This document shows, piece by piece, positions 1-60,418 of a stretch of 60,418 nt of DNA. Made by a program: the position numbers and the translations under genes. The stretch is from assembly GCA_945872355.1 (NCBI GenBank), contig CAMBZU010000008.1:1-60418 (forward strand), given 5' to 3'. The stretch's first letter is position 1. Every line of letters begins with the position of its first letter. The DNA comes from Chitinophaga pinensis (GTDB taxonomy: Bacteria > Bacteroidota > Bacteroidia > UBA4408). The notes under the pieces are model-generated. The model saw only the letters and a program-made list of their open reading frames with translations, was not told the DNA's origin and did no database searches.

Positions 1-1
1 A

Positions 2-82
2 AAAGAATTTGATAAAATACCTGCTGAAAGGCAAGCTGTTTTGCTAAATGATAAAAACTACAAAATAACAGAGGACAAATAA
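2..82 (+). CDS. 3' end of an unidentified protein
   Basis: An open frame enters from the left edge and gives 26 residues ending in TAA at 80-82. The visible tail is hydrophilic and charged (ends ITEDK). It lies 9 bases before the start of the large secreted protein on the same strand and no promoter box is visible between them, so the two could be co-transcribed. Too little is present to name a family. Confidence 0.5.
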   Translation, partial: KEFDKIPAERQAVLLNDKNYKITEDK

Positions 83-91
83 ATCAAAACA

Positions 92-3000
92 ATGAATCGA
101 TTTAGCAAATTTTCTCTTGTACTTCTCATTTTATGTTTGAGTAATACAATGCTCAGCGCCCAAGCTCCTTATTGTACCGCTACTTTTTTCAATCCTTGCC
201 AATCAGCTTTTACTAACGATTTTGTAAATAGCTTCTCCACCACCAATGGTACCACAAATATCACAAACAATAATTCGGGCTGCAATAATATGCCCAATAA
301 CTATATCTATTACCCCAACCAAGTTGTAACTGTAGCGCAGGGCTGTAGCTTTAATGTTTCAGTGCAATGTGGTGCAACCTACCAACAAGGATTTGGTATT
401 TGGATTGATTTTAATCATAATAATTTATTTACTGATGTTGGCGAGTTTGTATGGAATTCAGGCGCTGCAGGTTTTCAAGTTTTTACAGGTATAGTTAATG
501 TTCCTGCTTCAGCTATGTTAGGTATTACGCGTATGCGCCTCAGGTCAAATTATGCTTCACCACCTACAAGCCCATGTTTAAATCAAACTTATGGAGAAAT
601 AGAAGATTATCAAGTAAATATAGTGCAATCTGTAAATATACCACCTGTAGGGGTGAATGACACCATTTGTGCTGGACAAAATGCTAGTTTAACAGCTACA
701 GGTAACGGAATATTGCAATGGTTTACAGTGCCAGCAGGCGGAACAATAGTTCAAACAGGTGGTACACTCAATACACCAATTTTAAATAACACAACTACCT
801 ATTATGTACAATCTGTTGTTGGCGGCTGTATTAGCCCTAGAACTCCTGTTATTGCTGTAGTATCGCCAATTTTTAATATTAATATTATTGCCGCTGCAGA
901 TACTGTTTGTGCCGGTGGCACAGTAAATCTTTTAGCTTCAGGCAGTAATTTAACTTATTCTTGGACCCCAGTAGTAAATGTCAATAACAACACTGCTAAT
1001 CCGGTTACAGCAACGATTAATGCACAAACTACTTTTACTGTAGTTGCTACTAATGCAATAGGTTGCACTGCTGCTGCTTCAAAGGTAATTAACATATATC
1101 CAACACCAATACTTAATACAGTGGTAAATCCAACCGCAATTTGTGTTGGAGATACAGCTGTGATAACCGTTACAGGAGCAACAAATTGCACATGGACTGG
1201 CACTTATTTATATGCGAATGCTGCAAATGATTCTATCTGGGTTGCACCAACTGCCACTGATATTTTTACTGTTTCTGCAACTGCCTCTAATGGCTGTGTT
1301 GGAACTCAAACAGCTACTATTACTGTAAATCAATTGCCTACAGCCTATGCAGGGGCCGATGAAAGTATTTGTAATGGCGCAAATGTTACCTTAAACGCTT
1401 CTGGAGGAGCAGGCTACAGCTGGTCGCCTGTAAATGGTTTATCTGCTTCAAATATTAACAATCCTACTGTTACACTTAATAATACGCAAACTTATACATT
1501 AACTGTAACCGATGCCAATGGCTGTCAAAATACTGATGATATTACTGTCAATGTGCTTGCTTTGCCAATTGCCAATCCTGGCATTAACGCTGCTGTTTGC
1601 CCAGGGGGAAATACAACTTTAAATGGAACAGGTGGTACCACTTATACTTGGAGTCCAGCCACTGGTTTAAGCAATCCTAATATTGCAAATCCTATCTGCA
1701 CACCTGCTGCCACAACAAATTATACTTTAATTGTTACCGATGGCACCTGTACATCTTTACCTTCTGCACCAATTACTGTAACTGTTTATAATCAACCAGC
1801 TGCCCCTTTAATTAATGTGAATGGACCAATTACTTTTTGTCAAGGAAACAGTGTTACATTAACATCAACAGCAGCAAGTAATAATACATGGAACACTGGG
1901 GCTGTTGCAAATAGTATTACAGTGAACACTTCAGGGGCATATACTGTTTATTATTTAGATGCGAATGGATGTAGTTCTTCAATTTCAGCGCCAGTTAACG
2001 TACTTGTTAATCCATTGCCTTCAGTGCCTATTATTAGCGCTTCAGGCCCATTAACAGTTTGCCCGCTAGGCACGGTAGATTTAACATCAACAGCTGCCAA
2101 TCTTTATACTTGGTCCAATGGTGCCAATACACAAACAATTACTTTAACAACTTCTGGTTCATACAATGTAACAATTACTGATGTTAATGGTTGTACAGCT
2201 ACTTCTGCAAATACTTTATTTACTGTACTTGCGCCACCTCCTGCTCCAATTATTACAGCAAGTGGACCAATTTCTTTTTGTACAGGTGATAGTGTTTCAT
2301 TAACAAGTTCTACTTCATCATCCTATTTATGGAGTAATGGGGCTACCACACAAAGTATTACGGTGTTTGCTACGGGTACATTTTCTATTACTAATACCAA
2401 TGCTGCAGGCTGTGTTACACCTACTTCTGCAATAACAAACATCACAATGTTTGCAGTGCCAGCTGCACCAACAATAACTGCGAATGGTGTTACAACTTTT
2501 TGTTATGGTAATAATGTTGTATTAACAAGTTCAGCTGCTGCCGGCTATAATTGGTCAAACACTTATATCACGCAAAGTATTACTGTTACACAATCTGGTA
2601 CATTTAATTTAAGTATCATTGATGCAAATGGCTGCCCATCGCCACAATCTGCTGATGTTATTGTTATTGTGAATGCCTTACCTCAAAGCCCAATCATCAG
2701 CGCAAGCGGTCCAACAGCATTTTGTATAGGATCAAGCGTTACTTTGCAATCGAGCGAGCCAAATGGGAATAATTGGAACACAGGAAGCACTGCTTCTACA
2801 ATCAATGTAACTAACTCCGGGAATTATGCAGTTACCTATACCGATGCAAATAATTGTACTTCAGTGGCCTCTAATCCAATAATGATTACTGCAATGGCAT
2901 TAGCGCCCACACCAACCATTAGTAATAATGGTTCAACAACTTTTTGTGAAAATGACAGTGTAGTTTTAACATGTTCTCAAGCACAAACCTATCTATGGAA

Positions 3001-3871
3001 TACGGGCGAAACAACTGCAAGTATAACAGTAAATAATGCAGGAAACTATACAGTGCAAGTAACAGATATTTGTAACCCTGTAAATCCTACCGCCAACATA
3101 TTAATTACTGTAAATCCTAATCCTTTGGCAAGCTTCTTGGCTCCAATTGTGGTTGATTGTTTACCTTCGAGTATTGAATTTGTTAACAACAGTGTTGGCA
3201 TTGTTTCTAGTTTGTGGAATTTTGGTGATGGTGGTAACAGCATAGAAAACAATCCAAATTATGCTTATCAATTCCCAGGTTTATATAGTGTTAGTCTTAC
3301 TGTTTTTGATGCAAATGGCTGCAGCAATACTAAAACAATTGATGAATATATAGAAATATATCCTACAGCTGAATTGCAGTATACTATTTCACCTCAGGTA
3401 ACTGATTTATTGAATAGCAATATTGTTTTTGAAAACATTACACCTAATTGTGCCTCCCAAATATGGGATTTAGGAACCTACGGAAATAGCAGCGCAGCAT
3501 CGTATAATTATACTTTTGAAGAAGTAGGTACTTATTATGTCAATCTCTCAGTGGTTACTGAGCAAGGTTGTGTTGAGCAAATAACAGATTCTGTGATTGT
3601 TGAAGATAACTTTGTTTTGTATTTCCCAAGCTCATTCACGCCAAATGGTGATGGATTAAATGATGTATTTATGCCCTTAGGCGGAGGTATAAAAGAGTTT
3701 AGGTTGGAAATATATAATCGCTGGGGTAATTTGATTCACACTGCTACAAGTATGTCGCAAGCATGGGATGGAAAAGATCACGGACAAGATAATTACATTT
3801 GGAAAGTTTATCTAAAAGATAATGGAGGTGTTGATCGTGAAATGATTGGAAGTGTAACTTTATTGAGATAA
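92..3871 (+). CDS. Giant secreted adhesin-like protein with GEVED, Ig-like/PKD repeats and T9SS C-terminal domain
   Basis: 1259 residues. Residues 1-24 are a signal peptide ending in SAQ. A GEVED domain follows at about 90-180, with the acidic IWIDFNHNN stretch and the name-giving GEIEDY motif. From about 185 to 1040 there are roughly ten Ig-like repeats of about 80 residues sharing a pattern of FC-G-SV-LTS, W-NG, then a tyrosine/threonine strand and TDANGC. One PKD-type repeat (LWNFGDGG) lies near 1060. The last 90 residues are a gliding-motility/T9SS type B tail (FTPNGDGLNDVF, then YNRWGNLI). In this family that tail directs export across the outer membrane and surface attachment. A role in adhesion or matrix binding is inferred from architecture; the ligand is unknown. 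The 3' end faces the next operon with 10 bases between. Confidence 0.9.
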   Translation: MNRFSKFSLVLLILCLSNTMLSAQAPYCTATFFNPCQSAFTNDFVNSFSTTNGTTNITNNNSGCNNMPNNYIYYPNQVVTVAQGCSFNVSVQCGATYQQGFGIWIDFNHNNLFTDVGEFVWNSGAAGFQVFTGIVNVPASAMLGITRMRLRSNYASPPTSPCLNQTYGEIEDYQVNIVQSVNIPPVGVNDTICAGQNASLTATGNGILQWFTVPAGGTIVQTGGTLNTPILNNTTTYYVQSVVGGCISPRTPVIAVVSPIFNINIIAAADTVCAGGTVNLLASGSNLTYSWTPVVNVNNNTANPVTATINAQTTFTVVATNAIGCTAAASKVINIYPTPILNTVVNPTAICVGDTAVITVTGATNCTWTGTYLYANAANDSIWVAPTATDIFTVSATASNGCVGTQTATITVNQLPTAYAGADESICNGANVTLNASGGAGYSWSPVNGLSASNINNPTVTLNNTQTYTLTVTDANGCQNTDDITVNVLALPIANPGINAAVCPGGNTTLNGTGGTTYTWSPATGLSNPNIANPICTPAATTNYTLIVTDGTCTSLPSAPITVTVYNQPAAPLINVNGPITFCQGNSVTLTSTAASNNTWNTGAVANSITVNTSGAYTVYYLDANGCSSSISAPVNVLVNPLPSVPIISASGPLTVCPLGTVDLTSTAANLYTWSNGANTQTITLTTSGSYNVTITDVNGCTATSANTLFTVLAPPPAPIITASGPISFCTGDSVSLTSSTSSSYLWSNGATTQSITVFATGTFSITNTNAAGCVTPTSAITNITMFAVPAAPTITANGVTTFCYGNNVVLTSSAAAGYNWSNTYITQSITVTQSGTFNLSIIDANGCPSPQSADVIVIVNALPQSPIISASGPTAFCIGSSVTLQSSEPNGNNWNTGSTASTINVTNSGNYAVTYTDANNCTSVASNPIMITAMALAPTPTISNNGSTTFCENDSVVLTCSQAQTYLWNTGETTASITVNNAGNYTVQVTDICNPVNPTANILITVNPNPLASFLAPIVVDCLPSSIEFVNNSVGIVSSLWNFGDGGNSIENNPNYAYQFPGLYSVSLTVFDANGCSNTKTIDEYIEIYPTAELQYTISPQVTDLLNSNIVFENITPNCASQIWDLGTYGNSSAASYNYTFEEVGTYYVNLSVVTEQGCVEQITDSVIVEDNFVLYFPSSFTPNGDGLNDVFMPLGGGIKEFRLEIYNRWGNLIHTATSMSQAWDGKDHGQDNYIWKVYLKDNGGVDREMIGSVTLLR

Positions 3872-3881
3872 GCTTGCTAAT

Positions 3882-4709
3882 TTATTGATTGTAAAAATCA
3901 AAAAGCAATTCTGCATTTTTTTGTTTTATTTCTTCTAGCTTCTTTTCGTTATTTATCATTGCCAAATGTTTTGTGTGTCTGATACCCCCAAAGTAAAATT
4001 TTGAAAAAGGCATAATTCCGTAGGAAAAAGCATTGAAGAATAATTGCTTTTTGAAAAGAAAAATTGGTAAGGCAACAAAAATACCATTGAGTAAAAAAGA
4101 TACCATTCCCTCTTTTAGTTCACCTTCTTTAATCATTCCCGCACCTGGCAATAATGCTTGATAAAGTGATGATTTTTTTTCAGTGCTTTCAATAAAATAA
4201 TTTTGTAAGGCGCTCATAATTCTACTTGTATCAAGCTTCAAAACTTCCGATGCCTGCCTTATTTCAGTAATAATGAGTTCATATTGACTTTCCTGATTTA
4301 AGCACAAGCTCTTTATGAAAGACTTTTGAATAGTAAGCTTCCCTGCGTTATCTGCATTAATAATATCAATACATGAGTTGTAAAGTTGAGCGTCAAATAA
4401 TAAGATTTCTATAGCGTCGTAAAATGCTTTTTCTTGTAATATTTTCTGATCTAACTCTTTTATTCTGGTTATTTCCCTTAATGCTTTTGCAAAATCAATA
4501 TTTTTAAATGAAAGCAACACTTTTTGAAATAAGGCATCATATCTTTCTGCATCAGTTTGCGCTAAAAAAAATGTATACTCCAATTTAAGAAGTTCCATTT
4601 TGTAAATACTGTCATTGCTCCCTAATTTATCATTAAGGTTGCCATTGCCAGCGCATACAAATGTATTGCTAATTACGAAGCTGGTAAGTACAATAATCCA
4701 ATACTTCAT
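3882..4709 (-). CDS. Exported membrane-anchored hypothetical protein, third gene of the YidD-like operon
   Basis: 275 residues. Residues 1-20 look like a signal peptide. The middle (30-180) is helical and charged, reminiscent of a TPR-like helical domain but with no clear repeat. The C-terminal third has a PGAG motif at 188-191 and two hydrophobic segments (about 202-219 and 224-242), followed by a lysine/glutamate-rich helix. The PG-G motif plus following helix resembles the DUF5683/TM2-like small membrane modules common in Bacteroidota, and the neighbouring protein carries the same layout, so the two look like paralogues. The start overlaps the preceding gene by 41 bases, indicating translational coupling. 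Function is unknown. Confidence 0.75.
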   Translation of the reverse strand: MKYWIIVLTSFVISNTFVCAGNGNLNDKLGSNDSIYKMELLKLEYTFFLAQTDAERYDALFQKVLLSFKNIDFAKALREITRIKELDQKILQEKAFYDAIEILLFDAQLYNSCIDIINADNAGKLTIQKSFIKSLCLNQESQYELIITEIRQASEVLKLDTSRIMSALQNYFIESTEKKSSLYQALLPGAGMIKEGELKEGMVSFLLNGIFVALPIFLFKKQLFFNAFSYGIMPFSKFYFGGIRHTKHLAMINNEKKLEEIKQKNAELLFDFYNQ

Positions 4710-5457
4710 TTTTTAGTTGTGTGTTTAATTTTTTTAAAAGTAGTTTTTTTGAAATAACTGTTCCATATATATTAGCCATATAAACCGGAAGAAAAACTAA
4801 TCCAGTGATTAATGTGCTTGTGCTTACAAGTCCAATCTTAATAATACTCTCGATTAAAGGAGCCGAAGCTAATAGATTTAAAAAGATAGTTCCTGTAGCT
4901 TCTCCATTTTGCATTAAATAATACTTACCAGTGCCAGGGACAATAATTGACAATAATGTAGCAACAAATAATGATTTTTTTTGTAGTTTTTTTATTCTTT
5001 CTGAGGTGGTGTTAAACTGATTTGAATTTGTTTTTGAATTTACCTTTCCTTCAATAAAATCAATTAGCGCATTCAATTGAGCTATTTTGCTCTCAGCTAT
5101 TTTTTTTAAAGTTAATTCTTGTATAATATGACTATATATTTTATTTGAATTTAGTACCAAAGCGCCATAAAAAACGAGTATTAAATCATTGGTATCTTTT
5201 GCAAATAATGTATACTTATTTAACAGTAAAGTATCTTTGTATTTTGAAGATAGGTAAACAATATCTTTGGCTAAAGAAACAGCTGAAGGAGACGAAAAAT
5301 CAATTGTTTTGTAATAGGCCAATCGCTCTAGTTCAAAATTATCTTGCATCAAGTGCGATAAAAAATCTTCATTAATTTTTACCAATACCTGTGCATGCAT
5401 GTTTTGGTAGCTGATAGAAATTAATAGAATGAAAATGAACTTGTACATTTTATTCAT
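4669..5457 (-). CDS. Exported membrane-anchored hypothetical protein, second gene of the YidD-like operon
   Basis: 262 residues from the ATG at 5457, chosen because it places the hydrophobic signal (residues 5-22, ending in HAQ) at the N terminus. An upstream in-frame ATG at 5472 would put extra polar residues ahead of it, and 5448 is a third option. A helical soluble region (30-155) is followed by PGTGKYY at 174-180 and two or three hydrophobic segments (about 163-178, 187-207 and 210-232). This matches the layout of the following gene (PGAG plus helices), suggesting an old duplication. It overlaps the YidD-like gene by 8 bases. Both probably sit in the inner membrane with a periplasmic helical domain; the function is not known. 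Confidence 0.75.
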   Translation of the reverse strand: MNKMYKFIFILLISISYQNMHAQVLVKINEDFLSHLMQDNFELERLAYYKTIDFSSPSAVSLAKDIVYLSSKYKDTLLLNKYTLFAKDTNDLILVFYGALVLNSNKIYSHIIQELTLKKIAESKIAQLNALIDFIEGKVNSKTNSNQFNTTSERIKKLQKKSLFVATLLSIIVPGTGKYYLMQNGEATGTIFLNLLASAPLIESIIKIGLVSTSTLITGLVFLPVYMANIYGTVISKKLLLKKLNTQLKNEVLDYCTYQLRN

Positions 5458-5839
5458 AAAAGTGCAAGTCATCAATTAAAGTACTATTGCTATTCCATAT
5501 TAAAGAAGGTAAATAATTATAAGTGTTTTCTGATGTGCCACACCTGCTAAGGCGATCAATCCCGAGTAAAAAACCCTTTCCAAAGCCCAATTTTTGTTGC
5601 GCTTCATACATAAATACTGAGCAAGTATTTTTAAAGACACAGTTGGCAGAAATTTGCTTTGATATATATTTTTTATAAAAACCGTTTTGATTGTTTTTAA
5701 TAGCTTTTCCCGCTTGGTTATTTTTCTTTTGATAGCGCTCAAAAATTAAAGCAATACCATTGTTTATAGATTGTTGCGCAAACAATTGAGTTGAGAGAAA
5801 GGTATGTATTGTAAAGATAAAAATGAATAAGCGCAGCAT
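5450..5839 (-). CDS. YidD-like protein with an N-terminal signal peptide
   Basis: 129 residues from the ATG at 5839. The codon before it, TTG at 5842, is a less likely start. Residues 1-22 form a signal peptide ending in FAQ. Residues 55-112 match the YidD (membrane protein insertion efficiency factor) signature: C67, then NTCS with C73, then EA-LG--KG-LLG--RL-RC with C100. Canonical YidD proteins are about 70-85 residues, lack a cleavable signal and sit beside rnpA, oxaA/yidC or rpmH. This copy is longer, apparently exported, and heads an operon with two membrane proteins. The three cysteines are conserved. The fold assignment is good; a role in membrane protein insertion is doubtful for an exported copy. 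Confidence 0.8.
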   Translation of the reverse strand: MLRLFIFIFTIHTFLSTQLFAQQSINNGIALIFERYQKKNNQAGKAIKNNQNGFYKKYISKQISANCVFKNTCSVFMYEAQQKLGFGKGFLLGIDRLSRCGTSENTYNYLPSLIWNSNSTLIDDLHFYE

Positions 5840-5867
5840 CAAAACTTTTCTTTAATAATTAAGAAAA

Positions 5868-5900
5868 CAAACTTAATTAAAATGAATAGCTTTTCGCAAA
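5868..5900 (-). promoter_or_regulatory. Promoter of the YidD-like operon
   Basis: On the minus strand a -33 box TTTG (5897-5900) is followed after 21 bases by TAAGTTTG (5868-5875), matching the Bacteroidota TTTG-N~20-TAnnTTTG promoter. The predicted transcript starts near 5864, about 25 bases before the ATG at 5839. Confidence 0.6.
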
Positions 5901-5910
5901 CTAAAAAAAT

Positions 5911-5918
5911 TAAATTTG
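5911..5918 (+). promoter_or_regulatory. -7 promoter box of maeB
   Basis: TAAATTTG matches TAnnTTTG. The predicted start near 5922 leaves a leader of about 22 bases before maeB. No clean TTTG lies at the usual distance (TTTT at 5891-5894 is closest). It is divergent with the YidD-like operon promoter. Confidence 0.5.
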
Positions 5919-5944
5919 TATCCCTTATTTAAAATCTAAACGAA

Positions 5945-8224
5945 ATGGCGAAGATAAAAAAACAAGATGCATTGGATTATCATTCATTAGGAAGACCTGG
6001 AAAAATTGAAGTTGTTCCCACAAAACCATATAATACGCAACGTGATTTAAGTTTAGCTTATTCGCCAGGTGTGGCAGAGCCATGTTTGGAGATTGAAAAA
6101 AATCCTGAAGACGTATATAAATACACTGCAAAAGGTAATTTAGTTGCAGTAATAAGTAATGGTACCGCTGTGCTCGGGCTTGGCAATATTGGTCCCGAAG
6201 CCTCAAAGCCAGTGATGGAAGGTAAAGGTTTGCTTTTTAAAATTTATGCTGACATAGATGTATTTGATATTGAAATAGCGGAAACTGATATTGATGCTTT
6301 TGTGAGAACAGTGAAAGCAATAAGTCCAACTTTTGGGGGTATAAATTTAGAAGATATTAAAGCACCAGAATGTTTTGAAATTGAAAGAAGATTAAAGGAG
6401 GAATTGGATATACCTATTATGCATGACGACCAGCATGGCACTGCAATTATAACAAGTGCGGCATTGCTAAACGCATTGTTATTGAGCGATAAAAAAATTG
6501 ATGAGGTAAACATTGTTGTAAATGGGGCAGGTGCTTCGGCCATTTCTTGTACAAAACTTTATTTGGCTTTAGGAGCAAAAAGAGAGCATATTGTTATGTT
6601 AGATAGCACAGGTGTGATAAGAAAAGATAGACCAAATTTAGAGTCTACTAAGGCATTATTTGCAACTGAAAAAAACATCAATACACTTGAAGAAGCCATG
6701 GTTGGTGCTGATGTTTTTCTTGGATTATCGAAAGGGAATATTGTAAATAAAGAGATGTTACAATCAATGGGTGATAAGCCAATTGTATTTGCATTGGCCA
6801 ATCCTGATCCTGAAATTTCCTATGCCGATGCTGTTGCTGCGCGCCCAGATGCTATTGTTGCTACAGGTAGAAGTGACAATCCTAATCAAGTAAATAATGT
6901 GCTTGGTTTTCCATTTATTTTTAGAGGCGCACTCGATGTTAGAGCCACAAAAATTAATGAAGAAATGAAATTGGCTGCTGTGTATGCGCTTGCTGAGTTA
7001 GCAAAAGAGGCAGTGCCCGAAAATGTAAATTTAGCCTACAATTCAAAGAACATTACCTTTGGTAAAGATTATATTATTCCAAAACCTGTCGATAATCGTT
7101 TAATATACAAAGTGGCGCCTGCAGTGGCTAAAGCAGCCATCAATTCTGGAGTGGCACGTTATCCAATTACCGATTGGGAAGCTTATGAAAATGAGTTGAT
7201 TCAACGATTAGGTTTGGATAATAAATTAATGAAAAATATTACCATAAGGGCAAAGCAAAAACCACAGCGCGTAGTGTTTGCCGAAGCAGATCATTATAAA
7301 ATACTAAAAGCCGCACAGCAAGTTAATGACGAGGGCATTGCTATTCCAATTTTACTTGGTGATACAGAGAAAATTAATAAACTCATCATTGACAATAATC
7401 TTGATTTAAAAGACATTCATATCATTGATATCAGGCAAAAGAATTTTGATGAAAAAAGAAATTTATTTGGGGATTTGTTTTTTGAAAAAAGAAAGAGAAG
7501 GGGCTTTACACTGTTTGAAGCGCGAAAGGCCATGTTAGAAAGGAATTATTATGGTGCAATGATGGTTGAAACAGGTGAAGCAGACGCTATGATTAGTGGA
7601 CTTACCAGAAAGTATTCAGATACCATTAGACCATCACTTCAAATCATTGGGGTTCAAAAAGAAATAGGAATGGTAGCAGGTATGTATATTATGGTGACCA
7701 AAAAAGGTCCTGTGTTTTTTGCTGATACTACTATCAATACCAACCCTACAGCAGAGCAGCTTGTAAAAATTGTGTTGCTTACAGCCAATGCAGTAAGGTT
7801 AATGAATATTGTTCCTCGTATTGCATTGTTATCCTATTCAAATTTTGGTTCAGTTGATAATGCAGAAACCAGAATCATAAGAGAAGCAATTGCTACTTTA
7901 CATCAAGATTATCCTGATTTAATTGTAGACGGCGAAGTGCAGGCAAATATTGCTTTAAATAAAGATTTAATGGAAGAGCAATTTCCTTTTTCTTCCTTAA
8001 AACATGGCAATGTAAACACCCTAATTTTTCCAAATTTAGCTTCAGGAAATATTGCTTATAAATTAATGCAAGAAATGGGAACAGCAGAAGCAATAGGTCC
8101 TGTGCTTTTAGGCTTAAACAAATCGGTTCATATTTTACAATTAGGCAGCAGTGTTAGAGAAATTGTAAACATGGTTACCCTCGCTGTGGCTGATGCACAG
8201 GTAAAGAACAATGTTTTTGGATAA
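5945..8224 (+). CDS. maeB: NADP-dependent malic enzyme with C-terminal phosphate acetyltransferase-like domain
   Basis: 759 residues, the size of MaeB-type fusions. Malic enzyme catalyses oxidative decarboxylation of malate to pyruvate with NADP. The N-terminal malic domain (about 15-160) contains the SPGVAEPC stretch, [14 protein letters not shown] and the metal-binding DDQHGTA. The nucleotide-binding domain (about 165-410) contains NGAGASAI. From about 430 to the end is a phosphotransacetylase-like domain ([21 protein letters not shown]), which in characterised fusions is mainly regulatory, sensing acetyl-CoA, rather than catalytic. It is followed after 23 bases by queG on the same strand. 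Confidence 0.97.
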
Positions 8225-8247
8225 AATGATTAGCAAATAGATCTCGT

Positions 8248-9183
8248 ATGCTTGATGATTTGAAGTCGAAACATACTGCCATTGTAAAGCATGAAGCAGC
8301 AAAACTTGGCTTTGATTTTTGTGGTATTTCAACTGCTCGTTTTTTAGAAGAGGAAGCTCCGCGTTTAGAGCATTGGCTCAATCAAAATTATCATGGCGCT
8401 ATGGCCTACATGGCCAATCATTTTGATAAGCGTTTAGACCCACGATTGCTGGTGCCTGGCGCAAAGAGTGTAATTTCGTTAATGATAAATTATTATCCTA
8501 GTGAAGTGCAAGTTCATAAAGATGCTCCTAAAATTAGTAAGTATGCTTATGGTGCCGATTATCACGAGGTAATTAAGGCTAAACTACATGAGCTAATTGA
8601 TACTTTAAGAGAAAAAATTGGCGAAATTGAAGGAAGAGTCTTTGTTGATTCTGCGCCGGTGATGGACAAAGCATGGGCTAAACAATCGGGTATGGGTTGG
8701 ATGGGCAAAAACACCAACATCATTAACAAAAATAGTGGCTCGTTTTTTTTTATTGCAGAATTAATTACCGATTTAAATCTTATTCCAGATACAGCAATAA
8801 AAGATTATTGTGGCACATGTACAAGGTGCATTGATGCTTGCCCAACTGATGCTTTATATGCGCCATTTCAGCTCGATGCCAGCAAATGTATTAGCTATTT
8901 AACGATTGAATTAAAAGAAGAAATTCCCACTTCTTTTAAAGGGCAGTTTGAAGACTGGGCTTTTGGGTGTGATATTTGTCAAGATGTTTGTCCTTGGAAT
9001 AGATTCTCAAAACCTCATCAGCATGAAGCATTGAAAGCCAATGAAAGTCTTTTAGCAATGACAAAAACAGAATGGGCAGAAATAACAAGCTTAGCTTTTG
9101 AGCGCGTATTTAAAAAATCTGCTGTAAAGCGCACTAAATTTAACGGCTTAAAAAGAAATTTAAATTTTATTAGCTCCTCGTGA
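8248..9183 (+). CDS. queG: Epoxyqueuosine reductase
   Basis: 311 residues. QueG reduces epoxyqueuosine to queuosine in tRNA anticodons using cobalamin and two [4Fe-4S] clusters. The DUF1730 region (about 50-140) is followed by [10 protein letters not shown] near 150. A ferredoxin-type cluster motif lies at C188, C191, C194, C198 ([12 protein letters not shown]) and a second at C241, C244, C248 ([10 protein letters not shown]). It is shorter than the E. coli protein because the C-terminal HEAT-like extension is absent, as in other short QueG forms. The last 14 bases overlap the convergent small gene at 9170-9373. Confidence 0.96.
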
Positions 9184-9373
9184 CATTTCTCCAAACTTCG
9201 ATAATTATATCTCTGTAAAGGTACCCGAAAGTAGCCAAGCACCAAAATTTTAGCATTACCTTTTCATCCCAAACTAAAAGGTTATATGCTTTAGAAAGTT
9301 CTTTACGGAAAAGTGACCTGTCGAAACTTACTTTGGTCAATATTTGTTTACTAAGGTCGAGCATTTTAGACAT
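9170..9373 (-). CDS. Conserved small Bacteroidota protein of unknown function
   Basis: 67 residues from ATG 9373; ATG 9364 gives 64 residues starting MLDLSK and is equally possible. The pattern S-QIL-KVSFD--LFRKEL-KA, a middle glutamate/lysine segment, then WCLATFG and Y-D-I resembles a short conserved hypothetical family I recall from many Bacteroidota genomes. It has no signal peptide and no membrane segment, and is predicted to be mostly helical. Its 3' end overlaps the 3' end of queG by 14 bases. A -7-like box lies at 9432-9439. Function is unknown. Confidence 0.65.
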
Positions 9374-9824
9374 AATTCTTAGTTAAAAAGTGAGCGATAT
9401 AATTTGAAAATTAATTTCAATAATGTTAAATCAAAAGTAAGACTTAATAGTTCAGAAAACAAGCGATTGTATAACTTTAACTTTAATTAATAAGTAGAAA
9501 ATAACAACTCGCTGAAACCCTAGTTTTATATGTTAAAGCGCGCTTAAACACCAATCTGTATGCATACCTTAAAGAGGCATTAAAGTTGATATGTAGGTTG
9601 GCCATGTGCATGCAGTAAATTGAGTTAAAAAACAAGAAGTTTTTATTTAGTGATAAGCTTAAATTTAAAGTTGAGTCATCTTTCTCATTTCATCGCTTTA
9701 AAAGCTGTAGATTAAGCCATCAACACTATAGATTTATTGCTTTTAAATGATACAAATGCAAAAAATAAAAGGGATAAAAACATTTCAATTTTATTTTTTA
9801 TGAATAATAGGTTATATTTGAAGC
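9374..9824. other. 451-base intergenic region with promoters on both strands
   Basis: No gene is supported: the ATG-initiated frames seen are only a few codons long. On the minus strand TACTTTTG (9432-9439) could drive the small gene ending at 9170. On the plus strand TATATTTG (9813-9820) serves the gene at 9825. A 10-base palindrome AAGCGCGCTT lies at 9536-9545. No tRNA or riboswitch was recognised. Confidence 0.5.
9813..9820 (+). promoter_or_regulatory. -7 promoter box abutting the HU/SPOR gene
   Basis: TATATTTG matches TAnnTTTG and ends only 4 bases before the ATG at 9825. Transcription would then begin at or next to the start codon, predicting a leaderless message. No clear TTTG is seen at -33. 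Confidence 0.5.
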
Positions 9825-10853
9825 ATGGAATTGCAGATAGATAGATACATAAAACAATTATTGTTTAAGCACAATTGTGTAATTATCCCTTCATTTGGGG
9901 GGTTTGTTAGTAATTACAAGGGGGCAGAGATTCATCCTACCCAACATATTTTTACTGCACCATGCAAACAATTGGTATTTAATAAAAACTTGATTATTAA
10001 TGATGGTTTATTAGCCAATATGATTGTTCAGCAGAATCAGGTTACTTACCAAGAGGCTTTAGAAATTATAGATAAGGATGTTTTTAAAATTAAACATCTA
10101 TTATCGGTAGGTGAAAAAGTGTTTTTTGAAGCCATTGGCTATTTAAGATTAGATGTAGAGAAAAATATCCAATTTAGTCCTGTAAGTAATGTAAATTATG
10201 CTACCACTTCTTTTGGTTTACAAAGCTTTCAATCATCAGCTGTTCAGCGAGGAGGATTTGCTCCACACGCTAATCCCTTTAAAGATAGACCTTCAGTTAA
10301 GGCAAAACCAATCCTAAAAAAGTATAGAAAGTTTGCGTTGCCAATATTGTTTTTACCACTGGCAATTGGTCTTTTTCTTTTTCCTTTTTCATCAACTATA
10401 AAAGACAAAATACAAGTTCAAACATCGGGCTATTTCAGCAGCACACCATCAAATTTGTACAAGCCTGCTGCACACAGTTTTTCATTGGAGATGGCTAAAA
10501 TTGAGCCTATGAGAGTTGCTGAAGCCGCTACAATTGCTGCTGCTGCTGAAAATATTGAGGATGATTTTGCTGTGGCTGAAACCACCAAAGTAGCTGCAGT
10601 AGTTGTGCAAGCTGCAAATAGCAATACAAATGGAACTTATACTTTAATTGCTGGCTGTTTTGCAGTGCTGGAAAATGCTGAAAAACAAATTGAACAATTA
10701 AAACTTAAAAACATCACTGCTAGTATTATTGGGCAAACTAAAACAGGATTGTATAGAGTTGGTTGTGGCAGCTATAACTCAACCAACGATGCCAATGACG
10801 CCATGCGCAACTTAAAAACGCAACAAACTGAGGTTTGGGTTTTGAAAAATTAA
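9825..10853 (+). CDS. HU-CCDC81-type and SPOR domain membrane protein
   Basis: 342 residues. Residues 1-120 match the bacterial HU-CCDC81 pair of DNA-binding-like domains ([10 protein letters not shown], then [14 protein letters not shown], then GYLRLD). A basic segment (161-169) precedes one membrane helix at about 170-190. An alanine-rich linker follows, then a SPOR domain at about 272-342 (YTLIAGCF, then YRVGCGSY). SPOR domains bind denuded septal peptidoglycan, so the protein could link a cytoplasmic HU-like domain to division-site cell wall. This arrangement is recurrent in Bacteroidota; its role is inferred. It is followed after 16 bases by gmhA. Confidence 0.88.
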
Positions 10854-10869
10854 ATCTACTCTTTTAGGC

Positions 10870-11457
10870 ATGATAAATTCAATTCTTGATGAGTTAAATG
10901 AAAGCGCTTCAACATTGAATCGTTTTATTAATACGCCATCTGCTATAGCAGCAATTGAAAATGCCTCAAAAATGATGCTTCAAGCATTTACGAGTGGAAA
11001 CAAAATTATTAGTTGTGGAAACGGAGGTTCAATGAGTGATGCAATGCATTTTGCAGAAGAATTAAGTGGCAGGTTTAGAAATGACAGAAAATCATTAGCA
11101 GCCATTGCAATATCAGACCCTGCTTTTATTACTTGTGCGGCTAATGATTATGGCTTTGAACATATTTTTTCGAGATTTATTGAAGGTGTTGGTAATACAG
11201 GTGATGTATTATTGGCCATTAGCACAAGTGGTAACTCTGCTAATATTATAAACGCTGTAAAGGCAGCTAAAGAAAAACAAATTAAAGTAATAGTATTAAC
11301 AGGAAAAGATGGTGGAGCATTAGCCGCTATGGCTGATGTAGAAATTCGTGCCCCTCATTCTAAATATGCCGATAGGGCACAAGAAATTCACATTAAAGTG
11401 ATTCATATTTTGATAAAAAATATTGAGCATGAATTATTTAAAAATCAATCTGTTTAA
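10870..11457 (+). CDS. gmhA: SIS-domain phosphoheptose isomerase
   Basis: 195 residues, the normal GmhA length. It isomerises sedoheptulose 7-phosphate to D-glycero-D-manno-heptose 7-phosphate, the first step to the heptose of lipopolysaccharide core. Visible motifs are [19 protein letters not shown] near 50, SGRFRNDR, the phosphate-binding STSGNSAN near 118, and a C-terminal [12 protein letters not shown] helix with the catalytic-type histidines. It sits close behind the HU/SPOR gene in a probable operon. No other heptose gene is adjacent, so specificity for heptose is inferred from family similarity. Confidence 0.9.
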
Positions 11458-11459
11458 GA

Positions 11460-12392
11460 TTAAGAAAAACAATTAAGGTCTTGTAAATATTTTTTCAAAT
11501 CTTGGTCAGCAATAAGAAGGTAATTGTGATTTTGTTTTGGGTTGCTGTTTTCTGCTTTTTCAAGCATTTTTTCTCTCCTATTAAATAAGTAATAAGCTTC
11601 GTAATTATATGTTGCCAAATAGTCTAATATGGCTTTTCTATTATCAGAAGTGTCAAGTATTTCAATTAATAGCGCTGGCTTGTAATTTTGCAGCATATTG
11701 GTTGCTCCCTTTAATACGTTAATCTCAAAGCCTTCAACATCAATCTTCACAATTTTAGGTTGGTATTGTGTATTGGCTTGTAAATAAAGGTTTATGGTAG
11801 TTACAGGAATATTTATCTCTGCTACAATTTTGTCTTTTGCAGCGTGCTCTTTATCAAAGCTACTCATGTAGGCCGATGATGAAATATAAAAACTTAATTG
11901 TCCTTCACTATCTGAAACTCCTGATTGTTCTATTTTGTAATTTTTATATTCATTCAAGGCAATCATTTGCTTGCTAATTTTACTTACTTCAGGGTTAGGA
12001 TCAAAAAGCACGGTAGGTCGGTTTTGGCTTAAGGCATAAACAGAACGTAAGCCAACATTAGAGCCAATATCAAAATAGGCAGCATCGTTTTTATAGAAAT
12101 TATTTAAGTGTTTTTCAATGATACTTAGTCCGGTATCGTGCCATATATAACTAAAAGCAAAGTGCCAAGTATTGGGCATATTTTTTTGCACCAAACAATT
12201 AACTTTTTTGCCATTTAACAAAGTAAAATGCCATTTAAAATCGAAATTTGGCTGTTTTACATTCATAACAAAAAAGTCTCTAAATTTAAAGGAGCTATTT
12301 TCATATAGCGCATTGGCTATAGGAATGGTGATTTTACTGCGCATTAAAAAATTAATAAACAGAGCAGCCGTTTTTCTAATTGTTGATTTCAT
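11460..12392 (-). CDS. FkbM-family methyltransferase
   Basis: 310 residues. The central region (about 105-270) has the FkbM methyltransferase layout: DIGSNVGLRS (SAM-binding glycine-rich loop), FDPNPEV acidic turn, then KIDVEGFEINVLKGA and LLIEIL. The family O-methylates sugars or other small groups on surface polysaccharides or secondary metabolites; the substrate here is unknown. There is no signal peptide. The gene converges on gmhA with two bases between stop codons and has its own promoter (12410-12417). Confidence 0.88.
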   Translation of the reverse strand: MKSTIRKTAALFINFLMRSKITIPIANALYENSSFKFRDFFVMNVKQPNFDFKWHFTLLNGKKVNCLVQKNMPNTWHFAFSYIWHDTGLSIIEKHLNNFYKNDAAYFDIGSNVGLRSVYALSQNRPTVLFDPNPEVSKISKQMIALNEYKNYKIEQSGVSDSEGQLSFYISSSAYMSSFDKEHAAKDKIVAEINIPVTTINLYLQANTQYQPKIVKIDVEGFEINVLKGATNMLQNYKPALLIEILDTSDNRKAILDYLATYNYEAYYLFNRREKMLEKAENSNPKQNHNYLLIADQDLKKYLQDLNCFS

Positions 12393-12409
12393 TGATAATA
12401 TTAAAGTGG

Positions 12410-12417
12410 CAAATATA
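12410..12417 (-). promoter_or_regulatory. -7 promoter box of the FkbM gene
   Basis: Minus-strand TATATTTG lies 17 bases before the ATG at 12392, predicting a leader of about 14 bases. Confidence 0.5.
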
Positions 12418-12467
12418 GTTTATTAAAAATAAAGCCTGAGTTTTGCAGTGGTATTTAATCTAAAGAA

Positions 12468-13040
12468 TTATGCTTTAGGTGGATTAATCATAATGCCATT
12501 AACATTAAAGTTTTGAGGAATACAAGGACTAATAGTACTATAGAATGTTTTTATTTTAGCTAAATCTTCGGCACTATTTTCTGTGATATTGATAACAGGT
12601 CCAAAACCAGCTTCCTTTTTTTTATAATCTAAAAAACCTGTGCATATGGGCACCATAGCTTTTTGAGCTACATAATAAAAACCGGATTTCCATTTATCAA
12701 CTCTTTTGCGTGTGCCTTCGGCCGCAAGCATCAAAAAAATATGATTGGAGTTAGTTATATTAGCAACCATTTCATCAACCACGTTGTTGTTTTTTTTGCG
12801 ATCAATAGCAATGCCCCCCGACCTTTTAAGTAATATAGAGAAAGGAAAAACAAATAACTCTTGCTTTACCATATAATTAACTTTATAACCAAGAATTTTA
12901 AGGGCACCTAATGAAAATACAAAATCCCAATTACTTGTATGAGGAGCAGCAATAATTACACATTTGTGAATATCAGCCGGAATTTGGCCTTTAATTTTCC
13001 AACCGCTGAATTTGAAATACCAGGCAAATAAACGTAACAA
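12468..13040 (-). CDS. PlsC-like 1-acylglycerol-3-phosphate acyltransferase
   Basis: 190 residues from a TTG start; an in-frame TAA at 13059-13061 closes the frame just upstream and no ATG lies near the N terminus. The acyltransferase HX4D motif HTSNWD is at residues 34-39. A substrate-binding segment GGIAIDR is near 95, and EGTRKR near 130 is the usual EGTR block. The family transfers acyl chains to lysophosphatidate or related lipids at the inner membrane. It starts 8 bases after the response-regulator stop, so it is co-transcribed with the two-component system. The exact acceptor is not determinable. Confidence 0.87.
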   Translation of the reverse strand: MLRLFAWYFKFSGWKIKGQIPADIHKCVIIAAPHTSNWDFVFSLGALKILGYKVNYMVKQELFVFPFSILLKRSGGIAIDRKKNNNVVDEMVANITNSNHIFLMLAAEGTRKRVDKWKSGFYYVAQKAMVPICTGFLDYKKKEAGFGPVINITENSAEDLAKIKTFYSTISPCIPQNFNVNGIMINPPKA

Positions 13041-13048
13041 AAAACTAA

Positions 13049-13804
13049 TTAAACAAGGTTAATCTTATTCAATAAATCTTCACGGTAAGAACCACCGATT
13101 GGCAATATCTTTTTATCGATATCCAATATTAAATTAGGATATTCGATGGCGGCAATGCGTTCAATTCTTACAATAAAAGAGCGGTGAACTCTAATGAATT
13201 CTGATGATGGCAGTTTTGCCAAAATATCTTTCATTGTGCTATGAATAGTAAATTTAGTGCTTGTTGTATTTACAATTACATAATCCTTCAATGCTTCAAT
13301 AAATAAGATATCAGCATTTTTTACTTTTGTAAGACGGCTGTTAGCTCTTATAAAAATGCTATCTCTTGCGGCATCTTTATTTTCAACCAATGAATATAAG
13401 AAATCTCTTTCTTTTTGCACTTCACTTACTTTTTCATGCTTGTAAATGGCCATTTCAATGGAAGTGTGCAGGTCAACTTCTTTGAATGGTTTAATGATAT
13501 AACCGTAGGGTTCGGTAATTTTAGCTTTATTGAAAGTGCTTTCGTCAGCATAAGCTGTTAGGAAAATTACCGGAATATTTAATTTTTCTTTAATGGCATG
13601 AGCAGCATCTATTCCACTCATAGCACCTTTTAGCATAATATCCATTAAAACAAGATCAGGTTTTTTTTCAGAAGCAGCAGTAATTGCATTTTCGCCAGTT
13701 GAAACTACATCAACCACATTATAACCTAATTTTTTTAAACTATGTTGAATATCTTTAGCAACTATGCTTTCATCTTCAACAATTAGAATATTTGTTTTGC
13801 TCAT
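13049..13804 (-). CDS. LytTR-family response regulator
   Basis: 251 residues. The receiver domain (1-120) has acidic residues E10-D11, the phosphorylation site D55 (LVLMDIML), and the conserved T/K pair (FLTAY, then IIKPF). A LytTR DNA-binding domain occupies about 150-251 (IRANSRLTKV, then FIRVHRSFIV, then LPIGGSYRE). It lies 5 bases downstream of the nine-PAS kinase, its likely partner. Such regulators bind direct repeats upstream of target genes; targets here are unknown. Confidence 0.95.
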   Translation of the reverse strand: MSKTNILIVEDESIVAKDIQHSLKKLGYNVVDVVSTGENAITAASEKKPDLVLMDIMLKGAMSGIDAAHAIKEKLNIPVIFLTAYADESTFNKAKITEPYGYIIKPFKEVDLHTSIEMAIYKHEKVSEVQKERDFLYSLVENKDAARDSIFIRANSRLTKVKNADILFIEALKDYVIVNTTSTKFTIHSTMKDILAKLPSSEFIRVHRSFIVRIERIAAIEYPNLILDIDKKILPIGGSYREDLLNKINLV

Positions 13805-13809
13805 TTTTT

Positions 13810-16800
13810 TTAAATTTTATTTGTCAGTTCAAAAGTAATTTTAATTTCAGTACCTGTATTAAGCCTATTATGAAAAAGCGTTCCTCCGATTTGCTCAACC
13901 AGTGATGTAACTAATTGCAGGCCTAGCGATTCGGTGTTTTTAATATCTATTTCTGAATTAATCCCAACACCATTATCAGCCACAATTATTTCTACAAAGT
14001 TATGTAACTTTTTTACAATTACATCAATTTTTCCTTTTCTTCCTTCCAAAAAAGCATATTTAAATGCATTTGAAACTAATTCATTCACAATTAAACCACA
14101 AGGAATAGAATAGTCAAGATTCAATAAAAGTTTGTCAGTAATCACTTTTAAATCAACATTGTCGGCATCTATTGAGTAGCTATGTTTTATATTTGTTACC
14201 AAATTATTTAGGTATTTACCAAAATTCAAATTAATAAAATCTTGGGTTTGATATAAACTTTCATGAATAAAGCTCATAGACCTCACCCTATTTTGGAGCT
14301 CTCTAAAAGTATTATCGGAGCTTTTATCTTTTAAATAGGCTCTTTGTAAGTTTAAAATGCTAGAAATTACTTGAAGATTATTTTTGACTCTATGATGAAC
14401 CTCTTTTAATAAAACTTCTTTCTCTTTTAAAGATTCAACAATTTTCTTTTCGGCAAGTTTCCTATCAGTAATATCATGAGCAATATATGAAACTTCATTA
14501 ATGGTGCTCCCTGGTAATATAATTGGATCTAAATAAATAAGGTAATAAGCAATTGTACCTTTTAAATCAACAACCTTTGATTCAGTATGTAGCGATTTAC
14601 CTTTTAGCGCTTCTTTATGCAATTGTATAAAGTTTTGTGCATGATTTGCTGGAGTTCTTTCCATAGCATTTGCTTTCATATCAATACCAATAAACGGCAT
14701 TACGCCATAATCTTTCATGGTTGTTTTTGCAAACAATTCATTGAATGATGACAATTTAAATGACCTATTGATAGTATATATTTGATGCGAACTATTTTCA
14801 AAAATTGCATTTAATTTAGCACTTTGTCTTATAATCTCCTGCTCTGTTTTTTTCTTATCAGTAATATTATAGCCAATAATAGCCACTTCTGTTACTGACA
14901 ATGTGCCATTTTTGATAGGGTTAATGTAAAACTCGTAGGTATTTTCTAAACCTTTACTATTTTTGCTTTTAGCTTCAAAATATTGTGGTTTTCCTTCCAG
15001 CGCCTCGCTTACTCTTTTACTCCAGTATTGGTTTGTTTTTTCATTTGTAAGTATTGGCTTTTTATCCATAGCCATTCCTATTTCTGCATCAACACCATAA
15101 ACGTCTTTAAGCCATTGCGCCGTATTAGTATTAAAAGTAGAAAGTTTTTTATTTTGATCAATGGCCATTACCAAGTAATTACTACTTTCTAAAATTGAGT
15201 TAAGCTTGGCAGTTTGTTTTAAAAACAGTTCTTGATTCTTTTTATTTTCAGTAATGTCTTCACAAACTAAAGTTAAGTAAACAGGTTCATTAAATTCATT
15301 AAGCACCAAGGATATATTAATATTGGCATGAATTAATTTTCCATTTTTGTGTAAGTAGTTTCTTTCTAATGTATAATTTGGTGTTTTATTAATAATGATT
15401 TGCTCAATTATTTTTTGTTTTTGAATATATTCATCATGAGGGCTTAGCGCTTTAAAATCTAAGTTCAATAGTTCGGATTCAGTATAACCAAGGATATCGC
15501 AAAAGCGTTGGTTTACTTGTAAATAGATGCCGTTTAAATCCAGTCTTGCTATGCCAATAAAAACTTGATTATAAATAGCTTTGTAGCGTTCTTCACTCAA
15601 ATGCAATCTTTCGCGTTCTTTTTTTAATTTGCTCATATCTCTAGAAACGCCCATGCCGCCAATTAACTTGCCAGTATCGTCTTGTAAACCCGTTGCTGTT
15701 AAAAAACTTTCGAAAATCTCTCCATTTTTTCGTTTGTTCAAAACGTCGCCTGAATACAAACCCTCCTTTTCAATTTTGCTGTTTACCTTTTGAAATGCAT
15801 CTTCTGATGCAAATAGCAATTTTATATCACTACCTATTACTTCATCTGCTTTATATCCAAAAATAATTTGCGCTGCTCTGTTAAACTCTGTAATTTTAAA
15901 ATTATGATCATTTGAAATAATCATATCAAGAGAGCTATTGATGATATTCTTGTTATAAATTTCAGATTTAAGTAATTCTTTTTGTGCTTTCTCTTTTTGA
16001 TTTATTTCGCTTTTTAATATGGCGTTAGCTTCTTCTGCTATTTCGGCTCTCAATGTTTCTTTGGCAATTAATTTTTGTGTGCCAACTAAATGTATTGCAA
16101 CTAAAATACAAGCTTCATTTTTATATATAAAGGGAATACTTCTTGTTTCAACCTGAACAATTTCTCCATTTTTTGTTTTCACTTCAATTTCAAGAAATGG
16201 TTGTTCTTTGCCTTGGGATGCCTCAATAATTCTTCTTTTAACGCTCTCTCTGTATTCGGGTTTTACAAAATCCATAACCGAACGGCCAATGACTTCATTG
16301 TCATCATCAAATCCAAAAACGCTTAAACCGCGTTTATTAATAAATACAATTTTTCCTTCTTTGTGAATTATAATACCTTCAGGAACAAAGTCTACTAAAT
16401 TCTTATAGTTCTGATGACTTTGTTGCAGGGCATTCTCAGTGTTTTTTTCTTTAGAAATATCTGTAATAAACCCTTCTAATGCTTTAAGTTCATTGTGCTC
16501 GTTAAAAATACCCTTGCCTTGTTCGTGCAACCATTTTATTACGCCAGATTTTGTCTTGATGCGATAGTTAAGGGTAAAGTTTCTTTTTTCCTTTAATGCT
16601 TGTTGTACCTCTTCCCAAACATGCATTTGATCGTCAGGCAAAATTAAATCACTGTAACTTATTTGTTGATTAAAAAGAATGTCAGCTTTGGTGTATCCTG
16701 TGAGTTCAAAGCAGCCATCACTTATAAACTCCATGGTCCAATTTTTATCATTTAGGCAACGATAGGCCATCCCTTGTAAATTACTTATAAGTGTGCTTAA

Positions 16801-18093
16801 TTGCCTTTCGCTTTCTCTGAGAGATTTTTCGACTTGTTTTCTGTATGTTATCTCACTAAAGATAGCCTGTATTGCCTGTTTCCCTTTATAAAGAATGCGA
16901 TTGCTTCTTACTTCAATATCTATAACTTTACTATCATTTGTCAGCAATTTCATTTCAAATTCTCCAAATGTTTTGCCATGCTTGAGCAATTTAATTTTTC
17001 GAATTAATTGCTCTTTAAATTCAGGTAATACAAAATCAAAAATGCTATACTTCTTTTGATTTTTTGAACCTATAGTTATATTAACCATTTTATATGCGCC
17101 AATATTGGCATATAAAATTTGCTCTTGTGTATAAATAACAACACCTTCAGGAAGGTTTTCTACTAAAGCTTTATAGCTTTCTTTGCTTTCCTTAAGCTGC
17201 AGTTCCAGTGCCTTTCTGTCGGTAATATCAACTACTGTACCCACAATTTTATCAACCTCGCCACTAAGGTTGTAAATCGCTTTGCCTTTTACGTGTAGGA
17301 ACTTTATGTTTTTATGCTGGGTAATAATTTTGTAATCTAAATTAAAATTATCGCCTGTTCTAACGCTTTCTTTTATGGCATTAAATAAATTATCATGCTC
17401 ATCGGGATGCACAAAAATTTCGAAATATTCATTTAAGTTAGGTGCATTTTCCTTAGCCGAAATTTCATGAATGGCATAGGCAGAAGGTGACCAGTAAACT
17501 TCAAAATTATTTGAATTAAACTCCCAGTTGCCGCTCTGTGTGATGTCTTGCTCTTCTAAACGTTTTTCATATTCATCTTTTAGCATTTTATTCAATGCCA
17601 TTCTCTCCGAAACATCTCTAATAATTGCATGGGCGTATGCTTCATTATCCACAAAGAATTCTGTAACGTTCACTTCTGCATCAAATGCTTCACCATTTTT
17701 TTTCAGCATTTTTAGCTGTAACAATGGTGAACTTTGTTTATGAGATGATTTTAAATATTGTTGTATTTTTTCTTTGCTATTAGACCCATCTGGCTGTGTC
17801 ATTGCACATAAATCCCAAATGCCTTTTCCTATAAAAGATGATTTCCCATTTTTAAAAAGATCTTCAGTTTTTTCATTGCACTCGGTAATTACATTTTTTT
17901 TAAGAACAAAGATTACATCATTCGATTTTTGGAAAAGTAATTTATATTTATCGTGGTTAACACTATTTAATTTTTCTAACTTATTAATTACGTTTAACCC
18001 CGGAAAATAAAGGCCTGAGTTGCCGAGTTTGCTTTGCAGCAATTTGATCTCTTCAATCAGTTCTTCCTTTGATTTTAGGTTTAAATCTCCCAC
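13810..18093 (-). CDS. Cytosolic sensor histidine kinase with nine PAS domains
   Basis: 1427 residues from a GTG start; an in-frame TAA directly precedes it. I count nine PAS/PAC units, roughly at 48-165, 185-300, 305-425, 430-555, 560-680, 715-830, 840-955, 965-1090 and 1095-1215. They are recognisable by repeated LFQKSNDVIF-, NYKNLVD- and YKAIYNQ-type openings and D-(T/S/I)-K-K endings. A HisKA_2-type dimerisation/phosphoacceptor segment follows near 1230 (LLKEVHHRVKNNLQVI), then an HATPase with N-box NELVSNAFKYAF, and ADNGVGI. There is no transmembrane segment or signal peptide, so the stimulus should be cytosolic. It is paired with the LytTR regulator 5 bases downstream. The ligands of the PAS domains are unknown. 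Confidence 0.94.
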   Translation of the reverse strand: MGDLNLKSKEELIEEIKLLQSKLGNSGLYFPGLNVINKLEKLNSVNHDKYKLLFQKSNDVIFVLKKNVITECNEKTEDLFKNGKSSFIGKGIWDLCAMTQPDGSNSKEKIQQYLKSSHKQSSPLLQLKMLKKNGEAFDAEVNVTEFFVDNEAYAHAIIRDVSERMALNKMLKDEYEKRLEEQDITQSGNWEFNSNNFEVYWSPSAYAIHEISAKENAPNLNEYFEIFVHPDEHDNLFNAIKESVRTGDNFNLDYKIITQHKNIKFLHVKGKAIYNLSGEVDKIVGTVVDITDRKALELQLKESKESYKALVENLPEGVVIYTQEQILYANIGAYKMVNITIGSKNQKKYSIFDFVLPEFKEQLIRKIKLLKHGKTFGEFEMKLLTNDSKVIDIEVRSNRILYKGKQAIQAIFSEITYRKQVEKSLRESERQLSTLISNLQGMAYRCLNDKNWTMEFISDGCFELTGYTKADILFNQQISYSDLILPDDQMHVWEEVQQALKEKRNFTLNYRIKTKSGVIKWLHEQGKGIFNEHNELKALEGFITDISKEKNTENALQQSHQNYKNLVDFVPEGIIIHKEGKIVFINKRGLSVFGFDDDNEVIGRSVMDFVKPEYRESVKRRIIEASQGKEQPFLEIEVKTKNGEIVQVETRSIPFIYKNEACILVAIHLVGTQKLIAKETLRAEIAEEANAILKSEINQKEKAQKELLKSEIYNKNIINSSLDMIISNDHNFKITEFNRAAQIIFGYKADEVIGSDIKLLFASEDAFQKVNSKIEKEGLYSGDVLNKRKNGEIFESFLTATGLQDDTGKLIGGMGVSRDMSKLKKERERLHLSEERYKAIYNQVFIGIARLDLNGIYLQVNQRFCDILGYTESELLNLDFKALSPHDEYIQKQKIIEQIIINKTPNYTLERNYLHKNGKLIHANINISLVLNEFNEPVYLTLVCEDITENKKNQELFLKQTAKLNSILESSNYLVMAIDQNKKLSTFNTNTAQWLKDVYGVDAEIGMAMDKKPILTNEKTNQYWSKRVSEALEGKPQYFEAKSKNSKGLENTYEFYINPIKNGTLSVTEVAIIGYNITDKKKTEQEIIRQSAKLNAIFENSSHQIYTINRSFKLSSFNELFAKTTMKDYGVMPFIGIDMKANAMERTPANHAQNFIQLHKEALKGKSLHTESKVVDLKGTIAYYLIYLDPIILPGSTINEVSYIAHDITDRKLAEKKIVESLKEKEVLLKEVHHRVKNNLQVISSILNLQRAYLKDKSSDNTFRELQNRVRSMSFIHESLYQTQDFINLNFGKYLNNLVTNIKHSYSIDADNVDLKVITDKLLLNLDYSIPCGLIVNELVSNAFKYAFLEGRKGKIDVIVKKLHNFVEIIVADNGVGINSEIDIKNTESLGLQLVTSLVEQIGGTLFHNRLNTGTEIKITFELTNKI

Positions 18094-18618
18094 TTAATTA
18101 AATATAAATGGCTAATGTAACTTTTTTTTTGAGTTTTGGACTTTAACCGCTAAAATATTCGACTTATGTAGGAAATGCTGAGATGAAAATTGTTTATTTC
18201 AATTGCTGTATTTAGCAATCAAAAATATCATAACAAGCTTAGTTAAATTGATCCATTTCATATTTGTTGATCAAAAGACTTTGTTCGGGCTCAATCATAA
18301 TTGATCAAAATTGCTGCTGAGTTTTTCTTTCGCCTGTAATACCAATGTGATTTATAAATTATGCCAATAATTTAAAATCTTACATTGTTAAATGCCGATC
18401 GGAAAAAAGTTTGGGACAAATGAAGTGAAACAAATTTGGGCCATTACTTATTTCACATCGGTATAAAATAATGAGCTCGGTACTTTAGCTGCTCCTGCTG
18501 ATTAATTTGAGTTTACTTTCTGAAAATTAATGTATCAGAATATTGTTAATTCTAAAAATATACAAGTTAGTAGCTGTTTTTTTAAGGTAAATAGTATCTT
18601 TGCAGCCCTTTTAAATAA
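18094..18618. other. 525-base divergent intergenic region
   Basis: No gene is supported. TTGATC occurs three times within 60 bases (18248, 18267, 18301), the last two as TTGATCAAAA. A nested inverted repeat lies at 18392-18464: ATGCCGAT pairs with ATCGGTAT, and GTGAAA (18425) pairs with the adjoining TTTCAC. A 24-codon frame starting at 18392 spans this repeat and is not convincing as a gene. The promoter of the phosphohexomutase lies at 18595-18602. The region may hold regulatory sites for one or both flanking genes. Confidence 0.4.
18595..18602 (+). promoter_or_regulatory. -7 promoter box of the phosphohexomutase gene
   Basis: TATCTTTG matches TAnnTTTG exactly. The predicted start near 18607 gives a leader of about 12 bases before the ATG at 18619. 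Confidence 0.6.
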
Positions 18619-20031
18619 ATGAATATGACAAAAATTAAATTCGGAACTGATGGTTGGCGAGCCATCATTGCAGATGATTTTACAGTAGCCAATGTTGCAA
18701 GAGTTTCAGAAGCTACCGCTAAATGGGTGCTTAATAACGGTAAATCAAAATCAGTGGTTATTGGTCATGATTGCAGATTTGCTGGGCAATTGTTTGCTGA
18801 AACTTGTGCCAAGGTAATGATACATTATGGTATAAAGGTAAGTATTGCTAAGGATTTTGTTTCAACGCCAATGATATCTTTAGGTGCTGTGAACTTAGGT
18901 GCCGATTTAGGAATTATTATTACTGCAAGTCACAACCCCCCCGCTTATAATGGTTTTAAAATTAAAGGCAGTTATGGGGGGCCGCTTATGCCTGAGTTGG
19001 TGCAGGAAATTGAAGATATTATTGAAGATACCTGCAAAATAGATTTAAAAGCTAAATCTATGGATGAACTTGTTAAGGAAGACAAAGCTAGCTATATTGA
19101 TCTTGAAACCATGTATGTTGAGCATGTTGAGAAAAATTTTGATTTGGATGCTATCAAAAATTCAAACATGCAATTTGCTTATGATGCCATGTATGGTGCC
19201 GGACAGAATGTAATGCGTAGATTGTTTCCAGATATTACTTTTTTACATTGTGATTATAACCCTTCTTTTGACGGACAAGCCCCAGAACCTATTCATAAAA
19301 ATTTAACTGAGTTCTCAGCATTGATTAAGATGAGTGGCGATATTGATTGTGGCTTAGTTACCGATGGCGATGCCGACCGAATTGGTTTGTATAATAATGA
19401 AGGCGACTTTGTTGATTCACACCATATCATCTTATTGTTAATCCATTATATGGTTAAATACAAAAACATGAATGGAAAGGTTTGTACAGCGTTTTCAACC
19501 ACAGTAAAAATTAAAAAAATGTGTGAGCATTATGGGCTTGATTTAGAAGTTGTAAAAATTGGATTTAAATACATCTGTGGTATTATGATTAAAGAAGATG
19601 TATTGCTTGGTGGAGAAGAGTCTGGAGGTATTGCAATTAAAGGTCATATTCCTGAACGTGATGGCATTTGGATGGGATTAGTAATTTGGGAATTTATGGC
19701 CAAAACAGGAAAATCTTTAAAAGAATTGATACAAGAAGTTTATGATATTGTAGGTACTTTTTGGTTCGAGAGAAATGATTTGCATTTGAAAGAGGAATTA
19801 AAAAATACGATAGTAAAAAATTGCATGAATAATACCTACACCATGTTTGGGGATTATAAAGTGCAAAGGGTTGAAGATTTAGATGGATGGAAATTCTTTT
19901 TCTCGGATGACGAATGGTTAATGATTAGAGCCTCAGGTACAGAACCTGTGCTTAGAACATACGCTGAAGCAGCAACAAAGGAAAAGGCTTTTGCAATATT
20001 AGAAGCAACAAAAAAAACATTATTAGGATAA
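18619..20031 (+). CDS. Phosphoglucomutase/phosphomannomutase family protein
   Basis: 470 residues. The alpha-D-phosphohexomutase family interconverts hexose 1- and 6-phosphates. Visible motifs are FGTDGWRA near the N terminus, the phosphoserine loop TASHNP (Ser104), the metal-binding DGDADRIG near 250, the sugar-binding GGEESGG near 335 and the phosphate-binding [10 protein letters not shown] near 435. A second ATG at 18625 is an alternative start. It is followed after about 20 bases by a sugar-nucleotide decarboxylase-like gene, suggesting a role in making sugar nucleotides for surface glycans. Glucose versus mannose specificity cannot be read. Confidence 0.93.
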
Positions 20032-20050
20032 TAAATTAACCCGATTGGTG

Positions 20051-21028
20051 ATGACAAAAGAACGCGTTTTAATTACAGGAGCAGCCGGATTTTTAGGTTC
20101 TCATTTGTGCGATAAGTTTATTAAAGAAGGTTACCATGTAATTGGAATGGATAATTTGGTAACTGGCGATATGAGGAATATTGAACATTTAATGAAACTT
20201 GAACATTTTGAGTTTTATCATCATGATGTTTCTAAATATGTGCATGTGCCGGGCGAAATAAAATACATTTTACATTTCGCATCTCCTGCAAGCCCTATCG
20301 ATTATTTAAAAATCCCTATTCAAACTTTGAAAGTTAGTTCTTTGGGAACACATAATATTTTAGGCTTGGCAAGAGCTAAAAAAGCACGTGTTTTGGTAGC
20401 TTCTACTTCCGAAGTGTATGGCGACCCTGTGGTGCATCCTCAAACTGAAGACTATTGGGGCAATGTAAATCCAGTTGGGCCAAGAGGTTGTTATGATGAA
20501 GCAAAGCGCTTTATGGAAGCAATCACTATGGCTTATCACAATGTACACAACTTAGAAACAAGAATTATTAGAATATTTAATACCTACGGTCCGCGCATGC
20601 GACTGAACGATGGTAGGGTATTGCCTGCATTTATTGGTCAAGCTTTAAGAGGTGAAGATTTAACTATGTTTGGTGATGGTTCACAAACACGTTCTTTTTG
20701 TTATGTAGCCGACTTGGTTGATGGTATCTATAAATTACTGCTGAGCGATTATCATTTACCTGTAAACATCGGAAACCCAAGTGAAATAACAATTAAAGAG
20801 TTTGGCGAAGAAATATTAAAATTAACCGGTGCCAATCAAAAATTAATTAGTTTGCCTTTGCCTGCCGATGATCCCAAACAAAGAAAACCAAACATTACTA
20901 AAGCTAAAGCACTCTTAGGCTGGGAGCCAAAAGTAAATAGGGCAGAAGGACTAAAGATTACTTATGAATATTTTAAATCTTTAACTAAAGAGGAGTTATT
21001 TAAAACGGAGCACCGACAGTTTTCTTAA
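20051..21028 (+). CDS. NAD-dependent epimerase, probable UDP-glucuronate decarboxylase
   Basis: 325 residues from the ATG at 20051; in-frame GTG (20048) and TTG (20045) immediately precede it. It is an extended short-chain dehydrogenase: Rossmann motif [23 protein letters not shown], and active-site STSEVYGDP with the YDEAKR Y-x-x-x-K. FNTYGPRM and [12 protein letters not shown] match UDP-xylose synthase-type enzymes, which convert UDP-glucuronate to UDP-xylose. It probably shares a transcript with the upstream mutase. A related dehydratase/epimerase specificity cannot be excluded. Confidence 0.88.
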
Positions 21029-21050
21029 ACAAATTTTATAGATAGAAGCG

Positions 21051-22550
21051 TTAGTGCCTTATGCTCACAAAATAGGGATCTACTGACACTTCTATTTTTT
21101 TTTGAGGAATCAGTTCCAAAGTATTCAAATCAATAAAAGAAACATAGCCATTTCTGCCGCCGCATTCAGAGGTGTGATGAGGAGCAGGGCCTTTACTATT
21201 GGTGTTTCTATTTACTACAATTACTTCTTGTTTAACATCATCCACAGCCAAACCGTGAGGTTGATAGCCCGTGTAAACATGTTTAATTAAAGTAAGATTA
21301 TTTAAATCAATCACTGCAATTGAACCTCTGAGCCCAGGGAAATTTACAGTGTCTTCCATACATGCTGCAAAAAGATAGTTTTTACTTTCCGAGATAGCAA
21401 TTTCTTGAGGAAATGTTCCAACAGCAATTGTTTTTATTAATTGATCATCAGCAGTATTGTAAATTCTTATTTCATTGGTGTTTTGGCAAGAAATAATATA
21501 CTTGTCGCCCAAAGGTGTAAACAATACATCATGTGGTTTTAATAATAATCCATTGGATTGATCAAGGGTAATCATACCGCTGAAGTCGGGCTGCAATGGC
21601 GTGCTTCCAGCAGCACTCAAATAAACTTTATAAAAGAAACTGGCTTCTTGACCAAACACATATAAAATATCTTCTTGTTTGTTAAGTGCCACAGCATGAG
21701 GATAAGAGAATAGGCCCGATCCAACATAAGTAGCTAGTACTTCCATTGTATTTAGGTCAATATATTTTACACGGCCTTGTCCTGGTGTTGGTCCATCACC
21801 AGCGCTATAATCAATAGCAAATGCATGTTTAGCATCTTTGGTAATTGTAAAAGTGTTCCAACTTCCGCTGCCAATATATGTTTGCGCCACAAAGGAGTCA
21901 TCTATTGTTCTAAATTTTTGCAATACTGTACCGTTCAATAAAATTACATATAAGTATTGGCCATCAGGTGAAACGCGCACTTGGTGAGGAGATTCGGTTC
22001 TATTGTTAAATTGGCCCACTTCAAAACAGCGCATAGGCAGGTCGGTTTCGGCATCAAAAACGGTAATTAAATCACAACCTTGGTTACATACATAATATTT
22101 TGATCTTGTGGCATTGTCACTAAATTTTACAAATCCTTTATCGTCAGGGGCTCCATTATCAATCCAGTTTCTAAGGGCAATCATTTCTGCTTCACTTAAT
22201 GCTTCATTATTAATTGGCATGGTGGGTGCTACCGAAACTCCCAGTGCTTTAAATGTATTGCAAAATAAAAACATGGTGCTTTGTTTGTGATTGTATGGAA
22301 TAACAGCTGCGCCATTTCTTGTGCCTTCAAAGAGTTTATTCCAAGAAATAAGTGATAAGCCTGAGGCGGCATCCTTACTAATATCATTATGACAGCCACT
22401 TATAGCGCACTTATTAAGCATTATTTTTCCTATTGCTTCTGGATAATTTCCTCCACCTTTTACAATTAAACTATTGTCGATTTTACAGGTACCTAAAAGC
22501 ACTGCAATGAGCAATAAAAAAAATAAAGTCTTTAAAATTGATATTTTCAA
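21051..22550 (-). CDS. YncE-like beta-propeller protein with N-terminal cytochrome c-like CX4CH motif
   Basis: 499 residues from a TTG start. The preceding gene's TAA stop is in frame five codons upstream and there is no earlier ATG. Residues 1-21 form a signal sequence, with C22 as a possible lipid-modified cysteine. Residues 35-140 resemble a cytochrome c-like domain, but the haem motif is C48-A-I-S-G-C53-H54, i.e. CX4CH instead of CXXCH; TMPINNEALSE near 108 could supply a methionine ligand. Residues 150-499 form a seven-bladed YncE/cytochrome d1-like propeller with repeated VSPDGQYLYV- and LAVDDVKQEV-type blades. It starts 12 bases after the FG-GAP gene stop. Whether haem is bound is unproven. 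Confidence 0.82.
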   Translation of the reverse strand: MKISILKTLFFLLLIAVLLGTCKIDNSLIVKGGGNYPEAIGKIMLNKCAISGCHNDISKDAASGLSLISWNKLFEGTRNGAAVIPYNHKQSTMFLFCNTFKALGVSVAPTMPINNEALSEAEMIALRNWIDNGAPDDKGFVKFSDNATRSKYYVCNQGCDLITVFDAETDLPMRCFEVGQFNNRTESPHQVRVSPDGQYLYVILLNGTVLQKFRTIDDSFVAQTYIGSGSWNTFTITKDAKHAFAIDYSAGDGPTPGQGRVKYIDLNTMEVLATYVGSGLFSYPHAVALNKQEDILYVFGQEASFFYKVYLSAAGSTPLQPDFSGMITLDQSNGLLLKPHDVLFTPLGDKYIISCQNTNEIRIYNTADDQLIKTIAVGTFPQEIAISESKNYLFAACMEDTVNFPGLRGSIAVIDLNNLTLIKHVYTGYQPHGLAVDDVKQEVIVVNRNTNSKGPAPHHTSECGGRNGYVSFIDLNTLELIPQKKIEVSVDPYFVSIRH

Positions 22551-22562
22551 TTTTGCAAAGTA

Positions 22563-24806
22563 TTAGTGTTGAACAACAAATTTTGAAGTGCTTACAAAAG
22601 TTCTATTGGAAAGTTTACAGAAATAGATTCCCGATTTTAGGTTTGCAGTAGAAAAGCTATTTAAAGTGCCAGCGCCGAATGACTCAGTGTAAATTACTTG
22701 TCCTTGAATGTTCACTATTTTCATGTTAATGGCATGCGTTTTTAATATGTCGTCCATCACAAAGTAAATGTTGTCGTTGGTTGGATTGGGATAAAGTTTA
22801 ATGTTAGGAATGAAGTTGATGTTATTTAACAAATGAGATAAATCTAAGGTGTCGCCAATATAAAAACTCAAACCTCCGCTGTAATTTCCAATTAGTAAAT
22901 CTAATTGCGCATCGTGGTTTATATCATAAACTACTGGCGCGCATCTTTCGCCTTCATATATATCCTGAAAGGTAGAGTCGAGCAAGGTAAATGAACCATT
23001 TAAATTATTGTCGATGTTGTTATAATGATAAATTTTACCGTTGGCAGACCCAACAAATAATTCATAACTTCCATTGTAATCGAACAAACATGGAAAGCTA
23101 AATCCATTGCTTACGTTTATTGGAATTACATTTACATTGCCAAAAGCGTAATTGGCGCTATCAGCAGAAAAAGCTGGGTTAGTAACGGTGCCAATATTTT
23201 TATAGTAATTTAATTTTCCGTTGCTTCTTCCAAGCAGTAAGTCAAGTTTATTATCACGATTTACATCCACCAATTGAGGTGCGCAAAATTGACCGAATAA
23301 TACGCCAGAAAACAATGCACTATTTAATGTGAAGTTAGCTGCAAGGCCAGGTGCAGCTACGTTTTGGTAATAATAAAGTCTGCCATCGCTTGCTCCAACA
23401 ATCATATCAGCATCACCATCATTGTCTAAATCGCCGAAAGTAGGCACTAAGTTTTGTAAATTTAAAGCACCTAAAGAAGCGTAATCCTTACTAAATAACT
23501 CAAACTTGGGCTGAGTGGCAGAGCCAACATTTTTCAGTGCTGTAAGTTTGGAGGTGTAAACACAACCATTATCGGGATAGCCATAATTGCCAATAATAAT
23601 ATCGGTTAAACCATTGTTATCAAAATCAACATAAGCAGGATAAGCACCTTCACTAACCTCAATCATTTCATTTTGTAAAAAATTCATTTGTTGAAATTGA
23701 AAAAAAGCTGAATCGTCAGTATTGTTGTTTTTATACCACCATAATGATTTGTCACTAATAGAACAACTGTTTGCATTCGGACTTACTAATAAATCGCGAA
23801 TACTATCATTATTTACATCAACATAAAAGGCACATGGAAAAATAGGTGAATTAACGGGTGTTGTATAAGAAGGGTAATTTGTTTGTTCAGCTGCTATATC
23901 TGCCAATTGCAAGGTGCCACCGTTTTCGAGATAGGTAAGGTTGCCAAATGAAATATCTCCTATAATTAAATCCCTTAAAGTATCACCGTTTAAATCTGCA
24001 CAAAGGGTGCATGAGCCTGAATGACGGGCTGAACGATTGTCTAACTGTTCGTTGTACGGTGCAATGTGATCAATAGCGCTACATACATTTAAATTAACAG
24101 AGTTATTGCTGAAGTTTTCTTCAAAATCACCAAAGCATTCATCCACAAGCATAAAATAGTTGAGCGAGTCGCAAGTGCCATAATTTTCTAATGAAAAGTT
24201 TTTATTCCACTGCATTCTTGAACCAGCAAAATCAAAAGTTAATACATCTAAATCGCCATCATTGTCAACATCATAAATGGCAGGAATATCAGAGCTTGTA
24301 ACGTATAAATTGAGATAATTTGAAGGTGGATTAGTATCAACATAATAAGAATAAATGGTGCCTTTTACCAAAGTAAAATGAAGACCATTCACAGCATCGC
24401 CATCATTTTTGTATACTTTAATACCCAGGTTGGTATGTGTAAAAATATCCATTTTGCCATCGCAATTGTAATCGCGTAATAAGACCCAGCTATCTAATTT
24501 AGGGAATTTGTTTACTAAACTATGATCGTAAGCATAATCAACGGTATTCGCAGTTCCGCCATTAATAAAGGTAGAAACCTTATTGCCTGTGCGATCAAAC
24601 ACAAACAAATCCATGATGCCATCATAGTTTAAATCAATATCAGATACTTGTAAAAAGTTAAGCCCACCAGCCCATGGGTTTTTAAGTAAAACTCCGTTAA
24701 CAAGTTGTACTTTTATACTATCAACATAATTAAAATAAAGTTGAGCTTTTATTTGATTGCTAAAAACGAGTAAGCAAACAGAAAAAAATAAATATCTAAG
24801 TTTCAT
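22563..24806 (-). CDS. Secreted FG-GAP/VCBS repeat protein with T9SS type A sorting domain
   Basis: 747 residues. Residues 1-21 are a signal peptide ending in IKAQ. There are many FG-GAP/VCBS-type repeats with calcium-binding D-(N/D)-x-D-G-(D)-x-D loops (for example DLNYDGIMDLF, DVDNDGDLDVL, DLDNDGDADMI, DVNRDNKLDLL), which build an integrin-like propeller. A Por-type sorting tail occupies about 665-747 (NIKLYPNPTNDNIYF, then LKSGIYFCKL). This directs outer membrane export and surface anchoring by T9SS. It is co-transcribed with the downstream YncE-like gene. The binding partner is unknown. Confidence 0.93.
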   Translation of the reverse strand: MKLRYLFFSVCLLVFSNQIKAQLYFNYVDSIKVQLVNGVLLKNPWAGGLNFLQVSDIDLNYDGIMDLFVFDRTGNKVSTFINGGTANTVDYAYDHSLVNKFPKLDSWVLLRDYNCDGKMDIFTHTNLGIKVYKNDGDAVNGLHFTLVKGTIYSYYVDTNPPSNYLNLYVTSSDIPAIYDVDNDGDLDVLTFDFAGSRMQWNKNFSLENYGTCDSLNYFMLVDECFGDFEENFSNNSVNLNVCSAIDHIAPYNEQLDNRSARHSGSCTLCADLNGDTLRDLIIGDISFGNLTYLENGGTLQLADIAAEQTNYPSYTTPVNSPIFPCAFYVDVNNDSIRDLLVSPNANSCSISDKSLWWYKNNNTDDSAFFQFQQMNFLQNEMIEVSEGAYPAYVDFDNNGLTDIIIGNYGYPDNGCVYTSKLTALKNVGSATQPKFELFSKDYASLGALNLQNLVPTFGDLDNDGDADMIVGASDGRLYYYQNVAAPGLAANFTLNSALFSGVLFGQFCAPQLVDVNRDNKLDLLLGRSNGKLNYYKNIGTVTNPAFSADSANYAFGNVNVIPINVSNGFSFPCLFDYNGSYELFVGSANGKIYHYNNIDNNLNGSFTLLDSTFQDIYEGERCAPVVYDINHDAQLDLLIGNYSGGLSFYIGDTLDLSHLLNNINFIPNIKLYPNPTNDNIYFVMDDILKTHAINMKIVNIQGQVIYTESFGAGTLNSFSTANLKSGIYFCKLSNRTFVSTSKFVVQH

Positions 24807-24823
24807 TGGAATATTGTGTTATA

Positions 24824-24831
24824 CAAATATA
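24824..24831 (-). promoter_or_regulatory. -7 promoter box of the FG-GAP gene
   Basis: Minus-strand TATATTTG, 17 bases before the ATG at 24806, predicts a leader of about 14 bases. Confidence 0.5.
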
Positions 24832-24938
24832 AGTAAAATGTGTATGGCACAGATAAAATAGGTGTTATTTCAACCCAAAATTAGGCTTATGAATAATCTA
24901 ATAACTGCTTTAAAATAGCAGCGGTGCTGCAAAAAAAA

Positions 24939-25109
24939 TTATTGGCTTTTTCTTCCACCGGATATATCAATCAAAATCATAACTAAAAAAGGGAGTAAAA
25001 ATGGGATTGCAAAAACACTGGATTTGTTAAATATTTTAAGCACTAAAACAATAGCGATCACTAATAGCGCACCTATAATTCCAATTAATCTCATTTTTCT
25101 CATTTTCAT
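24939..25109 (-). CDS. Small two-helix membrane protein, 56 residues
   Basis: An ATG at 25109 opens 56 codons ending in TAA at 24939-24941. The product starts MKMRKMR (positive inside), followed by two hydrophobic stretches (about 8-26 and 31-48) separated by KIFNKS, and ends GGRKSQ. This amphipathic layout with basic ends is typical of a real two-pass membrane protein rather than chance. It begins 12 bases after the TPR gene stop, fitting an operon. No family was recognised. Alternative in-frame starts at 25103 and 25094 would shorten the basic N terminus only. Confidence 0.6.
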   Translation of the reverse strand: MKMRKMRLIGIIGALLVIAIVLVLKIFNKSSVFAIPFLLPFLVMILIDISGGRKSQ

Positions 25110-25121
25110 GATTTTAAGTTA

Positions 25122-26351
25122 TTAAAGACAAACGATGCCAATATCTTTTTTAGCATCTTTATTACCCATTGCAGCCGCTTTTTCTAGATCGGCGCAACAA
25201 GCTTTTTTATTATTGGTTTTATAAAAACATTTACTCCGCGTGTAATAAGCAGTTGCCTCTGGTTTTATATCAATGCTTTTGTTCAGTATATCTATGGCTT
25301 CGGCATATTTTGCAGTTTCAAAAAGTAAATTTCCCCTGTTGTTCAAAGCGTCAATATTATTGGGCTCAAGCTCGCAAACCTTTTTAAAATCATTGAGTGC
25401 CAATACATATTTTGATTTACCTTGCAGCGTGTAAACCTTTGCTCTTAATAAATAGGCAGGCGCGTATTCGCGGTTTAAGGAAACCATTTTATTGCAATCT
25501 TTAATGGTGGCAGGTAAGTCCTTTTTCTTAAAATTAGCATCGGCATGCATGGCATACACTTTAATATCTTTGGTTTTATAAATATCAATCAGCGTATTAT
25601 AATCTCTTAAAGCATCATCAAATTTTCCCAATTGCAAATAGGTTTCGGCACGTAGGGTATAAATTTCCTCGGTATTTAATCTGTTGGCAATGCAAGCATT
25701 AAAATCGGTAAGCGCTACTTCTAGTTTATTTTGTTTTAGATAAATTTTTCCTCTTTCAATCAAAGCTTCGCTGTACATCGGATTTTTTTTAATCACTTCA
25801 TTGAAGTCATTGAGGGCATCAATTAAATTTCCTTTTTGCGACATAATTTTGCCTCTCAAGTAATAAACTTCAATGCTTGTGCATTTTAATTCAATGGCTT
25901 TGTTGAAGTCTTTAAGCGCCTCATTTTCTTGTTTATTGGTGTAATATAAGAAGCCTCTTTTTAAGTAGGCATCTGTTTTTTTGGGGTCTAATTGTATTGT
26001 TTTACAGAAATCGGCAATGGCTTTAGGATCTTTTAATTTATGAAAGAGCAAGGCTCTATAGTAGTAGGCATCAACATAATCAGCCTTTAATTTAATTGCT
26101 TGTTCAAAGTTTTTTAATGCTTCTTCTTTCTTCCCAATTTCAGCCTCAGCGCGCGCTTTATCGCAATAGGAGGGGGCATGGTTTTTATCTTTTTGCAAAG
26201 CCAGGTCAAAATCTTTAATGGCTTCGACGTAATTTTTTGCTTCTAATTTCTCGAGTCCACGATCATGAAAAACATAGGCAGGTTGCGCAAAACAAAAGTT
26301 TAACGAAAGTTGAAACAGCAATAAAAAGATGCCCGAGAACTTTGCTTTCAT
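25122..26351 (-). CDS. Exported tetratricopeptide-repeat protein
   Basis: 409 residues. Residues 1-22 are a signal peptide ending in CFAQ. The rest is about ten consecutive TPR units of 34 residues with the usual A/G/Y pattern (for example NYVEAIKDFDLAL, then YVDAYYYRALLFHKL, then TDAYLKRGFLYY). TPR arrays mediate protein-protein contacts; here probably in the periplasm. It lies 17 bases after the PorD-like gene, in the same transcript, and is followed by the 56-residue membrane protein. The partner is unknown; association with the secretion machinery is only suggested by position. Confidence 0.9.
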   Translation of the reverse strand: MKAKFSGIFLLLFQLSLNFCFAQPAYVFHDRGLEKLEAKNYVEAIKDFDLALQKDKNHAPSYCDKARAEAEIGKKEEALKNFEQAIKLKADYVDAYYYRALLFHKLKDPKAIADFCKTIQLDPKKTDAYLKRGFLYYTNKQENEALKDFNKAIELKCTSIEVYYLRGKIMSQKGNLIDALNDFNEVIKKNPMYSEALIERGKIYLKQNKLEVALTDFNACIANRLNTEEIYTLRAETYLQLGKFDDALRDYNTLIDIYKTKDIKVYAMHADANFKKKDLPATIKDCNKMVSLNREYAPAYLLRAKVYTLQGKSKYVLALNDFKKVCELEPNNIDALNNRGNLLFETAKYAEAIDILNKSIDIKPEATAYYTRSKCFYKTNNKKACCADLEKAAAMGNKDAKKDIGIVCL

Positions 26352-26368
26352 TTTGCTGATGTAAGAGA

Positions 26369-27268
26369 TTAATTAGCGCGCAGCTTTTCGTATTTGGTAA
26401 CATTACCAGGATCGATGGTATTTAATAGCGTCACCAATTTGTTTTTAACATCAGGCGTTGCTACCGAGAAAATGTTTACTATTTCATCGGCCTTAGCTAG
26501 AAAGAAAATTTGCATTAAAAAAGAACCCATTTGCATGTTGTGTACTTTTAATAAACCCTCTAAGCCATCGGCTATACTTTTACGTGAAAGTTCAACATCT
26601 TGTGTCATCCTATCTAAGCCCATTCTGTGGTAATTGTAAAGGCAAGAACGCACACCCTTATAATTTGAATTGGCAAGATTTTCTGCTAACCAATATCTGT
26701 TTTTTGAGCCTTCAAAAGCTTTCCAGCCTTTGTCGGAAGCATTTTGGGCATTGTTTACAATAGTTTGCGCCTTTTGGTAAAAAGGCGTTCCGCCATCAGG
26801 ACTGTAGGTATCATAGTCTAAACCAATAAATATGTAGGCATAATAAGCCAATGTAGAGGTTAGGTTATTAGTAAAAGCATTTTCATTAAATTCAAAAGGT
26901 TGAAATGGGGTGTATTTAAATGTAAAATCGTTGTCTTGGTAATTAATTAAATTGGTATTGTAAGAGCTTTTATAAACTGGTCTGCGCGATTGCACAATAA
27001 TATTGGCTTCAAATTCATCAACAGCTAATCTTTTGGTTACATTGATGGTAATATTACATTCAATTCTTTCGTCTTGTTTGAAGTTATCATTGCTCCAACG
27101 CGTGTTGTTCATGAATTCTTTTACAGCAGTTTCGAGCGTTTCGAAAACGCTTTTTTCAGTGCCTTGTATAGCAGGGCTTAGTACTTTTACTGTGCAATTT
27201 AATTCTTGCGCAATAAGGCTATTGCAGAGCGCAATAAGTACAAAAAGTAATAAATGTTTTATTTTCAT
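26369..27268 (-). CDS. porD: PorD-like protein (DUF4835), type IX secretion associated
   Basis: 299 residues. Residues 1-20 are a signal peptide ending in LIAQ. The mature protein matches the DUF4835 family that, from memory, databases name type IX secretion system protein PorD: ELNCTVKV start, NNTRWSNDNF, FTFKYTPFQPFEF, YYAYIFIGLDYDTYSPDGG, NRYWLAENL and DPGNVTKYEKLR at the end. The function within T9SS is poorly characterised. In other genomes I recall it near coaBC/recN; here it heads an operon with a TPR protein. Promoter box at 27276-27283. Confidence 0.85.
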   Translation of the reverse strand: MKIKHLLLFVLIALCNSLIAQELNCTVKVLSPAIQGTEKSVFETLETAVKEFMNNTRWSNDNFKQDERIECNITINVTKRLAVDEFEANIIVQSRRPVYKSSYNTNLINYQDNDFTFKYTPFQPFEFNENAFTNNLTSTLAYYAYIFIGLDYDTYSPDGGTPFYQKAQTIVNNAQNASDKGWKAFEGSKNRYWLAENLANSNYKGVRSCLYNYHRMGLDRMTQDVELSRKSIADGLEGLLKVHNMQMGSFLMQIFFLAKADEIVNIFSVATPDVKNKLVTLLNTIDPGNVTKYEKLRAN

Positions 27269-27275
27269 TGGAGTT

Positions 27276-27283
27276 CAAAAGTA
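27276..27283 (-). promoter_or_regulatory. -7 promoter box of porD
   Basis: Minus-strand TACTTTTG ends 7 bases before the ATG at 27268, predicting a leader of about 4 bases. Confidence 0.45.
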
Positions 27284-27480
27284 CAATCCAAAACGGAAAA
27301 AGAAAGTTAATATTTAAAAATAGATTGTTTTTTTACGCATCTATTCTTTATGGATACTCATTGAGTAAAAGTTTTATTTTAAAAAGTAACGGATTTTTTT
27401 CTCAAGCTATTGCCTTACAAAGTAAGCATTTGAATTACTTTTTATTGCAATGGCTGAGTTTGCTTGGAATACCGAGAAGC

Positions 27481-27660
27481 TCCCTCTCAGCGTAGTTTTC
27501 AACTACGCTGCTTTTATATTTTCCACTAAAGCTCATCTATCCCCTCTCAGCGTAGTTTTCAACTACGCTGCTTTTATATTTTCCACTAAAGCTCATCTAT
27601 CCCCTCTCAGCGTAGTTTGCAACTACGCTGTTTTTATATTTTCCACTAAAGCTCATCTAT
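27481..27660. repeat. Three tandem 60-bp REP-containing repeats
   Basis: Three head-to-tail 60-base units (27481, 27541, 27601), nearly identical. The first differs at its first base and the third at two positions. Each holds a perfect 10-bp hairpin CAGCGTAGTT / AACTACGCTG with a 3-base loop (TTC, TTC, TGC). The last 15 bases of each unit equal the complement of the final four codons plus stop of the adjacent RAYT transposase, so the unit joins a transposase 3' end to a REP hairpin. This fits REP elements mobilised by RAYT proteins, followed by local tandem duplication. Confidence 0.9.
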
Positions 27661-28188
27661 CTCCATTAAATTTATAAGTCCTGCAAAGTTTTTAGCACTT
27701 GAATAAATATATTCATGTTCTTGCGCCACATAGCCGGCTCTAACTTGATTTTGATGAATATAATTTACCCTACTTTCAATCATTTCAATTGATGTTAATT
27801 CAACTGCGTGATTTTCGTGCGTCTAAAATTGAAACTTTTCAACCCGTTTATTGAATTTTGCGTGATATTTAAAAATCATGAGCAACCATTCTTTTCTACT
27901 TTCCTGCGTATTTTCATTTACTAATTTCAAAATTTCCTTAGACGTAAATTTTTTGAAATCTCTGATCACATCAGATAAGTTATTGTTTGCACTTACAATA
28001 CAATGAATATGATTTGACATGATGACATACGAATACACTTTTAAACCTTTACTTTTTCTGCAATACACAAAACTATCAATAATAATATCTCTATAGGATT
28101 GTCTAGTAAAAATAGCTGCCCAACCTACTACTTGTAGCGTTAAGAAGTACAATCCTTTTTGATTTTTTATTTGATACGCTTCTGCCAC
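27646..28188 (-). pseudogene. REP-associated tyrosine transposase (RAYT), interrupted by a nonsense codon
   Basis: The intact frame would encode 180 residues. Codons 1-121 are open, codon 122 is TAG (27823-27825), and the same frame continues to a TAG at 27646-27648. The Y1/RAYT family features are YFLTLQVVGW near 14, the HUH-type HIH at residues 60-62 (MSNHIHCIV), NLSDVIRDFKKFTSKEI, and after the stop NHAVELTS, NYIHQNQVRAGYV and YIYSSAKNFAG. In this family a tryptophan normally follows the QF pair where TAG now stands, so TGG to TAG is the likely lesion. The truncated product would lack the C-terminal third. REP hairpins flank both sides. Confidence 0.85.
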
Positions 28189-28248
28189 ATTGTGAAAGTA
28201 GTAAAAATTATTTAAGTATTGAATTCATTTTAGCATTTCAAATAAAAA

Positions 28249-28272
28249 GAGCGTAGTTCGGAAACTACGCTC
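28249..28272. repeat. REP hairpin on the 5' side of the RAYT pseudogene
   Basis: GAGCGTAGTT (28249-28258) pairs perfectly with AACTACGCTC (28263-28272) around loop CGGA. It shares the GCGTAGTT core with the triplicated repeats on the other side. A second short stem AGGTG / CACCT (28273-28277 and 28292-28296) follows immediately, giving a compound BIME-like structure. Confidence 0.8.
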
Positions 28273-28296
28273 AGGTGGGGCTTCAGCTTAGCACCT

Positions 28297-28480
28297 ACAT
28301 TGGGTCATAATACTTTTTTTTGCAATAGGGACAAGAGCGGCATCCTTTTTTTGAGCTTGGATTAAAGGCTGCCAAAAAAAGATATAGCGGTTGGCCCGGG
28401 CCGCAGGTATTGCCCAAATTGCTGACTTGAAGCGTTCAAAATCAAGACTTTTGGGGCTCATATTTATTTGTGTTTTATCT
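28297..28480. other. GC-rich structured intergenic block upstream of prs
   Basis: A 180-base stretch richer in G+C than its surroundings, containing the perfect palindrome GGCCCGGGCC (28393-28402) inside a GCGG/CCGC arm (28387-28390 and 28401-28404). A 57-codon minus-strand frame crosses it but has low-complexity, unfamily-like content. It adjoins the REP hairpin and could be part of the same mobile remnant or a structured leader. No function is assigned. Confidence 0.35.
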
Positions 28481-28481
28481 C

Positions 28482-28513
28482 TTTGCATTTTAGAATAAAA
28501 AAAGCTACATTTG
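28482..28513 (+). promoter_or_regulatory. Promoter of prs
   Basis: TTTG (28482-28485) and TACATTTG (28506-28513) separated by 20 bases, a full match to the Bacteroidota promoter. The predicted start near 28518 gives a leader of about 18 bases before the ATG at 28536. Confidence 0.65.
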
Positions 28514-28535
28514 CACTCCTTTTTGGCAAATACCC

Positions 28536-29474
28536 ATGGAATCTCCAGTAAAAATATTTTCAGGCACACAATCGATGTATCTTTCAACGGATATTGCTGC
28601 TAGTTATGGTCAGGAATTAGGCAAAATGACTGTTTCAAGATTTAGTGATGGTGAGTTTCAACCCTCTTTTGAAGAAACGGTAAGAGGAGCCGATGTTTTT
28701 ATTATTCAATCCACTTTTCCGCCTTCAGATAATTTATTTGAAATGCTGTTGATGATTGATGCGGCCAAGAGAGCATCTTCTAACCAAATTATTGCAGTAA
28801 TGCCATATTTTGGGTTTGCTCGTCAGGATAGAAAAGATAAACCAAGAGTTGCCATTGGGGCTAAACTGGTGGCCAATTTGTTAAGCTCTGCCGGTGTTAC
28901 GCGTATAATTACAATGGATTTGCATGCTGATCAAATACAAGGATTTTTTGATGTGCCAGTAGATCATTTGTATGCTTCAAGTATATTTTTGCCATACATA
29001 CAATCATTAAAATTGCCTAACTTAACAATGGCAGCGCCCGATATGGGTGGTTCTAAAAGAGCCAATGCTTATGCTAAATATTTAAATTCCGATATTGTAA
29101 TTTGCTACAAACAGCGTAAAGTAGCTAACAAAATTGAAAGCATGACTTTAATTGGTGATGTTGAAGGAAAAGATATTATTTTGGTTGACGATATTGTTGA
29201 CACTGCTGGCACTTTAGCAAAAGCTTCTGACATTATGATGGATAAAGGGGCTAACAGCGTTAGGGCTGTTTGTACACATCCAATATTGTCGGGTAGAGCC
29301 TATGAAATCATCGAAAAATCTCAGTTGACAGAACTTATTGTGACGGATACCATTCCTTTAAAGAAAGATGAAGTAACTAATAAAATTAAAGTGTTAACAG
29401 TGGCTGATTTATTTGCCGATGTGTTTAAAAGAGTACATAATTTTGAATCGATAAGTTCCTATTTTATTTCTTAA
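28536..29474 (+). CDS. prs: Ribose-phosphate pyrophosphokinase (PRPP synthase)
   Basis: 312 residues, class I length. It transfers pyrophosphate from ATP to ribose 5-phosphate to give PRPP for nucleotide, histidine and tryptophan synthesis. Motifs are FSDGEFQPSFEETVRG, the RQDRKDKPR flexible-loop segment near 95, the metal-binding DLHADQIQGFFDVPVDHLYA near 130 and the PRPP loop LVDDIVDTAGTL near 218. rplY follows after 80 bases, the prs-rplY order seen in many Bacteroidota. Good promoter at 28482-28513. Confidence 0.97.
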   Translation: MESPVKIFSGTQSMYLSTDIAASYGQELGKMTVSRFSDGEFQPSFEETVRGADVFIIQSTFPPSDNLFEMLLMIDAAKRASSNQIIAVMPYFGFARQDRKDKPRVAIGAKLVANLLSSAGVTRIITMDLHADQIQGFFDVPVDHLYASSIFLPYIQSLKLPNLTMAAPDMGGSKRANAYAKYLNSDIVICYKQRKVANKIESMTLIGDVEGKDIILVDDIVDTAGTLAKASDIMMDKGANSVRAVCTHPILSGRAYEIIEKSQLTELIVTDTIPLKKDEVTNKIKVLTVADLFADVFKRVHNFESISSYFIS

Positions 29475-29554
29475 AATATTACCCGCATACAATAATAACA
29501 ATATAACTAAGGCAATGGCGGGATTTGCTGAGGTTAAAATAAAAAACAAATTAA

Positions 29555-30145
29555 ATGAAATCAGTATCTATTAGCGGTTTGTCAAGAACAAACGTAGGGA
29601 AAAAAGATGCGAAAGCTGTGCGCAATGCAGGTTTTGTACCGTGTGTGCTTTACGGAGGTAAAGTTCAAAAATCATTTTCAATTAAGTATAACGATTTATT
29701 GCCTTTGGTATACACACCAGAAGTTTTAACTGTTGATTTAACTATTGATGGAACAACTTACAAAGCATTAATGCAAGAAATTCAGTTTAATCCAATCAAC
29801 GATAAAATTGTGCATATCGACTTTTTAGAAATGTTCGATAGCAAGCCTGTATTTATTGATATTCCAGTGCACACAACGGGTAATTCAATAGGTGTTAAAG
29901 CGGGTGGTAAATTAACTTTGAATGTTAGAAAATTGAAAGTAAAAGCTTTACCAGCTAATTTACCTGATAGCATCGAAATTAAAATTGATGATTTAGATAT
30001 CGGAAAAAGTATTAGAGTTATTGATATACCTGTAAGTAATATTGAATTGTTAGATACGCCAAATATGGTTGTAGTTACTATTAAGGCAACACGTAACATG
30101 GCTTCTGCAGCAACTGACGCAGCAAAAGCTCCAGGAAAGAAATAA
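29555..30145 (+). CDS. rplY: 50S ribosomal protein L25/general stress protein Ctc
   Basis: 196 residues. The N-terminal L25 domain (1-90) binds 5S rRNA (AVRNAGFVPCVLYGG near 20, then QEIQFNPINDKIVHIDFLE near 75). A TL5/Ctc-type beta domain (about 95-180) follows (PVHTTGNSIGVKAGG, then LPDSIEIKIDDLDIGKSI). An alanine/lysine tail ends the protein. It is a long Ctc form rather than the short E. coli L25. A strong terminator follows at 30162-30197. Confidence 0.95.
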   Translation: MKSVSISGLSRTNVGKKDAKAVRNAGFVPCVLYGGKVQKSFSIKYNDLLPLVYTPEVLTVDLTIDGTTYKALMQEIQFNPINDKIVHIDFLEMFDSKPVFIDIPVHTTGNSIGVKAGGKLTLNVRKLKVKALPANLPDSIEIKIDDLDIGKSIRVIDIPVSNIELLDTPNMVVVTIKATRNMASAATDAAKAPGKK

Positions 30146-30161
30146 ACTGAAATTACTATTT

Positions 30162-30197
30162 AAAAGGGATGCAAACTTATTTTGTATCCCTTTTTTT
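30162..30197 (+). terminator. Intrinsic terminator after rplY
   Basis: A 14-bp stem with one G-U pair (30162-30175 with 30181-30194), a 5-base loop CTTAT, and a T tract through 30197. The A-rich left arm would let it work in both directions. Confidence 0.85.
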
Positions 30198-30234
30198 GTT
30201 ATTAGTTTAAAAATCACATTTAATTTCCTTTTAG

Positions 30235-30242
30235 TACATTCG
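30235..30242 (+). promoter_or_regulatory. Variant -7 box TACATTCG before the small lipoprotein gene
   Basis: TACATTCG differs from TAnnTTTG by one base and lies 15 bases before the ATG at 30258, the position expected for a short leader. It is one of four TAnnTTCG boxes in the window. Confidence 0.45.
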
Positions 30243-30257
30243 CTTTAAATTCATAGT

Positions 30258-30602
30258 ATGAAAAATAACAATTATTTATCTTTGGCACTGTGTTTGTTAA
30301 TTGCGGCCTGTGGTACAAGTAAAAAAACTACTACCGCACCTATTGTTAGTGTTGTTGAGGTAAGCTATAAAAAAAATATTTTACCAATTATTGAAAGTAA
30401 GTGTGCAGTTGCTGGCTGTCACATACAAGGTTTTTATGAAGGCGATTTTACTATTTTTGAAACGTTGAAAAAGCAAGTGGACAGGGGTAAATTTAAAAGA
30501 CTTGTGATTGAAAATAAAAGTATGCCACCAGATCAACCTTTAGAAAGTAAAGATTTAAAATTAATAGAAGCTTGGCTTCAACAGGGAGGAAATAACAATT
30601 AA
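30258..30602 (+). CDS. Small lipoprotein with cytochrome c-like CX4CH motif
   Basis: 114 residues. A lipoprotein signal ends in LLIAAC, so C18 is the probable lipidated residue. After a short linker, YKKNILPIIESKCAVAGCH carries C49-A-V-A-G-C54-H55, a CX4CH motif, and SMPP (M89) follows at the place a distal methionine ligand would occupy in a monohaem cytochrome. The size and motif order match small c-type cytochrome domains except for the CX4CH spacing. The same motif form occurs in the YncE-like protein at 21051-22550. It is followed after 22 bases by a YceI gene. Haem binding is unproven. Confidence 0.8.
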   Translation: MKNNNYLSLALCLLIAACGTSKKTTTAPIVSVVEVSYKKNILPIIESKCAVAGCHIQGFYEGDFTIFETLKKQVDRGKFKRLVIENKSMPPDQPLESKDLKLIEAWLQQGGNNN

Positions 30603-30624
30603 TAAACCCAAAATAAATATCAAT

Positions 30625-31173
30625 ATGAAAAAAGTAATTGCCATTGCAACGCTAATTATTGCTGGATATGCCAGCATGAATGCACAAATTTACAAATCGA
30701 AAAAAGATGAGGTTAAGGTGAGTTTTTTTTCTTCAACACCTATTGAAGATATTTCAGCTTTAAACAGCTCATCCACTTCTTTCATTGCCGCAGATTCAAT
30801 TAAAATCTCTTTAGCCAATACTGGTTTCATTTTTAAAAGTCCATTAATGCAAGAGCATTTTAATGAAAATTATATGGAGAGTTCAAAGTATCCAAAATCA
30901 ACTTTTAGAGGTAAAATAAATGAAAGCCCCGATTTAAGTAAAGATGGAACTTATAAAGTAACATGCACTGGAATGATGTATATGCATGGGGTAGAAAAAT
31001 TAATTACTGTGCCTGGTAATATTACTGTTAACGCAGGAGATGTGCATTTGGTAGCTAACTTTAAAGCTAAATTAGATGACTATAAAATAGCCAGACCTAA
31101 AATGGTTATGGATAAAATTGCAGAAGAAATTGATATAAAAATTGATGCTACTTACAACGCATACAAGAAATAG
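30625..31173 (+). CDS. YceI-family periplasmic protein
   Basis: 182 residues. Residues 1-20 are a signal peptide ending in MNAQ. The remainder has the YceI lipocalin-like barrel signature: KVSFFSSTPIEDI, IKISLANTGFIFKSPLMQEHFNENYM, YPKSTFRGKI and TVPGNITV. YceI proteins bind polyprenoid or other hydrophobic ligands. It lies 22 bases behind the small haem-motif lipoprotein with no promoter box between, so they are probably co-transcribed; cytochrome-YceI linkage is common. A terminator follows. Confidence 0.9.
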   Translation: MKKVIAIATLIIAGYASMNAQIYKSKKDEVKVSFFSSTPIEDISALNSSSTSFIAADSIKISLANTGFIFKSPLMQEHFNENYMESSKYPKSTFRGKINESPDLSKDGTYKVTCTGMMYMHGVEKLITVPGNITVNAGDVHLVANFKAKLDDYKIARPKMVMDKIAEEIDIKIDATYNAYKK

Positions 31174-31191
31174 TCACTAACAACAATTAAT

Positions 31192-31228
31192 AAAAAAGCT
31201 CCTGTAAATATTTACAGGAGCTTTTTTT
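31192..31228. terminator. Bidirectional intrinsic terminator between yceI and the E1 gene
   Basis: A perfect 17-bp inverted repeat (31192-31208 with 31211-31227) with A tract on the left and T tract on the right, placed between convergent genes. It can end transcription from both sides. Confidence 0.9.
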
Positions 31229-31245
31229 GTGGCATATACTAAATA

Positions 31246-33660
31246 CTAATAAATGGCAGGAAATTGCGATGGATTTGTCTCATACATGATGGCATACACT
31301 GCATCAAAAACATCTTCAACAGATGGTTTACTAAAGTAATCTCCATCAGAGCCATAAGCTGGTCGGTGCGCCTTGGCTGTTAATGTTGCAGGTTTAGCAT
31401 CTAAATATTGATAAGCGTTTTGTTCTTCAACAATTTGTTGCAAAATAAATGCTGAAGCACCACCTGGCACATCTTCATCTAAAACCAATAATTTATTGGT
31501 GCGTTTAACCGATTCCACAATAAGGTGATTAACATCAAAAGGTAATAAGGTTTGTACATCGATAAGTTCTACGTTTATTCCCATGGCTTCTAACTGTTCA
31601 CATGCGTCTGAAGCTATTCTGCAAGTGCTACCATAAGTAACTATGGTGATATCTTTTCCTTGCCGTAAAATTTCAGGGACACCCAATGGTGTTTTAAATT
31701 CACCTAAATTGATAGGCATTTTTTCTTTTAAACGATAGCCGTTCAAAGGTTCTACAATTACTCCTGGCTCATCGCCTTGCAACAATAAATTATAAAATCC
31801 TGCGGCTTGGGTCATGTTGCGAGGCACACAAATATTTACACCTCTAAGCGCATGAATAATGGTTCCCATAGGTGAACCACTGTGCCAAATGCCTTCTAAC
31901 CGATGGCCGCGTGTTCTAATAATTAAAGGAGATTTTTGTCCGCCTTTGGTACGGTATTGCAGTGTGGCTAAATCATCACTTAAAATTTGTAAACCATATA
32001 AAAAGTAATCTAAATATTGAATTTCGGCAATGGGGCGCAAGCCGCGCATGGCCATGCCAATGCCTTGACCCATGATAGAAGCTTCTCTAATGCCAGTATC
32101 GCTTACACGCAAAATGCCATATTTTTCTTGTAATCTTTCACATCCTTGATTTACATCGCCAATGCCACCAACATCTTCACCAAAAATTAATACTTCGGGT
32201 CTGGTGGCAAGCAAATGGTCAAAATTATCACGTATAATTTCACGTGCATCCACCATTTTTGATTCACTATTATATTCAGGTGCTACCGCTTTAATATTGG
32301 ATAAAGCTTGGGCTGATTGGCTGTGCAAATGACTGCTGTATTTTTCAGTACACTCAGTTAATGATTGCTGATAAAAGTTTTTCAATGCGCCATTTACTTC
32401 GTTTCCTTCTGCTCTAGTAATTCTAATGGCTTTTCTGATAGTAGCATGAATATCACGTCTGATAGGATCCATACCAGCATTGAAATTTGCTTTCAGTGCG
32501 CTCAGTGCATCATGATGTTTGCTTTTGCTGATTGCTTCATCAAGCAAGCTATTGAAAGTATTTATTTCTTCTTTAATTGGGTCTAAAAAAGCTTTCCATG
32601 CAGCCGATTTGGCATCTTTTACTTTTAGTTTAGCCTCATTTTCAATTTTGATTAATTCTTCTTCAGAGGCCAATGCATTTTTAAGCATCCATTCGCGCAT
32701 TTGTTTGATGCAATCAAAGTCGGCTTCCCATTGTAAACGTTCTTTGTTTTTATAACGTTCATGACTTCCTGAGGTGCTGTGTCCTTGCGGTTGCGTTAAT
32801 TCTTCCACATGGATTAACACAGGCACATGTTGCTCGCGGGCAATGGCAGTGGCTTTTTCAAAGGTTTCGCACAAGGCCACATAATCCCAACCTTTAACCT
32901 TAAAAATTTCAAAACCGTTGGTGTTTTCTTCTTTTTGAAAACCTTTCAATACTTCTGAAATGCTTTCTTTGGTGGTTTGATATTTTTTAGGTACAGAAAT
33001 GCCATGCCCATCATCCCAAACACACATTACCATGGGCACTTGCAACACACCAGCAGCATTAATAGTTTCCCAAAATAAACCTTCGGAAGTACTAGCATCA
33101 CCAATCGTTCCAAAAGCAATTTCATTTCCTTTGTTTGAGAAATTTGTAAAACCTTCTAAGCCTGGTACATTTCTATATATTTTTGATGCTTGCGCTAAGC
33201 CTAATAAACGGGGCATTTGACCTGCAGTAGGGGAGATGTCGGCAGAGGAGTTTTTTATTTGAGTTAAATTTTTCCACGAGCCATCATCATTTAAACTGCG
33301 TGTAGCAAAGTGACCACCCATTTGTCGTCCACCAGAAGTTGGATCAGCATTTACATCTGCGTGTGCATACAATCCAGCAAACCATTGTTGCAAGGTAAGA
33401 TTTTCGGTCGCAAACATAAAGGTTTGATCTCTATAATATCCTGATCGAAAATCACCAGCCTTAAAACTTCTGGCCATAGCTAGTTGTGCTACTTCTTTGC
33501 CATCGCCAAAAATACCGAATTTTGCTTTGCCAGTAAGCACTTCCTTTCTTCCCAATAAACTAGCTTCGCGGCTCTCCATAGCGATTTGGTAATCGTTAAT
33601 TACCATTTGTTTAAAATCTTCAAAAGGAGGGCTTGTAACTTTTGAGGTTTCTTTTGACAT
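31246..33660 (-). CDS. Fused 2-oxoacid dehydrogenase E1 (alpha plus beta), branched-chain type
   Basis: 804 residues. The N-terminal half (about 1-390) is the thiamine-diphosphate alpha subunit: GRQMGGHF near 111 and the TPP motif GDASTSEGLFWETIN starting near 187. A linker follows. The C-terminal half (about 460-804) is the beta subunit with FGEDVGGIGDVNQG, IRTRGHRLEG and VLDEDVPGG. It resembles 2-oxoisovalerate (branched-chain) dehydrogenase E1, which decarboxylates the oxoacid and transfers the acyl group to E2 lipoate. Alpha-beta fusion is common in Bacteroidota. E2 and E3 are not in the window. Pyruvate or broad specificity cannot be excluded. Confidence 0.92.
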   Translation of the reverse strand: MSKETSKVTSPPFEDFKQMVINDYQIAMESREASLLGRKEVLTGKAKFGIFGDGKEVAQLAMARSFKAGDFRSGYYRDQTFMFATENLTLQQWFAGLYAHADVNADPTSGGRQMGGHFATRSLNDDGSWKNLTQIKNSSADISPTAGQMPRLLGLAQASKIYRNVPGLEGFTNFSNKGNEIAFGTIGDASTSEGLFWETINAAGVLQVPMVMCVWDDGHGISVPKKYQTTKESISEVLKGFQKEENTNGFEIFKVKGWDYVALCETFEKATAIAREQHVPVLIHVEELTQPQGHSTSGSHERYKNKERLQWEADFDCIKQMREWMLKNALASEEELIKIENEAKLKVKDAKSAAWKAFLDPIKEEINTFNSLLDEAISKSKHHDALSALKANFNAGMDPIRRDIHATIRKAIRITRAEGNEVNGALKNFYQQSLTECTEKYSSHLHSQSAQALSNIKAVAPEYNSESKMVDAREIIRDNFDHLLATRPEVLIFGEDVGGIGDVNQGCERLQEKYGILRVSDTGIREASIMGQGIGMAMRGLRPIAEIQYLDYFLYGLQILSDDLATLQYRTKGGQKSPLIIRTRGHRLEGIWHSGSPMGTIIHALRGVNICVPRNMTQAAGFYNLLLQGDEPGVIVEPLNGYRLKEKMPINLGEFKTPLGVPEILRQGKDITIVTYGSTCRIASDACEQLEAMGINVELIDVQTLLPFDVNHLIVESVKRTNKLLVLDEDVPGGASAFILQQIVEEQNAYQYLDAKPATLTAKAHRPAYGSDGDYFSKPSVEDVFDAVYAIMYETNPSQFPAIY

Positions 33661-33697
33661 GTTATATTTTTAAAATAATTGATTCACCTATTTTGAG

Positions 33698-33705
33698 CAA
33701 ATATA
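33698..33705 (-). promoter_or_regulatory. -7 promoter box of the E1 gene
   Basis: Minus-strand TATATTTG, 37 bases before the ATG at 33660; predicted leader about 34 bases. Confidence 0.5.
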
Positions 33706-33778
33706 ATAAAAAAGATGCTTTTTTAGTGAGTTTGAAGAAATTCAGTTTTGTATTAATTAGTGAGAAATTTAAATGAAA

Positions 33779-34492
33779 CTAGCTGAAGTTCATTTTTTTA
33801 AAATTTACAATACTTACAATATGCATTGCAGCTGTTTCTGTTCTTAGCCTTGAGCTTCCTAGGTTTAATGGCTTATACCCTTTTTGGCTGGCTGTTGTAA
33901 TTTCTTTTGGTGTAAAGTCACCTTCGGGGCCAACCAAAAAAAGGTTGTGGTTTTTGCTGGTATTAAATTCATGTAAATTACTTGTTGCAGGCGCTTCACC
34001 AAAACAAATAAACGCTTGTTGCAAATTTGGTTTGGCTATAAAATCATTAAATAAAATGACTTCATTTATTTTTGGTAAGTAGCATTTTAAAGATTGTTTC
34101 ATGGCTGAGATAGCCACTTTCATTAATCTTTCTGTTTTTATTTCTTTGCGTTCTGACCTTGCACAAATTAAAGGAGTAATTTCATCAATACCCATTTCTA
34201 CAGCTTTTTCGAGGAACCATTCCATTCTGTCCATACTTTTTGTTGGCGCTATAGCTAAATGTAAACTGTAATTATTTTCTTTTGGGTAAGTAGTTTCTTG
34301 GGTAATAGCAATTACACATTTTTTATGATTTACATCAATTAATTCTGCAGTAAAAAAACTGCCATTGCCATTGGTAATATTGATGATGTCTCCTGATTTT
34401 AAGCGTAATACTTGTGCACAATGTCTTGATTCTTCTTCATTTAAAATTTGTGTTGTATTTACTAATAGGTTAGGCTGATAGAAAAGTTGCAT
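33779..34492 (-). CDS. rsmE: 16S rRNA (uracil1498-N3)-methyltransferase
   Basis: 237 residues, normal RsmE length. It methylates U1498 of 16S rRNA. The N-terminal PUA-like part (HCAQVLRLKSGDIINITNG) is followed by the SPOUT knot: KSMDRMEWFLEKAVEMGIDEI, CARSERKEI, then LVGPEGDFTPKEI and the C-terminal LGSSRLRTETAA SAM-binding loop. It lies 4 bases behind the NtrY-like kinase and is co-transcribed with it. Confidence 0.96.
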   Translation of the reverse strand: MQLFYQPNLLVNTTQILNEEESRHCAQVLRLKSGDIINITNGNGSFFTAELIDVNHKKCVIAITQETTYPKENNYSLHLAIAPTKSMDRMEWFLEKAVEMGIDEITPLICARSERKEIKTERLMKVAISAMKQSLKCYLPKINEVILFNDFIAKPNLQQAFICFGEAPATSNLHEFNTSKNHNLFLVGPEGDFTPKEITTASQKGYKPLNLGSSRLRTETAAMHIVSIVNFKKMNFS

Positions 34493-34496
34493 AGTA

Positions 34497-37400
34497 TTAA
34501 TTTTGCTGAGTCATTGGGAATCTTAATTCAAAAGTGGTTCCTTTATTTTGAATAGAGGTAAATGTAATGTTGCTGTTTATGTTTTCGAGTATACTTTTTA
34601 CCATGGCTAAGCCTAAGCCCATTCCGCCTGTTTTAGTGGTAAAATTTGGAATAAAAATCATTTTTTTCTGATCTTCATCCATTCCAATTCCATTGTCAAT
34701 GATTTGCACAAGAATATTGTTTTTTTCTTCTTTAAGATTGATTTCTATTATTCCTTTATTGTCAGTATTGATAGCTTGTATGGCATTTTTGATGAGGTTG
34801 TTAAATACGCGCAACAATTGTTCTTTGTCTGCCTGTAAAGTGTCGTTATTGGTGTGTTGGTTAAATATGATTTCACTTGAAGTAGTTGTTCTAAAAAGAG
34901 TAACTGCATTTTGTATTACTTCGCTTAATTTAACCTGTGTTAATTTGGGTTTAGGCATTACTGCAAAATTGCTAAATTCGCTTGCAATTTGTGCTAAAGT
35001 ATCAACTTGCTCAATAAGCATGCTTGTAAATTTTTTGAACTTTTCATCAAATTGCGGGCTTTTTTCCTCGTAGGCACGTTGTATGAGTTGGGCATTTAAT
35101 CGCAATGGTGTAAGCGGATTTTTTATTTCATGTGCAACTTGTTTAGCCATTTCGCGCCAAGCACTTTCTCTTTCGCTTTTTGCTAACCTTTCGGCACTTT
35201 CGCCTAATTCCAAAATCATTCTATTGTATTCTATAATTAAGTTGCCAATTTCATCATTGTTCTCCCAAAGAATGGGTTCATTTTTTTTGCCTAAACTAAT
35301 ATTAGCCAACTTTTGTTGCAACATGTGCAAAGGGCCTGTAATTCTATTGGCAATGAAAAGTGTAACAAGCAAAGAAATTACAATCAGAAAAACATAAATA
35401 TTAATTAAGGTTACTAAAAGTGTAGATATTTCATTTTCTAATGCTGCTTGTTTTGCAAAATAAGGGATGTTTAAATAGCCCATCAACTTGTTATTGCTGT
35501 TCACAAATGGGATATAGGCCGATAGGTAATTTAAATTTCCTATTTGTTCTTTATTGATGAATTGTGCTTGTTTATTGATAACCATTTGTAGGTAAGCTTC
35601 GGGATTCATTTTTTCTGAAATTAATCCTTCTTCAATAATTTTAGGACGTGATAGCGCAATAAGATTTCCATCTGGATCATAAAGATTGATATCGGCTAAA
35701 AATACATTCGAAAATTTTGAAAGTATATAAGTAAGATATTCGGCTGAAGAAAATGAAATGCTATTTTCATCGCCTAATTTATATTCAACTTCACGGAGCA
35801 CAGATTGTAATCTTTCAGTTAGGTTTTCGGAATTTTTTTGTTCGTATTGTTTAACAATAAAGTAAACAGTTCCTAAGCCAAAAAGTATTAAAGCAACCAA
35901 AACCATTGCTATTGGCAAGGATTGAATTCGATTTCGAAGCGTGTATTTTTTTAAGGATAATATTCTATCAGGATTTACAATTGCGATCAGCAATAAAAAG
36001 AGTAATGAATAAATAGAAAAAAGGTAAGAGAAAAAGGTGAGTGCATTAAACCAATTTTCATTTTTGATACTCACCAAATAGGTGCTTTTGCTGGTTTTTA
36101 ATGCGTAATGTTTGTAATCTCTAAAATCGAAAAATAGATTTGTTGAATGATGCTTTGCATTGTTATAGAATGAAAGTTGAGCGTTGTAAATAAATTTGCC
36201 GTGGTGCTTGGTAAGCAAACTATCTCTGTAAATAGCAAAAGATAAATTGCTAAATTCTTTTTGATTATCAACGGTATTATCTAAAAGCAATAGTGGAAAT
36301 CCAATTTCATCGGAGAGATATTTTGAATCGGCTTCAATAAATACATGTGCAATAAATTTACGCTGGTTATTTACGTTTTTATACAAATCATATTTTAGTA
36401 AAAAACCCGATTTAGCGCTTTTTTCGGCAGGTAAGTAACAGAAGTTGTTATTTTTGGTTTTAAAGAATAAATCCTCAAAAAAACTATATTTATCAAACAC
36501 AGCACCAGGCGATTTTGAGATAGGATTACAAAGTGAATCGTAGGCATAAAATCGGATATCAAATTTTTCCCAATATCCATTGAAGTATTTTTCTTTGAGT
36601 CGGTTTAGGAAAGTATTATCCTCGGCATTGTAATTTATGAGTGAATTAATAAGTAATGAATCTTTGGGTATTTTATTTTTTAAATCGAAAGAAAGAAATT
36701 CAGCAACTGGGTCACGCTCAATGGCTAAGTTTTCTGCTAAAAATTTGAGCTTTTGTTCATTGCTCAAGCCAATCTCATGGCGTATAATAAAAGTAGTAAA
36801 TACAGCAGCGAGTGTGATATAAAAAATAGATTTAGCAGTGTAATTGCTAGTATAAACATTGTACTCCAATATTTCTTGCAGCGCAAACCATGCCAGCGGA
36901 ATAAGCATGTATTTAAAAGGCACATTAAAAATTAAAAAAATTATAGCTAAGGTAATAGCAAGTAATGCAAAACCAGTTGTGATTTTTATGCTAAATTTCT
37001 TTTGTTGAATAATAAGTGCTTGACCTGCAAAATACAATGCAGTTAATAGCAAACCAATGCAGATATAACCTAAATAGCTGTATGAGTTTAAAGAAATAAG
37101 GTTGTTTACGTTAACATTAATTTTTGAGTCATTCACCAAACTGATCATTACATTTATGCAAAGCACAATGAGTAGGGCAAAGCCAATATTACTACCTGCT
37201 ATTATTTTGTAATTGCTTTTCTCCGATTTTAAATCAGATTTTACTTGCGAATATAAGCCGTAAAAATAGGCGGCTAAGAGCACAGCATGCATTAATAAAT
37301 CCCCTAAAGAGGGAATAAAAGCAGTATGCGCGTATATTGAAGGGCTAAATAATTCAGTATTGTAAAGCGTTTCGGGAAAATTAAACTTTAACATAGCCAC

Positions 37401-38174
37401 TCTAATTGCAGCTAATAATGCACCAAAACTTAAGTAATAAGCATAAAAACCCAATTGGTGTAGAAAATTAAAACAGAGTTTTTCGATGAGTAATGTTAGA
37501 AAAAGCAAAAAAGTTAAGAAGCTAATAATTTGTAGGTATTCTAACCACAAATGTGCCTCATTTTGCACTTTATCTAAAGTAAATAAATAATGTTTTTCCT
37601 TGCTTAAAATATCATGTGTAAATTTGCTTTTTACTTCAGTGATATTAGTGCTTACCGGCAAATGGAAGCCTATGGCAAACTCATCTTGCAGGTAATCATT
37701 GTTAAATGAATAATCATTTTTAATAAGTATAAGCCCAATAATTACTTTGTTATTTAGTTGCTTTCGTCTTACTTCAAAAAGGCCATTGTTTAGCTTTACA
37801 ATTTTACTGTCTAAACATATTTTTAGTAAGAAATTTTCGACAGGAATATGATTGTCTGACCAAAATTTTAATGAATCATTTTCATATATTAGTAATACAA
37901 AACCATCCGTATTATATAGCGACTCATAACTACTCAGTTGTTTTTTAAAAATATCGGCATAGTTGGTTGTTGCTATTTCTTTGCTAATGTTTGTAATAAG
38001 TTTTTCAACTGCTACTTCTTTTTGGTGTAGCGTTTTTTCGAAGCTTGCTATATGCGATTGCTCTGATTCTAAATGTGGGATGATTAATGATAGCAGAAGA
38101 CATACTAACAGCGAAATGCCAAACGCAACTATGGTTTGCTTATTAGTAAATAGAAAAGTTTTTTTTGGCATCAT
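34497..38174 (-). CDS. NtrY-like multi-pass membrane sensor histidine kinase
   Basis: 1225 residues from ATG 38174 (or ATG 38171). A longer frame to 38213 is rejected because its extra codons span the promoter box at 38180-38187. One hydrophobic helix lies near the N terminus, then a sensor region, a block of about eight helices (about 215-475), a second extracytoplasmic region, and further helices near 705 and 750. After another sensor segment come a helix, a HAMP domain (about 930-985), the phosphohistidine box AKQVAHEIKNPLTPLR and an HATPase with NLIKNAIQAI, DNGIGM and GGMGLGLAM. The HEIKNPLTP form resembles NtrY. No response regulator is adjacent; rsmE follows. Confidence 0.92.
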   Translation of the reverse strand: MMPKKTFLFTNKQTIVAFGISLLVCLLLSLIIPHLESEQSHIASFEKTLHQKEVAVEKLITNISKEIATTNYADIFKKQLSSYESLYNTDGFVLLIYENDSLKFWSDNHIPVENFLLKICLDSKIVKLNNGLFEVRRKQLNNKVIIGLILIKNDYSFNNDYLQDEFAIGFHLPVSTNITEVKSKFTHDILSKEKHYLFTLDKVQNEAHLWLEYLQIISFLTFLLFLTLLIEKLCFNFLHQLGFYAYYLSFGALLAAIRVAMLKFNFPETLYNTELFSPSIYAHTAFIPSLGDLLMHAVLLAAYFYGLYSQVKSDLKSEKSNYKIIAGSNIGFALLIVLCINVMISLVNDSKINVNVNNLISLNSYSYLGYICIGLLLTALYFAGQALIIQQKKFSIKITTGFALLAITLAIIFLIFNVPFKYMLIPLAWFALQEILEYNVYTSNYTAKSIFYITLAAVFTTFIIRHEIGLSNEQKLKFLAENLAIERDPVAEFLSFDLKNKIPKDSLLINSLINYNAEDNTFLNRLKEKYFNGYWEKFDIRFYAYDSLCNPISKSPGAVFDKYSFFEDLFFKTKNNNFCYLPAEKSAKSGFLLKYDLYKNVNNQRKFIAHVFIEADSKYLSDEIGFPLLLLDNTVDNQKEFSNLSFAIYRDSLLTKHHGKFIYNAQLSFYNNAKHHSTNLFFDFRDYKHYALKTSKSTYLVSIKNENWFNALTFFSYLFSIYSLLFLLLIAIVNPDRILSLKKYTLRNRIQSLPIAMVLVALILFGLGTVYFIVKQYEQKNSENLTERLQSVLREVEYKLGDENSISFSSAEYLTYILSKFSNVFLADINLYDPDGNLIALSRPKIIEEGLISEKMNPEAYLQMVINKQAQFINKEQIGNLNYLSAYIPFVNSNNKLMGYLNIPYFAKQAALENEISTLLVTLINIYVFLIVISLLVTLFIANRITGPLHMLQQKLANISLGKKNEPILWENNDEIGNLIIEYNRMILELGESAERLAKSERESAWREMAKQVAHEIKNPLTPLRLNAQLIQRAYEEKSPQFDEKFKKFTSMLIEQVDTLAQIASEFSNFAVMPKPKLTQVKLSEVIQNAVTLFRTTTSSEIIFNQHTNNDTLQADKEQLLRVFNNLIKNAIQAINTDNKGIIEINLKEEKNNILVQIIDNGIGMDEDQKKMIFIPNFTTKTGGMGLGLAMVKSILENINSNITFTSIQNKGTTFELRFPMTQQN

Positions 38175-38179
38175 TGAAG

Positions 38180-38187
38180 CAAAGATA
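38180..38187 (-). promoter_or_regulatory. -7 promoter box of the NtrY-like kinase
   Basis: Minus-strand TATCTTTG ends 5 bases before ATG 38174 (8 before ATG 38171), predicting a leaderless or nearly leaderless message. It settles the start codon. Confidence 0.5.
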
Positions 38188-38279
38188 ATTACAACATCAA
38201 CATATATAACCAATACATGAATTAATTATTTAATATTTAAATATTACAAAGTGAATTATAAACTTCATTACAAATGATT

Positions 38280-38287
38280 TAACTTTG
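38280..38287 (+). promoter_or_regulatory. -7 promoter box of rsgA
   Basis: TAACTTTG ends 4 bases before the rsgA ATG at 38292, the same spacing as at 9813-9820, again predicting a leaderless message. Confidence 0.5.
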
Positions 38288-38291
38288 CATT

Positions 38292-39218
38292 ATGAAAGGA
38301 AGAGTTATAAAATCTACAGGAAGCTGGTACACTGTATTAACTGATGATATGGCTATTTTGGAATGCAGAATGAAAGGGAATATCAGATTAAAAGGCAGTA
38401 GAAGTACCAATCCTATTGCTGTAGGTGATATTGTAGCTTATGAATTGGAAGCTAAAACTGAGCAAGGCGTTATTAATGCTATAGAGGAAAGAAAGAATTA
38501 TATCATTAGAAAAAGCATTAATCTTTCAAAAAAATCGCATGTGTTGGCGGCTAATGTCGATCATGTTTACATTATGGCAACAGTGAGTAACCCACGCACA
38601 CCTTTTGGTTTTATTGATAGAATGTTGGTAACGGCAGAAGCATACGGAATACCTGCTTCAGTTATTTTTAATAAAAAAGACGCATGGAACGATAAGGATA
38701 TTTTGTTGGCAGAAGAAATGATTAGCACCTATCAAACTGTAGGATACGAAACTGATGCTATATCAGCGCTTAATGAAGCTGATATGGAAACAATTAAATC
38801 GAAATTATGGGGAAAGGTAAGTTTGTTGATTGGTCATTCTGGAACAGGAAAATCAACATTGATTAATATGCTTAATAAAGATTTGAAGATAAAAACAGCA
38901 GCTACTTCTATTGCCCATTTACAGGGAAAGCATACCACTACTTTCGCTGAAATGCATCCAGTTGGTGTTGATACATTTATTATTGATACGCCAGGTATTA
39001 GAGAGTTTGGCTTAATTGATATGAATAAACAGGAGCTAGGTCATTACTTTCCTGAGATAAGAGCTAAGATGAATGAATGCCGATTCAATAATTGTTTACA
39101 CATGAATGAACCTGGCTGTGCCATTAAGGAAGCAGTAGAAAATAATGAAATTCCATTTACGCGTTTTAGAAGTTATATAAGTATGATGGAAGGGGAAACG
39201 GAAGAAGTGTTTGATTAA
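38292..39218 (+). CDS. rsgA: Ribosome small subunit-dependent GTPase A
   Basis: 308 residues. A circularly permuted GTPase that matures the 30S subunit. An OB-fold (1-75) comes first. The G domain shows the permuted order: NKKD (G4) at 127-130, then the P-loop GHSGTGKST at 181-189, then DTPG (G3) at 232-235. The C-terminal zinc knuckle has C263, C268, H270 and C276. The gene is monocistronic: it diverges from the kinase and converges on the propeller gene with no gap. Confidence 0.97.
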   Translation: MKGRVIKSTGSWYTVLTDDMAILECRMKGNIRLKGSRSTNPIAVGDIVAYELEAKTEQGVINAIEERKNYIIRKSINLSKKSHVLAANVDHVYIMATVSNPRTPFGFIDRMLVTAEAYGIPASVIFNKKDAWNDKDILLAEEMISTYQTVGYETDAISALNEADMETIKSKLWGKVSLLIGHSGTGKSTLINMLNKDLKIKTAATSIAHLQGKHTTTFAEMHPVGVDTFIIDTPGIREFGLIDMNKQELGHYFPEIRAKMNECRFNNCLHMNEPGCAIKEAVENNEIPFTRFRSYISMMEGETEEVFD

Positions 39219-40100
39219 TTATTTTTTTGTTTCAACCGTATTTACCAATGCAATATGCTTATTGTTGGGGCTTAACGCTATTCTATTGATATTTTTCAAA
39301 CCTGCTGCAGCAAAGTTTCCACAAAGTCGCCAACCCAAATTGAAATTATTATCGCTATAGTATAACATCCCTTCTTTTGCACAAAAAACAATGTTGTTAT
39401 TACCTAAAACAAAATCCTCCACATCTTTATAAAATTCAATAAGTTTAGTAATTTTCCCACTGCTTTCAGTGCGGCAAAGCCAACGAACACTGTCATTTTC
39501 TAACATCGTAAAGTAGATATTTCCAAAGGAGGAAACTTGCATACATCTGCCAATATTTTTTGCAATTGTTTTGGTATTTTTATTTAAAGTACTACCCATT
39601 TGCAAACTAGGCGGTTGAGTTAAAATAAAGGCTGCAAAGCCAGTGTCATTTAGCCAAGTATAATAGCCAATAGAATCAGTTTGAGGAATGAGCACTTTCC
39701 CATTATTGCCAGTTAAATCGAAGCTCCAAATTCTTTGTGCCGAATCTTTTTCAACTGCCACAACTGAGATGCCTTTTTTATTGGGCAACAACTTCGCAGA
39801 ATACTCACTTTCACTTGTATTTGTGAATTTTAAATTCACTTTTTTTATTAAATTGTATTGATAAATATCAGCTTGTAAATCTTCTCTAATGCCTGTGTAA
39901 AGAAGTGTGGTATCGTTTAAGAAAAATGGCTGACTGTCATAGCCAGCGCTATTTGTGATATTTTTTGCGGCGCCAAAGTAAATTGCTCCTTCTTTAATTC
40001 TGCTATCAGCAAGCCATATATCTGTTTCAACAAAATGTTGAGCATTGGCGCTTAATTGTTGTAATATAAAAATCAAAAAAATAATTGTTTTTATTTTCAT
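39219..40100 (-). CDS. Secreted TolB-like beta-propeller protein
   Basis: 293 residues. Residues 1-20 are a signal peptide ending in ANA. The mature part has WD40/TolB-like blades: FFLNDTTLLYTG, DIYQYNL, YSAKLLPNKKG, RIWSFDLTG, YTWLNDTGFAAF, and ALSPNNKHIALV at the end. Its start codon overlaps the stop of the GT-C gene by one base (TAATG on the minus strand), so it is translationally coupled and may act with that membrane enzyme. No catalytic residues were recognised; probably a binding protein. Function is unknown. Confidence 0.75.
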   Translation of the reverse strand: MKIKTIIFLIFILQQLSANAQHFVETDIWLADSRIKEGAIYFGAAKNITNSAGYDSQPFFLNDTTLLYTGIREDLQADIYQYNLIKKVNLKFTNTSESEYSAKLLPNKKGISVVAVEKDSAQRIWSFDLTGNNGKVLIPQTDSIGYYTWLNDTGFAAFILTQPPSLQMGSTLNKNTKTIAKNIGRCMQVSSFGNIYFTMLENDSVRWLCRTESSGKITKLIEFYKDVEDFVLGNNNIVFCAKEGMLYYSDNNFNLGWRLCGNFAAAGLKNINRIALSPNNKHIALVNTVETKK

Positions 40101-41932
40101 TATTGATTTGGGATGAGCACCGAAATTTTTAAATTATCGATGTATATTTTTGTTTTATTTGGATGCCATAAATACACTTTAAAGTCATCATTTATGTTGC
40201 GCACTTCTGGACTAAGATAGAGGAATGTTAAATGATTCCATTGCTTCAATTTCAAATCTTTATTGCTGATAGATTTATTTCTGTATTTGTAAGTTCCATT
40301 TTCGCCATGATTAAAATGAGCAACAAATATTGCACTTTCACTTTGGTAGTTTTCAGGAATAAAAATATCTACTGATGCTTTAATCCAGAAATGATCTTTA
40401 TTTGTAACTTGATTGTATTTCATTGCAAATCCATCAACAAACTCATTCGTTTCGCTCATGAATAATGAATGCTTATCGCCATTCCCAAAGGTGTCGCACT
40501 TGGCATATTCTTTTCCTTGTGGCGCTTTTTCGTAGGTGAATGATGCCATCGTTTTTTCTTCGTAATTATTGATATTTGCAATTGCTCCATCTTCATCGGC
40601 ACTTCTGTTTACGAGTAAAAAATTGTCAGCATCTTTTGGTTTTTCAGTTTTCAAAAATATTTTTTTGTAATACCTAAAAGTCATTCTTTCATGATCTAGT
40701 ACATCATGATTAAACTGCCACGCTTGAAACAAATTTAATAGCAGCAGTAAACCTAAAGGAATAAAAATAATATTTTTTAATTTCGACATTGAGAAACTAA
40801 TTCCATAACCCAAACTGATGGCCAATAGCGGATATATTGATAAAATGCCTCTTTGGCTGTAGCTTCCACCAGCATACCACCAACAAGACCAACTAGAAAC
40901 AACATAAATGGAGAACACCGTTGGAATTAAAATAACCCAAAAAATGGATTTATTTTTTCGATAAACAAATACTAAACTTAGCAATGCAATCATCGCTAAA
41001 GGCGTATAAACAAACCAACCTTTTCTAAAACTGAATAAAAATGACCTTGTGTATGGGGATAAAAAGTCAAAGCCTTCACCAGGGTTTTGATAACTGTAAT
41101 AAAGCCATTGGTTGGTGCCCTTTTTCCAATACCACATTTGTAGGCATAGCGGAATTAAAAACAATAAAACAGCGGCAAATAGTTTTCCTTTGGATGCAAA
41201 TAAGCAGTTTGATTTATCTTTAAAATTACTACTTTTATTGATGTTCCAGAGCAAAGGAATAAGTACACAAATAATCTCGTTAGGTCTTATTATTGTTATT
41301 ATACCGCAACTTAATGCAATTAAAAAAAGATGCCGCCATTGCTTATTATTATTCCATTGAATGGTAAAGTAGATTAAAATAGCATACAAGCTAAAAAGGG
41401 GTACGTGCGTTAACAATGAATATTGCACTGTTAGCTGCACATAATTTGTTGCAAATACAATTAATATAAATGTAAGAATCGCAATTTTTGATTCAAAATA
41501 AGCATATAAAATTTTAAGTAAATAATTGAGTCCAAGTATGCTTAAAAGAAACATACCGCTTTCTATCACTAACCCATATATTGAACTAAATCCATCTTGT
41601 TTATATCCAAAAATTGGCGCTAACCAATGCGCTATAAAAAAGAATGGAGCATATAAAATAGACATCCCCATGCTGTATTTAATGATCCAATTATTGGTTT
41701 CAGGATGTAGATTGATTTGATAAAGCGTGGCTGTGCTTTGATACTCAGCAACAATTTGATGCAGCCAATCTTGATGCAGCAAATAGGGATCGTGGTATAT
41801 AAATTGAGCAGGTAAATAAAGATAATAACCAAAAACATCCCACGATAGTATATTGTGTTCGGGATAAATAAACTTCAGTAAAAGAAGAATTATGGCAGTA
41901 AAAAGTACAGTTATTTTGCCTTGTGCTTGCAT
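40100..41932 (-). CDS. GT-C type glycosyltransferase-like membrane protein
   Basis: 610 residues. About eleven membrane helices occupy residues 7-420. The first periplasmic loop has SWDVFGYYLYLPAQFIYHD, an acidic loop in the position used by GT-C/GT39-like transferases for dolichyl/undecaprenyl-linked sugars. Later loops carry FRKGWFVYTPLAM and WWYAGGSYSQRG. A soluble C-terminal domain of about 140 residues (470-610) is beta-rich and may bind carbohydrate. It is the second gene of a three-gene operon (AsnB-like, GT-C, propeller). Sugar donor and acceptor are unknown; it could alternatively be an uncharacterised polytopic protein of the same fold. Confidence 0.7.
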   Translation of the reverse strand: MQAQGKITVLFTAIILLLLKFIYPEHNILSWDVFGYYLYLPAQFIYHDPYLLHQDWLHQIVAEYQSTATLYQINLHPETNNWIIKYSMGMSILYAPFFFIAHWLAPIFGYKQDGFSSIYGLVIESGMFLLSILGLNYLLKILYAYFESKIAILTFILIVFATNYVQLTVQYSLLTHVPLFSLYAILIYFTIQWNNNKQWRHLFLIALSCGIITIIRPNEIICVLIPLLWNINKSSNFKDKSNCLFASKGKLFAAVLLFLIPLCLQMWYWKKGTNQWLYYSYQNPGEGFDFLSPYTRSFLFSFRKGWFVYTPLAMIALLSLVFVYRKNKSIFWVILIPTVFSIYVVSSWSCWWYAGGSYSQRGILSIYPLLAISLGYGISFSMSKLKNIIFIPLGLLLLLNLFQAWQFNHDVLDHERMTFRYYKKIFLKTEKPKDADNFLLVNRSADEDGAIANINNYEEKTMASFTYEKAPQGKEYAKCDTFGNGDKHSLFMSETNEFVDGFAMKYNQVTNKDHFWIKASVDIFIPENYQSESAIFVAHFNHGENGTYKYRNKSISNKDLKLKQWNHLTFLYLSPEVRNINDDFKVYLWHPNKTKIYIDNLKISVLIPNQ

Positions 41933-41973
41933 ACTTTTATTGTTATTTTTAAATTCACTAGGCCTTGCTTGAA

Positions 41974-43236
41974 CTATGTTTTTTGCTTTTTCTTTTTTGC
42001 TGCAGGAAACAGGATATTGTTTAATATCAATCTATAACCTGGGGAGTTTGGATGCAAACTTAAATCTGTTTGCGGGTCACCAACATAATGCTGATAATCT
42101 TCTGGATCGTGCCCGCCATAGAATGTCCAGGTACCTTTGCCAAATTCGCCATGTATGTAACGTGCCTCATTTAAAGATTTATTATCACCCATAACTAAAA
42201 CGCCTGGCTTAATGATATTTTTATTAAAAGCAGTTGTTTGTCCCATAAATCCTTTGATGATATTTTCATGATTTTGACAAAGCATACTTGGCACTGGATC
42301 CCATTTTGCGCTAAAATCAAAGAGCACAAATAAATCGTTTTTTTGAGGAATTGTGCGTGGTACCTTTACATCAATATTGCTAAATTCATATTCCATTGGT
42401 TGGGTAACAAGCGTATAATTGGTGAAAGCAAGGCTTTTAGTATAATCAATTTTGCTGTTGTAATTTGAAGTGCTCCCATCGCCATCAAACATGCTTTCAC
42501 AAATATCAATGCCTTCTGAAGCCAGCGCAATATCATAGCTATCGGTGGCCGAGCACATGGCAAAAAGAAATCCACCACCTGCAGTAAAATCTCTAATTTT
42601 TTGAGCCACAGCTAATTTTAATTGAGATACTTTTTTAAAGCCAAGTTTATTTGCTGTGGCTTCACTAATTCTTTGTTCCTCTTGATACCAAGCTGCATTG
42701 CGGTACATTGCATAAAACTTTCCATATTGACCAGTAAAATCTTCGTGATGTAAATGCAACCAATCATACATTGGTAATTTTCCTGTTAGCACTTCTTCAT
42801 CATAAACTACTTCATATGGAATTTCGGCATAGGTAAGCACCATGGTTACTGCATCATCCCAAGGTAACTTATTTTTTGGTGAATATACTGCTACTTTTGG
42901 CGCCTTTTCTAATTTTACTTCATCCATGTTGGCCTCTGGATTCGCTATTTCTTGGAGTATCGCAGTAGATTTTGCGTCGGCAATAACTTCATAACTTACA
43001 CCTCTAATTAAACATTCGTTTTCAATGGCCTTTATGTTTTTAATCATAAAACTACCTCCACGGTAATTTAGCAACCAACTTATTTCAACATCATTTTTTA
43101 ATGTCCAATAAGCAATGCCATATGCTTTAAGATGATTCTTTTGCTCAGTATCCATTGGGATAAGGATGTAAGAAGCAAAAGTGTTTGCCATAGAAGCAAA
43201 CATTAATGCAATAATGAGTACAAGTTTTTTGAACAT
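41974..43236 (-). CDS. Secreted protein of the family labelled asparagine synthetase B in Bacteroidota
   Basis: 420 residues with a signal peptide at 1-22. It is highly similar in pattern to a Bacteroidota family that databases often call asparagine synthetase B (SYILIPMDTEQKNHLKAYG, then LLNYRGGSFM), but it has neither the N-terminal Cys-nucleophile glutaminase domain nor the ATP-pyrophosphatase SGGLDS loop of true AsnB. The middle resembles a class I glutamine-amidotransferase-like fold (GGGFLFAMCSATDSYDIAL near 220; GKGTWTFYGGHDPEDY near 365). Being exported, an asparagine-synthetase role is implausible. Function unknown. It heads the operon with the GT-C and propeller genes. Confidence 0.75.
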   Translation of the reverse strand: MFKKLVLIIALMFASMANTFASYILIPMDTEQKNHLKAYGIAYWTLKNDVEISWLLNYRGGSFMIKNIKAIENECLIRGVSYEVIADAKSTAILQEIANPEANMDEVKLEKAPKVAVYSPKNKLPWDDAVTMVLTYAEIPYEVVYDEEVLTGKLPMYDWLHLHHEDFTGQYGKFYAMYRNAAWYQEEQRISEATANKLGFKKVSQLKLAVAQKIRDFTAGGGFLFAMCSATDSYDIALASEGIDICESMFDGDGSTSNYNSKIDYTKSLAFTNYTLVTQPMEYEFSNIDVKVPRTIPQKNDLFVLFDFSAKWDPVPSMLCQNHENIIKGFMGQTTAFNKNIIKPGVLVMGDNKSLNEARYIHGEFGKGTWTFYGGHDPEDYQHYVGDPQTDLSLHPNSPGYRLILNNILFPAAKKKKQKT

Positions 43237-43256
43237 GTTTTTTTTAATAGTACCTT

Positions 43257-43264
43257 CAAAGATA
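43257..43264 (-). promoter_or_regulatory. -7 promoter box of the AsnB-like operon
   Basis: Minus-strand TATCTTTG, 20 bases before the ATG at 43236; predicted leader about 17 bases. Confidence 0.5.
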
Positions 43265-43363
43265 GGAAATTATCAAAGCAGTTTTGGTTGCTTAACTTTT
43301 TTTAGAATTAGCTGAAGGCTTCCTCTTTATTGGTTTTAGTAAAATATATTTTTATTGATGAGT

Positions 43364-44173
43364 TTATAGCCTTAAGTATAAATACACAAAAACAAAAGGA
43401 ATTACCATCAACAGGCTGTCAATTCTATCAAGAATACCGCCATGGCCAGGGAGTAAATTGCCTGAATCTTTAATGTTTTTACTTCTTTTATATAATGATT
43501 CAACCAAGTCGCCATAATTACCAGTAATTACAGTGATGATCGCAATAATGGCCCAATCAATAAATGATATTACGGTATAATGCTGTGCTATTGGATAGCT
43601 CAGAGCTAAAGCTAAAATGGCACCTCCAACAGCTCCTTCCCACGTTTTTTTTGGTGAAATGCGTTCGAAAAGTTTTGTCTTGCCTAATTTCCTTCCAAAT
43701 AAATAAGCTCCTGTATCGTTGGCCCAAACCAAGTAAAAGCAACCCGCCAAAATCTCAGGATGGAATCCTGTGCCTAAGCCTACCAAAAAAGGAATTAAAC
43801 TCATGGGTAATCCTACCCAAACAATGCCTAACAATGTATAAGCAATTTGCCCAAAAGGTTTGTTTTTTTTACGGTATAATTCTCCAATAAATACAATGCA
43901 AATGAGCGGAATAACTAATGCTAAAAATTTTGGTGGAAGATTGTAAAATACTACTAAAAAGCTCAATATAAATGAGCTTGAAGCAACAATAATTCCTATC
44001 ACTTTTTGAGGTTGATTTTCTCCTTTAATGGCGATGTTGTAAAATTCATTACATGCAATGATGGTCATGGTTAAAAATAAGATACCTAAGGTAAGCGGAT
44101 GGTAAAATGTCATCCCCAAAAGCACTGCTACATAGGCAACACCTGTGATTGCTCTTTGCCAAAAATTACTCAC
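43364..44173 (-). CDS. cdsA: Phosphatidate cytidylyltransferase
   Basis: 269 residues with about seven membrane helices. It makes CDP-diacylglycerol from phosphatidate and CTP, the branch point of phospholipid synthesis. The C-terminal family signature is present (SLYKRSKNIKDSG, then LLPGHGGILDRIDSL), with the conserved K-D, P-G-H-G-G and D-R-x-D residues. The central helix contains WANDTGAYLFGR. It overlaps the DUF2007 gene by 8 bases and ends the LUD-DUF2007-cdsA transcript. Confidence 0.96.
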   Translation of the reverse strand: MSNFWQRAITGVAYVAVLLGMTFYHPLTLGILFLTMTIIACNEFYNIAIKGENQPQKVIGIIVASSSFILSFLVVFYNLPPKFLALVIPLICIVFIGELYRKKNKPFGQIAYTLLGIVWVGLPMSLIPFLVGLGTGFHPEILAGCFYLVWANDTGAYLFGRKLGKTKLFERISPKKTWEGAVGGAILALALSYPIAQHYTVISFIDWAIIAIITVITGNYGDLVESLYKRSKNIKDSGNLLPGHGGILDRIDSLLMVIPFVFVYLYLRL

Positions 44174-44372
44174 TGGCTTGTGCTTGAATAATGGCCTTAG
44201 CTTGCTCTACCAAATCATTTGGAACATATAAAGAAACAGTTCCAAAAATAAGATTACTGCTGTCTTTTTGATTCATTGTCACTGCTTCAATCTCTTCATT
44301 TAGTAATACTGATTTAAGTAATTCTATATACTGTAAATCAGTTGTTTCAAGCACTTTTGTCCAGTTTTTCAA
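44166..44372 (-). CDS. DUF2007-family small protein
   Basis: 68 residues from a TTG start; an in-frame TAA at 44385-44387 excludes an earlier start, and the next ATG is at residue 33 and would remove half the domain. The pattern W-KV-ETTDLQYIELLKSVLLNEEIEA, then LYVPNDLVEQAKAII, is typical of the DUF2007 ferredoxin-like domain, annotated as a putative signal-transducing protein. It sits between the LUD gene (26-base gap) and cdsA (8-base overlap). The biochemical role is unknown. Confidence 0.85.
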   Translation of the reverse strand: MKNWTKVLETTDLQYIELLKSVLLNEEIEAVTMNQKDSSNLIFGTVSLYVPNDLVEQAKAIIQAQASE

Positions 44373-44398
44373 TGTTTGATAATTTTAAAAGTATACAC

Positions 44399-45019
44399 TT
44401 ATTCTTCGCTTTCAATTAAAAGTACATAAAGCTCTTGCGAAAGGCTTTCCCCATTTTGATTGATAGGATTTGTAATCACCGAAAGCATGTTCGGAAAATG
44501 ACCATTGTATTTTTTTCTAACAGTATTAAGCGCATCTTTTAGGTCGCCAACGAGTTGATTGGTGAAAGCAATAACTACTAAAATTTTTGCACCTAGCAAC
44601 GCTGCTTTACTAGAACCTTGCTTTGATGATACCATGATGCTTCCTGTGCGGGCAATTAAACTTTCGCAACTACATACTACAATAGGGGTATCAGAAGTAT
44701 ATTTATCAGAAAAAGTAACTTCGGCTATGCCTAATAATTCTTGAATGATGCTTTCTTCGCAAGCTAAGCCCGATGTCCAACCGCTTTCTTTTACTACAAA
44801 ATCTAAATTATCGATGAGCACCGCATTGTCTTCACAAAAAATAAATTTGCCGCCAACTTCAGTAAAGTTTTGCGCAAAAATAAGTTCAGGTTCATCATCT
44901 GCTTTATAAAACACTTCGCTTTCAAAATCAATATTAGCTATTGATTCTTTGGCAGGTTTATTCATTAAAGCATTCCTTACTTTCTTTAATATTTTCTCTC
45001 TCGAGGTGCTTTCTTCCAT
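44399..45019 (-). CDS. LUD-domain protein (LutC/YkgG-like)
   Basis: 206 residues. The LUD domain covers about 40-205: FCEDNAVLIDNL, ACEESIIQELLGIAEVTF, then CSCESLIARTGSIMVSS, and the C-terminal ELYVLLIE. The family includes the LutC subunit of the lactate utilisation complex, but no lutA or lutB is adjacent, so a lactate role is not supported here. In Bacteroidota a lone LUD gene next to a DUF2007 gene and cdsA is a common arrangement as I recall it. It has its own promoter at 45035-45042. Confidence 0.88.
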   Translation of the reverse strand: MEESTSREKILKKVRNALMNKPAKESIANIDFESEVFYKADDEPELIFAQNFTEVGGKFIFCEDNAVLIDNLDFVVKESGWTSGLACEESIIQELLGIAEVTFSDKYTSDTPIVVCSCESLIARTGSIMVSSKQGSSKAALLGAKILVVIAFTNQLVGDLKDALNTVRKKYNGHFPNMLSVITNPINQNGESLSQELYVLLIESEE

Positions 45020-45034
45020 AGTGTTATGTTAGTG

Positions 45035-45042
45035 CAAAAGTA
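45035..45042 (-). promoter_or_regulatory. -7 promoter box of the LUD-DUF2007-cdsA operon
   Basis: Minus-strand TACTTTTG, 15 bases before the ATG at 45019; predicted leader about 12 bases. Confidence 0.5.
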
Positions 45043-45075
45043 TAAAATAATGATTGAAAGTATGGGGTGCTAAAT

Positions 45076-45660
45076 TTAACGTTTTTCAAATACTATAAAC
45101 AACTCGTTATTTTCTCTTGGTTTAATTGAGTTGTAGCAGGTTTCGAAATGTTTAAAATGAAAAAATGGGGCAAATTGTTTTTGGTACTCTTCCTTATTAC
45201 CCCCAAAAGGTGGGTGTGCAGTATTTAATGGGATATTAAATAGTAGTCCAATCAAATTCCCTGTGGGATTTAGCAAGGCATGCATTTTATTGATGTAAGC
45301 TTCGCGCAATATCGGATCTAAGGCGCAAAAAAACGTTTGTTCAACAATTAAATCATATTGGTTTTGATGATTGAAAAAATCGCCACAGATTAAATTTTCT
45401 TTCGGGAAATTTGGAACACGTTTTGAAAATGATTCGAGCGCTTGAGGCACTAAATCTATAATATAGGTGTGTTTAAAGCCTTCATTAAATAAATATTCTG
45501 CTTCGTGCGCATTGCCACAACCTGGAATTAATATCTTGATATTTTTATCTTTTAATTGATCGAAATATTGTTTTAATGGAGTGGTTATGGTGCCTGCATC
45601 CCAGCCTGTTTCATTATTTTCCCAACGTTTTTCCCAATAATTTTTATCAATAACTTCCAT
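45076..45660 (-). CDS. TPMT-family SAM-dependent methyltransferase
   Basis: 194 residues from ATG 45660 (the TTG directly before it is a weaker start). Thiopurine-methyltransferase-like fold: YWEKRWENNETGWDAG at the N terminus, the SAM-binding ILIPGCGNAHEAEYLF near 45, FFCALDP near 110, and a C-terminal ELFIVFEKR strand. Members methylate sulfur, selenium or halide compounds; the substrate here is not known. It begins 3 bases after the rlmD stop, so it is co-transcribed with rlmD. Confidence 0.9.
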   Translation of the reverse strand: MEVIDKNYWEKRWENNETGWDAGTITTPLKQYFDQLKDKNIKILIPGCGNAHEAEYLFNEGFKHTYIIDLVPQALESFSKRVPNFPKENLICGDFFNHQNQYDLIVEQTFFCALDPILREAYINKMHALLNPTGNLIGLLFNIPLNTAHPPFGGNKEEYQKQFAPFFHFKHFETCYNSIKPRENNELFIVFEKR

Positions 45661-45663
45661 CAA

Positions 45664-47127
45664 TTATTTCTTTAATTCAAGTTTAATTACGCACTCAACG
45701 TGATGTGTGTGTGGAAACATATCTACAGGCTGCACAGCAGTAATATCATACAAATGTGCCATTAATGCAATATCACGCGCTTGTGTGGCTGGATTACAAC
45801 TTACATAAATTACTGTGGAAGGCTTTATTTCATTAATTTTATTCACTACATCAGCATGCATGCCTGCGCGCGGAGGATCAGTAATAATTACATCAGGTTT
45901 GCCATGCGCAGCAATAAATTCATCATTCAATACATCTTTCATATCACCTGCAAAAAAATCAGTGTTTGATATATTATTTACGGTTGAATTTATTTTAGCA
46001 TCTTCAATAGCATCGGCAACATATTCAACACCAATTACTTTTTTAGCATCATTGGCCACAAAATTAGCGATGGTGCCTGTACCTGTGTATAAATCATAAA
46101 CCACTTCATGGCCTTGTAAATTGGCGTACTTTTTTGCAAGTGTGTATAATACCGCAGCCTGCTTGGCATTGGTTTGATAAAATGATTTTGGCCCAATCTT
46201 AAAAGTAAGCCCTTCCATATTTTCATTGATATGGTCCTTGCCTTTAAAAGTAATCACCTCTAAATCGCTAAAGGTATCGTTGCGCTTGTGATTGATGATA
46301 TACAATAAGGAAGTTATTTGAGGAAATGTTGTGCCTAAATGATGCATCAAGGCATTGATTTTTTCCTCCTCATTTTCATAAAATATAACAATAACCATTA
46401 ATTCACCAGTGCTTGATGCACGCACCACCAAATTGCGCATCAAACCTTCTTGTGCTTTTAAATCAAAAAAACTGTACTTGTGTTGAAAGCAAAAATTTCT
46501 GACTTCATTTCTAATTTCATTGCTAAAATTATCTTGTAGCCAACATTTTTCAATATCCACAACTTTATCAAAAAGACCAGGAATGTGAAAACCTACAGCG
46601 TTCGATTGCCCTGTGGCGTCAGTAAAAGCATTGTCATTAGTAGCTTCTTGCGCATTTTTATTTTCAATGGCTTTGCTAAAATCAGCTGCACTTAACCATT
46701 TTTTATTGCTGAAAGTAAACTCTAATTTATTTCTATAAAAAGTTGTTTTTTCAGATGCAATGATTGGAAGTATTTGAGGATAGGGCATTTTGGCAATTCT
46801 TTTTAAAGCATCTTCCACTTGTTTTTGCTTATAAAAAAGTTGCCATTGATAATCTAAATTTTGCCATTTGCAACCGCCACAAACACCAAAATGTGTACAA
46901 AAGGAGGCTGTTTGTTTTTCCGATTTTTGAATCATTTCGGTAATGAAACCCTCGGCATATTTATTCTTTTTGCGCGTAAGTTGAATGTTGCATATATCGC
47001 CTGGCACTGCACCTTTTACAAATATCACTAAATCGTTATGTCTTGCTACAGCTTGCCCTTCAGAGCCAATATCAACCATTGTAATGCCTTCCAATAATGG
47101 AAGTTGTTTTTTTTTATTATGCCTCAA
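45664..47127 (-). CDS. rlmD: 23S rRNA (uracil1939-C5)-methyltransferase
   Basis: 487 residues from a TTG start at 47127. The frame is closed upstream by the preceding gene's TAA; ATG 47079 is an alternative that would trim the TRAM domain. The TRAM domain (about 8-65) is followed by the [4Fe-4S] cysteines C77, C83 and C86 (CTHFGVCGGCKWQ). The SAM-binding region is DLYTGTGTIANF near 345. DPPRAGMH and the catalytic SCNPATQARD lie near 420-445. It methylates U1939, or a related position, of 23S rRNA. It lies 24 bases behind a lipoprotein gene. Confidence 0.93.
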   Translation of the reverse strand: MRHNKKKQLPLLEGITMVDIGSEGQAVARHNDLVIFVKGAVPGDICNIQLTRKKNKYAEGFITEMIQKSEKQTASFCTHFGVCGGCKWQNLDYQWQLFYKQKQVEDALKRIAKMPYPQILPIIASEKTTFYRNKLEFTFSNKKWLSAADFSKAIENKNAQEATNDNAFTDATGQSNAVGFHIPGLFDKVVDIEKCWLQDNFSNEIRNEVRNFCFQHKYSFFDLKAQEGLMRNLVVRASSTGELMVIVIFYENEEEKINALMHHLGTTFPQITSLLYIINHKRNDTFSDLEVITFKGKDHINENMEGLTFKIGPKSFYQTNAKQAAVLYTLAKKYANLQGHEVVYDLYTGTGTIANFVANDAKKVIGVEYVADAIEDAKINSTVNNISNTDFFAGDMKDVLNDEFIAAHGKPDVIITDPPRAGMHADVVNKINEIKPSTVIYVSCNPATQARDIALMAHLYDITAVQPVDMFPHTHHVECVIKLELKK

Positions 47128-47151
47128 TTGATGCGCTTTTTTAGATAATGA

Positions 47152-47745
47152 TTATTTTTTTGCAGATGCCGCCTGCTTCTTTTCAAATTCTCTTACCAAT
47201 TCTTCTACTGATTTACCCAAGTTGTTAATGCTTGCCTCGGCATCTTTGGCCAATTGGCTTTCAGGATATTTTTCAATTACTTCTTTGTAAATTTTTCTGG
47301 CATTTGCCGTATCTTTCAATTGGTCATCATAAATCATACCTTGCATAAACAGTGCATACGGCGCATTTTTGTATTTGGGATATTTAGTCATTAAACGTCC
47401 TAAATAACTTAATGCAGGTTGTGGCATTTGTAAACTATTAGCCAATTCGCCTGCTTTAAAAAGATATTCTGGCGACTTAGCTTCATCAGGAAAATAAGAA
47501 GCATATTCATCATAACAACGCATGGCAAACATAGCAGTTCCATGATCTAAAGGCATATTGCGACTAGCTTTCATCTTGGTTTCAATAGAATCTACCATTT
47601 TTTGATATTTTTCTTTACCACTTGCCAATGTTACTTTGCCAGTTTCATCTTTATCGCTTTTATTTGCATTATTACTGCATGATGTTAGGATTATACCAAA
47701 CAAAGTAAGCGTCATTAAATTGAAGAAATATTTATTAAGTTTCAT
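47152..47745 (-). CDS. TPR-containing lipoprotein
   Basis: 197 residues. A lipoprotein signal ends in ILTSC, giving a lipidated C23. After a charged linker there are two or three TPR-like units (FAMRCYDEYASYFPDEAKSP, then LSYLGRLMTKYPKYKNAPYALF, then ARKIYKEVIEKYPESQLAKDAE), an arrangement similar to BamD or YbgF-like tail repeats. It probably scaffolds an envelope complex. It lies two bases behind def in the ruvX-def-lipoprotein-rlmD-TPMT operon. Identity as BamD is not supported because of its shorter length. Confidence 0.85.
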   Translation of the reverse strand: MKLNKYFFNLMTLTLFGIILTSCSNNANKSDKDETGKVTLASGKEKYQKMVDSIETKMKASRNMPLDHGTAMFAMRCYDEYASYFPDEAKSPEYLFKAGELANSLQMPQPALSYLGRLMTKYPKYKNAPYALFMQGMIYDDQLKDTANARKIYKEVIEKYPESQLAKDAEASINNLGKSVEELVREFEKKQAASAKK

Positions 47746-47747
47746 AA

Positions 47748-48305
47748 TTATTTTTTTGGAAATTTCATTTTGTAATCAACATCAATTTTGCCTTTAGAAA
47801 TGTCGGTAAGTTTGCCTTTGAGTAAGGTGCGTTTAAAAGAACTTAATCTATCTGTAAATAATTTCCCTTCTATATGATCGTATTCATGTTGAATGATACG
47901 TGCTGCAAGGCCTTCAAATTCTTCTTCGTAATATTCAAAGTTTTCGTCATAATATCTGATTAAGATTTTGGGCTTGCGCATCACGTCTTCGCGCACGGTT
48001 GGTATGCTTAAACAGCCTTCATTGAACGACCATTCTTCACCGCTTTCTTCCTCAATAACTGGGTTAATAAAAACTTGTACAAAGTCTTTTAAATCGGGTT
48101 CTTTATCTTCAAAAGGGCTGGCATCAACAATAAATAGGCGTATTGATTTGCCAATTTGAGGAGCAGCTAAACCCACACCATTGGCTTCGTACATGGTGTC
48201 AAACATGTTATTTATTAGTGGTTCAAGCTCAGGGTAATCTTTATCAATATCCACTGCTCTTTTTTTAAGCACCTGGTCGCCATAGGCTACAATAGGTAAT
48301 ATCAT
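47748..48305 (-). CDS. def: Peptide deformylase
   Basis: 185 residues. Removes the N-formyl group from nascent proteins. All three motifs are visible: GVGLAAPQIG near 45, EGCLSIP near 95 (metal cysteine) and QHEYDHIEG near 139 (metal histidines and catalytic glutamate). A short insertion YYEEEFEGLAAR precedes motif 3, usual for Bacteroidota. The start overlaps the ruvX stop by 4 bases. Confidence 0.97.
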   Translation of the reverse strand: MILPIVAYGDQVLKKRAVDIDKDYPELEPLINNMFDTMYEANGVGLAAPQIGKSIRLFIVDASPFEDKEPDLKDFVQVFINPVIEEESGEEWSFNEGCLSIPTVREDVMRKPKILIRYYDENFEYYEEEFEGLAARIIQHEYDHIEGKLFTDRLSSFKRTLLKGKLTDISKGKIDVDYKMKFPKK

Positions 48306-48736
48306 TTTATTGAATTCAAATTTATATGGGGTTGACTAAGGTAATTTTGCAACATAATAGTAGCGCTAATTTGGTCTACAAGGGCTTTATTTTGGCGGTC
48401 ATTTTTTTTTAAACCACCTTGTAACATGCTTTGCTGCGCCATGGATGATGTAAATCTTTCATCAATACGTTCAATTGGAATATGAGGAAAAACGGTATTT
48501 AATTTTTTTATAAAGCCTTTGATATAGCGCTCCACATCATTAACGCTATTGTCTAATTTTTTTGGTAAACCAATTACAAAGAGTTTCACTGTTTCTGTTT
48601 TGAAATAGGATTGAAGATATGCTTCAATATGATCTGGATGTAGGGTGCATAAACCTGTGGCAATCATTTGCAGATTGTCGGTTACAGCAATACCAGTTCT
48701 TTTGGTACCATAATCAAAACACATTATTCTTGGCAT
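48302..48736 (-). CDS. ruvX: Holliday junction resolvase-like RuvX/YqgF
   Basis: 144 residues from ATG 48736. A TTG at 48745 would add three codons but lies inside the promoter box at 48743-48750. RNase H-like fold: RIMCFDYGTKRTGIAVTD at the N terminus with the first catalytic aspartate, VIGLPKKLDNSVND near 75, IERIDERFTSS near 100 and a C-terminal KALVDQISATIMLQNYL with the last acidic residue. YqgF proteins act in rRNA processing and putative junction resolution. First gene of the operon with def. Confidence 0.93.
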   Translation of the reverse strand: MPRIMCFDYGTKRTGIAVTDNLQMIATGLCTLHPDHIEAYLQSYFKTETVKLFVIGLPKKLDNSVNDVERYIKGFIKKLNTVFPHIPIERIDERFTSSMAQQSMLQGGLKKNDRQNKALVDQISATIMLQNYLSQPHINLNSIK

Positions 48737-48742
48737 TGTGTA

Positions 48743-48750
48743 CAAATATA
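48743..48750 (-). promoter_or_regulatory. -7 promoter box of the ruvX-def operon
   Basis: Minus-strand TATATTTG ends 6 bases before ATG 48736, predicting a leader of about 3 bases and favouring that ATG over the TTG at 48745. Confidence 0.5.
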
Positions 48751-48798
48751 AGCAGTTAATTGAAAAGCAAAAATGCTGAATTGCGTGCTTATAAAAGT

Positions 48799-50448
<1,650 letters not shown>

Positions 50449-50596
50449 TTAATATAAGCTATTTAAAAAGTATAAAATGGAATAATTGAATTAATTTTTA
50501 TTTAAAATATAACTATCTGATTATTAAAAAACTATTGGTGTTAATATGCCTTAAATACAGAATACAAAAAATATTTTTCTTTTGGCTTAATTGAAA

Positions 50597-52351
50597 TCAG
50601 TTGGAATTAACCGTTTGATGAGAGTTATTCAATTCAAAATAAATCCCTTTATTTTGAATTAATTCATCATGATTGCCACTCTCCATCAATTTTCCTTTAT
50701 CGAGCACTAAAATTTTATTGGCCGCTTTAATGGTGCTGAGGCGATGGGCAATAATAATTGAAGTTCTGTTGGATGTCAATTTTTCGCTGGCAATTTGAAT
50801 GAGTTGTTCCGATTCAGAATCAATGGATGAGGTGGCTTCATCTAAAATCATAATGGAAGGATTGTATAGATAAGCTCTTAAAAAGGAAATGAGCTGACGT
50901 TGGCCAGTGCTTAATAAACTACCTCTTTCCATTACTTGATAGTTAAGTCCATTGGGCAGTTTTTCGATGAACACCTTCATGCCAGTTGCTATGGCAGCTT
51001 TTAATACTTCTTCTTCTGAAATCTTTTGATTGTTTAAAATCACGTTATCATAAATACTACCCGGAAACAGAAAAACATCCTGCATCACTGTACCAATCAA
51101 TTGGCGTAAATGATTGAGCTCATAGTCCATAATGTTAACGCCATCAATGTAAATTTCACCTTTTTGAATTTCGTAAAATCTGCACAGTAATGCAGCAATT
51201 GTAGTTTTACCCGACCCTGTGGCGCCAACAAAAGCAATATTTTGACCAGGTTCAATCGTAAATGATACACCTTTAATCACCCAATCTTCATTTACATAAG
51301 CAAACCAAACATCTTTAAATTCAATTTTCCCCTGTAAATGCGCTGGCTTAAGTGTGCCATTGTTAATATTAAATTCTTCTGTTTCAATTACTTTTATTAC
51401 GCGCTCACTGCATACCATACCCATTTGCAAGGTGTTAAAACGATCGGCCAATTGCCTAATAGGGCGAAAAAGCATATTGATATACATGATAAAAGCCACA
51501 ATTACACCAACAGAGAGATTGCTTTGCAATGATTCTTTGGCGCCCCACCAAACCAGCAAACCAATACTAGTTGCCGAAAGAATTTCTACTACCGGAAAAA
51601 AAACAGAATAATGCCAAACCGATTTGTTATTAGCATTGCGATGTGCTTCATTAATGCTATTGAATTTTTGATATTCCTGATTTTCTCTATTAAATATTTG
51701 AACCACACTCATGCCATTGATATGCTCTTGAACAAAAGCGTTAAGATGAGAAACTTGCGTTCTTACATCATTAAATGCAGCACGAATGGCATTCTTAAAA
51801 ATATAGGTGGCGTATAGTAAAATTGGTATGGTGGTAAGGCTCAGCAGCGTAATTTTCCAATTGGTAAAAAACATCACCAAAATAATGATAATCACCTTTA
51901 GTAAATCTCCAGCAATATCTAAAAAGCCTTGCGAAAAAACATCTGATATATTTTGAATATCACTTATACTCCTGGTAACTAAAGTTCCAACAGGCGTTTT
52001 ATCAAAATAATCGAGTTTAAAGTTGATGAGTTTTTTGTACAATTTCATCCTAATATCATGCACAACATGCAATGCAAGCAAATTGCTAATGAATCCCGAA
52101 AAATATTGAACCGCTGTTTCAAGCACAAGCACTATAATAATGATAATACTTATTTGACCTAAGCCTGATAAATTGTTTTTAGTGATGTATTTATCAAAAG
52201 CATATTGCACCAAATAGGGACGGAGCGGAGATAAAAACGCACCCATTAAAGTAAGAGAAGCTGCGCCCCACAGCAAACTTTTATGACCTTTGGTAAAACT
52301 TATAATTTTTTTGAACAGCCCAAAATCAAAGGCTTTACCAGCAATAGACAT
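50597..52351 (-). CDS. ABC exporter, fused membrane and ATPase domains
   Basis: 584 residues, the size of MsbA/LmrA-type half-transporters. Six membrane helices occupy about 20-310 (including a GTLVTRSISDIQNISD coupling region near 120). The ATPase domain (340-575) has Walker A GATGSGKTT, signature LSTGQRQLI, Walker B IMILDEATSS and the H-loop IIAHRLST. Probably exports lipid or a hydrophobic compound as a homodimer; the substrate cannot be read. It starts 8 bases after the truA stop. Confidence 0.94.
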   Translation of the reverse strand: MSIAGKAFDFGLFKKIISFTKGHKSLLWGAASLTLMGAFLSPLRPYLVQYAFDKYITKNNLSGLGQISIIIIIVLVLETAVQYFSGFISNLLALHVVHDIRMKLYKKLINFKLDYFDKTPVGTLVTRSISDIQNISDVFSQGFLDIAGDLLKVIIIILVMFFTNWKITLLSLTTIPILLYATYIFKNAIRAAFNDVRTQVSHLNAFVQEHINGMSVVQIFNRENQEYQKFNSINEAHRNANNKSVWHYSVFFPVVEILSATSIGLLVWWGAKESLQSNLSVGVIVAFIMYINMLFRPIRQLADRFNTLQMGMVCSERVIKVIETEEFNINNGTLKPAHLQGKIEFKDVWFAYVNEDWVIKGVSFTIEPGQNIAFVGATGSGKTTIAALLCRFYEIQKGEIYIDGVNIMDYELNHLRQLIGTVMQDVFLFPGSIYDNVILNNQKISEEEVLKAAIATGMKVFIEKLPNGLNYQVMERGSLLSTGQRQLISFLRAYLYNPSIMILDEATSSIDSESEQLIQIASEKLTSNRTSIIIAHRLSTIKAANKILVLDKGKLMESGNHDELIQNKGIYFELNNSHQTVNSN

Positions 52352-52359
52352 ACAGTGAT

Positions 52360-53136
52360 TTAATCTTGTTTAAAAAGTTTTTCTTGATGATCAAAATAAT
52401 ATTCAGGATAGCTCACTTGGCTTAAGTATAAACCTTGAGCGGGAACTGAAACGCCTGCATTGCTTCTGTTCTTACTTTCAATGATTGTTTTAAAATGTTC
52501 CAAATTGTATTTTTCCTTTCCAAGATCAATCAAGCTACCCACAATGGCGCGCACCATGTTTCTTAAAAAGCGGTTGGCTTTAATGGTAAAAACAAGTAAA
52601 TCCTCTTTTTGTTCCCAATAGGCTTCAAAAATAGCACAGTTATTTGTAAATACTTGCGTGTTACTCTTGCTAAAGGAAGTAAAATCTTCATATTGCATTA
52701 GCAATTGGCAGCCTTCAACCATGGCTTTTAAATTTAATGTAGCCGAATTATACCAAGCATTTTTAATAAATGGATTTTTTGCCTGCTGTATATGGTATTC
52801 ATAGGTTCTGCTAAGTGCATCAAACCTGCAGTGGGCTTCTTGGCCAACCTTGTATAACTCATAAACAGCAATGCTTTCGGGCAAAACCCTGTTTAATTTG
52901 TAAATAAATTCATCATGGTTTTCAATAGCGCTTTCACAGTCAAAATGAAGAAAAAATTCTTTTGCATGCACACCTGTGTCAGTTCTGCCGCAGCCCAAAG
53001 TATCACCATGCAGGTTGCAAAAAAGTTGCATGGTTTCTTGCAATTTTTGCTGCACAGTTAAAGCATTGGGCTGCATTTGCCAACCACAGAAATGGCTTCC
53101 ATCGTAGGCTATTTTTAAAAAGTACCTATAAGTCAT
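52360..53136 (-). CDS. truA: tRNA pseudouridine(38-40) synthase
   Basis: 258 residues from ATG 53136 (MTYRYFLKIAYDG, the normal TruA start). A frame extending to 53205 runs through the promoter box and is rejected. Makes pseudouridine at positions 38-40 of the tRNA anticodon arm. The catalytic aspartate lies in CGRTDTGVHAKEF near 56; FDALSRTYEYHI and NRFLRNMVRAIVG are also present. First gene of the truA-ABC exporter transcript. Confidence 0.96.
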   Translation of the reverse strand: MTYRYFLKIAYDGSHFCGWQMQPNALTVQQKLQETMQLFCNLHGDTLGCGRTDTGVHAKEFFLHFDCESAIENHDEFIYKLNRVLPESIAVYELYKVGQEAHCRFDALSRTYEYHIQQAKNPFIKNAWYNSATLNLKAMVEGCQLLMQYEDFTSFSKSNTQVFTNNCAIFEAYWEQKEDLLVFTIKANRFLRNMVRAIVGSLIDLGKEKYNLEHFKTIIESKNRSNAGVSVPAQGLYLSQVSYPEYYFDHQEKLFKQD

Positions 53137-53144
53137 AAAGGATA

Positions 53145-53152
53145 CAAAGTTA
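53145..53152 (-). promoter_or_regulatory. -7 promoter box of truA
   Basis: Minus-strand TAACTTTG ends 8 bases before ATG 53136, predicting a leader of about 5 bases. Confidence 0.45.
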
Positions 53153-53507
53153 AACGAATTGAAATATAAAGTGAAGTGAAAATTTATTTCTTGGGTGTAT
53201 CGCATAATTTAATTCAATGCCTATACTTTTCTTAAAAACTATTTTAATAGCAAAATGAGCACGAAACGTATATCATTAGTAGGTATGCGATGTTTAAGAC
53301 ATAATTTAAATTTTATTTTACTGGTACAAAAACGGATAAGCACTTTAATTTTTTTTTAAGCATAGAATTGAAATGGGATACATGAAAATTTAATTAAAAT
53401 AATTACACCTTAAAAGATTCGATTTACCGCATTGTTAGAAATAAATACTAAATTTTCAAATTATATTTAATATAATTGAGGCTTAATTTCGATTTCTTTG
53501 AGTGAAA
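53153..53507. other. 355-base AT-rich intergenic region
   Basis: Divergent spacer between truA and the MbnP-like gene. Very AT-rich, with no supported frame and no tRNA. Only the flanking promoter boxes are recognisable. Confidence 0.4.
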
Positions 53508-53515
53508 TAAATTTG
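53508..53515 (+). promoter_or_regulatory. -7 promoter box of the MbnP/MbnH-like operon
   Basis: TAAATTTG with a TTTC (53487-53490) 17 bases upstream as a possible -33 box. Predicted start near 53519, leader about 13 bases. Confidence 0.5.
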
Positions 53516-53531
53516 TGATAATATATTTTAA

Positions 53532-54239
53532 ATGAAAAATACATTAAAGTTGCCATTTATCTTAAGCTTAATTGTATTTTTATTCAACGGATTTAATAAT
53601 ATTTATGGCCAAAGCGATTGCCTTAACATTCAGATTAATGCAAGTTTTAAGGATAAGCCATTAATGTTAAATGATACAGTTTACGCATTTAAAAACAATC
53701 ATAAAATAAGGTTTGAAACCTTGAAATTTTATCTCTCTAGTGTTACACTAATTGAAAGGGCATTGCCTGTTTGGAAAGAAGAGGAGAGTTTTCATTTAAT
53801 AGATTTTGAAGAACGAGATTCAAATGCCTTATGTTTAGAAATCCCTGATGGTTTAACATTTGATGCCATACAATTTAATTTAGGAATTGATAGTTTAACC
53901 AACGTATCAGGTGCTCTGGGCGGCGATTTAGATCCAACTAAAGGAATGTATTGGACTTGGCAGAATGGATACATCAATTTTAAATTAGAAGGCACCTCCA
54001 ATTTGTGTAACAACCCAAAAAATGAATTTCAATTTCATTTAGGAGGCTACACAGCGCCATGGAGCAATGTTCAGCAAATAAAATTGAATGTAGCCAATAC
54101 TTCGGCATTTAATATCAGCTTTAATTTGCTCCAATTTGTGAATGAATTGGACTTAGAAAATTTGAATCACATAATGTCCCCAAGTGACTCAGCTGTTGAT
54201 TATGCGAAGTTAGCAGCAAAATGTTTTAGCATCAAATAA
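53532..54239 (+). CDS. MbnP-like periplasmic copper-binding family protein
   Basis: 235 residues. Residues 1-27 are a signal peptide. The mature part follows the MbnP family pattern: LNIQINASFKDKPL, FETLKFYLSSVTLI, HLIDFEE, LTFDAIQFNLGIDSLTN, GALGGDLDPTKGMYWTW and INFKLEG. In the methanotroph MbnP a tryptophan is oxidised to kynurenine by the dihaem enzyme MbnH; W141 and W143 in the WTW motif are the obvious candidates here. It overlaps the downstream dihaem gene by one base (TAATG). Metal binding and modification are inferred from the family. Confidence 0.85.
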   Translation: MKNTLKLPFILSLIVFLFNGFNNIYGQSDCLNIQINASFKDKPLMLNDTVYAFKNNHKIRFETLKFYLSSVTLIERALPVWKEEESFHLIDFEERDSNALCLEIPDGLTFDAIQFNLGIDSLTNVSGALGGDLDPTKGMYWTWQNGYINFKLEGTSNLCNNPKNEFQFHLGGYTAPWSNVQQIKLNVANTSAFNISFNLLQFVNELDLENLNHIMSPSDSAVDYAKLAAKCFSIK

Positions 54240-55255
54240 TGATTAAATATTTTTTAGTTGTAATATGTTTGGTTTTCACTCAATTGATTGAACAAAACAA
54301 TTCATATAATACACCAAAAAATTGGCCAGCTCCTTTTTATAACTTTAAAAAAAATAAATTAAGCAAAGAAAAAATATTGCTTGGTAGGGTTTTATTTTAC
54401 GATCCAATATTATCTAAAGATAGCACTATATCATGCAACAGTTGTCATTCTCCTTTCTCAGCTTTTACCCATGTTGATCATGCTGTGAGCCACGGCATTC
54501 ATGATAGTATTGGAACAAGAAATGCTCCTGCATTAATGAATTTGGCTTGGCATAAAAGTTTTATGTGGGATGGTGCCATCAATAATTTAGATATGCAATC
54601 ATTAGCTCCCATAAGTCATCCTGCTGAAATGGGAAGTAATATTAATGATGTGGTGATGAAGTTAAATCGTAGTAAATTGTATAAAAAGTTATATCATAAT
54701 GCTTTCAATGACAGCATTGCAACCGGAGAACACACTTTAAAAGCGATTGCGCAATTTATGCTTACCATTGTTTCTTGTAATTCAAGATATGATAAGGTGA
54801 TGAATAATGAAAATAAGTTTACACCTCAAGAAGAAAATGGGTATCAAATCTTCAAAAAAAATTGTTCCTCCTGCCATACAGAACCACTTTTTACCAATGG
54901 AGAATTTGCTAATAATGGATTGGCCTCCGATGCATTGCTTAATGATAAAGGAAGAGCGCGCATAACTCAAAAAAAAGAAGATGCCTATAAATTTAAAGTG
55001 CCTACCTTAAGAAATATCGAATTCTCTTATCCATACATGCACGATGGGCGTTTTAAAAAGTTGAATGAAGTCCTAAATCATTATACAAATGGCATTAAAA
55101 AGAGTGAAACTTTAGATGCGAAACTGCAAAACGGAATTGTATTGACATCTAATGAAAAAGTAGATGTAATTGCTTTTTTATTAACGCTTTCAGACAAACA
55201 GTTTTTGTTTGATAAAAAGTTTGCTTATCCAAAAGAAGTTATTCATCTGCAATAA
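54239..55255 (+). CDS. MbnH-like dihaem cytochrome c peroxidase family enzyme
   Basis: 338 residues with an N-terminal export signal (1-20). Two haem motifs: C66-N-S-C69-H70 and C209-S-S-C212-H213. The segment LLGRVLFYDPILSKD precedes haem 1. TRNAPALMNLAWHKSFMWDG and HPAEMG, both typical of the BCCP/MauG/MbnH superfamily, lie between the haems. VPTLRNIEFSYPYMHDGRF follows haem 2. Translational coupling to the MbnP-like gene favours MbnH-type tryptophan oxidation over simple peroxide detoxification. A conventional cytochrome c peroxidase remains possible. Confidence 0.9.
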   Translation: MIKYFLVVICLVFTQLIEQNNSYNTPKNWPAPFYNFKKNKLSKEKILLGRVLFYDPILSKDSTISCNSCHSPFSAFTHVDHAVSHGIHDSIGTRNAPALMNLAWHKSFMWDGAINNLDMQSLAPISHPAEMGSNINDVVMKLNRSKLYKKLYHNAFNDSIATGEHTLKAIAQFMLTIVSCNSRYDKVMNNENKFTPQEENGYQIFKKNCSSCHTEPLFTNGEFANNGLASDALLNDKGRARITQKKEDAYKFKVPTLRNIEFSYPYMHDGRFKKLNEVLNHYTNGIKKSETLDAKLQNGIVLTSNEKVDVIAFLLTLSDKQFLFDKKFAYPKEVIHLQ

Positions 55256-55293
55256 TAAAATTGCAAAATAGTTAATTCAAATTTCTTTATTTT

Positions 55294-55866
55294 ATGAACG
55301 CAAACTACACTGAAGGAAAAATAGTTGAAAAACAAGATTACACCTTAAATTCATTGCCAAAAGGCGATTATGAAAATTGTACTTTTTTATATTGCGATTT
55401 TTCTTCAGGCAATTTATCAGGTGTTAATTTTATCAACTGCAATTTTAAACATTGTAATTTAAGTTTAGCAAAAATCAATCAGGCTTCTTTTAGAAATGTA
55501 AAATTCGAAAATTGTAAAATGCTAGGCCTGCATTTTGAATATTGTAACGATTTTTTATTTGAAGTTAATTTCGAAAATTGTTTGCTCAATTTAAGTTCGT
55601 TTTATAAACTTAAAATGAAGAAAACTAAATTCGCTCAATGCGAAATGCATGAGGTGGATTTTACGCAAACAGATCTTAATTTGGCAATTTTTGATGAGTG
55701 CGATTTGATGGGTTCTACTTTTGAACAAACTAATTTAGAGAAAGCCGATTTGCGTGGGGCACATCATTTTTCGATTGACCCTGAATTGAATAAAATTAAA
55801 AAAGCAAAGGTTACTCAGGCTAGTTTAGCTGGCTTTTTAGATAAGTATGATTTGGTGATTGAGTAA
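55294..55866 (+). CDS. Pentapeptide-repeat protein
   Basis: 190 residues. About 25 consecutive A(D/N)Lxx-type pentapeptides cover residues 25-165 (for example NCTFLYCDFSSGNLSGVNFI), with phenylalanine/leucine at the central positions and frequent N-C pairs, giving a right-handed quadrilateral beta-helix. The architecture resembles Qnr/McbG gyrase-protecting proteins, but the usual interrupting loops are not clear, so quinolone protection is not claimed. Its relation to the preceding MbnP/MbnH pair (38-base gap) is uncertain. Confidence 0.85.
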   Translation: MNANYTEGKIVEKQDYTLNSLPKGDYENCTFLYCDFSSGNLSGVNFINCNFKHCNLSLAKINQASFRNVKFENCKMLGLHFEYCNDFLFEVNFENCLLNLSSFYKLKMKKTKFAQCEMHEVDFTQTDLNLAIFDECDLMGSTFEQTNLEKADLRGAHHFSIDPELNKIKKAKVTQASLAGFLDKYDLVIE

Positions 55867-55988
55867 TTAAAATTATAAAGTATTGCCAATAAATTTTAAA
55901 GTTAGCAGGTTCTCAATTATTAATGAAGTGCCAAAATATTGATGGCTAAACAAAACATCCTCAGTATTTTTTTATTTTTGGTGCAATA

Positions 55989-56023
55989 TTTGCTAGCACG
56001 CCAACAAAATTTTATTAATTTCG
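55989..56023 (+). promoter_or_regulatory. Promoter of the prolyl isomerase gene with variant -7 box
   Basis: TTTG (55989-55992), 23-base spacer, then TAATTTCG (56016-56023), a TAnnTTCG variant. Predicted start near 56027, leader about 28 bases before ATG 56055. Confidence 0.5.
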
Positions 56024-56054
56024 CTTTCTTTAAAATATTTTAAAATTATCAAAA

Positions 56055-57110
56055 ATGAAAATAAAACAATTATTATTATTCTCTTCACTGGTCCTTTTTA
56101 GCTTAGTGGCGGGCGCACAAACAAACAACAAAACAAAAGTAAAAATGGAAAAAGATTTCTTAGAAAAACAAGCAGACGGAATATATGCACACCTTAATAC
56201 CAACAGAGGCGACATATTCTTAATGTTAGAAATGAAAAAAACACCAATGACAGTGGCTAACTTTATTGGATTGGCCGAAGGTAAAATTGCAAATAACAAA
56301 AAAGCAGCAGGTGTGCCATTTTATGATGGATTAAAATTTCATAGAGTAATTCCAAACTTTATGATTCAAGGTGGATGTCCACTTGGAACTGGCTCTGGAG
56401 ATCCAGGATACAAGTTTGATGATGAATTTGACACTACACTTAAACATACAGGTCCAGGTATTTTATCAATGGCTAATTCTGGTCCTGCTACAAATGGCAG
56501 TCAGTTTTTTATTACACATGTTAAAACCGATTGGTTAGATGGTAAACATACTGTATTTGGTCATGTTATTGATGGACAAGATGTCGTAAATAAAATACAA
56601 GGAAACGATACTTTAAATAGCTTAACAATTTTAAGAAAAGGTGCCGAAGCGCAAGCTTTTGATGCTCCTACAGTGTTTACTAAAACACAAGCTGTTGCTA
56701 AAGAAAAAGCTGCTGAACAACAAAAAGCAGAATTAACTGCTGTTGAAAAAGCACTTAGCGAAAATTACAAGGATGCTAAAGTAACTCCAAGTGGTTTAAG
56801 ATATATGATGCAAACCGAAGGTGCAGGCGGCAGTCCAATAGCAACAAGTAAAGTAACCGTTCATTATACAGGAACATTACTAGCTAATGGTAAAAAGTTT
56901 GATAGTTCTGTAGATCGTGGTCAACCTGCTGTATTTGGTTTAAACCAAGTGATAAAAGGTTGGACAGAAGGAATTCAATTGATGAAAGTGGGAGGAAAGT
57001 GTAAATTTATTATCCCAAGCGATTTGGCATACGGCGACCAAGGTTATCCCGGTGTTATTCCCCCAAAATCTTGGTTAGTATTTGATGTGGAATTAATTAG
57101 TTTTGAGTAA
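56055..57110 (+). CDS. Exported peptidyl-prolyl isomerase with cyclophilin and FKBP domains
   Basis: 351 residues. Residues 1-22 are a signal peptide ending in AGAQ. A cyclophilin domain covers about 38-200 (FHRVIPNFMIQGG catalytic arginine and phenylalanine region; GPATNGSQFFIT; DGKHTVFG). A linker rich in alanine, lysine and glutamate follows (205-230). An FKBP domain covers about 235-351 (VTVHYTGTLLANGKKFDSS; GWTEGIQLMKVGGK; IPSDLAYGDQG). Two unrelated prolyl isomerase folds in one periplasmic chaperone suggest broad folding of exported proteins. It has its own promoter and terminator. Confidence 0.95.
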   Translation: MKIKQLLLFSSLVLFSLVAGAQTNNKTKVKMEKDFLEKQADGIYAHLNTNRGDIFLMLEMKKTPMTVANFIGLAEGKIANNKKAAGVPFYDGLKFHRVIPNFMIQGGCPLGTGSGDPGYKFDDEFDTTLKHTGPGILSMANSGPATNGSQFFITHVKTDWLDGKHTVFGHVIDGQDVVNKIQGNDTLNSLTILRKGAEAQAFDAPTVFTKTQAVAKEKAAEQQKAELTAVEKALSENYKDAKVTPSGLRYMMQTEGAGGSPIATSKVTVHYTGTLLANGKKFDSSVDRGQPAVFGLNQVIKGWTEGIQLMKVGGKCKFIIPSDLAYGDQGYPGVIPPKSWLVFDVELISFE

Positions 57111-57128
57111 ATCTCAAATATTTTTTTG

Positions 57129-57158
57129 AAAAAGGCGGTGTAATTACCGCCTTTTTTT
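57129..57158 (+). terminator. Intrinsic terminator after the prolyl isomerase gene
   Basis: AAAAAGGCGGT (57129-57139) pairs with ACCGCCTTTTT (57146-57156), loop GTAATT, T tract through 57158. Confidence 0.9.
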
Positions 57159-57526
57159 ATGCCTTAGTTAACGCAAAATTCATTGGTCAAACAAATTCAA
57201 TCTAAGCTGCTCAGTAGCTTTAAATTTGTTTGCATTGGGGTGAATTAAAGTTGCGCTAGCTATTTCGCAGGTGCTGCTCCTTCAGCTGTATAAAAAACTA
57301 AATCTTACATATTTAACAAAAACAAAAGTTTTAATTAACACATGGTAATTGAATTCTGAAATCTTCAATTTACTAGCTAAATAGCTACAAGGAACACAAT
57401 TCACAATGCCAATTTTACAATTAATTAAAATTTGTCTATTGAATTAATGAAAATCTTATTACTTTCGCCCGGCTAATTAGAACTAATGTTCAAATGAGTG
57501 CCGATTGATTTAAAAATGTTGCGATT
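57159..57526. other. Intergenic region before nuoG with a hairpin flanked by direct repeats
   Basis: No gene is supported. A compound inverted repeat spans 57188-57232: outer arms CAAACAAATT / AATTTGTTTG, inner arms AAGCT (57204) / AGCTT (57216). It is bracketed by CATTGG at 57181-57186 and 57233-57238, like a tiny insertion with target duplication. The nuoG promoter lies at 57431-57467. Confidence 0.45.
57431..57467 (+). promoter_or_regulatory. Probable promoter of the nuoGHI genes with variant -7 box
   Basis: TTTG (57431-57434) and TACTTTCG (57460-57467), a TAnnTTCG variant, with a 25-base spacer (slightly long). Predicted leader about 56 bases before ATG 57527. Confidence 0.45.
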
Positions 57527-58573
57527 ATGCCTAAAGTAACGATAGATAATCATGAAATAGAAGTGCCTGAAGGGACTACTATTTTGCAAGCTGCACGAAT
57601 GATTGGGGGTGACATTGTTCCTCCGGCCATGTGCTATTACTCTAAACTGAAAACCAGTGGGGGCTACTGCCGTACATGTATCGTTAAAGTTACACAAGGC
57701 AGTGCAAAAGATCCACGCCCAATGCCTAAACCTGTAGCAAGCTGCCGCACTTTTGTGATGGATGGAATGGTAGTACAAAATACCACTTCGCCCGAATTAC
57801 TTGAAGCTAGAAAAGGTGTTGTTGAGTTTTTATTACTGAATCATCCTTTAGATTGCCCTATTTGCGACCAAGCTGGTGAATGTGACCTGCAAAACTTGGC
57901 CTACGACCATGGTGCTGATACTACACGCTACCAGTTTGAGCGTAGAACATTTGAAAAAATTGATATTGGTACCAAAATTAAATTACACATGACGCGCTGC
58001 ATCCTATGCTACCGTTGTGTAAAAGTGGCCGATCAATTAACAGAAGGTAGAGTGCACGGGGTAATGAATAGGGGAGATGTTTCTGAAATTAGCACCTATA
58101 TAAGCAACGCCATTGAAAACGATTTTTCAGGCAATATGATTGATGTTTGCCCGGTTGGCGCTTTAACTGATAACACCTTCCGTTTTGCAAGCAGGGTTTG
58201 GTTTACAAAACCTTTAGATGCACATCGTAATTGTGCCAAATGCAGTGGTAAAGCTGTTTTATGGATGAAAGGAGATGAGGTGTTGCGTGTAAGTGCCCGA
58301 AAAGATAAATACAATGAGGTAGAAGATTGGATTTGTAACGATTGTCGTTTTGAAAACAAAAACAAGGATCAATGGGTAATAGATGGTCCACGATTTATTG
58401 CTAAAGATTCAGTAATTGCTCAAAATCATTACGAAAATATAGATTTGCAAAAATTGAAGTTAGATATCAATCGCCAAATAAAGTTTCAAGGCGGTAAGGA
58501 TATTCTTGAACACAATTCGCGTGTGCAGTTTGATGAAGAAAGTAAAAAGGCCTTAGAAGCCACAAAAAAATAA
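57527..58573 (+). CDS. nuoG: NADH-quinone oxidoreductase subunit G, short form
   Basis: 348 residues. The peripheral-arm iron-sulfur subunit of complex I. 2Fe-2S ligands C36, C48, C51, C73. His-Cys3-type cluster region HPLDC(110)-PIC(113)-DQAGEC(119). 4Fe-4S ligands C158, C161, C164 and C208. A further four cysteines, C236, C239, C270 and C273, match the Fe4S4 entry module of the molybdopterin-oxidoreductase-like domain, but the large domain itself (about 400-500 residues in E. coli NuoG) is missing. Short NuoG forms are known in Bacteroidota. nuoH follows after 7 bases. Confidence 0.93.
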   Translation: MPKVTIDNHEIEVPEGTTILQAARMIGGDIVPPAMCYYSKLKTSGGYCRTCIVKVTQGSAKDPRPMPKPVASCRTFVMDGMVVQNTTSPELLEARKGVVEFLLLNHPLDCPICDQAGECDLQNLAYDHGADTTRYQFERRTFEKIDIGTKIKLHMTRCILCYRCVKVADQLTEGRVHGVMNRGDVSEISTYISNAIENDFSGNMIDVCPVGALTDNTFRFASRVWFTKPLDAHRNCAKCSGKAVLWMKGDEVLRVSARKDKYNEVEDWICNDCRFENKNKDQWVIDGPRFIAKDSVIAQNHYENIDLQKLKLDINRQIKFQGGKDILEHNSRVQFDEESKKALEATKK

Positions 58574-58580
58574 TTAAACC

Positions 58581-59609
58581 ATGGTAGGCGGATATATTAT
58601 TTATAAAAGTATAATGGTGGTGCTTATTTTCCTTATAGGACTAGGCATTGCTGCATACAGTACCTATGCTGAACGTAAGGTGGCTGCATTTTTACAAGAT
58701 AGATTAGGTCCTAACAAAGCTGGTCCTTATGGCTTATTGCAACCCATTGCCGATGGTGTTAAGATGTTTATGAAGGAAGAAATTATTCCCGATGTGAGCA
58801 ATAAATTCTTGTTTATTTTAGGTCCGTGTATTGCCATGCTAACTGCTTGTATGACAGGTGTAGTAATTCCTTGGAGTACACCCATAATATTTAATGGTGT
58901 AAGTTACCCGCTTCAAATTACAGATATTAATATTGGTATTTTATATGTTTTTGGTGTTGTTTCAATTGGTGTCTACGGCATTATGATTGGTGGATGGGCC
59001 AGTAACAATAAATTTTCATTATTAGGCGCCCTAAGAGCTTCGGCGCAAATGATTAGTTATGAAATAGCCATGGGCCTTTCTATTATTGCCTTAGTTATGA
59101 TGACAGGTACAATTAGTTTAGGCGAGATTGCTGCACAACAAAGTGGTGGAAATTGGAACATTTTTTATCAACCTCTAGGCTTCTTAATTTTTATTACCTG
59201 TGCTTTCGCAGAATGTAACCGTACACCTTTCGATTTGCCTGAATGTGAAACTGAACTTGTTGGTGGTTATCATACCGAATATAGTTCAATGAAATTAGGT
59301 TTTTACTTGTTTGCTGAATATGTAAACATGTTTATCTCTTCTGCTATTATTTCAACACTGTATTTCGGTGGCTACAATATGCCTTTCATTGGTCGCTTTG
59401 TAACCGATCCTAACATGTTGAGCATCTTGGGTGTCGTATTCTTATTCGGTAAAATATTTTTCTTCATTTTCTTCTTTATGTGGATCAGATGGACAATCCC
59501 GCGTTTTAGGTACGACCAATTAATGCACCTAGGATGGAAAATATTTATTCCGCTATCAATACTCAATATAATATTGACCGGCGCTGGAATCTTATTTTTT
59601 AATAAATAA
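58581..59609 (+). CDS. nuoH: NADH-quinone oxidoreductase subunit H
   Basis: 342 residues with eight membrane helices. It forms part of the quinone site and proton path of complex I. Signature segments are YAERKVAAFLQDRLGPNKAGPYG written over residues 28-50, FAECNRTPFDLPE near 215 and ETELVGGYHTEYSSMKLG near 225, including the conserved acidic residues of the E-channel. Lies between nuoG and nuoI. Confidence 0.97.
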   Translation: MVGGYIIYKSIMVVLIFLIGLGIAAYSTYAERKVAAFLQDRLGPNKAGPYGLLQPIADGVKMFMKEEIIPDVSNKFLFILGPCIAMLTACMTGVVIPWSTPIIFNGVSYPLQITDINIGILYVFGVVSIGVYGIMIGGWASNNKFSLLGALRASAQMISYEIAMGLSIIALVMMTGTISLGEIAAQQSGGNWNIFYQPLGFLIFITCAFAECNRTPFDLPECETELVGGYHTEYSSMKLGFYLFAEYVNMFISSAIISTLYFGGYNMPFIGRFVTDPNMLSILGVVFLFGKIFFFIFFFMWIRWTIPRFRYDQLMHLGWKIFIPLSILNIILTGAGILFFNK

Positions 59610-59649
59610 TTATTTTAACTGATTGGTAAAAACAGGAAATATTTAAAAG

Positions 59650-60213
59650 ATGCTTACAAATCGTAGTAAAGTTGTAGTAAACAAACAAATGACCTTTATG
59701 GAAAGAATCTATTTGCCAGCAGTTATTGGCGGATTGATTACGACTATGAAACATTTTTTTAGAAAAAAAACTACCATTGATTATCCAAAAGAAAAACGTG
59801 AAATTAGCGAGAACTATCGCGGACAGCATGTATTAAAGGTTGATGAAAAAGGGGCAGAACGTTGTACAGCTTGTGGCTTATGCGCTGTTTCATGCCCAGC
59901 AGAAGCAATCACCATGACCGCCGCTGAACGCAAAAAAGGAGAAGAAAATAAATATCGCGAAGAAAAATATGCCGCTGTTTATGAAATAAATATGTTGCGT
60001 TGCATCTTCTGCGGTTTATGCGAAGAAGCTTGTCCAAAAGAAGCTATTTTCTTGACAGACAGATTGGTTCCTGTTTCAGGCAACCGCGATGAAATGATTT
60101 ATGGTAAAGATAAATTGACAGAAAAATCTTTCAATCAAGTGGACATTAGCAAACGTCAAACACCAGAAGTTTTGGCGTTTAAACAACAAAAACAATATCA
60201 ACACAATAAGTAA
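59650..60213 (+). CDS. nuoI: NADH-quinone oxidoreductase subunit I
   Basis: 187 residues. Two 4Fe-4S ferredoxin motifs that pass electrons toward the quinone: C72, C75, C78, C82 (CTACGLCAVSCP) and C118, C121, C124, C128 (CIFCGLCEEACP). An N-terminal amphipathic stretch lies at 15-37. Starts 40 bases after nuoH. ATG 59650 gives a slightly long N terminus; ATG 59689 is an alternative start. Confidence 0.96.
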   Translation: MLTNRSKVVVNKQMTFMERIYLPAVIGGLITTMKHFFRKKTTIDYPKEKREISENYRGQHVLKVDEKGAERCTACGLCAVSCPAEAITMTAAERKKGEENKYREEKYAAVYEINMLRCIFCGLCEEACPKEAIFLTDRLVPVSGNRDEMIYGKDKLTEKSFNQVDISKRQTPEVLAFKQQKQYQHNK

Positions 60214-60260
60214 AAAGAACAATAGATAATAATTTTATAGCCCTACTTTAGAATAATTTA

Positions 60261-60268
60261 TAATTTCG
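60261..60268 (+). promoter_or_regulatory. Variant -7 box before nuoJ
   Basis: TAATTTCG, a TAnnTTCG box 22 bases before ATG 60291 and 47 bases after the nuoI stop. May give nuoJ and following genes a separate promoter. No -33 TTTG is visible. Confidence 0.35.
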
Positions 60269-60290
60269 GGCGCAATTTTAAAAGCAAAAA

Positions 60291-60418
60291 ATGACCTTAT
60301 ACATATTTTACTTTCTTTCATTTTTAGCCGTGCTGAGTGCTTTTATGGTGGTTTATTCTAAAAACCCTGTGCACAGTGTATTATATTTAATTGTTACCTT
60401 TTTTGCAATCGCAGGGCA
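60291..60418 (+). CDS. nuoJ: NADH-quinone oxidoreductase subunit J, 5' part
   Basis: The first 42 codons, open to the window edge. The sequence starts MTLYIFYFLSFLAVLSAFMV, then SKNPVHSVLYLI, the conserved N-P-V-H-S turn between the first two helices of NuoJ. Position after nuoI supports the call. Confidence 0.92.
   Translation, partial: MTLYIFYFLSFLAVLSAFMVVYSKNPVHSVLYLIVTFFAIAG

Follow-up and report, generated by a model that had tools for sequence, protein, structure and literature searches.

YidD is viewed as a helper of YidC on the cytosolic side of the membrane and normally acts inside the cell in membrane-protein insertion. In Escherichia coli, it has been reported to assist YidC in the insertion of inner-membrane proteins (Yu et al. 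2011, via PMC3573977), while for Bacteroidetes it has been described that most substrates of signal peptidase I expose a glutamine after cleavage, a regularity known as the Q-rule (PMC5837995). Our search of the open-access literature returned no paper describing an exported YidD, or joining YidD to LolA, DUF5683, or exported TM2 operons. Here, we report on an exported member of the YidD family encoded in a window of 60,418 nucleotides (the whole stretch of DNA analyzed, which is contig C8 of a 3.4-Mb genome of Bacteroidota type, 96% complete). This gene belongs to a conserved envelope module of Bacteroidota, whose usual form comprises one to three genes for small exported proteins (T), a gene with weak similarity to the LolA_like family (hereafter LolA_like-like), the exported YidD, and two further genes, B and C. 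The copy in the window is a derived form with three genes only and no T or LolA_like-like gene nearby, so that these upstream partners could not be recognized at first pass from the window alone.

The three genes lie on the minus strand. A (positions 5839 to 5450, 129 amino acids from its ATG) encodes the exported YidD-family protein, B (5457 to 4669, 262 amino acids) encodes a protein with a signal peptide, a TPR-like helical region, and a C-terminal TM2-like hairpin, and C (4709 to 3882, 275 amino acids) encodes a paralogue of B. The overlap measures 8 bp between reading frames A and B and 41 bp between B and C, and the first-pass annotation had these coordinates right, as well as the tightness of the unit; its description of a YidD gene overlapped by two genes applies to B but not to C, which overlaps B. 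It had also proposed a good promoter. A candidate of the Bacteroidetes type, TTTG-N21-TAAGTTTG, does stand upstream of A (5900 to 5868, minus strand) and fits the consensus, but the window contains 6 such matches against 7.45 expected in shuffles, and since the pattern occurs at chance level the match is not evidence. The Rfam and tRNA search of the window gave no match. The relatives found by sequence are Bacteroidota. Compared with the closest relative, the window gave pS values of about 0.7 to 0.76 and pN values of 0.37 to 0.42, and since dS is near saturation, these values support constraint rather than a precise ratio. The convergent neighbor (92 to 3871) encodes an exported surface protein of 1,259 amino acids that carries Ig-like, GEVED, and PKD domains as well as a type IX secretion signal of the CHU_C kind.

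The product of A scores above the curated cutoffs of both YidD profiles, PF01809 (E value of 9e-13; 48.3 bits against a cutoff of 27) and TIGR00278 (48.9 bits against 40), and is thus a member of the YidD family. Its YidD core spans residues 54 to 102 and includes C67, C73, and C100, the cysteines correctly named at first pass. The signal peptide, MLRLFIFIFTIHTFLSTQLFA followed by Q, ends in the A-Q cleavage site of Bacteroidota, and Q22, directly after it, is invariant across 63 aligned exported YidD proteins, in keeping with the Q-rule, and so are the three cysteines; a glutamine is nearly invariant at the equivalent place in the alignment of the B family. The aligned glutamine and the hydrophobic N terminus, on which the export call is based, make export well supported by sequence, in agreement with the initial proposal. 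A regular expression for the AQ junction was considered as an export control and found unusable, since canonical YidD proteins contain CSQ. The AlphaFold model of A has a mean pLDDT of 78; a fold search with the YidD model found no solved match (best Foldseek E value above 5; VIA Z scores of at most 3.6 among 11 chains), and neither did a PDB sequence search with the exported YidD.

The genome of the window harbors three YidD genes, namely, a canonical one (79 amino acids, contig C1), the window copy, and a second exported copy (150 amino acids, contig C59). The first-pass annotation had stated that YidD normally lies beside yidC and rnpA; the canonical gene of this genome departs from that pattern and is adjoined by genes for a large surface protein and a kinase-like protein, the latter followed by a gene resembling a tRNA ligase. 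When we inspected 60 genomes (that of the window and 59 relatives), YidD was present in all of them, and nearly all had a canonical copy scoring 92 to 110 bits; about two dozen further YidD matches (30 to 66 bits, mostly in frames of 128 to 188 amino acids) were distributed over 22 genomes, including that of the window. In a YidD tree, which is unrooted and built on a short domain, 59 exported proteins are set apart from 30 canonical ones by a single branch with a support of 100/99; the tree includes one sequence with an absurdly long branch, L139, which is probably a wrongly picked frame. Exported and canonical proteins have in common the same domain above both curated cutoffs, the three cysteines, and the KG and R-L-x-R-C blocks. 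However, the exported ones differ in having a signal peptide, in forming a separate clade, and in residing in an operon with B and C, and they feature SxQ and DRLxRC where the canonical proteins feature SP and (K/R)RxxRC. Protein A, with its signal peptide and its length of 129 amino acids, groups outside the canonical proteins, and its export and separate clade rule out annotation as a plain YidD equivalog. In the exported proteins of loci L142 to L152, belonging to the f57/f75 lineage, C67 and C73 are retained, whereas the third cysteine is gone (DRFTRD instead of DRLTRC), which indicates that this residue is not essential.

No match was found for B or C of the window in the Pfam/NCBIfam profile search. 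Plain BLASTP between the two is marginal (E value of 0.003), whereas profile-profile comparison of the two families by hhalign aligned 274 columns with a probability of 99.7% and an E value of 4e-26; B and C are, therefore, full-length paralogues, as had been proposed in the initial inspection, a relationship visible over the whole length to profile comparison only. The hairpin blocks are VPGTGKYY and FLPVYMANIYGT in B and LLPGAGMIKEG and KFYFGGIRHTKHL in C, and the PG(T/A)G motif noticed in the initial inspection falls within the most conserved part of both family alignments. The AlphaFold model of B (mean pLDDT of 85) displays a TPR-like region with helices between residues 30 and 135 and two long hairpin helices at 184 to 208 and 213 to 261. 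Window B is too divergent for a TPR profile match; nevertheless, 9 of 23 members of its family match TPR_19 (best E value of 1.3e-8), so that the family as a whole can be assigned a TPR. As for the hairpin, B and C resemble TM2 (PF05154) and DUF5683 (PF18935) in their PGxGxxYxG-type sequence, and the T proteins of one operon type, T2, do match TM2 (up to 9e-13). In contrast, B stays below threshold: the window protein gave no match to TM2, the best family members reached 0.0022 with TM2 and 0.0007 with DUF5683, and the B homologue on contig C59 scored 14.3 bits against a TM2 cutoff of 27.9. Both B and C further differ from TM2 and DUF5683 proteins by the additional exported TPR-like domain. 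Searches for structural relatives returned generic TPR proteins only (PDB sequence search with B) and generic helical-repeat matches (fold search with the B model; top Z score of about 8) that are uninformative on function. In a joint tree, the B and C proteins fall into two broad groups, which we refer to as type I and type II, and a long-branched set without the LolA_like-like gene includes the window copy and L054, L055, L056, and L052. The C homologues at L121:3604-5418 and L122:8379-9602 are extended to frames of 604 and 407 amino acids, respectively.

The exported YidD gene on contig C59 has overlapping homologues of B and C downstream (302 and 298 amino acids; BLASTP E value of 5e-16 between the two B proteins) and a gene for an exported LolA_like-like protein upstream, so that the same genome carries a sister operon. 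Across the 60 genomes, B and C follow almost all exported YidD genes. One exception, the exported YidD gene at L042:4839-8231 (G045), has neither B nor C beside it; the frame that comes next encodes 975 amino acids and contains TPR. The other, L057 (G004:C2, 3716 to 7375), appears to hold the decayed remains of two neighboring operons, with a broken YidD and B on the minus strand, a truncated B with an intact C on the plus strand, and two T2 genes alongside. At about 30 canonical YidD loci, mostly inspected over 1.5 kb on each side, B, C, and the LolA_like-like gene were absent from all. In a whole-genome search with a B profile, which was built from these same loci and could miss very distant B proteins elsewhere, strong matches (1e-51 or better) were confined to carriers of an exported YidD (21 of 22 genomes, against 0 of the 38 without one; Fisher's exact test, 2.8e-15); the next matches outside the operons, at only about 1e-10, are in long generic TPR frames. 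This survey rules out both a chance adjacency and an oddity of the window. At L062, L066, L117, L121, and L122, a type I operon directly neighbors a type II operon of the same genome, in divergent or convergent orientation. Among other Bacteroidota lineages, f57 has YidD, B, and C without a LolA_like-like gene and f65 has the full set; the YidD-B-C core can exist alone, since both the window copy and the f57 lineage are without LolA_like-like and T genes.

The co-occurrence of the neighbors with signal-bearing YidD proteins, which the first-pass annotation had put forward as a check, was confirmed in held-out genomes as well. Scanning 84,980 species genomes with exported-YidD motifs yielded 80 loci, the first 73 of which are exported YidD genes, all in Bacteroidota records except L126, while the tail consists of canonical YidD genes, mostly from other phyla. 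L126 (JAACEJ010000061.1) is a YidD-B-C locus in a metagenome bin labeled Actinomycetota, probably a misbinned Bacteroidota contig. With profiles trained on the first set only and seven duplicates taken out, B follows the exported YidD gene at 63 of 64 testable loci (the sole miss, L086, being a start-codon artifact), C follows at 60 of 61, and the LolA_like-like gene is upstream at 61 of 66. The frames mostly overlap, with median gaps of -1 bp between YidD and B, -36 bp between B and C, and -59 bp between the LolA_like-like gene and YidD. Cultured carriers include Emticicia, Lacihabitans, Jiulongibacter, and Rhabdobacter, whereas the Runella, Spirosoma, and Leadbetterella carriers are metagenome bins; since the motif scan favors type I sequences, this taxonomic range applies to type I.

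The T proteins differ between the two operon types. T1, identified by profile-free clustering of flanking reading frames, is a small exported protein present in 60 loci, with a signal peptide, an acidic region, and a hydrophobic hairpin around PLGIPxFxWGxCLG...TKKALxGC. It is encoded in one to three copies directly upstream of the LolA_like-like gene in 54 of 57 testable operons and, at better than 1e-10, was detected in each of the 9 carriers of type I operons among the 60 genomes, against 0 of the remaining 51. T2 is the exported TM2-domain protein of type II operons (10 of 13 members match TM2, with a best E value of 9e-13), and close matches to it occur in 8 of 8 type II genomes and in 0 of 52 others. 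Since T1 and T2 are families defined by their source loci, these counts speak for association rather than for function. Some genomes with a type I operon have further T1-family genes in tandem at a great distance from it, two copies at L178:4129-5035 and three at L179:3378-4744. The LolA_like-like gene of the usual operon encodes a protein with a signal peptide, which it shares with LolA and LolB carriers, along with a weak similarity to PF17131 LolA_like detected in 9 of 17 members (best E value of 9e-5) and in 13 of 34 members (best, 3e-5); the first member scanned was below the curated cutoff. It bears no detectable relation to the canonical LolA_2 of these genomes (10% by hhalign) and is absent beside the window copy. 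The PDB sequence search with the LolA_like-like family gave no match.

The arrangement of a natural fusion bears on how the products might interact. At L141:4099-5301 (G163), YidD and B are joined in a single protein of 400 amino acids, with the Pfam YidD domain at residues 35 to 87 followed by the B region, and a homologue of 399 amino acids from another genus (G222:C16:96907-98085) is 41% identical to it. The order in the fusion is signal peptide, YidD, TPR-like region, and hairpin, from which it follows that YidD and the TPR-like region should share one side of the membrane, and the fusion argues for a contact between YidD and B. At L141, C does not adjoin the fusion gene.

Taken as a whole, the module is best read as a periplasm-facing machine for the assembly or insertion of small exported hairpin proteins, a reading to which we give slightly less than even confidence and which keeps the envelope assembly or insertion system suggested at first pass as the preferred interpretation. 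After export and cleavage by signal peptidase I, the YidD domain would dock on the TPR-like domains of B and C at the periplasmic side of a membrane, and B and C in turn would be anchored by their TM2-like hairpins. The complex would bind the hydrophobic hairpins of small exported proteins, namely, the neighboring T proteins, and place them in the envelope, so that YidD would exert its known insertion-assisting role from the outer side of the inner membrane. The LolA_like-like protein may serve as a periplasmic carrier of the T proteins, which is the weakest link of the proposal. The window copy may draw on the T and LolA_like-like proteins encoded by its sister operon on contig C59, or its client may have changed. 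With more reserve, we suggest that the combination of an exported YidD, two TPR/TM2-like paralogues, and a periplasmic carrier could constitute a wholly new, periplasm-facing envelope machine dedicated to small exported proteins with helical hairpins, which might install alpha-helical proteins outside the inner membrane.

Instead of being clients, the T proteins could be subunits. T, B, and C, all of which have TM2-like or similar two-helix hairpins, would then co-assemble into one envelope complex, for example a channel or a surface organelle, in which the exported YidD has a structural or capping role, as might be expected from the TM2-like hairpins common to B, C, and T2, from the one to three T copies adjoining the operon, and from the YidD-B fusion. 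However, tandem T1 sets located away from the operon and the widely varying number of T genes fit clients better, and several lineages have YidD, B, and C without a recognizable T, so that we regard such a complex as unlikely. The T proteins, being small, exported, hairpin forming, and tandemly duplicated, also call to mind secreted pore-forming or bacteriocin-like peptides, for which YidD-B-C and the LolA_like-like protein would provide export or self-protection; yet no module-specific immunity-like or export-ATPase genes recur nearby across lineages, and T1 is conserved around its WG and GC motifs across families, which leaves this role very improbable.

Lipid or lipoprotein trafficking to the outer membrane or the surface, with the LolA_like-like protein as the carrier, YidD-B-C as a release or acceptor platform at the inner membrane, and T as a regulator, would be in line with the export of the upstream gene product and its weak PF17131 similarity, and it is rendered rather improbable by the subthreshold score of the first member, by the missing relation to LolA_2, and by the fact that neither the window copy nor the f57 lineage has the gene in its operon. 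The first-pass annotation had further hinted at outer-membrane or type IX secretion system (T9SS) proteins, and an accessory role of this kind could be seen in the envelope location and in the type IX signal of the convergent gene at 92 to 3871. T9SS presence does not discriminate, however, because GldL is found in 57 of the 60 genomes and the operon in about 22, with no specific association, and the neighbors outside the module differ between lineages; we consider this role scarcely credible.

Periplasm-facing assembly or insertion of small hairpin proteins is thus the reading we retain, and the module looks like an undescribed cell-envelope machine. A signal-bearing YidD clade whose operon partners stay constant in several Bacteroidota lineages implies either that the YidD fold works from the opposite side of the membrane or that the job assumed for YidD is wrong. 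The T proteins are concrete candidate clients, and through them the handling of secreted hydrophobic-hairpin proteins after Sec becomes testable.
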